A stretch of DNA of 64,000 nucleotides from Paramacrobiotus metropolitanus (taxonomy: Eukaryota; Tardigrada; Eutardigrada; Parachela; Macrobiotidae), in the NCBI RefSeq assembly GCF_019649055.1, contig NW_026570222.1, positions 2,046,001 through 2,110,000 of the forward strand, in the 5' to 3' direction. Every line of letters begins with the position of its first letter. The stretch's first letter is position 1. Positions 1-64,000 of this stretch are shown here, one piece after another. The translations under genes and the position numbers were made by a program. The notes beneath the pieces are model-generated. The model saw only the letters and a program-made list of their open reading frames with translations, had not been told where the DNA came from and searched no databases.

Positions 1-474
1 CAGAAAAGGTTAACTGAAACTTCACCGCATACAAACATCCGATGATCATTAATATTTGGTACCGCGAAAAATCTCACAGATGGATTTTTTTATTATAAAG
101 ACCGATAATTAATTAGTACTGGGCAACGGATATCGTATGATGAAAGCATATAATTTTACTGCACATACAGAAAACTGTATACCTTCATTTTCACCGTAAT
201 TTTTAGTTTCCTATATGTACGTGCCAGTTTCACCTTACCTTGCAAAACATTTTCATGTGTTTGCTTTCTAAGCGAATCAGCTGACAAAAGTCTTTGGTAA
301 CGACAGTTAATTTGCGTATGTTGTCGTATCCCGTAATCTCTTCAAAAACAGATCCTCTTCCAACAACATAATTCTACAGAACGTGCATCCCATCTCAAAT
401 ATCATTGTACAATTGGGAAGAGACATCAAGATTACGGCGCTGCTATACCGGCATCTCGAATTTCTCATTCTTAC
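1..474. other. Intron of the Epac-like gene, cut by the window edge
   Basis: No exon was recognised here. The donor of the Epac exon at 475-551 (minus strand) opens an intron leading toward position 1, and the exon that should continue the cyclic-nucleotide-binding fold was not found before the window edge. The sequence is AT-rich with scattered stops. Confidence 0.5.
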
Positions 475-2341
475 CTGGCCACCTTTGATTACACGCAAAC
501 GGCCTTCTAATACCGCGTACCAATTTTTGGTGTATTCTCCTTGTCTAAATACTAAAGAACAAAAGCCCATTAAATATTAAATTTTATAAGCACTGATAAT
601 GTGTACTTAACGCTTTCTACGCCGATGTAGCGTATTTTATTTCTATATTGTCATCAATTATTCATGAGTTAAGATGGTCTAACGACGTAAACTGAAATAT
701 TTATTCTCACGTGAAAAATGTATGCGGGTAATTGATCTTCTCATCGAACTGGCGAGTGCGGTCAAGATCACTTACATGTAATGTTCTTCTCCACGGCTTC
801 GTATATTCCATACTGGCTTAAATACTGCAGGAGGCGAGGATGTAGGCGCTGCAATGGATGTGCTTCCTGCTGGAGTTGTATCAGGATTTGCGCTACGGAC
901 ACAGTTGGAATGGAGAAGCTGATTTTTTTATTATTTGACTTCACTGATTTCTTGGCTTTTAGCATAGTAAATTTGACCATAATCAGCAAAAAGTAAATGA
1001 CTAATGAATAAACAGTGCGGGCGCGTGCGCGATGCAGGGAGACGCCGATGCGGTATTATTGTAGGCGCGATAAGAAAAGTGAGGCGAGTAAATAGACTCC
1101 CTAGCTGTTCAGTGCATCCCTAGTTACACAAACTAAGGCTTTACAATTGCGTTAAGAGGATCAGTAAACGACCCCGTGCAACAGGACTCATCGATCAAAC
1201 TCCAGCACACAGCTACACCGACCAAGCAAGTACAACGAAAGCTAGCCCTGTACGGTTTCGGGATGAGGCTGCTGCATCGAGCGATAACACGCCTTGGACT
1301 CATGAAGAGTTCCCATCTTCCCCTAATGAACATGCAAGATGAGCACCGTGTGTACCATCATCCATCCTGCACGCGGTTACCGGTGACAGTCAAGACGACC
1401 GTTTGGGCTGATTGGGCAACATGTACGTACGGACAGTGTCTGCGGTTCCTTCGATTAACGCTGCAGGATGAAAAGCCGGTAGGCGGATTAAGACTGACGG
1501 TGCCATGAAAAGGTGTTTGCGTACTAGCACCCATTCGAATGCATTTTTAATTTGTCTGGAGGTTCATGCGTGCTCTTATTTTGACGATGAATTAGTTCCT
1601 TGACAACATAACATTTTCCAGCTGCCTCTTTGTTCGTTTGCTTTACGAAGGCACTTCCATCTTTCGATCTTGCAAAGATGTACGCTCTGCAGGCTTTATC
1701 AAAGGAGTGAAACGTTATAAAAATGTTCTCTCGTGTAAAAGGTTTAGAAACCGGCTCGCAGTTAGGAAGATGTTTGTTGTTGGATCGCAATACTTTCCAT
1801 TCGGCTGCATATGCCGCAGCGCATGCAAAAGCTTAAAGTTTTACTTACCATTAGGTAGCCTCACTTAACATCGGTTAAATGATGGTTTTAAATTTTAAAA
1901 TGTTAATAATGCCAAATTATCTGAGTGTTTGCTTAGCGGATATTCATGCAGGTTATTTTTTACACCCGATCTCTCTGTTTTGTTTTGCCAAGTATGGTAG
2001 GCATGACTGTACTAACCGTTCATTATGTTAATTTTAAACTACAAATATGTAAATCTATTTTCTGAAATTTGGAAACTTACGTGCAGTGAGTGGGTCACAG
2101 CATCACATTTAGACTTTTGGTTCACATACGTGTATTCAACTTAGTATGGCCATGGTAAGCTGCACGGTTTGGGAATGGCCCGCCAAAAATACAATTATTG
2201 TATTGTGCTTGTACCGTACATGCAGACTCGGGCAGTCACACTTGCCGAACGACTTCGGCTGATTGTGAGTACAACCTAAATAAGTTAGATAATTTTGTCA
2301 AATTTAACTTACCGATGTCGCCTTGAGAACGGTCCGCAGGC
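475..2341 (-). CDS. Epac: Epac-type Rap guanine-nucleotide exchange factor, partial (first cyclic-nucleotide-binding domain)
   Basis: Three exons join in phase on the minus strand: 2313-2341, 776-892 and 475-551. The joined protein runs through PADRSQGDIAQIL, then LHPRLLQYL, then LFRQGEYTKNWYAVLEG. This matches the order seen at the N-terminus of vertebrate EPAC2 (RAPGEF4): a conserved RP-x-RS stretch, a helix with FHPNLL, then LFRQG and NWYAVL, which open the cAMP-binding beta roll. Donors are GTAAGT, GTAAGT and GTAAGA. Known role of the family: cAMP-gated exchange factors that load Rap GTPases. The start exon (needing phase 2) and everything after the first beta strands are missing; the latter lies beyond the left edge. 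The 29-base exon at 2313-2341 is the least certain. A PDZ-GEF is a less likely alternative, because WYAVL is typical of the Epac first domain. Confidence 0.72.
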
Positions 2342-2530
2342 CTGCAAAATTCAGTTATTGCAGATCCAACAAATAGGTAAATGCAGCACTTTTCAAAATG
2401 TGCACCTGTACATGTATTGCGCAGGTATTGTATGAGAATTCACGCGTGCCAAATTGTGCCATCAAAATAAGCAGTAATACTGCCATAAACTAACAGTAAC
2501 AATCTCTGTAGAAGCAGAAAACTTTAAACT

Positions 2531-2559
2531 ACAATTTATACACAAAGTGTAAAAATTGT
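2531..2559. repeat. Short imperfect hairpin
   Basis: The left arm 2531-2543 and right arm 2547-2559 are reverse complements with one mismatch, separated by AAA. A perfect palindrome, CACTACCGGTAGTG, follows at 2572-2585. No function is assigned. Confidence 0.7.
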
Positions 2560-5200
2560 GTGTGTTAAAAGCACTACCGGTAGTGTGGCGATCAAATGCA
2601 GGAAACTATGATTGCAAGAAACCAGCGCGGCACAAAAAAGAAGAACGTTTCAGGTGCTCATCTGACGATTTTTTCTCGGTTTTGGTACGATATCAGCTCT
2701 ATATGCTTAAAATCAGAAATGTCTGTTTTTAGACAAAATTTTTTCATTTGAAATTTTGTACTGAACTTGTAGTGCGTTTTTTGCCACTCAAAGTTTCGTT
2801 ATATTGCATAAAAAATGAATTATGAATGAATTGTTATTACGGATGAATTGTTTTGTTCGCATATCGCATACGCATAAACAATGCTATAGGCGCTCGGAAC
2901 TGGCAAAAACAGAATATCATAGAAGGTTTTTAGAACCCCTTAAAAATATAAAAACATTAGATTTAGTTCTCGCCGGAAATCCGGAGAATAGTTTTGAGAA
3001 TACGAATCGGTACGAGTGATATGGCTGCGCTAAGTTTTAGTATTCCCACCTACTACATATGTGTATGTACCAGTGCAAAATTATATGAACATGCCGACGC
3101 GAATTTCGAACAAAAAAATAAAAACGAAAACACGGAACACTCAACAACTTCGGATTTGTGCTCGTAATTTCCGACAAAGGCTGCGGAGTTGTGCTAAAAG
3201 CTAACCATTTAGATACGAATTCAATTGAAGGGCGCTCCATATTTGCAGCTTTCTTTTGGCCTCGTTTAACATTTTACACTGCTTCTGGCACATGCATAAA
3301 ATTATGATACCATAACAATGATAACATCATGTCGAATTTGGCGAAACGGTGGTACTATGATTTATTATTTTGAGACCCAACTGAATTAGCTATCGTTGTG
3401 CAGCATTTTTGGAATACTTCTAGTACTAGTATCTGTGGGTTAAAATACCCGGTATTATTAATCTAAAGTAGTGTAGGACGTACCGTGTAATTTTTGTATT
3501 AGCGCGCTGACGTACAGTAATGAGTACGGGTAGTCGGGTACTATAGCACTGTAGGTGAGCGCTTTGTAGTTTCCAGACATCCTGAACTCTGTGACCTTAC
3601 TGGATAATAAACTCCATTACTTAATCAGTCTTAAATTAATCGTAAGTACCGATTGCAGCACCAAAACATTAGCAAACAACGTTGTACTAATTACAATATC
3701 TATACTATAAGCATCTGGTGCAGTTAAGTTTGAACGTTAACGCTGCTTTCAAAGAAATTAAATAATTCAAATTTTCTGTAAATTTACAAAAATTTAATCT
3801 GTTTTGTAACACTACACGGTGGTATCCTGTGTCGGTCTGTCCTACTGTGCATATGAAAATTCTGAACAGCAAGTGGCACTGCCACTTGCTGACTGCCATT
3901 GAATACAAAAAAGGCAAGTTCCGAAGATTATTGAATATTGCCGCAATGTATTGGGTGCTCATGAACGAAGGGTAAAAAAACACTCAAACGGATGCCTCTG
4001 TGATCAGTGTGATGGGTGAGGTTGTGTTGCCCACAATAACCAATAAACTGTTTAAAAGACGTATTTACGAGAGCTTTACGTTGTACGTTTTGCTGGTTTT
4101 TTTGGATCCTGTATTAGAATCAATTGTTGCAGTGCATGATCTGCAAGCACAACCAGTAAAACCAGATCAAAACGAGCACCAAAATATGGAGTGATTTTTT
4201 GATTGGGATTTGCCATTTAGTGCTGCATTATCCTTTTTTCATAAAGCAGAATTTCATTCTGGCAAACACAAGGAAACAGGTACCGTTCACGAACTAAACT
4301 TACGCTACCTGCACTGATTATTGATGTGTTAGGAAATGCGTTCTTCCCGTGGTGTTGTCATAATCCTTGTGTCAAACTTCTCCATATCGCAATTGTTAGC
4401 GTCATATGTTGTGTTATAGATACTATCCTTTTTTTATTCTGTCTTGGTAAATGCGTAGCAAAAATTTGTCAGTTTTCCCCCTGCCCGCGTTTTGTGGGCG
4501 CTATATACAGCGGCTGCTAACATTTAGAGAATAGTGACATGCTATGCGGAAGTCGCACCGCGACAACCGCACTAGATGACCAAACCTACTCAGTCGGTAG
4601 AGTGGGAATATGCTCTGGACTCCGTAAGTGGTACTACTGCCTACTTCCGCTAGGTACGAGCGGATTGCTGTGCCTAACGAAAGTTACCGAAACCCAAACA
4701 CTCAGGAACTTCCCAAATGTTTAATCACCAAACTGAACGAACGAACAAACAGAACAGAACAGAACGAGATATGAACTTCCTTCTAACCTAGAGTCACACG
4801 ACCTTTCAGCTAGAAACAAGCTCACAGATTTAGTAGAAGTTAGAAACTTCAGACTGATTAGTTAAACCAGAATCGTGAATCGCATTAGCGATCAAATCCG
4901 TTAGATAAGAACAGCACGTCGTACGTAACGGAACAGACAACACGTACGTCATAACACGTACGTAATACGCGCAAACTACGCATAGCGCGTTAATAGTAAC
5001 TTTTGCATTTATGTATACATTATTTTTACGTAACCCGTAATAATAAAACTTCCAACGCCTACTAGTACTTGCATCTACGCTAAATGCCATTATCAGCCCA
5101 CTGCAATCCTTTCATTGCCCAAATTAAAAATACATACTTTTAGAAATCATAAAAGTTTCATCATATTTTTAAAAAATGTGGGTAAGTTTATATATAAATC

Positions 5201-5247
5201 TATTTACTCATAAATTATCTTTAATTATTATAAGATATGAGTAAATA
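5201..5247. repeat. AT-rich inverted repeat
   Basis: TATTTACTCATA at 5201-5212 is the exact reverse complement of TATGAGTAAATA at 5236-5247, with a 23-base AT-rich loop. No function is assigned. Confidence 0.65.
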
Positions 5248-8200
5248 TCTAGAGTACCTACGTTCGCAGTTATCACAAGCTTGCAACAATTAGAAATAAT
5301 ACTGAAGTAACTCTTAATTAATTATTTGGTTCCTAAGTAGGTCAGTGGTCAAGACGATGTGCTGCAACAGTTATAGCTGCATGGTTTACATTTAATTTGA
5401 TGCTAATTTCGCTCTTTTTATTGCACTGCAAATGAGCATCCAATATATTGATCAATAAGTGGCATTTGTTTAGGTCAAGCAAAAGGTTTAACATATAATT
5501 TCTCTGGGTAACGGAAAACACACTATAACTTTGTAGCGACAAAAACTATCTACAATTGCAATATATCTATATTTTGTATAACTGGTAAATGGATTGGACA
5601 TCAGAGCCGTAACTGTGAATAGCCTACTCAAGAAGGTGTCTTCAACGAAGTATCGCCATGTTCATGACGCAAGAAATTTCTGTGGCGGTCCACAGCGGTT
5701 GTGTTAAACGTCAAACGTTGTTTTGAAAGCGTAAGATACCATTGCTGGATCGTCTTTCGGTCTAATGGAATATAACGAAACAGTGTGAATTATTCCAGTT
5801 ACTTTTTAGAGTTGCAGTGGGTATCGATTTATGATAGCGAATACACCCAAAAACGTATGTACCGTACTCTGCACAACAATTGCTGCGTACTTTTATTGTA
5901 ATAATTTGGGAAGGACCACCCATGCAACGTACGTACAGACTACAGAGTACTTTTCATTTGAAACAATCGAACGTTTAACATTATATAAGTACAAGTAAGG
6001 TAAGGTTATAAATTATTATTAATTTGCATTTCGTAACATATACACTGAATTCTCTACTGTAATACCTGCCTTAATTTCGGCACATATGACCTTGTAAGTT
6101 TTAAAGTCATAACTGTTCCTACTACAGACTAACAAGGGCGATCAGAATAGCTGGTGCATTTTAAATTTTTTATATCAACACAATAATAATATATAATAAT
6201 TAATATATTCATAAGTGAAAGTGTGTGCGACTGGATATTAGCATCTTCAGAAATTAATTATTATTTTTATGAATGCTTGTGGTCAGTAATTGTGTACTTA
6301 CGGTCCGAAGTACTTAAGTGCATAGTCTGTAAAAACGCTAAAAGCAATATCGCAGTGACAGTTTGCAACAACTGTGCCTGCCTGAGGTTAGTATCGATAA
6401 CTAATTGTTACAGTTTTGCCAGCAGGATGGCCACCGTTTGAAATCTTAAAATTAGACCATCCCAAAAGCCAGCAGTTCATTAGCATTTGTAACGTGGCGA
6501 AAAGCTGCGCCTTATGTATAATGCTTCCCGGTTTGTTATTAAGATCTTTATCGATTTTCCGATCGATAAGACAGCTGCAGGAACGCTTACAGCTGGGATT
6601 ACATGGATATTAGTAAATTCCGGCAGGACTTTTCACGATCCCGACCCGTTAGTTTCGATCGCTGTGCGGCTGTGCCTAGTGCCTACCACAATATATCGTC
6701 GTCGTCCTCGTCTGAGTTCGTTACACAATTGCTGCATCCAGCACATTTTGCTTTCAAAGTATGATTTTTCCATATAGCACTCCCTGTTTTATAATTCCCA
6801 GCTGTATCATTTTGAAAAGCGTCTACAAAGATGACTGACAGACTATGGTTAGCACTGCCAGCTATCAAATGGCAGTTTTTCCTTGATCTCATCAGAACTG
6901 ATGTTAACCTTTCGCACTACAAACGTTTATATAAACAACATCCATAACGTATAAATGGCGCATTATCGCAACCAGGGGGTTTCTTGATTACTGGTGGCAG
7001 ATGCGGCGACTGTACAAAGCATGGTAGTCTATGCTGCACGTACTACTGACCATAAAAATTACTACCTAGTGTAAATCCTACTTCCGGTTGGAAGATTTTT
7101 GTTGCTACAAATACAATCATCGGATTTAAAAATAAATTTCTCTATATAATTGTTGCTCAATAGTTCCGGTTATCGTTGGCTGGTCGAAGTAAATTGTCTC
7201 GAACCAGCTTTTATCAAAGCAAACTCACGTTCGTCCACTTCAGAAATAGAACAGAAAAGTACAGATTCCCATTTCCCAATGCGAACAATTTGCACAAAAT
7301 TCGTGTTGCATGCTCCAGCTAGGTTCTGTTAACTGTTAGGAGGAATAAAAGCCTCGGTTTGCTGCTGATTGTTGAGACGTGAATATAAGGTTATCATTAC
7401 CAATTCCCATTTGAATAAACGATAATAATCCATTATACGTAACCCGATCTAAAGCATGTGCTTATACGGATTACTTGTGAACTGACTTTTGTTGTTGTAC
7501 TGTTTTGATAATCACTGGAAAGCTACGGAAACGTGTGATCATGACATAATGAAGATTCGAAAACGCACAAACATTTTGCGAATGAGCAGCTAAACACGTT
7601 TAATGGTTCACATATGCCTTACCTAAAAATGGGCTTATCGAAATAATTGTTTGATATTTTTTCCATAAAATCAAGATATAATTTGAATACACCTTTATGC
7701 TAATCGATTTAATCTCAGGTATCGGCACATAGTCTACGCCTTATGCACAGGACGCTGGAATAGCTGCACAAATAAAAATATTGAATGAACGTACCTTTTA
7801 TCTAATGTAGTAAACCATTCGTTACCTCCCAGCGCCATGAAGTACATGGATGTACCTTGCAGAATAACCGCATTTGGTACAACGCCGGAACGGTGTTCAG
7901 TTTTTCCTTAACCATCAGGCTTAAATTTGGTTTTGGTTCGGGAAATGCCGAAGACAATCAAAGCCATAAAAATATAATCCGAATTTCTTCTTCGATTATT
8001 TTTTGAGTGATATCATTTAGCTGACAAGGTATGATAATTTTTCTGGATTAACTGACCGACAGCGATGTCGTACGGTTGTCAAAATAATTATCAGATCGCG
8101 AGATTGCAAATATTCTTCAACTTCCATAATTTTTCTTTTAAACGCGCAGGAGATAATCATTCGCAGGCAATGTCAGGTATAAATATTTCCGTATAGCATA

Positions 8201-11200
8201 ACACCAGTTTCGATAATTAGCTGTTATTTAGCCATTATAAAAAAAGATGAATCTGCAAAAGTTTTTATAACGGGAAATCATCTGGAGACGCAAAAGCAGC
8301 AAATGGCATTCTGCAGTTGTGCATATATACGCCGACGTAAGTAAATGGAGAGGTAAAAGATTACAGCGCAGTCTAGCTGCAAACGGGATAGTTGAACGCG
8401 CAACAGAAGGAGTAGCAATTCTACACCGGATGCGGACGCAGAACATTCCAGCTGGATCCCAAATTTCACCGAATGCATACGATCGTCAATGAGGATAACG
8501 CACCAACAGTTGTATCGAGAAACCAGACGGAAGAAACCAAATCAATTTATTTCGATTAGTTATCGAGGCCGATAGCTACGACAGAGGCTAGCGCTGTTTC
8601 ATACACGTCGATTTTTGCAGAGTTAGAAACTATTTACATGCGAGGTTGCGATGTTGTCAGGGCTCAAAAAGTGGAAAGTCAATAATTTGGCACGAATTGA
8701 ACTGCATATTCATATCGAGATCTTATGAATATACAATCAAGCTAATAAAGTACATTTGATTTAACTGATCGCCAGCAACATAGGAAAATTTCATAAAACG
8801 TGCAAAAGAAAAAAAATAGATTCTGAGAATGAATGAAATGCTGCTATGATCTATGGAAGCTAACACAGCTGATTGTGCATTAATAAAATGTTTCAAATTA
8901 CTCAGAAAGCTAATTATTTAAAAGATGCACAACCAACCGATTAAGAACGTTTTCATAGTCTGAAGACCATTACATTAAAAATGTTATACCTGACATCGGC
9001 TGAATTTATATATTATTATAATCGTACGTACACCGTGATATACGCATTAAAGCCGGTAAAGGCGCATAGGTATGTAATGCACATGCTGTAATATCTATAC
9101 TCAAGTATGATTCCTGTAATTATGAAATGCACAATTATTATATTCCGCCCAGCAGTTTCACCCTCGAAATGGTGCATGGTCAGTAATTAAGTTTTTTGCT
9201 TGTTTTATTTTTTATTGTAAAGAAACAGCCATCTGTCATTCTCGCATGAAAATTTCCGGTGGCCACACCTATTTATACCGGCAACACGGTATACCGGTAA
9301 GGTGCATACTGTATCATCATGTCCGTATGTACTGTACATATGAAATTGAGATATTATGTAATCATATTTTTAATTCAGCTGGCACGGTATTAATATTCAT
9401 CATACGTGTAAAAAATTAATTTCTCAGTATCAGAATAAAATTTAGCGGTATCGACAACGGCAATAATCGAAAATAATATGCCCAACATGTCTTCTAAGAA
9501 CATGATATTCTGGAAAAATTACTTATTCTGGAAATTTTTGACTTCTGGATTATTTACAGAGCTTTCAACGTAGAATAAATTAATCATCTATAAGCCAATA
9601 TTAAATTTGTAAGGTATTACTTTCCGTATTCCCCTACAATTCAGTGTAACTATTTGAGACTGGAAGTGACTGGACATTTGGATATATCGGCAGCAAAATT
9701 CTTTGAACTGTCCTAACCGTTCCTTCTTTTGATGATGGCAGAAATTTAATCCCAAGTTATCTTAAGATTGTTAGCTGATATGATTATTATTTTTTAGCTT
9801 ATGCTTATTAGTTTGAGTGTTCTGTAAAATAACCTATAGTGACTGTACACATCAGGTTCTTAACAGGGAAAACAAAACAACGAAGTTGGTTTTGGTTACA
9901 GCGGTAATTGCCCGAATTCCAGCTACATAGGTATTTATATGTACAATCATATAATATAGTGAAGATTTGGTGTATATTTACGTTGTCTGCGCCCCTTCAC
10001 GATATATAGTATGCGGTACAATATACTTGGTAGGTATAACCATCCATGCCGGTATCGGGTATGGACATTCATATATATAGTGTACATCAGTGCTCCGAAA
10101 CTCGCATCATCTCTGTAGTGAAAGTTCAGGAAACGACTTACATTAAAAGAGTTTGTTTGTCAGCAATCTGTGCAAAACTAATACTTGTTTGCGATTCCGA
10201 AATTATTATCGTATTATAGAACTGGATAAGACTGGCGATGAGCCAGCACAGGAATGCAGATACCGCAACTTCCTCCACGGTGTCTATGGCCATCAATTAA
10301 ATTATTCAACATCAATATCGCTGTTAACGCTACATGGCCACTCCCGAATATTTCTCTCGCATGAATTACATTTTTCAAAGACATTTTATGGATATCCGAG
10401 TGTGAGAACGTTTGGAACGACATAACAATCATCCCACAATATTATCAAAAATTCGCTGCCTATTATTCTCCTTATGTGTTGGCATCATCGAGCCGCGTTT
10501 TATTTGCATGTTTGTTTGCCTGGGTGTTCTTATTGTAAAGTATGTAGATGCTGCGCTTCCTCGACACAGGAATCAGGCCGGATACGGTCAATTTAATTTT
10601 ATTTGCACCACACGTATGCAAGCCGATAAAACGATAAAACTGACCAGCAACAGGCAGAATATTAATCTTGTAAATTTATTTTCAAAGACTCTTCATTCCA
10701 TGGCTGCGGCACATTGAGGAGTGGTGTTTATCATGTTATCTACAAGCATACGGTACCTATCCGTAGGTTTGTGATATTAATGCCAAAGCAATGAGTTACT
10801 ACGAGCTTCCTTAATCCCGGTCAATTTCACCGGGTGGCAATATCCGGCAAGGATATCGTATAACCTGCAATCACACTCCGCTTCTAATTCCAGAAGCCTG
10901 TTTTACGCGTTCGGGATTACCACAAAACAGAATATTACTGTAGTCGTTTCCTTATACGCGCAGTTAATAACAGCTGTCTTTATACACCTGACTATACGTT
11001 AAGTAGATTCGAATTTATAAGAAAATTGTTTTTAGAAAAACTAAAACTCCGCATTTTAGTGACCTTTACAACTTATCAGTAAAAGTATACGTGCATAGCG
11101 CTAGCCAGCAGTAATTTTGTGTCGATATAAGAGTGCAGAACTCTTTTATAAAATTATGGCAACATCGAGTAACCAGAACTGATGTGTAGGACAGTAGAAG

Positions 11201-12077
11201 AGTCTAGAGCAAGCGCTTAGTCTTAGCAGTCAGAACCTAGCAAGAACGCGCAAGAATTAAGCACGGTACCTGAGAATTGTATCGTAATATCAGCGAGATA
11301 CTGATCATAACACAGAATGTTGTAGTCGATCTGAATCACATACATTATAACTCTAGCTGCGACGCTTTCTAACTGCATAAGTTTTCGGGTTCGGGATAGC
11401 TGATAGCCTGTGTTGCACACGCCTTACCACGAACAATCGCCAGGGAAAGGTCGGGAATACTGCTAACCAGAAGCGGAATACCGTTTATACCTTTACATGG
11501 GTGACACCGGCAGGTTCACGACTGTTAGAATGCACATTCTTCTCAAGACGGTAGAACAGAGTAACGCAAGATCATCGAAAACTTTGACTGGTAACTAAAC
11601 ACATATATTCCAAAAGATTAAAGTAGAGGCCGGAGCGAAAGAATTAGCAAGACCAGTAAAGCAAGATCGGAGACAGGAAACTATGAAATTCTGATCGTGA
11701 GCGCTCTGTTTTGCTGGTTCTGCACAGTGGCACAGTAAATCTTTTGTTAAGGTAACCCCCTTCGCGGTAGTACGGTGAGTGCGAGTTAGTGGTAGTGAAC
11801 GTTTTATTCAAGTAGTAACCAAGTTGGTGAATTTATAATTGGTGAATATATTCTTTTAGAAATCGTTTCTGGACTCAAGTATAAGCTTTTCTTAAATTTC
11901 GTTGAAGTCAAAATTGATAAGCAACATTTAAATAATTTATTTAGTTATTCATTTGAAGTTTAATCTGAATGTTGACACGTGGATGCGAAATTTCCATTCG
12001 TACACCGGCGGACCAGCCATCTAATATTCTGCCTGTGAGACCGTTCGACCGTTCCAAGTCCTTTGGCGCGTTTTAAA

Positions 12078-13387
12078 ATGGTGAGTTTACGAAATTGTAC
12101 GGGTCTTGAAGTATTACATAGATTATGGGAGATGTTATCCATCTAGCGCGGCCAGAGCAAGAAGGCACAGAGGGAGCCGGAAAACAACGAAAAGAGCTCT
12201 GCTGAAATTACCAATAAGAAACCGAAAGGAGTTCCTCACACGCTTGACACGCTCCGAGAAAGAGATGCCACGACGGTTTTAGCGGAAGACGAAGAGGTTC
12301 TACAGGATGAAGAGACCGATGAATTATCCCCATATTTTAGCCGGGATTCCACGCCGAAACTATTGGTTACCACTTCCGATAAGGCCAGGAAAGTAAGCAA
12401 ATGGCCTACTATGATACGATAATTATTCCTAAGATTATAATAATAAGTAAGCAAGTGGCCTACTATGAAACGATAATTATTCCTACTATGAAACGATAAT
12501 TATTTTTTATATTGCTACTATGATACGATAATTATTATTATCACGATTACAATGTGCATGGTTACTTTTGCAAAATCGCCAACATATCGTACCTTTCAGA
12601 GAACCATTGCCTTAGCAAGGGAGATTGCTAGCGTAATCCCAAACGCTGAATATCGATCTCGAAGGAGGTTTGCTCTCAAAAAGATTATCCCTGAATGTGT
12701 GCAACACGGTGTAACCGATTTAATGGTGATAAACGAAAACCGTAATTTACCGGATGCCTTAACTTTGTGCCATCTTCCCAATGGGCCTACAGCTGTTTTT
12801 AAACTTCGAAGTGTAAAACTGATGAAAGAAATCAAAGTAAGAAAAATGTTTTTGTATCCAGGCTGGATCCAGAATTGCGCTTGAATGTTATTAAGGAACA
12901 CCATCGGCATCAGTAATTAATAATTTTACGGTTTACTTTCCTCTAGAATGTGGGCGAAATGACCGAACACTGGCCGGAAGTGATCACCACTAATTTCACG
13001 ACACGCCTTGGCCATGGCGTCGCTCGTATGTTTTCCGCTTTGTTCCCTCACGATCCCAATTTCCACGGACGTCGCGCAGTGACGTTCCACAACCAGCGGG
13101 ATTTTATATTCTTTCGCAACCACAGGTATGAATTGATTTATGTGAATTGCAACACAAATTCACGTTGGACTAAAGATTTGTGTAAGTACAGTAAAGTACT
13201 TTCTTAATATTTTTGCAGATACATTTTTCGTAATTCGGGGCGAGCAGGACTGCAAGAACTTGGACCAAAATTTACTCTCAAGTTACGGGCGCTGCAGAAG
13301 GGAACGTTTGATAGTGAACAAGGAGAATATATCTGGATTCACAAGCAACTTGAAATGAACAAGAGCAAAAGAAAATTTTTCCTTTAA
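12078..13387 (+). CDS. RPF1: Ribosome production factor 1 (Brix-domain protein)
   Basis: Five exons, 12078-12080, 12147-12392, 12600-12836, 12947-13125 and 13219-13387, give 277 residues. The first exon is just the ATG followed by GTGAGT. The protein has a charged N-terminus, then [12 protein letters not shown]-like sequence (here [12 protein letters not shown]), then the Brix domain from about residue 75 to near the end. Family landmarks are [47 protein letters not shown] and [19 protein letters not shown], and the ending is RKFFL. RPF1 acts in the nucleolus in large-subunit pre-rRNA processing and binds rRNA through the Brix fold. All splice phases match and no key motif is missing. The human protein is longer at the N-terminus, so an unseen upstream start is possible, although the ATG-only exon is followed by a good donor. 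Confidence 0.95.
12393..12540 (+). repeat. Tandem repeat in an RPF1 intron
   Basis: Four copies of a unit of about 22 bases close to CTACTATGAAACGATAATTA lie near 12406, 12460, 12482 and 12515. The first two copies also carry the upstream AAGTAAGCAA sequence, so the authentic donor at 12393 has a near-copy at 12447. Reading through to the copy would meet an in-frame TAA. Confidence 0.8.
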
Positions 13388-13534
13388 CTCCTAAATGTGA
13401 ATTAAGGAGCTTGTTTGAGCAAAGAATGAAATGTTCGATTCGTACGACTTCTGCTGCAACAGAAAAAATTGCAAAAAGAAGAATTTGGCGTTTCGCCATA
13501 ATGTAATGTCGGTCTCGTAATATCATCGCAATTA

Positions 13535-13540
13535 AATAAA
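13535..13540 (+). terminator. Polyadenylation signal, RPF1
   Basis: AATAAA lies 148 bases after the RPF1 stop, before the convergent SEC22B coding end at 13667. Confidence 0.6.
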
Positions 13541-13666
13541 TCGTATTATGAGTGCTTTCTGTTTTTCCGGGAAAGTGTTAAAGCACTATTAAATTAGAAT
13601 CCAGTTAAACCAAAACATTTAGAATACTGGGAACAAAACATCTCTCCCTACGCCCTTGACTGCGCA

Positions 13667-14781
13667 TCAAAACCACGAAAATTTCACATAAAGGAAAAGA
13701 ATGACCACCAGAATAATAACTGCAGCAATTTTAATCGTTGAGGCCTTCTTGTTGAGCGTTTTGGCGTCCTTGCGGTATTTCTCAGAAGCGGCAGACAACA
13801 TCCCTGCTTTATCTTGGAGGTCCGACAGCGCTTGGCCTCTCTGCAGCACGTCGTCGATATTCTGGACCATGATGCGCTGAACATCCTGCAGTTCATTATT
13901 CAGCTGTCCGAGTTGACGGCGCGCTCTGCTGTCGTTAAAAGTCTTCTTCGCCTTCTGAATGTAATTATCTAAAAATTAAAACTTGAGAATAATTATCCAG
14001 ACGTAATTATCTGAATGTAATTATCTAAAAAAAATAAAACCTGCGAGGTAAACATTTTAAATAAATTAATGCATGCTATAAAGTATACACTAACCCTGCA
14101 CTGGAAGGAAATTTTAACAATCAGCCACGCGTTCATTGTACGAGAGCATTTCCCTCAAGTGCATGGTTATAGTAATTAACGATTTTTAAGCTTCAAAAAT
14201 AACAAAATTAATAAACTGTACCTAATTTCAACACCAATTATCAACACTAAGTAGTCAAAATACAGAAAAAATATATCTTGCGGTGTTACCAAGTATACAA
14301 TACTACAATAGTAACAATACAGTGAATACACTAAACAGCGGTAATAATAAACGATAACAAACGGCTTTCTTTCAAGCCTATAAAAATCGTATGCAAAATA
14401 ATTTAGAAGTTGATTTGATTATTTGGTTTTATTACCGAACTCAATGAAAGCATATGGTCGAGAGACGGTATTCACGCGGTTTCCATACAGCATATCGAAT
14501 TCGTTCTGCAGATCCTCCAAATATGAGAACGCAACTCTTTTCGGGAACGATTTTTCTGTCAAAACCAGGTAGCAAACATCGTTCACAATAATATAATGGA
14601 AATAATAATTTCCAGAATCAATAGTGCATCGGTTGGGAGAACTCGGAGTTAGTCGTTTGAAAATTTGTTTGGCTTGCGTTTGATACTGAATTAAATTCTT
14701 GCCATGCTCTTCATCATCCTGAACCGAAGCTGCTAAAGGCAGCCCATCCGCCATTCGTGCGATCATTGTAAGAAGCACCAT
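13667..14781 (-). CDS. SEC22B: Vesicle-trafficking R-SNARE SEC22B
   Basis: Two minus-strand exons, 14436-14781 and 13667-13968, encode 215 residues, the same length as human SEC22B. The longin domain (about 1-115) opens with [19 protein letters not shown] and ends with [11 protein letters not shown]. The SNARE motif (about 130-190) carries [17 protein letters not shown] and [16 protein letters not shown], whose arginine fits the R-SNARE zero layer. A single C-terminal membrane anchor follows (about 195-213, [15 protein letters not shown]). SEC22B mediates fusion between ER and Golgi membranes. The start is the second ATG of the open frame, chosen because MVLLTMIAR is the family start. The intron carries a copy of the 3' splice site (separate entry). 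The end converges on RPF1 with 279 bases between stops. Confidence 0.96.
13955..14030 (-). repeat. Duplicated 3' splice-site region in SEC22B
   Basis: The 20-base sequence CTGAATGTAATTATCTAAAA occurs at 13955-13974, spanning the real acceptor and the first exon-2 bases on the minus strand, and again at 14011-14030 inside the intron. The second copy makes a decoy acceptor whose exon would start at 14024 in the same phase and reach a TAA after about ten codons. Confidence 0.85.
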
Positions 14782-16137
14782 TCTGAACAATCAAGTCTGG
14801 GAAAGGATAAAGGATTCCAGAAAGATTTCGACCAGTGATTTCAGATGTCCAATTCCGACCAGGCCCAATTGGTAATAAGTTTCCAGTCAGTTTCACACGG
14901 TTGCTTTTGTCATGTGGCAGACCAAATTTCAACTCTCTTCGAACTTCCACCAATTTAGGGACAGGGTTAATATTCAAGGAAATGCAGCAAATTTTCAGGC
15001 TGTCACTGGTAGTCATACAATCTGGACAAGGATAAAAAGTACAAGTTTGTTATTTATATTATCATATTTTCATAAAATAACTAGCAGTACTCGGATAACG
15101 ATTTTAAACGAGGTGCGCTATTTCCCATCAATGTCTGGAGAACCAATTTCAATCTCCATACGACAGCCTTGAAGTAGTGTTCATGTTAAAAAAATAACTC
15201 CAAACAGCTTCCGAAAACACAAGTGAAAGGCTTCAAGCTCGAAAAATATCAAATAGATTTCTAAATTAAAGCTACAATTTATATTCAGATCTACCAGTCG
15301 CACTAGTTGCACCTACAACTCACTGGCTGGCTGTGGCTGCATGACGTGGACGCTTCCTGACTTCGAAGTTTTCCAATTGGTCACCGCGCAGCGAGCCGAG
15401 GTTCTCTCATAATATCAAACGGTTATTGAGGCCTTTCGAAGCTCATATTATTTTTTAATTTTAAACAAATAACGGTAAAAATATTTATATTTCGTGTATC
15501 TTGTTTTCTATGATTTTATGATGATTTCATGATTTATATGATTTGTTGATATGGTAAGAAAAAGGGGCCAGATTTATGGTTGGAAAACAGCAAGGGAAAA
15601 AGAACGTGTTTCTCGGCAACTTAGGCGGTTACCTATTTTAACAGCTTCCGCCACACGGAGGTTGTTGTATAAGGATTTTGTTGGTCTGGTCTTCATCGGT
15701 TTCCACTTTCCAGCTTCCTTTGTTGCGATTTGTGGAAGCGCCGAAACATCGAAAGCCTTTAGAGACTGTGAGCACTGAGAGTGTGAGGTTGATCCACTGT
15801 TCCCGTTTATTAAACGTGAACTCCTTTAATTATTTATCATTTTATGTTATCCTTTCAATAACACAAACATCATTTATCGGCAATCTACTCCAATGTGGTT
15901 GTAGCAAACTAAAACTTCTAATTCCTGGACTCGCTATGTAAGTACTTACTGTACCTGTACTTTAGCCGTGGACCGTGGTGCATGGGTCGGCGAAGCGCGC
16001 ACTTTCTGCTCGTTCGGATGTCGTGAAAACCCGCAAAACATACAGTGCACTGATGTCTAGCCTTCCCTTTAGTGCTTTCCACGTTGGAACGTGAAATCGA
16101 TTTTTTGGAGCTCAAGAACTCTGGATAGCAGTTTACC
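14782..16137. other. Divergent intergenic region SEC22B / acidic orphan
   Basis: No gene was recognised. It should hold the promoters and 5' UTRs of both flanking genes. Short open frames at about 14912-15172 (+), 14714-15016 (-) and 15551-15778 (+) have no recognisable motif and overlap the probable UTRs. Confidence 0.5.
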
Positions 16138-17095
16138 ATGAATTCGTCGTTCGAAGGTTAGTTTGTGAATTTGCGTGCTTTCCTGCGATGTTTACTTAGT
16201 CACGCGAGGTTCGTGCGATATCTAATGCGCGTAATTATTAAGTAGCATGAGTGCCCTTAGATTTTCCGTTTTCGAGGTGATAACTTTTTGAAGAAATTTC
16301 TGAAAAATATTATTATATGTTCTAAGTGTTCTTTTTCCATGTCTTGTATTATCCAGAAAATGCGCCAGGGTCTCCGCAAAGTCCTATTTCGCGAGCATTC
16401 GCGGAGTTTTGGGATCAGGTGATGTTAAGCAATGGGCTGAAAACCTGGACTGTCGGATGTAAGTGTGGCGAAGATAGCTGCATTCCGAGTCAGTTCTTCC
16501 TTGCACAAGGTGGCGTTTGTAGTTTTTATTGGGTTACTTTGCAGACACAACAGCCGGACCTTCATTTGATGAGGCTTCGCAAGATGGTCAAGTGCCGCGA
16601 AGCTCTCCGCTAGCCTGTGAGACGGCCGCTTCAACGAGCACACTGGAAGTGGATGCACAGCTGCCGGATGCGGATGTTCTGGGATTCGCAGCCAGCAGCT
16701 TTGATGAAGCATTCGCTGAGATTGAACAGAATCAGCAGCCGGAAAAGGCTAGCGACGAGGTCTCCATTGCATCTGAAACTGAAATGGATGCTGGCGACAA
16801 CAAGACGGGAGCCGGACAGAAAAGATCGTACGATGACACGGCGGACCAGAGCGGGTCGGATTCTGAGGGCAGGAAATATTTGCGAGCGGAGGATGATGAT
16901 GGAGACGATGCCGAAGAAGGCAACGATGAAAATATTGACGAAAATCAAGCGGAAGAATTCGGTGAAATCGAGGAGATACCGGAAGAATCGGGCGAAGTTG
17001 AAGAAATAGCGGAAGTGGCTGGCAATAAGTACCAAAAAGGCAATGGCAAGCGCATAAATGTGTTTGTTTATCCAGAAAGCGACGGAGATGACTAG
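16138..17095 (+). CDS. Orphan acidic, low-complexity protein
   Basis: Not recognised. Three exons, 16138-16156, 16357-16458 and 16545-17095, join in phase to 223 residues. A short N-terminal segment (about 10-40) with AFAEFWDQVMLSNGLKTW looks like a structured helix and is the part most likely to be conserved. The rest is Ser/Thr-rich. A block rich in Asp, Glu and Asn follows from about residue 150, with repeated EEIPEE / EEIAEV-type units, and a KRINVFVYPESDGDD tail. One short basic patch (QKRSYDD, about residue 135) precedes the acidic stretch. Inference only: a disordered nuclear or chromatin-associated protein. The ATG stands near a long 5' leader and its exon is only 19 bases, so a different start exon is possible. 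Confidence 0.7.
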
Positions 17096-19701
17096 GCAAC
17101 AGGTAAATGTTGGTTCGATTTCCAGCAGCTGTTCCCTTTTTGTACACATGATCTACGGATTCTGAAATTGTTATGAGGAATTTGGGTAGTGTTGTTATGT
17201 TGATCGGAGTAGAGTGATTTTGTACGGATTAAGTGCCAAGTTTTTATAGCAGCGATTTTGTCGTTTTTTTTAAATTCTGATTGAGATTGGTGATGCCGAC
17301 TGATGCGCGACAAGAATCTACGTATTTTCGAGCACTTCGTATAGAAGGACCAGTACAGTAATATTTAAAAAGTAGATTGACTACAGTATAATTATAGTAT
17401 CTGTTTTACTCCCTGACACGTTCTCGAGCCTAATTCATGCTTCATGCCTGTGGCAACGCAGTGTTCGCCATAAACTCCATTGGAAACTCAAGGTCAGATT
17501 TCGTCGAACTGTGCATCAGTTTTTTTATGAAATCTTTACACTCATTAGAATAAGTAATTAAAGGTACTCATGGTGAGGTACTGAGACTTCTGTATGTAGT
17601 CATTACAATACTGCTTGGTGTTTGTGCTTGTGTCTTGTAGTTCTTGGTAGGTAACAGTAAATACTGTACAGTATTCTCATGAAAAATTTTTCTTTGAGTA
17701 TTGGCAGTCTGTGAACAATAACATGAATAATTATTGCCGCTGAAGGTAATACGCGAAAATGCATTCTGCTCAGGTCAGTTTTGGCAATAATAAAGGACAA
17801 ATGAAATTGAAAGTATTTCCAGTGTACGGTGAGTACGTGGTTAATTACCGTTAATAGTTAACAACTTAATTAACGCTCCTGTTTTATGTTGTTTTATGCT
17901 CACATACACGTTTGTTTTTTATTGTAATTTTTACAGCAGTGTTATTTAATTAGTTGTACGTACAAGTATGGACTTGTTTTGTCCAATACTACAGTCGTGT
18001 TAGTTCGGTGTTTGTTCAGAAGCAAGCAGATAATGGTTTACTATTAAACTAGTCCTGCTCTAGAGTAGTATTTCCTTCAAGCGATTTTCCTACTACTACG
18101 TGCGTAGTACAGTAAAGTACGTTAATCACAAATAATCATAAGTGGCACATTTGAATCATTAAGTCTGGACGGAGTTAATAAGGTCTTGAGTTCCAGCAAA
18201 TGATAAGTACTTGCAAGTTCATGCGACGAGTTTTCATGATTTTGTGACCTTTATATATACTACCAAGTACAATCTGTTGCAATGTTCGGCGAACGCAGAT
18301 CGTAGATGACTAGATGGCAACTCGTATAGATTGGGCAAATTATCGGTTACAGAATAATTGCCAATCATACAACTTTTGTTTTATTCCGCCCTGGCTGGTA
18401 TAACATGACAATCTTTGTAGCTCAGACTAGTTCGACTTAAAATTAACCGAAAGAAGCGATAATCCCTGGAGGAAGAAAGACTGGAGAACGAAAGCGTACT
18501 TAACTCATTGTCAGCTACAGTAACTGCCTGCTGCTTCTTCTCAATATAACTAGATTCCAGGTGAGTAAAAATATGCTCGTTTTCGTTATTCTTATACGAC
18601 TTTTGCCACTGCATTTTCTGTGCAAGCGAAGAAATATGAATTTTATGCTTGATTTGCTTGATTTCGGTAATGCCCTTAATCAGTGCTCATACGAGATTTC
18701 AAGTAATTTCGCACAATACACGATTTCTTAGAATCAATATCCATAATTTCATGGCCATTTTGACAATTTCACGAAAACTTTCTAAAACCACAATTTTTGA
18801 GAAGCTTAATCCGGATGATATTTGTTCGTTTTACGAGTGAGTTCCAGTTCCTTTCTGTTTTCTGGAAAACTATTCCCGAGTAACATTAATCCCATTAACT
18901 TTGTGGTCATTCTGCTAGCATGTTTGCCAACTGCAGTATTCTAGAATCGCGGAAATCGGAACCCGGAAATCGCGGCTTCCGCCTTCTGACGACTCTGGGT
19001 TAAAATTGTTGTATATGAACTTAAGCGTTATAATACTGCGAGTACAAAAGCCTGACTCCATACGTAATGTACATAGCTTCCGTCTCGGACGGTATGGCCA
19101 GCGAGATTTGCCATCTGGTATGGCAGTGGCGATGTGTTTACGTTTGTATGTTACTTTTCGTATTCTTTTGACGACGAGATTTAACAGGGATAGATCATAG
19201 AAGCAGCGTAACTGATAGAAGTATGAGTACATGTGGTTTCACTAATTTGGAAAGAAGAACCGCAGTTTTCTTTCACAGCTGATAATTCTACTTTCTTGAT
19301 ATAAACCGTCAAAGAACTCTGGTTGAGGAATTGTCGCTCCCATTTTTCAAGGTTCTCTGGTGGAATGCTGTGTGGGTACATTATTGTAAGCTTGAATTAT
19401 TACTGCACTGATCTGTGCTAGGTTGTTATCACTATTTGATTGAATTTGGTTCTTATTCTGATGCTGAGAGGAACGATAACAAGGTGAGTAGGGCAAAATC
19501 TTTATTAATTGTACGGGTACCCTGTCACAGGGAATCACGATTTGATCGATTTTGGTTTTGAGGAGAGATTAACATCTGGAGCAATCTGGGGACCACTCTA
19601 TAGGGTATAGATACTACCGACCTTGATTTATGCTTATGTTAATTAGACTTACAAACCTCCTGGAGCTGAAGGCTTGGTCGCCTACAATCGTTTCCCGGAC
19701 G
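17096..19701. other. Intergenic region, nothing recognised
   Basis: It includes the 3' UTR of the acidic orphan and the 5' side of NATD1. Short open frames at 18381-18614 (-) and 18915-19232 (-) show no domain motif or paired splice sites that I trust. Confidence 0.5.
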
Positions 19702-20564
19702 ATGGCTTCCGTTCAGCACGACGAAAGAAAGAGGAAGTTTTACATTCCCACGGGTGCGAAGGACGCGCATTTAACATACGAATTGCCCAGAGAAGGGATA
19801 ATAGATTTTCAACACACTTTCGTGCCCGAAGATCTCAGAGGCCAAGGAATTGCCGCTAAACTGGTGGACCAGGTAATTATATAATAAAGAGTTATACAGT
19901 TTACTATACAATATGCAGCGTACGCCACTGACAATATGTAACAAAAATCTGTTGCAGTTTAATACTAACAAATCAGAAAATTACCTTTATACATTGAAGA
20001 TGAATTTATTTTTTACCAGTCATATTTTTCAACTCCAGAAATTGGTTGTACGATGCTACAATTACATTATAATAATATTATTAATTATTATAAACAAGTA
20101 TACATACAAGTTACAGCTGCTGTAAATTTTATCTTACTTTGCAGGGACTTAGATATGCAGCCGCGGAAAATTTAAAAGTGAAGTTGGTAAGTGTTTCGTC
20201 CTAACGCCGCATTGCTTTGCGCTTCTTATTTTGGATTTAGAAGTGAGTTACCGGTATCCGCGTACAGCGATAGCTAATAGAATCTGACCTATGATTTTAA
20301 CTTGTGAAAAACGGTTCCAGATTTTATTTACCCGATTTGAACCTGATAGTAAGTTTTTGATAATTATGACTTAGAAGCAAAGAGTTAGTTAGTGTCTGTT
20401 ATTCACTGCAAACGGAGTTTAGAAGATTCTGATGATCGCGCTGTATCGCGTTATCACTGAATTTTGTTTTGTTTCAGACTTGTTCATACACGGAAGACTA
20501 CGTGAACAAAAACAGAACCAAAATTTCGTCAGATCCCTTGCTCGGAAAAATCGAATTCTTATGA
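19702..20564 (+). CDS. NATD1: NATD1-like GNAT-fold N-acetyltransferase-domain protein
   Basis: Exons 19702-19872, 20145-20186 and 20478-20564 encode 99 residues; human NATD1 is slightly longer (about 113). Diagnostic sequence is VQHDERKRKFYI at the start, IIDFQHTFVPEDLRGQGIA (the acetyl-CoA loop of the small YjdJ-like GNAT family), then LTCSYTEDYV near the end, which matches the conserved TCWYIQKYV region. The family is a minimal GNAT fold with no well-defined substrate. The start at 19702 is preferred for its context (ACGATGG). An in-frame ATG at 19630 would add 24 residues. The gene converges on TMA7, and its likely poly(A) signal lies past the TMA7 one on the opposite strand. Confidence 0.92.
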
Positions 20565-20605
20565 TAAACCGACCCGTTCAGCGTTCTCATCAGTTACAGC
20601 AAAGC

Positions 20606-20611
20606 TTTATT
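20606..20611 (-). terminator. Polyadenylation signal, TMA7
   Basis: TTTATT on the plus strand reads AATAAA on the minus strand, about 260 bases beyond the TMA7 stop. Confidence 0.45.
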
Positions 20612-20687
20612 AGCGCGTCTATCAACCCTTTTTTACCGTGACGAGGATGCTGTCCAGTGTGGTAGAGCAGTAAAACCTTCGTTACGC

Positions 20688-20693
20688 AATAAA
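20688..20693 (+). terminator. Polyadenylation signal, NATD1
   Basis: AATAAA lies 124 bases after the NATD1 stop, inside the predicted 3' UTR of TMA7. Confidence 0.5.
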
Positions 20694-20869
20694 AATGGTA
20701 CCAGAATAGTGGAAAACATGGCATTGTGTGCAGCATTTGGACACAAATCAGATGATCTGCGATTGCCGCTAAACAGTGAAATAGCAAAACGCGTTTTTGC
20801 GGTCCCAAAAAAATTTGGTGGTTGCCGATATTTCCGTTCAAGCTCAGGGAAACAAGAAATCCCAGCACA

Positions 20870-21739
20870 TTACTTCCCGCTCTTTTTTATGCCCCCACCA
20901 GCTATAAAAAAGAAATGTTCAGAATGTGCTGAAAACTTCAAATCGCAACAGCCAGAACAGCAGACGAATTCTTACAGAGGGGTCCTTTTTGTGCCGCCTT
21001 CGAGGCAGCTTCTTTCATAGCTTTTTCTTGCTCCTTCTGCTTTTGCTTGAAAGCCAGATCGTCCTAAAATAAAAGAGACCATAATAAGAATATTATTCCT
21101 CACTGTGTTTGTCACAGTTTGTGGAATCAAAGAAATTACGCACTTCGTCAAGTTCTTTTGCGTCCTTCTTAGGTTGCTTCAGCGGCTTCTTTTTACCACC
21201 TGGAACAGACAATACGTTAGCAAAATATTCCAAAAAATTAATAAACACTGAGGAATGGTAAATATGTATAGGTGGTAAAACCGTAAATGCAAAATTATCG
21301 TGTACCATGTGACTGTTGAGAACTGAGACTCAAAAGTCACCATGCAGCTTACCGTAACTCAATGAGCGGGCAATTCACGAGTAACATCAGCGACTAAGAT
21401 GCGAGTGTATCAACCAGTAAATATAGATAGTAATAATAACCCAATAAATAATAATGACAGAAAACGTTTGTACTCTGTGACTCGAGATCTGAAAACCCAC
21501 GACAAACAAACAATCACAGCTTCACGGATTAGCTGATGTACATAGTATTTTGTAGTTCTACCTGTGCGAGTACGGAAGTTCTCCATGCAGAAACAATTAT
21601 TACAGTAGGTATTGATGTAAGTACTTACGATTACTAGTAACACCTGCTAAAACTCAATCAGTCTTAAATCTCAGGAGTTACACTTGATTCGTACTTTTCG
21701 TGAACTGCAGTTTGCGTGCTTACCTTCTCGGCTAGACAT
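20870..21739 (-). CDS. TMA7: Translation machinery-associated protein 7
   Basis: Four small minus-strand exons, 21724-21739, 21144-21199, 20976-21063 and 20870-20901, give 63 residues (human TMA7 has 64). The protein reads MSSREGGKKKPLKQPKK at the start, DLAFKQKQKEQEK in the middle and GGGIKKSGK at the end, the family signature from end to end. It is a small, highly basic, lysine-rich protein that co-purifies with ribosomes in yeast. The donor of the second exon is GTGCGT, the others GTAAGC and GTAAGA, and all phases agree. The gene is too fragmented to appear as one open frame. A foldback element begins about 240 bases upstream of its start codon. Confidence 0.95.
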
Positions 21740-21975
21740 TTTGAATTCGGATGTTAACTCAGCGGCCAACAAAAGAAGTCAAACTGTTCAATTAGCCCGA
21801 TGAAATCAAAATTGTTAAATACTGACACAACGTCTAAAGTCCCAAGATGAAGGCTGCGAAAATTCCCGATTCCAAAAAGCTTATTTTCCGGAAAGCAAAC
21901 TACACGAGACCACAAAATCTCCAATCCACAAAAAATTTTCTCATAGGTCGAAAACAGTAAAAATGTAAAAATCGA

Positions 21976-21982
21976 CAACAAC
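21976..21982. repeat. Target-site duplication, left copy (CAACAAC)
   Basis: CAACAAC directly abuts the left end of the foldback element. The matching copy is at 22669-22675. Confidence 0.8.
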
Positions 21983-22668
21983 GTGTACAGACATACTACC
22001 AGTGCACTACATCATCATTATTCATTGCGCAATAAATTTTTTGACGCTGGAAATGTTCACTGAAGCCAGCACTCAACACGGACTCAGCATCACTTTAGCA
22101 GTAACGTAGTGACACGTACGCATGCGGTGGCCCATGCCGCACGCCGTTGGAATGCAAATCTTCAAAAATTCCTAACTTTGTTAATTTTTGCGTTAAATTT
22201 TTATACATAAGCTTAAAAAACACAGAATAATTCATACTAGTAGGCAGAACAAGTAGGTTTTCGTTTTTCCTCTAGGGTTATGCACTGTGAGCCTATGCAG
22301 TTAGCATAGTTGTCTATGGAGGACTCATTTAAGACGTCTCATAGGCGGCTATGCTAACCACGCATGCTCACAGTGCGTAACCCTAGAGAAAAAACGAAAA
22401 ACCACTTGTTCTGGCTACTAGTATGAATTATTCTGTGTTTTTTAAGCTTATGTATAAAAATTTAACGCAAAAATTAACAAAGTTAGGAAATTTTGAAGAT
22501 TTGCATTCCAACAGCGTGCGGCATGGGCCACCGCATGCGTACGTGTCACTACGTTACTGCTAAAGTACTGCTGAGTCCGTGTTGAGTGCTGGCTTCAGTG
22601 AACATTTCCAGCGTCAAAAAATTTATTGCGCAATGATGATGTAGTGCACTGGTAGTATGTCTGTACAC
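21983..22668. mobile_element. Full-length foldback (palindromic) MITE-like element 1
   Basis: The 686-base element is almost entirely one inverted repeat. Its ends read GTGTACAGACATACTACC on the left and the reverse complement on the right. The arms stay near-identical for about 310-330 bases each, broken by a few small indels, and meet around 22300-22350 in a small loop flanked by an inner stem (GTTAGCATAG-like). A perfect 7-bp direct repeat flanks it. There is no coding capacity. The near-identity of the arms suggests a recent insertion or ongoing arm correction. The 7-bp duplication would fit P-like or Dada-like transposases better than hAT (8 bp) or piggyBac (TTAA); that assignment is inference. 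Confidence 0.9.
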
Positions 22669-22675
22669 CAACAAC
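22669..22675. repeat. Target-site duplication, right copy (CAACAAC)
   Basis: Second copy of the 7-bp repeat, abutting the right end of foldback element 1. Confidence 0.8.
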
Positions 22676-24114
22676 TAGTAGGGTAGGGCGGTAGGTGTTG
22701 ATAGTGCAGCATGCCGCCGTCACAGGCGGTGGCCCGACGGACATTTCGGACACCTCTTTACTCTTATTTACGAGTACGCGCAGCTAGCTGTGATGTTGTC
22801 CAATTCCGTTCTTCTCCGGTAAGTCCGGTTAATACGTACTTACCGTAGCGGTCGACGCCGGTATCTACAGAAGAAAACAAGATCTATTCTGGTCTGAGGT
22901 CTGCCTTTTATAGAACAGATCTGATGCAGGATTACAGGGAAAATGCGGCATCCGATATAGCTTCTGCTTAAAGCACAATGAAAAGGGTGGAATTTTAAAT
23001 GAGTTTACGGTACTCAGCTTATACTTTACAGTAGTTACTAATTGGTATCAAAGGACAAGTACTTATGCATTTTTCTTGTTATAATGGTCGATTGTTTATC
23101 GATTGTGCACAGGTTGTTGCGGCTTCTTTAAAAGTCAGACGGTCAGAAAAAGCAATTTTCCCGTAGAAGGTGTAGAGCACAAGAAGGAACTAATCTAACT
23201 GTTAGCGGAAAGGACTGAAGGCCGGGAGACCCTTGCAGTTCTCTTACTTTGGAAAGCTGTAGCGAAGTTTAATAGTGAAATCCGTTCCAGTTTACGACAG
23301 ACAGAACCGGCGATTGCAAACGAGTAAGTAACTATTACACTCCACTTGGACACTGCAAACTCCTTTGTGCACGATTTTTAGGTATAACATTTTTTAAATT
23401 CTGAAAAAAAGCATTATTTTAAATAAATAAGTTCAAATAAAGAACCGTAACAACCAAACGGGCAGGAAAAGTTGCTACTGACAAAAGGGAACATCTTGAG
23501 AGAATCAGGAAGGTATGAGAAAGAAGGCAACGCCATAATTCCATACTGTCTTCAGCAACAAGACGGGTAGCCGGTAAACGTCACATTTTCCGCAAAACAC
23601 AGTCAGCCTTCAAATCAGCGATGACTCCGCAGCTTACGCCCGAGGTCGGGATGGAGAGAAGCGCCTTTATGTTTCCGACTCAATCCCACACGGATTCCAC
23701 CGGGTGGATACGCAGATATACCCGCCTTTATATTGGCACTACGAGCGCGATAATAACACAAAAAATCATGAACTCCAACTCGGCCCGACTGCTAAAAACT
23801 TAAGCACGGTAAATATGTGCAGGATTTTTTCCTGTGCACAAGTGCTTATTTTTAAAAAAACCAGATATCAAATACAGTTATGGCGAAAATTTATCTGGTT
23901 ACTGCTGATGCTTATTTTCAGGGTTAGTATGTGCCCAGTGCCCACCTGGAACTCGGTTTCGAAATTCCCTCTTCGCCATCTCCCCTGCAGCCAAACAACG
24001 AAAACTTAAAGGATTTAAATCCAGGTAGAATGCAGATACAACAGTTTTTCAGATACAACAGTTTTCAGTTTTGTAATTCACAGCTTATTAGTGGCAGGCA
24101 GTGACAGCTATCGC
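22676..24114. other. Intergenic region, nothing recognised
   Basis: Only short open frames are present (for example 23621-23803 and 23704-24009, +), without motif or credible exon partners. A short direct repeat of AGATACAACAGTTTT lies near 24030-24060. Confidence 0.5.
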
Positions 24115-24725
24115 TCACTCAGATTCGTCTTCGCTTGGTTCCGGTTCAGATTCTGATGACGTTGACTGCTTCCGCTTCCTGCCGGTCTTTCGTGCACCCT
24201 TAGCTGCACCTTACATTTGTCCAAACAACCGTAAATGACTGGATGTCCACGAATTCACATCGTATCTTATTATCGTATTTTCACTTACTTGTTTTCGCCT
24301 TGCTTGGTGCTCTACAATTGAGATAATCGACAAATTATTACAAATCAAAATACAAGGCACTGTACTAACAGGACTTCAAGTAATGTTGTCCTGCACGAAC
24401 AATTTTATGAGACCACAATTCATTCTTACGATTTCTTCGCTTGAGCGCTTTTATTGATCTCAGAACGCACTTTCGCGACCGGTTTTCCGCTCGCACCAAC
24501 CGAAGCTCGTGGTGCTGGGGGCTTTGTTTTTTCAGTCTCTGACGGTGACACAACCTGCAGCAGCGCGAATCAGAAAGTTTAAAGGCAGGAAAAGAACCGT
24601 GAAAAGTACGAAACAACTCCGTGAGCGCTTCACTGCACAAGCAAGAGCTGAGCAAGGCAGCATCAAACGTACGTAAAATTGCATACCTGCTTCTTCTCGG
24701 GAACTGTCTGTTTATCGCTTGACAT
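24115..24725 (-). CDS. Small basic Ser/Pro/Lys-rich protein with acidic tail (HMGN-like composition)
   Basis: Not recognised as a named family. Four minus-strand exons, 24687-24725, 24430-24554, 24289-24311 and 24115-24209, join in phase to 93 residues. The protein starts MSSDKQTVPEKKQ. It then has a Pro/Ala/Lys-rich part with PPAPRASVGASGKPVAKVR, a strongly basic stretch (AAKGARKTGRKRKQ, about residues 64-77) that would serve as a nuclear signal or DNA contact, and an acidic Ser/Glu tail ending EPEPSEDESE. The layout, basic body then acidic tail with no predicted fold, resembles HMGN-type nucleosome-binding proteins, but the HMGN core motif RRSARLSA is absent. A nuclear chromatin role is inference from composition. 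It is divergent from ALKBH8, with 655 bases between starts. Confidence 0.82.
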
Positions 24726-25380
24726 CGTAAACGTTTGCTTGTACGCTGATGGGCCGCTAGGACCGAAAGCACTACCAGTACATTAATACAAAGATACGAA
24801 GCAAATAATCAGTGATATTCAAACCAGAAAAGACAAAGGTAACCGAGTATAAAACACAAAACAAGTGACGACAAACGCAGCAACGTATACGGCTCCTAAG
24901 ATTTGACTGGAAGGGAGGAGGTCTGGAGTCAGAATCCAGAAGAGCAAAATCAAGCAAGTGAACGCAAACAAAAAAGTTTGCTCCGCGATGACGTATGTAC
25001 CGAAAGCTAACGTAGCAGCGCACTACGGCGGGAAGACCGACAGGAAAGTTGAAATGCTTTAGGAGTGAAACGCAAAAGCTGCTCTAAACTTTGACGGACC
25101 ATTGATAAAAATTAAGATATTTAACGGATATCTTTTTTTTATCAATTTTTTTACGTTCATGTTTTCAGAAAGTTTTCGTGTCGAACCTTTCGAGGTGTCC
25201 TAAAAGTATACAAACAGTTTTGATACTCTGCACGTTGTTCCTATACTACTACTTACATGTTTGTGTTCACCGAGAAAGCGAGAATTAATCCAAACCTTTT
25301 CAGGATCAGGTTGCTATTTCCAATCGGTTGCGCTTTCCAACAAATGTGATTGTGCTTTTTAAATTTGTAATCTGGATGCT
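24726..25380. promoter_or_regulatory. Shared divergent promoter region (small basic protein / ALKBH8)
   Basis: 655 bases separate the two start codons on opposite strands, so both promoters must lie here unless untranslated first exons are further away. No TATA box or other element is convincing. Confidence 0.4.
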
Positions 25381-28300
25381 ATGGAGAAGCACAGCAGCCG
25401 ACGAAAGCATGAAAGCGGTATCCGGCGGCTAGAAAAGCAGTTGAAGTTATGGAATATACACTGCTTAACATGCTCTTCTCCCACGAAAGTACTTATGTGT
25501 TTTAATGTTTTTCATCTTATTACTGTACCCGCGCGAGTTTAAGGGACAGTAAATTCCCCTGGACCGCCCGCAAGTAGAATAATTAGACAATTAAATAGTA
25601 GATACTGCGAAGATATAAATGAGTGTCTAAGTTGTAAAAATAAATGTGTTAATTCTGTTGTTATTTTGTTGACATATCAAGTTGTTCTCTTAAAGGAAAT
25701 ACTATTCTGCTCCAATACATTATACTCGATACTCCGGTGTTATCATTTTTTGTGGCAAATGCAGGTGTTAGGAGTTGGAAACGCCGGCTTGGCTTGCGGT
25801 TTTTCCGAACAGGACGTCATAAACGAGATTGCGAAGATTTTTACTTTGCAAACTTCTTTGGGACAGCCAATTCCGCGGACTGAGGTTACCATGATTGCGG
25901 ACAAACAATTTTCCCTCATTTCCTGTGAAAACGAAAGCGCTGCAGAACAAATTCATCAAAGTATCTCTGGGCGATCTTTTACGACCAGCTTTGGATCTGA
26001 ATTTCCCTGGTTTCCCGCATATCTCGCAGACTTCGGTACACTTTGTAATTATTGCCCAGATAGTTAATTAGAATACAATTCAGTACATTCAAAACTTTAT
26101 ATTCGCTTGAATATTTTTAAATGGTGCAGCAACTGACTAACAAACTGGGAGTATTCGGGTTTTCGGTTCGCTAATTCCATGTGACTTTTTCGGCCGAGAC
26201 TGATTGATGATTTACGGTATCACGTGGATGGATTAACAAATTTAGACTACACTATTATAATTATGTACTAGCGCTATGTTTGTAGATCCGAGGCAGACAC
26301 CGGATTTATTATCACCCAAACAACCTCCTGGACTGCATTACTACCCTGAATTTGTAAGCCCCGAAGAGGAACATCAGCTTATTGGTTTTGTTGAATGCGC
26401 TCTGCAGAACGTTCCATCTAGTACGTAATAATCAAAGTTGGTTAATGTGTTTGTAAAATTACGTGTGGAAATTAGTTCGGATGAAATGATGTGACTCCAT
26501 ACGTCTTTTCACAAATAGTCATGGAAAAGGTTCGGCTTTCTCGTCGTTTGCCGTAATGGGCAGTTTACTAGTAAGAGATCACGAGTAGAAATTGTCACCT
26601 TAACCAGAATCCTGTTCATTTGTTGTAGAAGACGTTTTACGAAACAGAACAGCACTGCATTATGGATTCAGGTTTCTTTATGGATCGAACAATGTGGATA
26701 TGAAGAAGGAGACCGTCGAACCAATTCCGGCAGTTTGTGATCCTCTTAGATCGAAGTTGGTCGCTTTGGGACTTTTTGAAAGACCTCCTGATCAGCTGAC
26801 AATTAACATTTATCAACCTGGTCAGGGTAAGTAATGATAATTTTTCCACTGAACACAGTGCATTTGTGGAAATATACAGTACTGTTTGATCCTATGTGAG
26901 AACTAAGGTTATGCTGTTGTAAGCTTGCGACCAGTTCATGCACAATTTTTAGGAATACCAGCACATGTGGATACTCATTCCGTTTTTGAGAACGGTATTT
27001 GTTCGATCAGTTTGGGCAGTCCGGTGGTGATGAACTTCTCTCGTGGGTCAGCGACGTTGCCAGTAGTGTTGCAACCCAGAAGCGCATTAATAATGAAGGA
27101 CGAATGCCGCTATGCGTGGAAACATGGGTTTGTTTTCTTAATTATATTGTTAATTCCGAAATACTCATTTAAAGTATTTATATCGATAACGAAATATACG
27201 TAACTTACTTTAACTATTTTGTGCAGGATTACGCCGCGTACAACCGATGTCATTCCAGGAAACAACTCGCGCCGAGGAAGGCGTATTTCGCTTACCTTTC
27301 GCTGTGTTCGCAATCACCCATGCACATGTGCATATCCCGATGAATGCGACAGTCAGTATACCAGACCTTCTGATCACAGCAGAGCAAATGATGAGAACGC
27401 TGGTGGTAACCAAGAAATCAGCTCAGAATTATCGCTGGAAGAAAGCCATGTGTATCAGGTAAACACCAAGGAGTTCAAAAAATTTGTTTTGAAACTTATT
27501 ATCTGTGGATAGTGTATTTTGAACCTAAATGTGCCGTTATCGTTATTACTTAATGAATTCTGAAGAATTCCTACTATCACTACGGTACCTGGGCATCATT
27601 AGTGGCGCTGGACGATGGCATTGTAGTAGTAGTAATGAAATTATTATAGGCACTGTAGCGACTGAGTAGCCCCCAACAACATTTACAACATTTAAGTACG
27701 TGACATTTAAGTACTCACAACATTTATATTTATGGCACTTACATTGCATGTCGTTTTTTTCAAAGGTCAGACTTGAAAATGTCGTCACAGATCACTGGTA
27801 CTGCACTACGGGCTTAATTAATGCACGTAATCTTCAAAGTGTTTTGCCTATAGAAATAAGTGCAGGCGGCGAGTATACAACCATTAATTGTATTTACCTG
27901 TTTCGTTTTCTTCAGGTTTATGAAGACATCGCAGCGCATTTTAGTCAGACACGATACAAGCCCTGGCCTAAAGTGGTGGAATTTGTGGAATCAATACCAT
28001 GCGGCGGCGTTGTAGCGGATGTGGGTTGTGGCAATGGAAAATATCTTGGCTTAAGCAAACAAATATTCGAGGTAATTTTTCTATCATTATTTGTCTTTAC
28101 ATTTTTCTTCGCTTCTCACTAGTGCGCACACACTCTACTTCAAGGTTGGATGCGACCGTAGTGTCAACCTGATTGATATTTGCCGCGACCGGAAACTTGA
28201 GGTTCTGATTAGCGATGTACTGTCGTTGCCGTTCAGAGATGGCTGCTGCGACGGCGTGCTGTGCATCGCCGTGATTCATCATCTCAGCTCTCAGGTAGCT

Positions 28301-28984
28301 GCACTTTATTGATTTACGGTATTTTTCAGACCTGTCAAAAGAATCCGAGCTGGACATGATAACGAAATGAAAGAGGCTGTTTACTTTGCGGTTGTCAACT
28401 CCGCCACATTACAGAGCATTTCGAAAAGTGTTTTTAATTGCGTGATTAGTATCCATTTCCGCGAAGATCAGGGTATGTGAGACAAACGTTCCTTTGTTTT
28501 GTAGGAGCGCCGAATAAAGGCTTTGCGGGAACTAGTACGAGTATTATCAGTGAACGGCAGCGCATTAGTGTACGTTTGGGCACTGGAGCAGAAAAAGGAT
28601 CAGAGAGTTTCTACTTATTTGAAAGGCGGCGGCAAACCAAGTACCTCTTCGAAAGACGGAGGCGATGAACGTGAGCAGACTCTTGATGTCCTTCCCACTG
28701 AGGCGCGATTGAATACTGCCGATAGCAGTGACGGCACCGAATTGCCCATTCATACCAACCGGACCCAATTTAAACAGCAAGATATTCTCGTGCCTTGGCA
28801 TCTCAAACCGAAACGTAAAGAATGTGATGCGGTGAAGCAAGACGAAAAAGTTTTTCATAGATACTATCATGTTTTTCGAGAGGGTGAGTTGGAAGAGTAC
28901 TGCGAATGCTTGGATAATATCGAAATTTTGCAGAGCTATTATGACGAGGGAAACTGGTGTATTGTTTTGCGAAGATGTTTTTAG
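25381..28984 (+). CDS. ALKBH8: ALKBH8 tRNA wobble-uridine methyltransferase / hydroxylase
   Basis: Nine exons, 25381-25488, 25765-26035, 26286-26420, 26629-26826, 26953-27127, 27227-27458, 27916-28071, 28145-28294 and 28505-28984, give 634 residues (human 664). Order: basic N-terminal helix, RRM (about 37-115), AlkB dioxygenase (about 125-345), methyltransferase (374-634). The iron ligands are visible as H242 and D244 in IPAHVDTHS and H295 in WKHG. The 2-oxoglutarate arginines sit in RISLTFR (315-321). A Cys cluster (C322, C328, C330, C336) follows, as in the family. Methyltransferase motif I is DVGCGNGKYL (408-417), and the C-terminus has HRYYHVFREGELE. The enzyme makes mcm5U, and then hydroxylates it, at the wobble position of certain tRNAs. 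No domain is broken. Exon 1 uses a weak donor (GTACTT) and is the least certain part. Confidence 0.94.
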
Positions 28985-29289
28985 TTGCATAGATTTTTAT
29001 TCTTAGAATTCTTCTTTTTGATTTCTGATTACAAGGCAAATCATTTTGTCTATACCAGTCTATACGTAGGCAACCAAAAACATACGTATTCGTTTATGCC
29101 GGCTTTAGGCGGATAACAATACTTACTTAAACTTCAAAGAAATCACTAGGTACTTTCAGTTCTGACTGCCTTATGATAATGCAGCCCAACGGACTGTGCG
29201 TCATGCTGCTATGTGTCATTCAGAGATAACGCAAGCGTTGTGCATTGGTTTGTTGCAACAGTCAACACATGCCCACTTTAAGGCAACAC

Positions 29290-29333
29290 TGCCCAACGGT
29301 AAATCTAGTCTCGACTAGATTTTCCGTTGGGCA
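29290..29333. repeat. Near-perfect palindrome
   Basis: Arms of 21 bases (29290-29310 and 29313-29333, starting TGCCCAACGG) pair with one mismatch around a 2-base centre. Confidence 0.9.
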
Positions 29334-29504
29334 TCGTTGACTTATCCATGCATTGCGCGTGTTACACGCTGTAGATGGTGAGTGCTGTGGACTGCACTGC
29401 CCCGTTAATACCGTGCTATGGACGCTATGTACTAACAAATTTAGATCTAACATAATTACGAACGCAGAGTAATGCGTATGCTATCATTAATAATTTAATG
29501 ACTT

Positions 29505-29660
29505 AGGGCATTAATTACTAATTAGGCAGTAATTTCCCGCAGTCATTAATAATTAGGCAATATTTAAGCTAATTAGACAGTCATTCAAGACGGCGGTGGT
29601 CAGCTTTTTTGATATGTTAAAGGTAATTAAGCTAATCAGGCAGTAACTTCACGCTCTCAT
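29505..29660. repeat. Degenerate short repeats (TAATTAGGCAGTAA type)
   Basis: At least four related units occur: ACTAATTAGGCAGTAA, ATAATTAGGCAATATT, GCTAATTAGACAGTCA and GCTAATCAGGCAGTAA. The spacing is irregular, so this is a decayed array or a family of short elements rather than a clean tandem repeat. Confidence 0.6.
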
Positions 29661-29674
29661 TAACAATGTGGAGT

Positions 29675-29699
29675 TTATGATAAGTCTAACTTATCATAA
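29675..29699. repeat. Perfect inverted repeat
   Basis: TTATGATAAGT and ACTTATCATAA are exact reverse complements, separated by three bases. Confidence 0.85.
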
Positions 29700-29793
29700 G
29701 CTGGGGCATTCATATATCGCAGCCGTTACCGTTGCTGTGTTGTCGCATTATTGGATAGTTTTCTATGAGTCAATTGTGATTACTCATGGTTTT

Positions 29794-29824
29794 GACTTAT
29801 CGTAAGTTAAACTTACGATAAGTC
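29794..29824. repeat. Perfect inverted repeat
   Basis: GACTTATCGTAAGTT and AACTTACGATAAGTC are exact reverse complements around one base (15-bp arms). It lies about 95 bases from the previous palindrome and shares the TTAT-NATAAG theme with it. Confidence 0.9.
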
Positions 29825-30846
29825 AGAGTGTACTGAAATATTGCACTATTTCTTTGGTGTGGCCAGCTATCAAAATCTTTAATCCAACGGAGACGTGACA
29901 ATTAAACATAAGAACAATTAGGTATTGAATTAATATTGTCAGATGGGCTAAGGAGAATCCGTGTATGACAAAGTAATGGAGAATATGCGATGTAAAATGC
30001 AAATATTTACTTTTGCAAAACGACAACTTCAAAAATGTACGGAGCGAACGAAAACTCTCAAGCAAGCCTTCCCTTGGACGTGACATCAATCCTATTGTTA
30101 CAAATTTTATGAACTACACCCTGCTTAGCCCATTCACAGTCGCCAAATGAATGAATCATTCACTAAACCTGGGCGCTACGGCTTTGGTCTGCTCCGCCGT
30201 ACTATTGCGCCAATGCCGTAGAGTGGCCTGACGTGTCCGTTCGACTGTAATCGTAATCTATAATCGTCTTCGTTGTAAGCGGTAGGCAGCATAGCACTAT
30301 ATGTAGCAGTCACACCAGTCTGTATTCCCGTCAACTAGGCCATCCAATCTTTTGTTTGTGTTGTTCTTTATTATTGAATATTGATAACCATCGGCTCATG
30401 ATATCATTGATATGTCGTGCATTTTTTATAATTCTTGTCACATGCTTAAGGTTTTTCTTATCTTGAGCGATTTCATAAAAAGCGACTAGATCGGGATAAT
30501 CTTACTTTCAGCCATCTGTGTGTATTACTGGATAGACGACAACGGCCATTTACTGACTACCGTTTATCGAGAAGATCTGAATTTGTGTTCTTTTATCAGA
30601 CTCTTCAACAGCAGAAAAACTTTGAGTTTTTGTGGATCTTTTTCCAAGAATATTAAAATCTGTGTTCGGGCATACTTTATTTATGCAACATTGTGGATTT
30701 TTATCGCTCCCATGAAATATGTAGTCGTGGAGTCCAACTCCAGACCATCACGTACCGTTCTTCTGTCGTCCAATGCCCATCTTGTGGAGGAGCCCGCTTC
30801 CCAATGGATCCTACAGGATAGCTCACCGTCGGAGAAATCTTGGGCC

Positions 30847-33161
30847 ATGGGCCACGCGGGGATGCAATGCATTCGCATATGCTTTGTCTTGCTAAACATC
30901 CTGGTGACGCTGGGTAGTTGTGGAGCGTTGGGATTAGGGATCTGGCTGCATGTGCATACTGGAGGATATGCGCGCGTGGTGTATCAGTATGCCTTCTTCT
31001 CGGCAGCCATTTTTCTCATCAGCATGGGCTGCATTGGAATTTTTGTTTGTATTATGGGTTGTTGTGGAGCGTGGCTGATCAATCGGTGTTTGCTGTTAAC
31101 GGTGAGATTCCGCTGCAGCGCACTGCTGGTGTATTTTCAGCTGTATTTTAATTCGAAATGGAATTGATTCAGATTTTAAACCCGACGACCCAACGTAGTG
31201 GATTTGCAGCAAAAGCATAATATTTTGAATTCCCTTATTTTTACTCATTTGTTTTTTGCAGTATTTTATTCTGGTCTTGGTCCTTTTTCTCGTGGAAGTT
31301 GGAGCGGGAATATACCTTTTAATATTTCGAGATACTGTAAGTCCATTTGTGATTGCGGTATCTGTCTGTGTTACTGTTAGATTAGTAATTAATTATATAG
31401 CACAGACATAACATGAGTAATTTTTCCCGAGAAGTAATAACTGACAATTAGAACGAATGTTTTCTAAGGTAGTGCTCTTACGTAAATTCACCACCATCCA
31501 CATGTGCAACAGACGTCCGCCACAGCCCAAAAACTAATTTTGTTGCTGATCGCGTACAAACTAATATAATGATATATCGCACAGACGAAATTTACGGCAT
31601 CTCGCTCAAAATAATATCATGTCAGCCAGAACCTCTCGCGCATTTGCTTTGTTAAATATGCTCTCGAACTGCCGTTCGATTATTTCCAGATTGAAAACTG
31701 CTTGGCATGATTACCCATATTGATCCGTTTACACAACATCAGAGAAAACGTAATTCCGTTTTATTGTAAGACACGATCGCAGGCATAGCCAAGCAGAAAA
31801 TCTAATTACCTATTTCGGTTTGCACTGCCGTAAATCACTAGGAAAGGTTTTATTATACATTTAGCGATCGATGATCGTTATGATGCTGCTGATTTAGATA
31901 CTTGACTATGTTTTATGATTTTTGCTGCTCACCATCAGTTTAACCGATTTTCCACTCCACGATAAACTCGTATACAGTGTTATATATTACTAAGTAATAA
32001 ACCGAAAGCCCGCAAAATCTGGAAGCTTCAAAGCTACTTTATCCGGTAGCCATTAAATGTCAGTCGTACAAATCTATACGATTGCGCTATTTGGATTTTG
32101 CGTTTTGTGTTTTCGAGTATGAGATAATAACAAAAAACGTCTGTCTCACTCAGACTGTCTGTAACAGCGCAGATACATAAAATTAATAACATAAATACGA
32201 GGGTCACTCAAGGAGTTTTTGACGATTTCTAAAACTTGTTGAGCGAGCCTCGTATTTGGCAGTAAGATTTTAGTTTAACAAATTATTAAGTGAGAAAATA
32301 CTTATTGTCAGCTGTTTATGATCAATAAAAGGGTTTTTTTAGCTCACGGATAACGTTCGATACGAACTGCGTTTAAGTTTGCGGACCAACTACTTGCCCC
32401 ACTCTAGTCTGTCCACTGCATGGGACACCATACAGCGTACATTCGGTTGCTGCGGTGTGGACAATCAAGCTGACTGGCATTTCATTGCCGCATGGCCGGA
32501 ACTAGCTATTGCCCCGGATTCCTGCTGCATACCGGAAGCTCGAAATTTGCCTAATTGTGGGAAATCACTTAACTACAACCTAATTTATCCACGCGGGTGT
32601 TTCGAAGTTATACGTGATTATGCCACGAGGAACATGTACATTTTTGCCATTGCGGCTGTATGTTTAGCCTTTGTTCAGGTAAGGCAGCGAATATGATCAT
32701 TGGCGAAACTACTTAAAAGTTTGTTTGCAGTAATCTTGTTTATTTATCTTGCTTTTCTTGCTGCATTACTTGTGTAATATACTGTGCAGCTTTCACCATG
32801 TTTATTACTAGTGGCTCATATTACGGTTGCTCTGCCATCAGCTGTTTTGTGAAGATCGGAGCACGATACGCATGATCGTATTATGGATATCCTACCATTA
32901 TTTGCTTAAAACCGTACTCCATTAAGTAATTGTTTTTCACTGCTATTGCCGTTGCAGTTTAAAGATTACAGAAGTTGTCGTGCATCTTCTTGGATTATTA
33001 TTTATTCTTTGCAGCTTTTTGGTTTGGTATCAGCTATGGTGCTATTTTGTGGTGGTCATCTGGCTGAACACAGAAAGCTGATAGTCAGGACCGAAGAACC
33101 GGAAGTCGTTGAAGTTGTCCAAACTGAACCGAAACCAAAGTACGTGGAGACTAATCTCTGA
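30847..33161 (+). CDS. Tetraspanin (six-cysteine large loop)
   Basis: Exons 30847-31101, 31262-31336, 32343-32678 and 33015-33161 encode 270 residues. Four membrane segments are visible: about 8-35 (FVLLNILVTLGSCGALGLGI), 50-75, 82-107 (YFILVLVLFLVEVGAGIYLL) and the segment near the last exon junction. The large loop holds FGCCGV, PDSCC, NCGK and RGCFE, the usual CCG and PxxCC pattern with six cysteines. Tetraspanins organise membrane-protein assemblies at the surface or in endosomes. The start is at ATG 30847 because the context GCCATGG is strong and MGHAGMQCIRICF resembles a normal tetraspanin N-terminus. The in-frame ATG at 30712 would add 45 residues (315 in total). The tail is acidic, with EEPEVVEVV. 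Subfamily not assigned. Confidence 0.92.
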
Positions 33162-33465
33162 AGCAGAAATATGGATAGTGCAAATTGCTTTCTTGTTTTT
33201 GTTGTCTCTCAAGTATTTGTTTGTAAAAAATGTTCGCCTTGATTGAAAGTATTTCCGCTTTTAGCGTTTTATACTTTTATCTCTTCGTGTGCATCTCTCA
33301 AAGGATCTGTTCTGTATTATTTAATTTTGCGACATGGTTAAGCATCTATCTTTGCTCCTTTTGCACTGGAAAATTTGGGGATATAAATGGTGTGAAAGTA
33401 AATTCTGGAGTTACGATTAAGGAAGCGGGAATGCTTTTGAATTTTTGATAAATGAATTGCAGTGC

Positions 33466-33475
33466 AATAAATAAA
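33466..33475 (+). terminator. Overlapping polyadenylation signals, tetraspanin 1
   Basis: AATAAATAAA gives two overlapping AATAAA signals about 305 bases after the stop. Confidence 0.6.
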
Positions 33476-33764
33476 GTTTGGCTACGACAGTGAGAACTAC
33501 ATCAACAGGCTAGCAATAGCCTTTGCCCTCCCCGGGTGTAACAAATCGTTTTGGTGGTTTTTCGACGATATGTAAAGGATAATCACTATCGTCCCACGTA
33601 CGGTAAATTAAATTATTATCAATATTGCTACTGGTAAAGTCAGCACAAGCAATATGCGATTATGCGCTCGCACAGTACACTCGACTCATTACAATAGTTG
33701 TCACCAAACCTATCAATACCGACTCATGGTCGGAATAATCCAGGAGAAATCGTGCCGAAGTCGC

Positions 33765-33771
33765 ATATAAC
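33765..33771. repeat. Target-site duplication, left copy (ATATAAC)
   Basis: ATATAAC directly abuts the left end of foldback element 2. The matching copy is at 34500-34506. Confidence 0.75.
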
Positions 33772-34499
33772 CATAATATTACTAAACACAGAGGTATCCA
33801 ATCGACTAACATGACGTCACGGCAGCGCACCTGCACTGTGCGTCTGAGTGGGCAACCCCTGCGGGTTTGGCACTTTTCGAAACTCCCAAATTCATACAAC
33901 TTGTTCGTACTATGGCTCAAAAAATGGAGGAAAAAAATTCAAGTTTGTGAAGCGAAAGTTGGCTAGTAAAAAGTTATCAGGGAAACGAAACGTTTGCGAT
34001 TTATGTAATTCAGGTTTAGCACTGAGGCTGTTTGCCATAGACCTCTACGGTAAACAAAAATATTGATTTTTATCATTGTGATCAAATCAAAACAATTAAA
34101 ATGTAATCACTTAATCAAAACAGAACATCCAGAACTCTAATCAGTCAATTAAAACAACCAAACAGTTAGATTTTTGATCAACTGAAGTAGTTTTTGTTTA
34201 GCATTGATGTCTATGGCAAGCTGCCTCGTAGACCTCAATGCTAAACAAGCATTACAAAATCGTGAAGTTTTCGCTTTCTTGATACCTTTCTACTCGCCAG
34301 CTTTCGCATAGACAAACTTAAAATTTTTTCCTCCATTTTTTGAGCCATAGTACGAACAAGTTGTATGAATTTGAGAGTTCTGAAAAGTACCAGACCCGCA
34401 GGGGTTGCTTACTCCGACGCATGGTGCAGGTTATCTACCGTGACGTCATCGTACAAGGTGCAAGCTCGATTGGATACCTCTCAGTTTAGTAATATTATG
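33772..34499. mobile_element. Full-length foldback (palindromic) MITE-like element 2
   Basis: The 728-base element starts CATAATATTACTAAAC and ends with the reverse complement. The arms pair along most of their length (for example CAACCCCTGCGGGT and TTCATACAACTTGTTCGTAC on the left) but carry more mismatches than element 1, so it is probably older. The centre near 34010-34260 has an inner inverted repeat built on GTTTAGCA..TGCTAAAC. A perfect 7-bp direct repeat flanks it. There is no coding capacity. The ends differ from element 1, so it is a separate family of the same structural type. Confidence 0.85.
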
Positions 34500-34506
34500 A
34501 TATAAC
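34500..34506. repeat. Target-site duplication, right copy (ATATAAC)
   Basis: Second copy of the 7-bp repeat, abutting the right end of foldback element 2. Confidence 0.75.
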
Positions 34507-34572
34507 ATATGCCAGGTGCAACTCGTGTTGTATGGGAACAGTTACTGTTCTCGTTATCAGTAGTAAGTCCTT

Positions 34573-34614
34573 GCCCAAAGTGTGGTTGTTAAGTGACTAA
34601 CTATCACTTTGGGC
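34573..34614. repeat. Hairpin
   Basis: GCCCAAAGTG at 34573-34582 and CACTTTGGGC at 34605-34614 are exact reverse complements with a 22-base spacer, just outside foldback element 2. Confidence 0.75.
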
Positions 34615-35093
34615 TCTGACTAATCTTAGATAAACAGCAATTTTATTCAGATAGTAAAGAGTAAATAAAAAGCTGAGAAAAACGTACATCGATAAGCTAG
34701 TACATCGCCTACGTAATTATTCAGAGCGAGTAGCCATTACCTATGAAGTATCAACATATTTTTCACGTATATATGTACTAGTAATACGCTTGATGTACAA
34801 AATAATAATAATTATATAATATTATACCTTTATACCTATATAAATACGTGTATTGGGTTCAGCCAACTTCATTGCGAACCTACCATAAGTATGACCTACG
34901 TTCTACAAATATCCATAAAAAAACGTTATAGCGACTTCGCTTGTTGCATTCAAAGTATTTTGTCGCTCCTATCTTTACAAAAAATTCTTCACTTCGAAAA
35001 TCGAGCTCAGGTAGAGCTTCGATATTGTAATACAGAAATCGACGCAATTCAGCAGCATCTTGTAGTTATTTGGTTAAAAGAATGCGCAGCCGA

Positions 35094-36902
35094 TCAATAC
35101 GCATTAGTGGTCACTTTGCCTTCTTTCTCCTGGATGTAATGACCTCGCATGATCCAGCTCGCTAAAGCGCCGAATGACTGCAAGATAAAACAACATAACG
35201 ATAATCATTACGGTCGCCAGTAGTGCCGATTTATCTTACCAGAATGATGCAGATAAATATGCCGATCCCGGCTACAGCGTCCAGATTATAGTCCAACCAT
35301 CGCTTTGCGACTTCCTTGCAGCCCCACACCTGGCTCATTCCCGATAGCCACGGGCGTTTGCAGGATTCTGGCACATCCCGAATACGATAATCATTGGCTG
35401 ACTCACCACCGCAGCAGAATAACTGAAAATGTGCAAGCTGGGATGTAACAACGTCATGCAAACATAATAATATGTACCGTATCAGGAACTCTCTGTATAC
35501 TATCTACATACACTACACAAAGAACTGGACCGTATGAATTTAGGTATCTATAATACGTGCAGTATGTTGTGTTCTCTTAATTTATTTGTATTCAACAAAT
35601 AACAAAGATGGAAATGTATTCGGGATTTTGTGTTTGTATTCGAACTGAACACGTACATGTTTCTGGATCATGTCCATAAATGTAGCCGCTTGGTCCTGTT
35701 CCGGGCCCCGGTTATCATATTCGCGTACCATTCTGTCGATGTGATAATCAATAGTTTCCTGAATGCTTTTTGTCCGTGAGAAGGTGTACGCTGCGCCAGC
35801 CAGTGATATAATGCAGGTGATGATAATGCATGCAAAAAACTGCAAAAAGAGCCATTGTTTATTTTCAATACTACTCTTCAATACGTTGTTGCGAAATATC
35901 AAAACGATGTTACACATTTATAAACATATATTCTGGTAAACATTATAAAGCACAAGCGCAATATTAAATCTATACTTATAACATATAGTATGCTAATCCG
36001 CCCATATTCGCATGTATTGTACAATACAGCGTAACAAATCGGAAGTAAGCGGAACACGGCAACAAACCTTACGAAAGCAACAGTGCTATCGAAAACGATA
36101 TCTACTTTTCTTCAGTGTCTGTTGCACTGCTTATCCATCTTCGCAAAATGAAACTTGGGTTTTAAAATCACAGTTTCTTGAAGGTTCAGTAGCAGAATGC
36201 TATTTTATCGATGGCTTTTAAGCTGAATTTTGAAAACGAGACAAGGATTTCAGACAGGAGAACGTGAGAAAAATTTTTATTATGGCGAAATTACTGGCGC
36301 ATTTACTTTTCATGGTTAAAATTGCTTCAGAGTTCAAACCTGCAATTCCAACTTTTTGAAATCCTACTGTAGCCGCCACATCGGCTCACTAACAAGAAAA
36401 TATTGAGAAACACCGAAATGTAAGCCCAACTTGTGGCTAAAAATGCGATTACCGAAGCAGCGTTTTGGATAGATTAAAGCGAACTAAATCGCGACTTCTA
36501 ATCATTCTATTGCTTGAAATTAACAGTGCTTCTAGTGGTAAAGTGGCAATCTTACTGCCGTCATTAAGTTTGGATTCTTTTGTCCCATCGCGAAACATCC
36601 GATAATCGACGTGCAGAACAAGAAGATTCCCGTTGTCAGTAATAACGCCGCACCGACTTGCACTTCCGACAACCGCAGCCATGATACATACGTTCCCTGA
36701 TAATAATCCGCGATAATCCAGGTAGCCAGGCCAAACACAATAATCCCGAACATCTAAAAATGTCAATTGAGTGCCGTAATAAGAATGCTGCATTTGATAA
36801 ATGACCTTTGTCTTGTTGTGGATACAGGACACTTACGCCATATAGGACATCCAGAAAAAACAGAATGAATTTGGATATTGTATACAGCTGTTCTTTCGCC
36901 AT
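35094..36902 (-). CDS. Tetraspanin (four-cysteine large loop)
   Basis: Five minus-strand exons, 36837-36902, 36556-36753, 35657-35839, 35240-35422 and 35094-35177, give 237 residues. It begins MAKEQLYTISKFILFFLDVLYG, which leads into membrane segment 1. Segments 2 (VGAALLLTTGIFLFCTSIIG) and 3 (FFACIIITCIISLAGAAY) and a last one (VAGIGIFICIILSFGAL) follow. The large loop has LFCCGG, ESCK and WGCK, so four cysteines, and PxxCC is replaced by a single-Cys ESCK. All introns are phase 0, as is common in tetraspanin genes. The gene is convergent with the tetraspanin at 30.8-33.2 kb, but the two are too different to be a recent duplicate pair. Confidence 0.92.
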
Positions 36903-38186
36903 GTTTACAGCTCGTTCCCACTTTCTTAGCTACTCAAAATTGTTATAGGATCGTCAGGTAAACCTTTTTTGAATAAAAATGCTGGATAGTAGCGGATAGA
37001 ATACGTACAATTGACAATCACAGGGTACCCTAAATCAGTCAGGTAGTTGCAGCACCTTGTCCGCAGAAAGTGAGAGTAATATGGCAAAAATGCTCTTACT
37101 CACTAGGTGAAATATGCGCCTTATCGTTATCATACTTTATTCGTCCCCATAAACGCGATAAAACATTTCCATGTTTGTATTGCCATGTTTAGGATCGAAC
37201 CAGCAGACCTATGCCTGCCGTAATCGGTGTAACAGGTAAATGGTACACACACTGCACACAGTCACCGATCTACGATAGCCGTTTGTTTACCTGATACAAG
37301 AATCGTGGAAAATGCAACTGCGACCACACAAATCTAGCAGTTATGGTATGACTTAGTGCAATAGGTACTGCATAATGAATGCCGCAAATGTGTGCGCCAA
37401 GTTTGCAAATACATTGTATTTTGCCAACAAAAGTTTATTTTTTACTTGACCAACAATTTTACTTCTTGACAAAGCGATGCGCCCACCTGCACTAGCTGAA
37501 AAGGGAGAAAGGTGTACGCTACTGAGATTGACCTTTAATTGGAAATCTTACCTAACATAAGTATTTAATTTTACATGATTATAAATTCGAACATGCGAAA
37601 CAGTAAACTGTACGGTTACATTAACAGTTAACGCTTACCTTTGGATGCTGAAGCAATACAAAACTTGTCTTTTTAATTTTCTTTTGGGCAAGTGTTATTA
37701 CTTATTACTGAGTCAAGCATTGCACTTAAGAAAATGATAACGGAAGAATAGATCTAGAATTAACAAACCATATTATAACAAACCATACAGTCAAAAGACA
37801 GCTTTAATTTTGTACCACCGGCTCTAATGGCATTCATAGTTAATACGACAGGCAACAACAGAATAATAATGTCGCATCTACCGCCTCAGCCATATTCTTT
37901 TGCCTTGTTAGATTTTTGTGTCACGTTAATATAATTGCTGCGCTGTTATTTCTTTATATTGGTGGTAACTGCATCAGTCTGAACTCTGTATTAGCGCAAA
38001 GGCAAATCTCTGCCATACAAAGTGTACGTTTAAGAAATCTTCAGATTGGTGCAATCGAAGAACTGTCAGAGGCAACAATTTAGCAAAAAACATCAGGGAG
38101 ATGATACTTTATTAATGCCGGCATAAGCAGAGTTTGAAGTGCGTTTAATTTGTATTATAGCAACGAAACAGCACCAATAAGTTTAA

Positions 38187-38225
38187 TCCCGGACCTGCAT
38201 TTTAGACTAAAATGCAGGTCCGGGA
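38187..38225. repeat. Perfect palindrome, first of a pair
   Basis: The 18-base arm TCCCGGACCTGCATTTTA is followed after GAC by its exact reverse complement. Confidence 0.95.
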
Positions 38226-38234
38226 TGAAGCTTT

Positions 38235-38267
38235 CCCGAACTGACTAAAATTTTTAGTCAGTTCGGG
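38235..38267. repeat. Perfect palindrome, second of a pair
   Basis: The 16-base arm CCCGAACTGACTAAAA is followed after one T by its exact reverse complement. It starts only nine bases after the first palindrome ends. Confidence 0.95.
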
Positions 38268-39032
38268 GAAGAGCGTTGGGTGTGCTTATCTGGGCGAGGT
38301 TCTTCTTAAAGTTCATCCAGACTTGATCTTACAATGTACTTTTTAAAAATGTTTTTTCACGAATCTGAGTAATTAACGGTGTTCACTTTTATTTGTATAC
38401 GTCGTTTACGGTTCGCGCAAAATGCATTTAATCATTTAACAGGAAATATTACAACTTTCATTTGTCTCGGTTTCAGCTTTCGGAAGAATGCTTTCATTAT
38501 GGCCATTTTACAACATCGAATCCTTAACAATTCAGACAACAGAAGGTTTATAACAAGATAAAACTCTAATTTACAGTGCGGCTGAGTGCAGAATACAGTG
38601 TTATCAGAATCTATCTCGCAATATACGAAAACAAAAGTAAACACAACTGAAAACAGCTGCAAAAGCATTTCAACTCAACAAAAGGAAAAAATCAACGGAA
38701 GATAAAACTGCTCTAAAACTTTAACCAAGCATAATAGTAGATATCTGTGAACACGAACAATAATAACCAATAGCATCTGTGACGCACAACGGCAAAACAT
38801 CCGCAACTTTGTATAAAGACATCTGTTTGGTGGCAGAGGGAACGGCTCTGCTGAGAAGACCAATGTGGCATCTTTGCACAACAAATAACCCAAAGCAGGG
38901 CAACAATAGGAACTTGAACAAAAAATGGAGCATTCATACGGCCAGATCGGAAATGTGTTGCACCGGAAGTATGATCACTGTCCGACGGTTTCCGGACACG
39001 GAAACCGAAAGTTGCCCGCAAGAAATTTTACA

Positions 39033-39123
39033 TCAATCCCGCCATCCAGTAGCCTTTGGTCCGAACTTGTACACCAACCGGCGCCCAATCACCGGCAGAA
39101 GGATTTGGCTTTTGTAATAATAT
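39033..39123 (-). other. ETS gene alternative terminal exon B (distal)
   Basis: This exon completes the ETS domain in the canonical way: the split arginine codon, then [20 protein letters not shown], and a stop after GWRD. The acceptor is a TTGTTAG/A site. It lies 387 bases beyond exon A and is used instead of it, since exon A ends in its own stop with no donor. Confidence 0.85.
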
Positions 39124-42100
39124 CTAACAACCAGTATGGTTTGTGAATATGGTGTCGCATTTAGGTACTTCAAAGCGAAGCGTGTTAGACCTAATATTAT
39201 CCTGGAGAAGCAGCGCACAATTCACATCACGAGCACGATTCAGATTTACTAAGCGATAATAGATATCATCAAGATACTCGTATAAAAAGAGTCACGAAGT
39301 TTTAAATGCCGTAAACATTCCCACACCGCGAAAGAGTGAAGCAGAAGAAAAGGAAAAAGCATCAAATCCACCATAGCCTTGACATGCACAATGCAAGACA
39401 ATTGCATACTGACGTTGTTCGATACACCCATGTTACACAGTGGTCATTATGACCTTAAAAATGCTACACAAAGAAGAAGAACAGGGAAACCCACCATTAT
39501 CGCAAATTAGTTACTCTGGATCATGCCAGCCTGTTGCCTTCGGCCCGAACTTATAAACCAATTTCTTTGGATATCGGCCATTTTTCGGAACCGGTTGCAG
39601 AATCTCACTACCATAGTAGGTCCTAAATAGAAGTGAAAAACGACATGCAAGTAAGGTATCGTGCACACCAGTAATGCCATAGGAGAGAAAAAACCCCATC
39701 ACCGAAATTCTTTTACTTTTTAGTCAGTGAGCCCATAACCGAGAAAAGTGCAACTTGCGCTGCCGATTGAGCGCATCAAAGTTATGCATCTCACGTTAAG
39801 AAAGCTCCAAAAGGTGTTAAGACAAGGTACACAACAAAGATGCTGTCAAATTTTACGTCACAAAATTTTGCTGTTAATTACAAGGGACGATTACATGTCA
39901 GAAGCTCCGCAGAGCAAGCCATTTGAGAATTACATTTTCCACAATGGTCACAATAGTACAACGCCCATACCTCATCGCCCGGCTCAGCTTTTCGTACGTC
40001 ATGCGCGGGTTGCACTTTTTGCTTCCCCACATTTTCGCGACCGCCTCCGATTCTACGAACCGGAAAACGCCTTCCTCCTTGTTCTCCCATTTCACAATCT
40101 TAGGATTGAATTTTGTGCTTTTTAAAAGGTCCCGGATGAATTCCCAAAGATGGTTACCGCGTGTGCCTACAGGAGCATCTCAAGTTCAGTGTTAAGTACA
40201 CAGACATGGGACATCGTTAACAACAAACCAAGGGTGGAATTACCATGCTTGCTACGCGTGCTTTTCCCACTCTTCTCCTTCCCATTCTTTTGGATTTTTC
40301 CCCGGGCATTCAACCGCGCTTCCGTCCCTACGCTCGCCCATTCTAAAAAAGAATTACTGATATTACAGTACTAGTACACCACTGGGGAAACTGCTTACCG
40401 GTGCATATCGGATACAGCGATACATACTTCTATCACAAACATCAATGAGAATATGATTATGGTTCACTTATTCGTTTGCCAAAAATTCCACGATTACAAC
40501 TTTCCATGAAATTAATTTGTTTATTACTCTAAAATATGAAGTATTGTAATTATCCTGTTTCGTACCAACGGGAGAAGCCGAAGTATAGCTGCAGGCCCGT
40601 CCGCCAATATCGGTATACACGGACTGGTTGGAACTGCTACGGCTACTGTCCACGTCGTCGAGATCTAGAAATGGCATATTTTTTTAAATTGCTAATACGT
40701 ATCATCAAGCTTCAGAATACGTTTGCTTATTTTCGATGATTTAAAGCACTCGCACCTGTCTTATAATCCACACCATCACTCGTTGGACTGGCCGACGGGC
40801 AGTAGCTTTGAGCAATGGCTGCTGGTGGACCAGGCATGAATTGTTGTTGGCAACTTCCATACATATTAGTAGCCATATTTAAGCTATCCAACGTGACTAT
40901 ATCGTCAAACTCATCGCTAGTGTAACTTTCTTGAATGTAATCCGACAAATCCTGGTCGATAATACCTGATAAAAAAAGAACGCAAAATAAGGAAACCCAT
41001 GTCCACCCGGCAGACGTCTTGCTGATTTGCGGATGTCCGTTCATTGCTTATTGCTACTGCAATGTTCAGCAAAGAAAGACCCACTCTTTACCATTCTGAG
41101 ATCCATTTAGAGCTGAAGAGAGGAACATGCCCGTCTCGAAATGAATGTCCACAGGTTCAGATTTGGGCGTAAGCACGGGCCCAGGGAACTGAACCGACTC
41201 TGTGAATGCAGACACTCACTTAAATGAGGACAACTAGCAGTACTCACTAACATTTATGATTAATTAAAGCCGTGAAACGGTAAAAAGTATACCACATTTA
41301 TGCGTAAAGAAATAATTAGAAGTGTACAGACAGAATAAGAAAGGAAACATACGCTTAGCCAGAATCCGTGACAGGGCGCTATGCCACATCAGACCGTTAA
41401 TTGGATCCTTCTCCAGGAAAGAAATTGAATTCATTTGAATTAATATGGAGCCGGGGACACCGATAAACGGCCGCAGGTCCACCTGGTCCGGATTCATTCC
41501 TTTGTCCTCTGCCACAGACCGAAAAAAGCCTATGCAGTCCGTCGGCGTCCAGTTAACCGGATGCTGGAAAGGCCAGCCAGAGTAGTCGGCGCTTGCAGCG
41601 ACCGAGGTATCTGCAATTTGGTTAAACATGGTGTGCGGGCACGAGAAGCAAATCAAACCATTTAAATGAGTCAGCACAAAATATTATTTCTTCAGAAATA
41701 GGACCGTTTCAGGAAAAACTGTCCGATAAGTAAGAACGATTTACTGCTGTAAACGTTGGGAGAAATTACAGAAACACTGCAGGAACATTACAACAATACC
41801 CGCAATGTTAGCTGCGTGGCAAATTCAGGATTTCATCATAAAAAGAAATTTAATGCGTTTACATTCGGTTACTTAACTTATGTATCGTACGTTCTGTACC
41901 TCATTAGTAATTACCTTACAACGTTAGCGTTTACGAAGTTATTTACTCATTGTCAATAATGTTCTGAATAGTCGGGGAACTGTCGTTATACATAAAGCGC
42001 TAAAGTCGTTATACATACAATACAAAGTATACATTTTTCACTAACCATTCAATGTCCCTGAATACGGCATCCCTTGATGGGCATATGCACGGGAGTTCTG

Positions 42101-45100
42101 CGTCGGAGACAATGCGCACTGTGTTAATCCAGACGGAGGCGCACTGCGAGAAATCATCCCGTTGAAGCTGCTATTGTGGACCGATGCTGCATATGGAACG
42201 CTAGAAGGAGGGGCCATCGAGACCGGGTTGGCCTGTCCAATCCACTGATCCAAGCGCACGGATGGCTTTCCCATATCCTGCCAGAGGTGGCTGGGATTCG
42301 TGCGTGCGTACATGTCGACAACGGGCAGTTGATTCTGCATCGCTGGTCTGAGTCCACGCTGCATTTTTGTATCTTTTTGATTAGCCTAAAAGAGATAAAA
42401 AAAAAATCCACTACGACAAGCTAGGATAGCGGTTGGTCATTACTTCGGTATATAATATAAATATGGGAAATTACTAATGCATAGCACAATAGAATTAAAA
42501 GGTTGTTATTAATGGTGCTGTGTTAGATTGCCACCAGTTATGACCTTACGACAGTCTGCGAGTGCGTAAAAACTTAATAACAAACAAATCGCTGGGACTA
42601 AACGAGAACCGCCTTCCCAACCAGAAACTTTTTTGTGTCAGTAGTATGAACATAAACTACCTGGCTCAGTATTCAAAAGGTTACAGTTTCCGATGTTGCA
42701 AAATATAACAGCCGAAATTTTTACAAAAGGTAAAAAAACGGTACTCTCTCCAAACGCGTAAACCTACTACTGTTGAGTGAATTAACCGCAAGTAAGTACG
42801 GTAAGATAATGCAAAGATGCGGTGTAGCTAAACCTGCGTCACACAGACACCCAGACGCCGATGCATGTGCAATCATAGAAAAAGAGAAAAAAATCACAAC
42901 AGTTCTCATGCATTCTTATCTTTGACAGATCAGAGGGCAGGCTGCCCAGTCCCATTGGGCACGATCTTCAGCGATCATAATCAACTGCACCGGCGTCAAA
43001 CTCGAACACACAGGACGTACGTCTGCGTGTCTTCGCTGCAGCCAATGCACGTACGTGGTGATAAAATTGTATGCAAATTGCAAACATGACTACCGGAGAA
43101 TTCTCCTGTAAATCCACATGATTTCTTATTATTAACAGAAACGACCTTGACGCTGCATACTTTTTGTGGCATTTTGATGCATCTTATGCAACACTTGGAC
43201 CACAGCATCCGAAAAACACCGATCGAATCTGCTCGGAACAATGGCACGGATAGAGCGAGCACCTGTCATGATCAGCGCCGCAGGCGTGGTAGTTTATCGG
43301 CAAAATCGCCATTGATTGCCCACTCGGTGTTACGTAGTCAAAATGGCAGAAAAACTGACAGTAAATCATTAACTGGCTGCGATCCGAACTCCAAACAATT
43401 TATGCCTGCCTGCATTAATTACTACTGCCGGATCATTTCAAAACAATTTTGACTCCAAATAGTCAAAGCAGCTAGTCGTAAACCTGGATCTTATTGACAG
43501 TCAGTCGCCAAAACATTCGCTTCAAGCTCGCCCCCTTGCAAAACTCCCACTCAAAATTCTGGCAGTTTACCGACTACTACGCCCTACAGAGTCCAGACTT
43601 CGCCCTGATTAGCCGGCATCGACCGACATATGGAAGAGCAGTAATTCTCCCTACGGTGTACCGGCTGTGGTAATGACTATGGGTTAGCAAATGCAATTTT
43701 TATGTAGTAGAGTAGATGATTCGCACACACACGTAGCGGCCGTTTTTGCCCGACAACAGTTTGTACAGCAACAACAAGCTTATACAACAACAACAACAAC
43801 TAATGGCACATCTTCCGTATATTGCACTTATTGTTAATTTACACATGAAATCATAATTATCTTTCTATTGCAATCTGGATCAAGCAGAGAAAAACACAAT
43901 TTGTCCACAGTTTACTTTGTCTAGAGCTTCCAAACGGTTGAACGATAAAGACTGTTTTAAGCAATTATGTACCGTCAAACAAGGGATGCTAAAAGCTCCA
44001 AATTAAACAATTCGCACCCTATGTCTGCATTCACTGATGTTCTTGTGAAACTCTCACACAGATTATAATGTCTAAGTGCCGACTACAAAGAAACTGCATT
44101 ACCTACTTATCACTGCAGCATTTTCTTGATTGCTCACTGCTGGTAAGGAAATTTAATTTCACTAATTTAGGTAAACAGTATTTCTGGTTTTAAAAATAGC
44201 ATTTCGTGCTAAAATTATCTCACTCCCTTATTCATAGGGTACAGTCGTCTACAAATCTACGATCGGCGGCCAGTGAGTGATAAAAAATCCAAACATCGCA
44301 CTTGACCTTCCCAGAATGAACTCACTAGAAAATTTCTAGACCAGATTAAACTGAGCAAAATTGTCCATCTCAGCAACATTTTGCTCAAAATTTAGTGCAT
44401 AAACTATTTTCTAGTACACTCTGCATATTACCGGCGAAATCGGATGCATTACACCGGCAAAAAAATGTAAAGTGCATTCACACTGACCAAGCCGTAGCGT
44501 ACAGATACGGTTTGTTTTGACTCCGGTACAGTGCGAACTGGTTTTTATAAACCACGCGCGGCACTTCATTGTTGATATAGGCAACAATCCTGCATCAATA
44601 TATTCAACCAGGTAGTGGTAACCCGTATCGTTTCCGCATACTGTACTTAACTCTTAGGAACAGCACTTCGGTCAAGATTCTGCTTACCCTAGTTTCCAAA
44701 AAGCCCGGATTAAAAAAACCGCACAAGTACTGAAAATTCAGCGATAACGCTTTTTGTGGACACTAATGAATAGAAAAGTCAACTCTGGCATTGGCAATAT
44801 ATGCGATAATCAAGGCTGGACTTTATAATTAAGCGTACGGGATTTCAGTTACAGGTTCACACACCATAGACGAAATAAATTTTCATAATCGAAGAAGAAA
44901 CTGAAAGCGCGGCATGATCAAGCTGGATCGCGTCGAACCGTCACAAACGCATCCCGTTCGCTGACAGAAACAGATGGTTATCTCACCGGTCATTATTGTG
45001 CCGGTGTGCCCGGTGCGGAAAATAATCGTGCAACCACTTCTCATTTCAAAACTTGTTACTTTCTATCTTAGTGTTATAAATCGCTCTATGACTTTTTAAG

Positions 45101-48100
45101 TGACGCATCATATTTTTTAACGATTTAACGTTATGAACAAAATTAGCGTAAGAAGGTAACGCGTAAAATGGTTAAATAAGTATGTACTGTAACACACTCT
45201 ATGCAGTGCAACACACATGGCCTACCTGGCAACTGGAAACAGGAATGCTGTAGGTTTCGGACAGTGGCTCGACTGGAGCAGTACGGTTATTGATGTGAGT
45301 CAAAGGGGACGGTAAACCATTCACGAAGTCATAAGAGATTTCCGGATTGCCTTTACCATCGTGGGATATGGGATTGAAAATAGGTGAATGGGAAATACGA
45401 TCAACGGATACCTGCAATGGCGCAAACAGAACGCTTGATGCAGGAGCAATACTTATAAAAACTAAAGATAATCTGATTGATAGTCTGTTAGCCACTGATT
45501 CGGAAGGATGTTTGGTAAGTACTTGATAGCAAGCAAATTTTAACGTTTTGATCTGCAGTGCACAAAAAGTTCTGCCAAAAACGTTTCAGAGTTTTACAAT
45601 CCTCGGAAAAGATAGCATCTGACTAACCAAAGGTATAACTCATGTGTCTTCCCTTCAACGGCGTCACAAAAGACTGCAGTTTACATAAAATACACGCACA
45701 AGATCATCATGCAGGACTGGATATGTACAGATTACAGTTCCGATAAGCAACAAAAATTAATATCGATACAAGCGAATGCCCGGCTTGAGCAAAAGCAAAA
45801 TTGCGAATAAATTCAGTGTGCCACTGTTTCCACCGGCACCAACACAGTAGAAAACAGCTGCACTGCTGCAAGGTGATTCATAACCACTTTCAATGCCATT
45901 ACCAGCAGACGAAAGAACGAGCTGACTGGTGGCCATTCACCTAGCAGAGCCCGTACGAGTATTCGTAGTACACTGCCTGTTGTATGGTGCTGGCAAAAGT
46001 TCACTGTCAAACAGTGCGTAGTAGTTTAATAACTGTTATGATTTCGTAATTGTTGTGCATCACTGAAATACCTGGTTTGCTCCTACTTTTGAAAACAATA
46101 GGTGCGTAAGCTTGATACCGTTGCAGCAGTACTAGTAGTGCTTTAAATTTAATGAATTGTCGGGAAACTTGTATAGTACTGTACTGTAACGAGGAGGGCA
46201 GTCATAATTATAGTCTTCTACATCGATACCATGAGCACAAATCACAAAATTCATTATAATAATTATGATAACATTGAGTAAGTCATTGTAATATAATAAC
46301 ATTCCTTTTCAGTTTTTGAATACAATAATTTAAAATTACATATGAATAAAATTATCAAAAAGCGAAAAACTAGTGGCGCAGCATTTTTGTCGTGACCTCG
46401 TACGCCAGCTGCGTATGCCATACTGTACACAGTTTGCATACGCCACCTGTGCCGCAGTAATTTAGTTGATTTGCATTCATGGTGAAATTAAAAATGGTTT
46501 AATTTGTAGTGCAAAGATTTTGCTACAGTTACGTTCTGTACGTGAATGAAAAAACGCGAGTCGGGATTATGCGGCCTAAATAAATATTGCCGTACAAACT
46601 ACGAAGCTCTTCAGAGGTCGATTACCTGCTCACGACGGTGCTTATTCACAACAGACTGCATGGTTACCGGAGGTATTGACATGATAAACACACATACTTA
46701 AAAAAATTTGTACATATTCTGTGAATCCGACCATTACTTCTAGGAATACTTCAAGTATTTAGGGCAATCCAGAGAATCCGTTAATTCGATCCCGCTTTGA
46801 CCAACAGCCAATTTTTAGGTGGAATTGCATTGGCTGCATAATTAACCAAGTTTTTGTTTTACACCGTTTTTGTTACGGTATAAATATTTCAAAAAGGAAA
46901 CTACATTATTACTTGAAATTTTTGACTTTGATATTTTATTTTACTAATGGTTTACGATATGCCGATTAAACGAGCCGGTAGTCGACCATGACTCTTAAGA
47001 CATTTAAGATTTTTTGTTACTGATGATTTACGTAAGAGACATAATGACAGATTTTTTGTTTAAGGAAACCGAACGCAAGCGCAACGATGTACAGCTACGT
47101 TTCAGAGGTAGCCAGCATTCACTTTCAATGAGCAGCATATTAATGTGTCTTGGTGTAGCTAGAATTTGGATTGATTAGTATGTTTCCACTTCATTGGGTG
47201 ACACCTCTCTGTTTGTGGTCCAAAATCTTTCTGTATTCATACGACGTATCACTTTTACCACCCAAATTAAGCGTAAAAAATTCTCTCTTGGCGCAGGGAT
47301 CATAAATACATATACAGCGTGCTTGGAATTAATGTTTGTTCTGTAATACATAACTAATCGCCAAAGATGTAAACCACATGGTTACGTATTCAACGAGAAG
47401 GCTGCAATATTCTTTGTACAGTGCAGTGCATATGTGGCGGTACTGGCGGATACGGATTAAACTGTTCTCCAATTTGCTTCCAGCGGTTTACACTGGTGCA
47501 GATGTTGACGTAATCTAATTGGCAAATGGCATCCACAGAAGCTGCACACTGTCTGCTACAAATGGATTCTTGTAAAATATTGCAAATTAGTCAAAACACT
47601 GACAAAAACTGCCCTGACAAATTAAAATGTGGGGAAACTTCTGGACTGCACTCGATTAATGGCATGTTCGGACAAGTACGAGCAAAATCCCCTGAATGGC
47701 GGACATATACTCGTACATATTAACTGTTTGTACTTGGATTTACAGAGTGGACCTAATCACAACAACAAGTTTTCTATGGTTAATAAATTATCCGGATGAT
47801 TTTTATTGGCACAGAGAATAAGTGCATTATAAAATAAAGCTTAATATACCAAAAACCTGGTTATGCAGAGTTGTGCAATGCTGAAAACAAAATTTATAAA
47901 CAAGAAAGATCCCTCAGTGAACTTGTTGCTATCCAATACATAGTAGCAGGACCGACTCTATAGAGTCCGTCCTGATATAGTAGTGAGGCGAATTACATTT
48001 ACAATACTAAACTGATTAATTTTGAACTCCGGAAATGTATACTAACCGTGAAGATTTTTTATATCCTGTGATGATAGAGAATATGAAATCCCTGTAATAT

Positions 48101-51039
48101 TGGGTTTACTGCTGAACCACAGCATACGTACGGTATCCTTTGTTACCAAATTAAGACAGCAGGTCTGCACAGAGACCTACTTAAATGACTTGGTACTGAG
48201 TGATGTAAATAACTAAACCTTTATGTTATACAACAATATACATCGACGCCCAGTTTTGATTTTGGGTTTGAGCAACATATGATGTACTCGTAGAAAAAAT
48301 AATATCCACGTAAATTACTATCGATAAACTTATCACGTTGGGCCGGTTTGCTTAAATAGGTACTAGTGTCTATTATTCCCAACCATATTATTTTCATTGC
48401 GGTCATGCTACAGTAATCAGTACTGTACTAACCTGATAGTGCTGTGTACCGGCAGACAGTGGACTGGAAGGAAAAACGGATACTTTATTGGAAGACAATG
48501 AAGACGACAAGGATGGTAGGGAGCTTCCTTGAGCATCACAGCTAAATTCTGGCGAAGCCGGTACGCAACGGGAGGCAACATCGTAGTTAGGAAATGGTTT
48601 CATTTCGTGGGAATTATTCGAAGGAAGGCAACTGGACGCAAGTATGGACTGTTCTTCGCGAATAGGAACCTATGGAGAAGAAACAAATTTAATCCAGATT
48701 CAGCCTGTACTGATACACTATAAAATGATTCAAATGTATCGTTTGTTGTTGATCGAATAAAAATTATTACTTTGAAAAAGAAATATCTAAACAGCTTGGG
48801 AATTGTACCGGATTAGTGGCAATTGTAAATTCAGTTTGATAGAATAATTATTGTATATATGCTCAATATATAAGCAGTAACTGTTATACTTATATGCAGA
48901 CATATTATATACTGTAGATACTGTATGTAGATTCAGAATTCTACAAAATCAGATCACAGGACTATTGCAAGAGTATTGCAACAATGCAGTGAGATAGATA
49001 ATATTATACGTATTAGGAATCAGGAGTGAAAGTACGAATACGAACAAGTACAATGTATAAATTAAAATACGAGCAATCCAACCTTTCTCCTCATACCTTT
49101 TTGCATGTATAATTTAATTAGCGCGGTCGTCGGCATTAAATTTAAAAGATCATTTTAGCACACACATGGATTAATTAGGGTCATTCCGTGTAACTGCCCT
49201 TTACCGCAAAATCGTCACTTACCAAACAAATTCTACAAAATCCTACTCTAGCTACAAATAAGAGAAGCGAAAAAGGAAATGAAGAGGTATGAGTCCTCTG
49301 GTTTTTATAACGTTACGGATCACCATATTATAATAAGCAGTAAAAATTGATATGTGTTCTCCCAAAATAGTAGTCACAAGGGTGTTGTGTACGAAAATAC
49401 TATAAATAATGCATCAACCTGTATTGTTTATCGTTTAACAAAGTTGGTGTGCACCGATTTGTAAGCAAAAGCCGATATTCTTCGGTGACGGTGCGCAACA
49501 GTTGCTATTTTTGGTATATGACCAGACTTTATTACACGATACCGCAGTTGAAAAGCGTTCGATAAATTTAAATTAGTGGTGCAACAAAGATCGCTTTAAA
49601 TAGCAGAAAAGGAATGGAGTTAGCATTAATCTGGAAGTTGTAGTAGTTGATAATTATTGTAATTTGTCGTTTCGACCGTACGTATTACTGCAAAAATTTC
49701 ATGTTCACGCTCCCACAGACGGTCATCACAAATGAGTGGTACTCTTCACAGCGGCACATTTTGCTTGAGAAAATTATTTTTGTAGCGGAAAGATTTTAAA
49801 CAATTTTGACCATTACCTAAAATCAATTTGCTGCCTGAATGTACATTTTTTATTAGCCATAATAATAACTATGGTGATGCGCACCTCGTTCACGGTAGAA
49901 ATTAACCGCATAGAACAGCTGATTATTCCTGTCCATAGTTTCATGTTAGTGCCCAGTAGCTATACCAAGGGCACTTACTCATACGTGCACATATATACTC
50001 AACCTGCAATACTTTACAAGACATCCGAATGTTATTTCATAAAATGCACGCCGCATTTAGAAAGCTGTAAAGTTCATTGACATGTAAAGATGGATCAAAT
50101 AACACAAGCGGACAACAGTAAAACTGATGTACCACTGCAAAAAAATGTACGGAATCTTTTTGCTTAGGTTGCAATTTTAAGGATTTCGAAATACGTCAGT
50201 GTTGAAGTTTATATCTGTAAATATCAGTTTAATAACCTATCATCACCCCATTTCGTTTGCACATTACCTTCAAAACTAACGTCAAAACTCATCTGATGCA
50301 AAAAAAACAGTTTTTAAACAGATGGAATGAATGGAAGTAATAAAATTTTTCCGGTCGGTAGAGAGAAAATACTAGAAACATATATAGACTGCTGGGTCAA
50401 ATTATTCCCCCTTTCCTGCAAATATCACATTGTAAGTAACGCAACGTACTGTGGATTTGTGGTATTCGTATAACTGCGTGCACAGGCTGCACATGTATAC
50501 AAGCATATAAATAAATATGTGACTGGCGCGCGGTCATAGTATTTATACTCCTATTAGCTATACGAGACCTTAAAGAAAATAATTTCCACTTGAATTTTCA
50601 AAAATATCTATCAACAGTTTTTATTGTGATCCGTAACTTTTCTCAAATTTGTTTCAGATGAATTAGTGTTATCCTAGAATAAGCCTGGAAATAATTGTTT
50701 ACCGAAGTGCGGACAGGAAAGCGATATCTGCTGCGCGAACTGACCTGACCAGTGTGGTCCTCAGTAATTTTGAATTCGACATCAGGTTACAATTATACAT
50801 ACTAGTACCATTGTGGCGTAGTAACCAGTAGAACTTATTGATATTGGGAAGAAATGCGCAAAAGCCAGAGTTGCGTCAAGTTACCCAGATTCACTTACGG
50901 AAACGGTCGAATGAATACTATGCCGGCGTCCGGCACTGATGCTCATCTGCGGCGATGAAAGAGGAGGAGCGGATAGAAGTTTAGAAAGTGCACTTTCCTT
51001 CCCAGATAAGGTGAAACAGCTTGCTCTTCTTGAGCTCAT
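39033..51039 (-). CDS. ETS transcription factor, ESE (ELF3/ELF5/EHF)-like, PNT and ETS domains, alternative last exons
   Basis: Minus-strand exons: 50899-51039, 48433-48669, 45226-45411, 42046-42385, 41353-41610, 41092-41199, 40756-40965, 40566-40664, 40244-40342, 39971-40166, then either 39511-39622 or 39033-39123. All phases match, giving 661 or 654 residues. The first 47 codons start at MSSRRASC, with an in-frame TAA just upstream. Residues 1-300 are Ser/Pro-rich and disordered. A Pointed (PNT/SAM) domain lies at about 318-385 ([11 protein letters not shown]). A basic Lys/Arg-rich segment ([16 protein letters not shown]) precedes the ETS domain from residue 565 ([31 protein letters not shown]). 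The recognition helix is [11 protein letters not shown] (615-625), with R622 and R625 as the expected GGA contacts. MTYEKLSRA and LVYKFG-xx-xxGW point to the ESE subfamily. Introns of several kilobases separate the first exons. Confidence 0.9.
39511..39622 (-). other. ETS gene alternative terminal exon A (proximal)
   Basis: This exon completes the same ETS domain in a different way: [20 protein letters not shown], then [12 protein letters not shown], and a stop after HDPE. Compared with exon B, the first tyrosine after the recognition helix is Thr, the lysine is Gly, and the turn before LVYKF is five residues longer. Both exons enter in the same phase from the donor at 39971. Confidence 0.85.
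47947..47974. repeat. Intronic near-perfect palindrome (ETS gene)
   Basis: CAGGACCGACTCTA pairs with TAGAGTCCGTCCTG with one mismatched pair and no spacer, inside a large ETS-gene intron. Confidence 0.8.
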
Positions 51040-53638
51040 TTTTAATTTTAATTACAAAATTCTAATCACAGTCAATACAAGGCACAATTGTATATTTGGC
51101 AGCTCAATGACCGCATCTTGCAGCACGAAAGCAACCAAGTCAAGACAGTATTAAACACCAGAAGTTCATCGGTTGAGGCTGACCACTGAAAACAAAAGGA
51201 TTGGTGTCAAAATTTAGTACTTGTATTTAAATAATGGTAAACTGCAATGAAGATATGGGAAATAAAAGAGGTATCGATTTAAGCTGGATCATGGAGATAT
51301 TATAAGGAGCGATGAACTTTTTAGTCAGTGGTCATAGTAAAGTCAGATATACCCGCATACTTAATATGTACGTAATGCTGCGGTAAACAAAACTACGATG
51401 TTATTATTGGTTGATAACTTTCGGTATACACATACGTTCCTACCTAGCCTACAAAATTAATAAGGTTCTACGTACACGTGACAATACTTAACGGTCAAGT
51501 CCGTCCAGCCGACAGTGATGATCACGGTGTACACTTGCGTAGTGGTACTGGTGATGTTGTCGTTGTTATAGACGGCAATTGCAATACATATGCAGCGGCT
51601 GTTGACAACTAAGTGTACAAGTTTGAAAACCTGCTGCGGTTGCAAACTCAAGTTCATCGCATTTTGGCCTGTATCGCCGTTTGAAAATACGGCATACACT
51701 ACTTGAGTTCAGGAGTAGTTACTGGGTATGTTTTACGTAAAATATGCTGGTATGTAGTTTTAAAGGTAGAGTGGTAATATTTACTTAACACCGATGCAAG
51801 GATGAGATGTTAGTGTGCGGGGGATCGGCAACAACAACAGCGCGGCACAGATTTTGACAAATTCGCTTGGTCATCCAGTACATAATTCCTAACCTTTCAC
51901 TTCCTAAAAGTTCAATCGCCGGGCCATTGTAGCACCAGAAGAACTTTCGTATACGCTGCTGTAATTTTGAATGATTTATAATGCATTATGGATTTTAATC
52001 ATAGTTTTTCGCTTATGATTAGTAGACAGGCGTTAATTTAACTAGTTATTGTAATTATATCCCAAAAAAATTTGCACGTGATCCAGCTATTTGGGCTTTA
52101 ATCGATCAAAGTTCTATGCCTGTATGCATAAAAACTTATCAGAAGTTTGTATCGTCTATAATAATTTTAACCGGGGAAAAATGCAATAGGTGCTTTTGTG
52201 ACATACCGTTAAAAACTGATAAAAAATTGCAAAATTATTGTCGGCGACGAGGGTATTAACCTCTTGATCACATGGTCTTATACTACACATGGTACAAAGC
52301 GTGCAAACTTGACCTTATGCCTAACGTTAACGTGCCCGCGAACATACCATGTTTCGTTGTTTGTTTAGTGTGACACTTTTGCGCGAATCTGCAGATTACT
52401 AAGAGCAGTACGAGGTAGCATTTTACTTACATCCTTCTTCCACCAGAAATTAATATTGTATTCCAAAGTTCAGGAATCTTGATTGAATGGATACGTATAC
52501 TGTGGATGCTCACTGTAGGTATAAATCTGTTCGATGTACTCGCAAACTATAATTACACAAAAGAAAATATCGAAAGTAAAGTTTTGGCATATTTTACATT
52601 AGTCACAAGCTCACAGCTGCTGCTGACAAGGTTGTTAATTTGATTATGCAACGATGTAAACAAAAAAAGATTTTACGCAAGTTTAATCCCATTTATGCTC
52701 AAGCCTTATAGCAAAGGGTGCGTAGTATAAAACGAATAGTTTTTATTGAACTTTGTCATGCAGTAAAGAAAGTAAAACAATTAACCGGCCCGTATGGTAT
52801 TATAAAATAAAATAATAAATTACACAACTGCTATAAGGGGCCAGCAATTCATGTTAATTTACGCGGACGTGTTCGCAAAAAAATAAGTTAGAAATCAACC
52901 CAAGTGCATGGATCAATTGCAATATGCCGGCTATAAAAGGTTTCCGTTGTTTCGCCGGTTACTAATTAGAAAGAACGGTAATTTATAAAAATTAATTACC
53001 GTTCTTATCGCTGGTTCTACATTACATACATGAAGTTTAATTTTTTTCCCTTTTCATAAAGAAGCTGCAAGCTGCATGTACAAGTGTAAGCAAGCGCAAA
53101 GTTGCCCATCATGCTCACCAACTTCTGTAATTTATCACTTATAAAACTCGGGGTCGGCTTAGTTTTCGCCGCTCGTTATTAAAGCTGGCATCATATGGGA
53201 GATATATGTGTGATGTCCAAGTATACTCATGAAAATTCAAACATAAATCAATTTACAGTAAATTTTTTATATGTTCTTAGTATTAATCTGCACTTGGATA
53301 CATGCGTACAAACAGATAGTTGATATCAAGTGATCAGGCTAGGCTAATAAGAAGATCAGGATAATAAGAGAGGTACTTTGATGTATCGTCCGGGATTCAT
53401 TTTTTACGCAACGAATAATCTACAACTCTTTGCAGCGGGTGACATTACAGCAGAATGACAGAACAACCCACATCGACGATTCACGATCAGGACAGGAAGT
53501 TGCACAAATTACAGCAAGAAATCAATGCAACAATCAGGCAAAACCATCAAAAATACCGCAGAAGCCAAGCATGATAAATGACAGATAAAGCCGAGTTGGA
53601 CCAGGTGGGAGCGTAAAATGTTATTGTATGGTCTATCA
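51040..53638. other. Intergenic region upstream of the ETS gene
   Basis: No gene was recognised. It should carry the ETS promoter and 5' UTR at its left and the POSH-like 3' UTR at its right. A hairpin is present at 52971-53006. Confidence 0.5.
52971..53006. repeat. Inverted repeat
   Basis: AAGAACGGTAATT and AATTACCGTTCTT are exact reverse complements (13-bp arms, 10-base loop). Confidence 0.85.
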
Positions 53639-56109
53639 TTAAGTGATGGTGACGCTCCCATGTAACCTTTCCACAAACGCGGTGGGGATCAGCCCATTCC
53701 GACCGGTGCGCTCATGTGTTGCCTTCATCCATCCGTCCGAATGTTTTTGATGGACATATAGTAAGTCATTCAGACGTAAGTCCAATTCATAATGATTGCG
53801 AGCGGGATAAGGCGCTATGCACCGGTAGCATTCAAAGTTAACCGGCTTGCTGGGACGATTTCCAGTGGACCGCAACGTAGTCAGGCACGCAGTTTTAGGC
53901 TTCTCATTACCAAGAGACCTGTGAACAATACAGCAGGATTATAAAAAGCCAATACACTAATAAAGAATTTGGGGAGAATGCTTAAATTGTCTGGATTAGT
54001 TGATGGAAATGCGCAAATTGTATCGCTGCGAAGGGATTCAAAGTGATCAGCACAAATTAAACATGCGGCGATTCAATATAATGATTGTAGTATTATTTTT
54101 CTAATAAAAAAATGAATGTGCTCTTCGGCAGCTTTACATTAAATGAATTTTACCCTTTGTATCCGCTATCATGGCCAGGCGAATTCTTATACTTTGGCGA
54201 TGGATCCGGATTTTTATGGCTCCGAAAAAAGTTTTTTATAAACGACCTGCTGTCTTTTTGATGGGAGGCCGCCTATAAACAATAAACTGATATCTTTAAC
54301 GAGATGGGTACATTTATTCTGCACAAATTTTTCGTTGTTCGTACGGTACTACAGCATTAGCAATTTAGCAGCTAATCTTTTTGCAAAATAAGACGTAGTA
54401 CGTATATGGTGGTAAATGCGCTAAGAGAATGAACTATCGATATTTTTACTGCAGTATTACTTATACAGTACTGACACAAAACAATTCCGTAGGATTTCAA
54501 AACGCCGGAAAACTCTGTCCTTACAATTTCCTTACGTCAATTGTGCCGACGGCGAGCATAGAATGGGGGTAGTTGAAAACTGCTACATCGCCTGCATCAT
54601 TTTGCTCTGCGGTAAGCGTGGACTGATGCGCCGCCGACTGATCCGCGCCGCTAGTGCGGTCACTGCGCCCGTTATAGCGAAAGTGTATGGACGTCGAATG
54701 GTCGCCTGTCGATAAATTCCTCACTCCTGCCCTACTTCCATTAATCCCGGTATAACCGGACTGTTTTTCAACAGGAAACGACCTGTTGTGCGATGAAATT
54801 CGCCATGCCGACAGAGTAAAAGGCGTCGACGTCAACGGTGTCCCTTCCGGTGGAACGGATTCGAAATTGTTGGCCGCGTAGGCGGGTACCGCAAAAAATC
54901 GATTTTCCACTGTCGACTCGGCGGTGGTTAACACGACAGCGGACGTCTCATCACAACCATCCTGGAAAATTTGAGACACAAAGACTTTAATTAAATCTGC
55001 TTAATAGATAACCTCTACACAGGAAGTGCAACAGTTTTTGCTTACAGTCAGGTCGTCTAAAGGTCATCCAGAATCTATTGGATGGGAATTAATAACATTT
55101 ATGCGGCTTTGCATACTTACATATCTGTTGGCTAAATTAGCTAAATCCGTAGTTGTCCGACTAGTTCGCAATCCGGAGTTAGCGGATGAGGCACTGTGCA
55201 GGCTGATGTTATGGGAATCATTACCGTCCGATACTGTGTGCAGTAAAGCGGACGGAGAGCGTGGTAAACCATTGTGTATCCTTCTGGATGATGTGACATT
55301 TTCTTGGTGCCGCGGGTCATCATTTGGCAAACTTTTCCGGTGTGTTTGAGGAAAACTATATATATGATGGACGTTCGGTAAAAGTTTCTACATCGTTGAA
55401 CGCCTTACGTCATATATGGAGTTCGGGCGCTTAACTCTTTTAATATAGAAATATAAAATTAATCATGGTAGCATATTAATAACTATACTGTCGATGCATG
55501 TAAAGATCTTTGGAAACGTTTTCGTACTTGGATGGATTTTGCGCGCAACAAAATCAGAGTGTTTAATATAAAACCGCGACACGTACAATAGTGGAAAGTT
55601 TGCTGCCGTATAACCAGGTGTAGTCGGGCAGGATTTAGTGCTGAAATCGATTGATGTCGACGCGGAACAGTCGGCTAGGTAAGGCTGCAGTCCTGTGTTG
55701 CTGTGCCGTTTAGCTTGGATTCCCGACAACAAGCGCATCAATAGGATATTCCGTGGTAGATCACATACCGCTGTCGTGATCAAAGCCTGCGACGGGAGAG
55801 AACTTTTTCTTCAAAACGAATATAACCAGCTCGTGTATATGCGTACATACAGGCAACTTGTCAAAAGTAAATAAGGTGTTTAAATAATCCTAATCAGCAC
55901 ATATTGCCAGCCGGCGGTACAACTCTGAGAGCACTGACGCACACACGTACCCGGCACTCAGGACAATGTAGAATCCCGCGTTTAGCCACGATATCGTCCA
56001 GACATTCGCGACAGAATGTATGCTGGCATGGTAAAACTTTGCTGGATTCAGTCAGCACATTCAGGCATACTGGGCATTCCAAAATTATACTTAAAGTCTG
56101 CTCATCCAT
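53639..56109 (-). CDS. SH3RF: POSH/SH3RF-like E3 ligase with RING and a single C-terminal SH3 domain
   Basis: Minus-strand exons 55951-56109, 55587-55786, 55121-55355, 54536-54961, 54247-54272 and 53639-53918 join in phase to 441 residues. The RING (C12..C52) reads ECPVCLNVL, then [11 protein letters not shown], then CPECR, and is followed by [14 protein letters not shown]. Together these are diagnostic of POSH rather than RING proteins in general. The middle is Ser/Thr-rich and disordered. The SH3 (about 378-432) has [19 protein letters not shown] and [11 protein letters not shown], matching the fourth, C-terminal SH3 of POSH. POSH is a scaffold and ubiquitin ligase in JNK signalling. The first three SH3 domains are absent, and the introns inside the gene are too short to hide them. 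The 26-base exon at 54247-54272 uses an unusual GTCGTT donor and is the weakest part; the acceptor of 55121-55355 is also uncertain. Confidence 0.85.
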
Positions 56110-58276
56110 AATTCCTAATAAAGAATTTTATACAGATATTTGTGTATACGTACAGATACACTGATAATCAAAAATTTTAAATTAGGTTATGATCACTCAC
56201 TATCTACGAAGCATGCTTTCTAATTATAGCGAAATATGCCTTTATCAAGTCCCTTACAACTTTATATTTATTATACTGAACATTATACTGCTCCTTCATT
56301 ACAGTTCAAACAATGAAAAATACTAGCATCACCTTCGAAAACGCTAAACTAAAGATTTTTAATCTTTTTTTTGATAACCGGTTTTCCCTTTAGCAGCAAA
56401 CAGCGATTTTAAACAGAAACTGCATCACGTAAAGAGCGTTAAAAATGGCTTTATATATGCTCTTAGCCTCTTATATACAATGTAAGCTGACCTGAAATGT
56501 TATTTGAAGCAGACTAACGCATACTGACCGATAGGCTGTAGTTGTTCCCGCGACGTCCAGCTGCGAACAATATCGATCCAACCTAGTTACTGGTAACAGC
56601 CTAACAACACACTGAAATGTTCCACTAAACGCTGCCTCCATTAAAGCACAGTCATATTGATTTGAAAACTCTTTGTTGCGACCGGAAGTATTTTAATGGG
56701 CAAGCAAATGTTCAGCCGTGTCCGCTCGCGCAACCTTAAATTTCAGTCAGGAAATATAAGCAAAGGCAGGTAGTGTATTATTTTATAATATTCATCATAA
56801 AAAATTAATAATACTATTGCAACTACAAATAATTAAAAACGCACCAAGGACAACAGTATCATAAAATTATGTCTTACGAAGCAGCCGTTATGGACGGCGC
56901 AATGAAAAATGCTCAGGTGCAATACATCATACATCAAGCAAAGCAAAGTCAGTAAATTACGACAGTAATCACAGAGGAGGAAACCATCGAAAGATAATTT
57001 AACTTGTAGATGAACTTAATAACATTGACTTACCATCTGCAACCAGGATGCAACAATATTGATGAAAATTGTTCGGCCTGGCTGGAAACCAGCGCGCACA
57101 AAATGCGAGCCGTATACCAACGGCTACTGCATCGGAATGCCAGCGAGGCATATCATTTCAATCCTTAAGCTGCGACTGGATGATAGTTTGGATCATAAGC
57201 ATATACGCACTCGAGTTCCTGTGGAGATCGATCATCGGCTCAAAAGGCTTGTTCCAGAATCACCAGCGTCTACCTCTGCGGCTGGACGACAGCGGATCCA
57301 TATTCTATACTTGTACGCCTACAAACCGGCTCACCGTACGACGGCATATATACGTACCGGCGGTTTATTTTTGAGTTAATATTGCAAACTACTGAATTAT
57401 GCATTATGCACACCATTATACACAGGCACCGGTCATACTATGGCTTGTGTTCTAATGGGTTATACATCTTTTCGATTGGATATTCCCTCTTGCTATACTG
57501 TGAAATCATTAACCAGAAAAAAATATTATTGTAACAATTAATAAATTATAAGGTTAACGAACACTTTAATTGTCCAGTTTAGCTTTAAGTACTCGGTCCA
57601 GTTTACTCGCGTGAGGTTGAAAGGTGATGGAAAAATTGAAAATTCACAACCGTAATTGGAAACGTAAGAAATTACGTGGAACTTGGAAGTAATTAACTGT
57701 ACAAATTTAAAATCAAGGTGACGCACAAATTGAATACAAACTTGAAAAACAGCTGCCGATTCTTTACGTACTCCTATGGTTGTGAAATTGGATTGTTAGC
57801 GAATGGCGCGCAGTTTTACAAAACCCGACGGAAGTAGCGCTCGTATAACTACTATGAAGTATGAATCGCACTTATGTATACGTTCTGGCCTAGCCCCATT
57901 AAATCCCACTTCACATGTCAGATGATCTCGAAATAAGCAGCATCTCGATGAATGAGGCAGTTTTGGCATTATTAAATTTATGCGAACGAATTTCTGAAGT
58001 ATTTTTGTGATTATCACAGGGAACACGGGTTATCCATTCTCGACTTTCAACATACTTTGTCTCCGGAATGTCCAGGAATGACGTTATAATGACGTTATCT
58101 ATACATGCATACGCAGCATATCCGACGATAATAATTTTGTTCAATTAGGTACTGCCAAATTTTGCTCGTTTTCACCATCGTCAGTTCCTGTTCAAGCGCA
58201 TGTTTCGCATAGGGTTGTGATCACCGTTAAGGCATTAACGCTCGACTGCTAACTACGAAGATTTACACTGACTGAG
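56110..58276. other. Divergent intergenic region POSH-like / FHIP
   Basis: No gene was recognised. A GC-richer block at about 57059-57379 is open in two plus-strand frames (106 and 101 codons) but shows no known motif. Confidence 0.5.
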
Positions 58277-61200
58277 ATGTCCTACCAACACCCTCCCGTC
58301 TCCCGTCGGAGATACAGCTCCGTGGAGGAGACACGTCAAACGGCCCTCGAGACCATCAAAACCACATGGAACGACATCGACCATCTACTGCAGCCGCTGA
58401 GCGAAGTCGTCGTCTCCTTGAACGCTCTCAGTTCCCCCTCGTTGGAACCCATTGCGCCCATCGTCAGATTACTGCAGAACGACGACACTACGAACAAGCT
58501 GAATGCTTTCTTCGAAAAAGTCATATCTTCCCTGGCTGCTGCAGTGGCGCGCATTCAGCTGCGCAACACCGACGACGCCGACGATGTGAGCATGCAGGAG
58601 GATGCAGTGGACGCTTCCTCGGAAACGGGACATTCCTCCAGCCAGGTCATTCTCCTGGAAGATGAAGTGCTGGAGTACTTGATTTCGGCGAATGTCTTGC
58701 TGAAAACCCTGGGCTATGCCACACATCCGCACTGTCCGGCAGCAGCGGCGCTCATACTGCGCTGGAATCTGCTGAGAATTTTGGAGACGCTGGTGTCGTC
58801 GTGCTTGAAAGATCCGCGCTTGCTGTCCCATGAGTCCATTTTAATACCCTTGCTGGCGCTGTTTGATGCCTGCACAGGCAGTCGACATCCTGCTACGGAT
58901 CAGAAAATGATGGCGGTTATGAATGAACTGATTTACTGTTTGAAGCAGGAGCCGGAGTTGGTGCAGTTTTTTATTGAAGAAGAAACTCACACGGTGGATG
59001 TGCAGTCCAGTGCAGACGATGGGATTCGTGAGTACGTTGTAAAACATTCTCAAAAACGGTATTCTTGTCAAGATCGATTGTATGGCTTTCGATTTTCGAA
59101 ATAATTTTTTTTATTTTACTAAACCAAATTAAATTAACTGTAGTTCTTATACCGCAGCGTTGCTTCCGTAATTTATTTTTATTTTCTATTGAAATATGAT
59201 TTACGACAGTATCTGCTGACTGCTACCAACGTGATAGTTTTTATGCTGGTTTCAAATTTTTCCATCTCTAATTTTGTTACAGTAATTGCGTTCTTGTTCT
59301 ATTTTTTAGCTGACGAATATGGTACAAAATCTGCCAAAAAAATTACGGTTGTCATATTTCGAAAAATTGTTATGCAAAAGTTTATAACGGAGTTTTGCTA
59401 AAACCTTATGGAACTGAACAGAAGTGACAGTATCAATTTACAGTTTGCGATTATTATCCTACCTGTTTCCGCACGTCCACAACCCACTGGAAACAGGACG
59501 TTTGGCACGAAGCGCCGTTCTTGCTTTACTACCTATCCTTCAACGTAACGAGCAGCTGAGTGCACATGTGGCCGGAAAGTCAAGTTTTTCTGCTGTAAGC
59601 TTTTTCATCATTTCGTCATGTGATATTTGCTTGGTAATTTGAAACTTTTTCTGGTGTAGGTATTGATTAGTGGATTATGTGCATTCTACCATTCCCTTCC
59701 AGGAAAGCTTTTTGCCATGTTTGGCCCGGGATGGCATAAAATCAGTCCATATGATCTTACATGCTCTGTGGATTTAGAGTATTTTACGGAGTACATGGTA
59801 TTCTGCAACGCTGCTGTTCAGGTAAGGAAAAGAAGGCTTATGGTTAGTATGACTTTTGACTCCTGTATGACTTATACCTTGCTTTTCGCCGTCGCAGTTG
59901 TCACACCCACTGGTGCAGTCCAGCATCATATCTTTTTTCAAAAAATGTGAGTGGAACTGGAACAGAAGCGCAGGATTTGTTTAACTTACCGTAAAAAAGT
60001 TTCCGCTTAGCGTAGAAAACGTTCAAACCTTCCACTCAGTTTGATAAAAAATATTAATAACGTTTCTTCTCAAACTTGTAGTATTTCTGACTCCTGTTGT
60101 GGGACCGGCTCTTGGTCAGGTAAGCAGTGAGCTGTATGCTCATGTCATTCTTGGAACATACAGAACTTCTTGTATTCTGACTTGTTAAATGTTATTTTTT
60201 CCATTTTTAATTATTTTGATTCAGCTCTTCCTAGGATTATTCTTTCAAATGGAAACATTCTGACATGCGTGCTGTTTTTAGGAAGCGTCGGAAGATTTAA
60301 TTCAGTCAGTAGCATATCTGGAATTTTTTATACGGATGCTACATGAAAGGGCTTTGCGCACAGCGGTCTTGGATCATCTTATAACTGCCAAAATTAATGA
60401 TCGGGCTATCATCGACCATCTAACAGAATGCATATTAAACGCAAACAGCCGAGTAAGGAGACGATTATTTGATTAATTTTGCAACTGGACATAATAGAAT
60501 TGGGCAACTGAAACGATAGTTACATGATTAATTCGTTGGTGTTTCGACGTATTTCCAGGTAGCGACGATGAGCATAGTGCTGTTTGACACTTTACTCAGT
60601 CTAAATTATAAACCTCTCCTGGAGCATCTTTTTATGCGGTATGTTGCCTTTAAGATTTTTGAGCGGTTCTTATTTGAAGTACAAATACAGCAGTGAACCA
60701 CAGTACTGACCGGGACGAATTTAAAACATTTTGGTTGCCTTACAGCTATCTGAAAGCTGCTCGCCCTTTTCTTCAATCGGACGTTTTCCAGAGCGGTGAT
60801 AGTTTGAACAACGTAATCCTAGCGGAGACATTGTTGGAATTCATACCGCAGTGCTGTCAGCAGTTGGGAATCGTCACTGAACCACCAGCTGCTCAAGAAT
60901 CCCAGTCTAGCCCAGGAATGCTAAAAAAGCTATTTGGGAGGAGCGAAAAGATTTCCACTGCTGATTTGCCGCCGGTGGAATTGCCACCGTACTCGGATTA
61001 CTTATTATACGCACGCTACAATTTGCATTGCATTTGGAGAGAATTTAGTGATTTGACAGATGTGGACGGCAGTGTGAGCAGGGACGATGCAGCCATTCAG
61101 GAGACGATTGGTCTTTTCCCAGGTAAAGCGATGCTGCCGTTCTTCCTAAATTTCTAAAGATAATTGCACATTTCTTCGGATCATATAGATTTGGAACTCC

Positions 61201-61959
61201 ATGGGGTGGGTATAGGTGGCCCGTTTTTAGCTAGCATATTTTACAAACTGGATCATTTGGTGGAGCATGACCTTTACTTTTCCCTTCAACTAACGGGACT
61301 AATAGCACGGATTATGATGTTTCCCTATAAAGAAGTTTGGGCATTTGTATTTGGACAGAATTACACTCCAGAACTGGCTGGAAGGTCGCTGATTCAGGTA
61401 AAAAATGTTTTAAAGTGACGCTTTTACAGTATCACGTTTTAATGCGTAGCGTTGCGTTTGTTGATTGTGTCTGAATGCAGTGTTTATTTTTTTTCTGATT
61501 TTCTGTTGGCGATAGGTCTTGGGGACACTGAAATTATACGTGGATTCTGTCATCCCTTCGAATAGTCTGGGCAAAGCCCTTTTAGAACGGGTTTATCGAT
61601 CGCTGATTCCCCGGCGTGCCGGTTCTCCTAGTTCACAGACTCCCGTGGTTTCCACGCCTCAGCCGGAACGAAAGAGCTTGAGCTTTTTACGCTCTGGGCC
61701 AAAGGTTTCTGAGACCGATTACGTCGACAGCATCTTTTTGGATGCTGATACTATAATGGAAAGCGTCGAGATGGATGGACACGGACCAAGGTATTCGCGT
61801 CGCAACAGTGCCGCTGGTGGGCCGGATCAGCTGAAAATTCGAATGGCTGCATACACGGCAGTTCTTTTGAACGAGTTTCTCCAGGAGCTGGCTGCTATAT
61901 GCCACGAAAAAGCAATTTTGACTGCCATGATTTCTTGTGATTTGTTTGATGGTGCCTGA
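58277..61959 (+). CDS. FHIP: FHF-complex subunit HOOK-interacting protein (FHIP / FAM160 family)
   Basis: Ten exons, 58277-59031, 59444-59594, 59660-59821, 59898-59946, 60082-60119, 60282-60452, 60559-60638, 60680-61122, 61189-61397 and 61516-61959, give 833 residues. Family landmarks in order: TWNDIDHLLQPL near the start; LLSYLFPHVHNPLETGRLARSAVLALL; LISGLCAFYHSLPGKL; SVDLEYFTEYMVFCNAAVQ; FLTPVVGPALGQ; AYLEFFIRML; FDTLLSLNYKPLLEHL; then SLYFSLQLTGLI-like sequence (here DLYFSLQLTGLI); and a helical C-terminus ending DLFDGA. FHIP proteins link Hook adaptors and AKTIP/FTS to early endosomes for dynein transport. Residues about 95-120 form an acidic linker in the first exon, and residues about 700-770 are a Ser/Pro-rich insert. 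The acceptor at 60680 (GAAG/T) was chosen because it alone keeps the frame. The subtype (FHIP1 or FHIP2) is not decided. Confidence 0.9.
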
Positions 61960-62351
61960 ATTTTTTGTCTCCTTTTTTACTGTGTTCCTGTGCTGTCCTG
62001 CTACTTTATTTCAAGTTCCTTTTGTTATCTTTTAGCTTTTTACTATTTTAAAGGTGTTTTCGTTTTCCGTGTCCCCGTGTATGACTCCGAAACCATGCCA
62101 ATCCACATGGCCATTAATGTTGGAAAATCGTTAAATTTTTTATTGACTATTGTGATTCTCGTCTGTGATGAACAAGTGAAAGATAAGCATGTGAAGTGGC
62201 AAACGGATGTCAAATAATGCGTAGTAAATCGCGCAATAAAACGCAAAACTTGCTAATGCAATTACGGAACCAATTCATCAACCCCCAAACAGAACCTCCC
62301 GAGAGCATGCAGTGCAATTCATAATCAACAATAAAAAAAACAAAGCTGTAA
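61960..62351. other. Convergent 3' region FHIP / THUMPD1
   Basis: 392 bases between the two stop codons hold both 3' UTRs. The open frame at 61990-62217 (+) follows the FHIP stop and looks like UTR. Confidence 0.6.
62235..62240 (+). terminator. Polyadenylation signal, FHIP
   Basis: AATAAA lies 275 bases after the FHIP stop and before the THUMPD1 stop on the other strand. A second AATAAA follows near 62330. Confidence 0.55.
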
Positions 62352-63311
62352 TTATACTCCAACAACAGAAGCATCTTTATCAGCAGTATGTTCAGCTTCC
62401 GCTCCTTGCGCATCGCCATTTGTGACAGCTGGTTGAGTTTCACTTTTCGCTACTGGCGCGTGTCTTTTAAATCCGGAAGCCTCGTCCTCATAATTTTGGC
62501 CAACTTTTACACGATCCTCCTGATCCTCCTCTTCCACGTGTACATTGTATTTCTTCAACTTGGCGTAATCCTTAATAACACTGATGCAGCAAATACTCTT
62601 AATCACATCCACAGAAATCGCGTAATCTGGATCGTTCAAATTGGCCCGACACTCCGAATTGATTTTCCGCACAATTTCTCCAAAGGTAGCAATAATCATA
62701 TCGCGTGTCAACGTTAGAGAAGTGTTCCTCGTCTTGAACAAGATAAGGAAGCTGGGATTTCCGTTACCGGTGAAATACCGTGTTAGCGCTTTTTCTCCGG
62801 TGCTGCGCACTGTGTCAATGTCAGCGCGACAGGTGGCAACAACAGGCAGCAAGCGCTGCATGTATCTGGCACGCGCTTTTTTCTGCTCGTGCAAATCACA
62901 TAAGATTTTGTGCGCGAACTGGGTAGGATCTGTTACGGCGCTGGAGATGAAGACTAAATTATTACAACCAGATTCCACGGCTTTGAAACGGGCTTTGCGC
63001 TCCTCCATTCCAGCGCTGGTACGATATGCGCTCAATTGGCCTTCCTCGGAATCATCTTCGTGCTTCGCTTCAGTGGCATCGGCCGCCGTGGACGGTGCAC
63101 TGGCTACGTCAGGGTAGAGTTTCGCCATCTCCACGTCCATATATTCGTTTAGCAGATCGTAAGCCTCCACCACCGATCGCTGCTCGTTACCTTTCGAAGT
63201 ACTGATGAGGAAACCGGTCATACCTTCGCTCAGCTCTTCCCTTCGAAGTCGCTTGCGCTGCTGATCAGGCTTCGCATTGAAGTACTTTCTTTTGTTAGGC
63301 TTTCGAGGCAT
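62352..63311 (-). CDS. THUMPD1: THUMP domain-containing protein 1 (Tan1 homologue)
   Basis: A single exon of 319 residues on the minus strand. A basic N-terminus (MPRKPNKRKYF) is followed by GMTGFLISTSKGNEQRSV and EAYDLLNEYMD, an acidic linker (about 60-95), FKAVESGCNNLVFIS, and the THUMP domain (about 120-240) with RYMQRLLPVVATCRA, FLILFKTRNTSLTLTRD and DVIKSICCISVIKDY. The tail is Glu/Ala-rich and disordered. THUMPD1/Tan1 binds tRNA and is the adaptor for NAT10/Kre33 in making N4-acetylcytidine in tRNA-Ser and tRNA-Leu. Length and motif order fit the family (human protein about 350). It is the only intronless gene recognised in the window. It converges on FHIP. Confidence 0.96.
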   Translation of the reverse strand: MPRKPNKRKYFNAKPDQQRKRLRREELSEGMTGFLISTSKGNEQRSVVEAYDLLNEYMDVEMAKLYPDVASAPSTAADATEAKHEDDSEEGQLSAYRTSAGMEERKARFKAVESGCNNLVFISSAVTDPTQFAHKILCDLHEQKKARARYMQRLLPVVATCRADIDTVRSTGEKALTRYFTGNGNPSFLILFKTRNTSLTLTRDMIIATFGEIVRKINSECRANLNDPDYAISVDVIKSICCISVIKDYAKLKKYNVHVEEEDQEDRVKVGQNYEDEASGFKRHAPVAKSETQPAVTNGDAQGAEAEHTADKDASVVGV

Positions 63312-64000
63312 TTTAGAATACTAAAGCAGATGCTAGCAAAACTGTGGTGAAAATGAAATTTGGTCTTTAAAATAAAACAACTTTACAAATAACCGTAAAA
63401 AACATTGTGTACAACAAGTGCAGTCAACACAGTGAGCAGTGAGTGCGAAATTATTAATTAAGTAATTTTTTAATGTCTGAGGCGGTGTGAGCGGCGAGCT
63501 TAGGCTTGTTGCTCTCACCATCAGACTCGCGATCAAGCGCTCATCTTGGCTTCTGATCGCGAATGGACATTTTATTTTTCCCTAACTTAAAATCTGAATA
63601 AGGGGCTTAAGCTTTTTTCGGATTTATTTTCTTTTTTTTGTAAGTATTACTGTAGTTTTATATTACTGTCGTAAATCAGGGTTTTTGTTTATCGTGAACC
63701 ACAATTCCATTGTGTTCCGGGCTAATCTATGTACTGTTTATTGCTCATTTTAAATATCTGCTTGACTGCTAGTCTGCTTCCGTACCTTTGCTTTATTCAT
63801 GTACTCAGTTGTAGTGTTGTACTGTGTTCGGATATGTGGCGACTTTAAACTGGCGAACCCCGAGGAAACATCACATTTGCTGTAACGGTAACTCGCCGTC
63901 CCGTTTATCTATCTACCTTCTTGAGTAGTGAGTATTAACATCGTTCTTATCACCATCTCTTTGGTTAGTAATACTGTATTAGGACCGAATTTCTTGCTAA
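63312..64000. other. Right-edge region, nothing recognised
   Basis: This stretch lies upstream of THUMPD1 and should contain its promoter. A short inverted repeat (TCGCGATCA..TGATCGCGA) lies near 63527-63562. No exon was recognised before the window edge. Confidence 0.5.

Follow-up and report, generated by a model that had tools for sequence, protein, structure and literature searches.

ETS transcription factors share nearly one GGA(A/T) core, and how each of them comes to act on its own targets has long been asked. That splicing can alter what a DNA-binding domain recognises is described for FOXP1, in which the choice between exons 18 and 18b (FOXP1-ES; Gabut et al. 2011, as given in a review, PMC11701043) shifts the preference from the motif GTAAACAA to CGATACAA or motifs close to it. 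For ELF5, an ETS gene, the isoforms described come from alternative promoters and from splicing without the Pointed domain (PMC4704400).

The residues through which an ETS domain reads its site have been described in Etv1, Fev and PU.1. In Etv1 and Fev, Tyr395 is the acceptor of a hydrogen bond from the GGA adenine and can also contact the bases that follow, and Tyr396 and Tyr397 bind the backbone; Etv1 mutants of either of the latter two bind more than 1000-fold worse (PMC4447949). The Etv1 mutant Tyr395Phe is reported with an unchanged Kd, and mutation of Etv1 Lys404 abolished binding (PMC4447949). Tyr395 is termed invariant in that work (PMC4447949), and PU.1 has Asn there (PMC6237740). This residue, Asn236 of PU.1, makes water-mediated contacts with the core. 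The mutant N236Y reportedly relaxed core position 3 from A to A/T and, like a chimera of the whole H3, lost more than 50-fold in affinity, and PU.1 carrying the Ets-1 wing kept its affinity within five-fold (PMC6237740). The flanking positions at which PU.1 and Ets-1 are described as differing in selectivity sit near the wing, S3 and the loop (PMC6237740).

Here we investigate an ETS gene of the tardigrade Paramacrobiotus metropolitanus for which two alternative ends of the DNA-binding domain are predicted. The window analysed is a stretch of 64,000 nucleotides (assembly GCF_019649055.1, contig NW_026570222.1, positions 2,046,001 to 2,110,000), and positions below are counted from its first letter. 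The gene lies on the minus strand from 42364 to 39033 and has eight inferred coding exons, the limits of which follow from the open frame and the splice sites, with GT-AG introns and a single joined frame. Exon 1 (42046..42364) starts at the first ATG, and its open frame and splice sites are in frame with the later exons; there is an acceptor-like site immediately upstream of it, so further non-coding exons upstream are possible. Exon 2 (41353..41610) contains a PNT-like region, with a SAM_PNT match of 16.1 bits (E 0.011) that is under the cut-off of 24. Exons 3 (41092..41199), 4 (40756..40965) and 5 (40566..40664) were placed by frame and splice sites, as was exon 6 (40244..40342), which encodes a basic region preceding the ETS domain; its residues adjoining the domain align with human EHF. 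Elsewhere in the window there are two plus-strand open frames, 30490-31167 and 32343-32696, which by eye are tetraspanin-like, with a CCG motif.

Exon 7 (39971..40166, minus strand) covers the ETS domain from its start and breaks off in recognition helix H3, after the second base of the codon for Arg394 (Ets-1 numbering). It ends ...LSRAM followed by AG, at the donor AG/gtatgg. From this one donor two terminal exons can be reached in equal phase, and each of them completes the Arg394 codon as Arg. Exon 8A (39511..39622, minus strand; acceptor ...ctatttag) encodes a peptide of 37 residues that begins its domain end with TYYG and stops at TAA. Exon 8B (39033..39123, minus strand; acceptor ...ttgttag) encodes 30 residues with YYYK and a canonical wing, and stops at TGA. 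The initial annotation had proposed a single donor at 39971, inside the Arg codon, fitting acceptors at 39622 and 39123 in the same phase, and both the coordinates and the phase are as it gave them. Its contrast of TYYG with YYYK, and of a longer loop in A, is likewise found: from the Arg to the F of VYKF there are 26 residues in A and 21 in B, a difference of five, and the other ETS ends of the genome have 21, or 22 on C18 and C10. Since each exon has its own stop, A and B exclude one another in the protein, as had been suggested.

Both exons end the same ETS domain. Against Pfam Ets (cut-off 26.9 bits) exon 7 by itself scores 85.2 bits, in a match that extends 7 bases into the intron, and the score rises to 102.1 with A and 113.4 with B, so that both forms pass the cut-off. 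Both contain the helix H3 arginines 391 and 394 and the backbone tyrosines 396 and 397 (SRAMR followed by (T/Y)YY). In a search of solved structures the top three matches for both forms were EHF, ELF3 and ELF5. Among solved structures, then, the gene appears closest to the ELF3/EHF/ELF5 group and can be called ESE-type, after the name of that subfamily. The likeness to ELF3, EHF and ELF5 lies in the ETS domain and, for EHF, also in the stretch preceding it; the N-terminal part of EHF gave no significant match to this protein (-2.1 bits). With the form B domain as query, viral contigs yielded 4 pattern matches, of which none is a relative.

The reading that we favour, and to which we give about an even chance of being right, is that a tandem duplication in this ESE-type gene copied the terminal exon, with which the DNA-binding domain is completed, that the single donor can be joined to the acceptor of A, the nearer, or to that of B, that both splices would occur and be regulated, and that form A would bind DNA with a different preference. 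The shared intron cuts the domain within the Arg394 codon and leaves the helix with its two GG-reading arginines in the common exon, the last base of Arg394 being supplied by either end. Because the intron lies there, duplication of the terminal exon copies exactly what that exon carries: residue 395, the H3/S3 turn and the wing. Form B is an ordinary ETS domain. Form A, with Thr in place of the base-contacting Tyr395, tyrosines 396 and 397 kept and a wing that is longer and more charged, would still bind DNA, with altered preference at bases three and four of the GGA(A/T) core and at the flanks. Both messages might share a 3' end downstream of B. The anatomy and phase of the exon pair, the homology of its members and their constraint at the protein level are shown by the sequence.

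The homology was first suggested from a block of 12 residues shared by the two exons, and it is borne out by the comparison of the exons as a whole. Over 30 aligned codons, with the five-residue gap and the two extra end residues of A left out, A and B differ at 38 of 90 bases and at 9 of 30 residues. Random substitution would give 21.4 residue differences on average, and 9 or fewer were seen in 0 of 20,000 simulations. Besides its own locus, exon A matched B (E 1.1e-4) and, at two loci on C17, the terminal exon; these 4 were all the matches to it in the genome at E <= 10. Comparison by blastn of the intron upstream of A with that upstream of B found no shared sequence. A partial gene duplication, which would have left another helix exon in the interval from A to B, was considered and rejected, as the window has a single strong match to the helix exon and the next best has an E of 0.30.

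The divergence between A and B is mostly synonymous (pS 0.94, pN 0.25). In the shared 12-residue block there are 7 base differences, all of them synonymous and none a replacement, an outcome that was reached in 0 of 200,000 random draws. Divergence is freer over the first 16 codons (pN 0.43), which could be relaxed constraint or changed function. In the three pairs formed by A, B and the C17 end, pS is 0.94, 0.78 and 0.73; silent sites are near saturation, so the exon duplication is old. Set beside the C17 paralogue, the variable sites of the block comprise 3 changed in A only, 4 at which all three sequences differ, 2 changed in C17 only and 0 changed in B only, polarity being taken from the majority of the three sequences and not from an outgroup. 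All 3 of the A-only changes are silent, which would have a probability of 0.008-0.018 were A neutral. From these comparisons A and B look like old duplicates under protein-level constraint and, because the A-only changes in the block are all silent, exon A itself has probably been so constrained.

A tree of the ends, made from 42 columns, was considered as an arbiter of whether the exon duplication or the duplication that gave the C17 gene came first, and was set aside: the best arrangement, (A,(B,C17)), has a support of 53, and no more than 0.3 log units separate the three arrangements (AU p 0.29-0.70). In this same short-alignment tree the three tardigrade ends stand apart from those of human EHF, ELF3 and ELF5 with a support of 96, so the exon duplication seems, as far as so short an alignment indicates, to postdate the split from the human ends.

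Is exon A then a working end of the domain? Or is it a relic of the tandem duplication, intact in sequence and seldom or never spliced, with B as the sole working end? The latter would agree with the divergence of the first half of A (pN 0.43), which is without Tyr395 and Lys398, and with the C17 paralogue, in which exon A matches a single terminal exon, and that one is B-like. We consider it unlikely, since a neutral exon of such an age should have decayed; at a pS of 0.94 exon A yet has no stop or frameshift, its AG lies precisely at the homologous codon position, and the 12-residue block has changed only silently.

The position of the intron is shared with some of the other ETS loci of the genome. 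As judged from the frames, the C17 paralogue and two ETS loci on C30 have this Arg codon split by a phase-2 intron as well; loci on C45, C2 and C13, for example, read through, with no intron at that codon. Near the intact C17 gene (L020), at a distance of about 44 kb, there is a broken, pseudogene-like copy of it (L021, G000:C17:1155500-1163500, about 5350-6200), in which by eye both ETS exons are frame-disrupted. The two C30 loci (L006, G000:C30:1156495, and L007, G000:C30:1034641) score equally and lie about 122 kb apart. They have 3 differences in 260 bases and an ungapped match across the whole loci at 1638 of 3189 positions, and are likely a local duplication with indels. The ends of L008 (G000:C18) and L018 (G000:C10) read RQYYKKGIM..., with Gln at 395, and are presumably SPDEF-like. 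In the genome assembly, of 169.8 Mb, a tardigrade CAHS protein used as query had 20 matches at E <= 0.001 (best E 3.0e-69, 65% identity), as would be looked for in a tardigrade genome.

At residue 395 the ETS ends readable in the genome have Tyr on C45, C2 (1.53 Mb), C13 and C117, in both C30 loci and in exon B, Gln on C18 and C10, and His on C17. Thr is found there in exon A only. This comparison excludes the pseudogene-like C17 copy, which has a broken frame and by eye has Leu, and a match on C2 (3.04 Mb) that covers profile positions 2-49 only. A further difference concerns the place of Etv1 Lys404, at which A, B and the C17 gene have Pro and the other seven ETS ends compared have Lys, one C30 locus standing for the pair. 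In this species the ESE-type genes are odd in this respect. Because mutation of Lys404 left Etv1 without binding (PMC4447949), what can be inferred from Etv1 is limited here, and the DNA contacts of the A, B and C17 forms may depart from the textbook.

The initial annotation had put the difference between the two forms in the wing and its contacts with the DNA backbone. The wing of A is indeed longer, and it is the more positive one, with 4 K/R against 2 in B. The difference is not one of wing and backbone alone, however, as the swap begins at the place of the base-contacting Tyr395. In Ets-1/Etv1 numbering form B is Tyr395-Tyr396-Tyr397-Lys398 and form A is Thr395-Tyr396-Tyr397-Gly398; the tyrosine that contacts the adenine of GGA is present in B and absent from A. 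Because the first residue swapped is at that place, the case for a changed choice of site is stronger than was first claimed. Form A thus retains the residues that bind the backbone in Etv1 and changes one with a bearing on selectivity and, in an unfavourable context, also on affinity. The loss of the Tyr395 hydroxyl need not matter, since Etv1 Tyr395Phe keeps its Kd; Thr was the residue in neither the Etv1 nor the PU.1 test.

Form A might also bind DNA poorly, because PU.1 N236Y lost more than 50-fold (PMC6237740). It could then be a protein that is made and binds weakly or not at all, diluting form B as a dominant negative in the manner of ERG8, and alteration of both the core-reading residue and the wing would be in keeping with this. 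Such a decoy would require none of what exon A and the shared exon conserve, namely Arg391 and Arg394, Tyr396 and Tyr397, the entire 12-residue block and a wing more positive than that of B, and we regard this explanation as improbable.

The splice sites were scored with a model trained on 10 donors and 10 acceptors taken from the open frames, one of the acceptors being that of a putative 5' UTR. Donor 39971 scores 7.2, at the top of the 10 training donors, itself among them. The acceptor of A scores 3.1 and that of B -1.7, the latter under all 10 of the reference acceptors (-0.9 to 10.7). Since 8 of the 58 AGs in the region outscore the acceptor of A, the model carries little weight, and it gives a hint only that the near exon A would be chosen unless held back and that form B would need regulation. 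An acceptor at 39201 also scores above that of A; it would add 26 in-frame, stop-free codons before B (39124-39201, minus strand). This extension is probably due to chance, because the C17 end joins, by frame, at the place homologous to 39123.

Between A and B, over 387 bases, there is no AATAAA or ATTAAA (0.76 expected, P 0.47 for none), and the sole variant of the poly(A) signal is AGTAAA (39250). In a motif scan the first standard signals past the exon pair are ATTAAA from 38432 and AATAAA from 38393 (38388..38432, minus strand). With no standard signal between the exons, a weak pointer at P 0.47 by chance, messages with A may run through B to a shared 3' end past it, which would be a choice of acceptor and not of two last exons. 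The two may be alternative last exons, as first described, each with its own poly(A) site; equally possible from the sequence is that two acceptors compete ahead of one common 3' end.

The hexamer TGCATG is an RBFOX-type motif. One copy lies just upstream of exon A (39644..39649, minus strand) and another downstream of it, between A and B (39383..39388, minus strand), and these two are the only ones on the gene strand from 38400 to 42600. From the donor to B the gene strand thus has 2 against about 0.27 expected (P 0.03), the motif having been chosen post hoc. There is no enrichment across the whole window (42 found against 45.9 expected), and the counts of YCAY, ACTAAY and TTTTT motifs are unremarkable. 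The pair around exon A is a lead only. A more specific proposal is that one gene has two DNA alphabets: by splicing, Tyr would give way to Thr at the helix residue reading the A of GGA, and the wing would change with it, the rest of the protein staying the same, perhaps under RBFOX-type control through the TGCATG motifs. We put this forward tentatively and lean somewhat against it.

That both exons are used and differ in amount, timing or 3' UTR only, with no useful difference in DNA preference, is very unlikely: the lack of a standard poly(A) signal between A and B (P 0.47 by chance), by which A may carry B as its 3' UTR, the wild-type Kd of Etv1 Tyr395Phe (PMC4447949) and the affinity, within five-fold, of PU.1 with the Ets-1 wing (PMC6237740) would all allow it, but most of the residue differences fall in the turn, in the wing and at the position that contacts bases, and the differences in selectivity between PU.1 and Ets-1 are described as mapping near the wing, S3 and the loop (PMC6237740).

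How does the favoured arrangement, one ETS gene with two regulated domain ends, compare with the systems already described? The initial annotation knew of no ETS factor with such an arrangement, and none appeared among the titles and abstract openings of the open-access papers covered. Several systems share part of it. The isoforms of ELF5, as described, come from alternative promoters and from splicing that removes the Pointed domain, and unlike the tardigrade gene the ETS domain is not rewritten (PMC4704400). ERG8 is likewise a splice form of an ETS gene with a changed DNA-binding end, but one without the domain, where in the tardigrade gene a second intact end would take its place (PMC5404112). 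The COE/EBF genes have, like A and B, a tandem exon duplication inside a conserved transcription-factor motif, but the duplicated exon of vertebrate EBF is described as always included, whereas A and B each bear a stop and are exclusive in the protein (PMC2394523).

The closest working analogue of the A/B pair would appear to be exon 18/18b of FOXP1. In both genes there are two alternative exons for one part of the DNA-binding domain, and either keeps the reading frame. FOXP1 is a forkhead factor in which the switch is described as proven by RNA and binding data; the tardigrade gene encodes an ETS factor, and its two alternative exons, predicted from the sequence, come last and supply the end of the protein. 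If the favoured reading is true, the A/B pair extends this manner of splicing a DNA-binding domain to the ETS family, and the choice of splice could change which genes the factor controls. One domain with two natural ends, differing in a base-reading residue and in the wing and separate for as long as silent sites take to saturate, would then be a ready-made experiment on ETS targeting. The same position that is changed in exon A is where PU.1 (SPI1) has Asn236 and Ets-1 has Tyr395, and in PU.1 it is described as controlling core recognition and hydration (PMC6237740). The difference between PU.1 and Ets-1 is one between separate genes. That between A and B would be between the splice forms of one gene and, if true, a splice-encoded counterpart of the PU.1/Ets-1 split in specificity.
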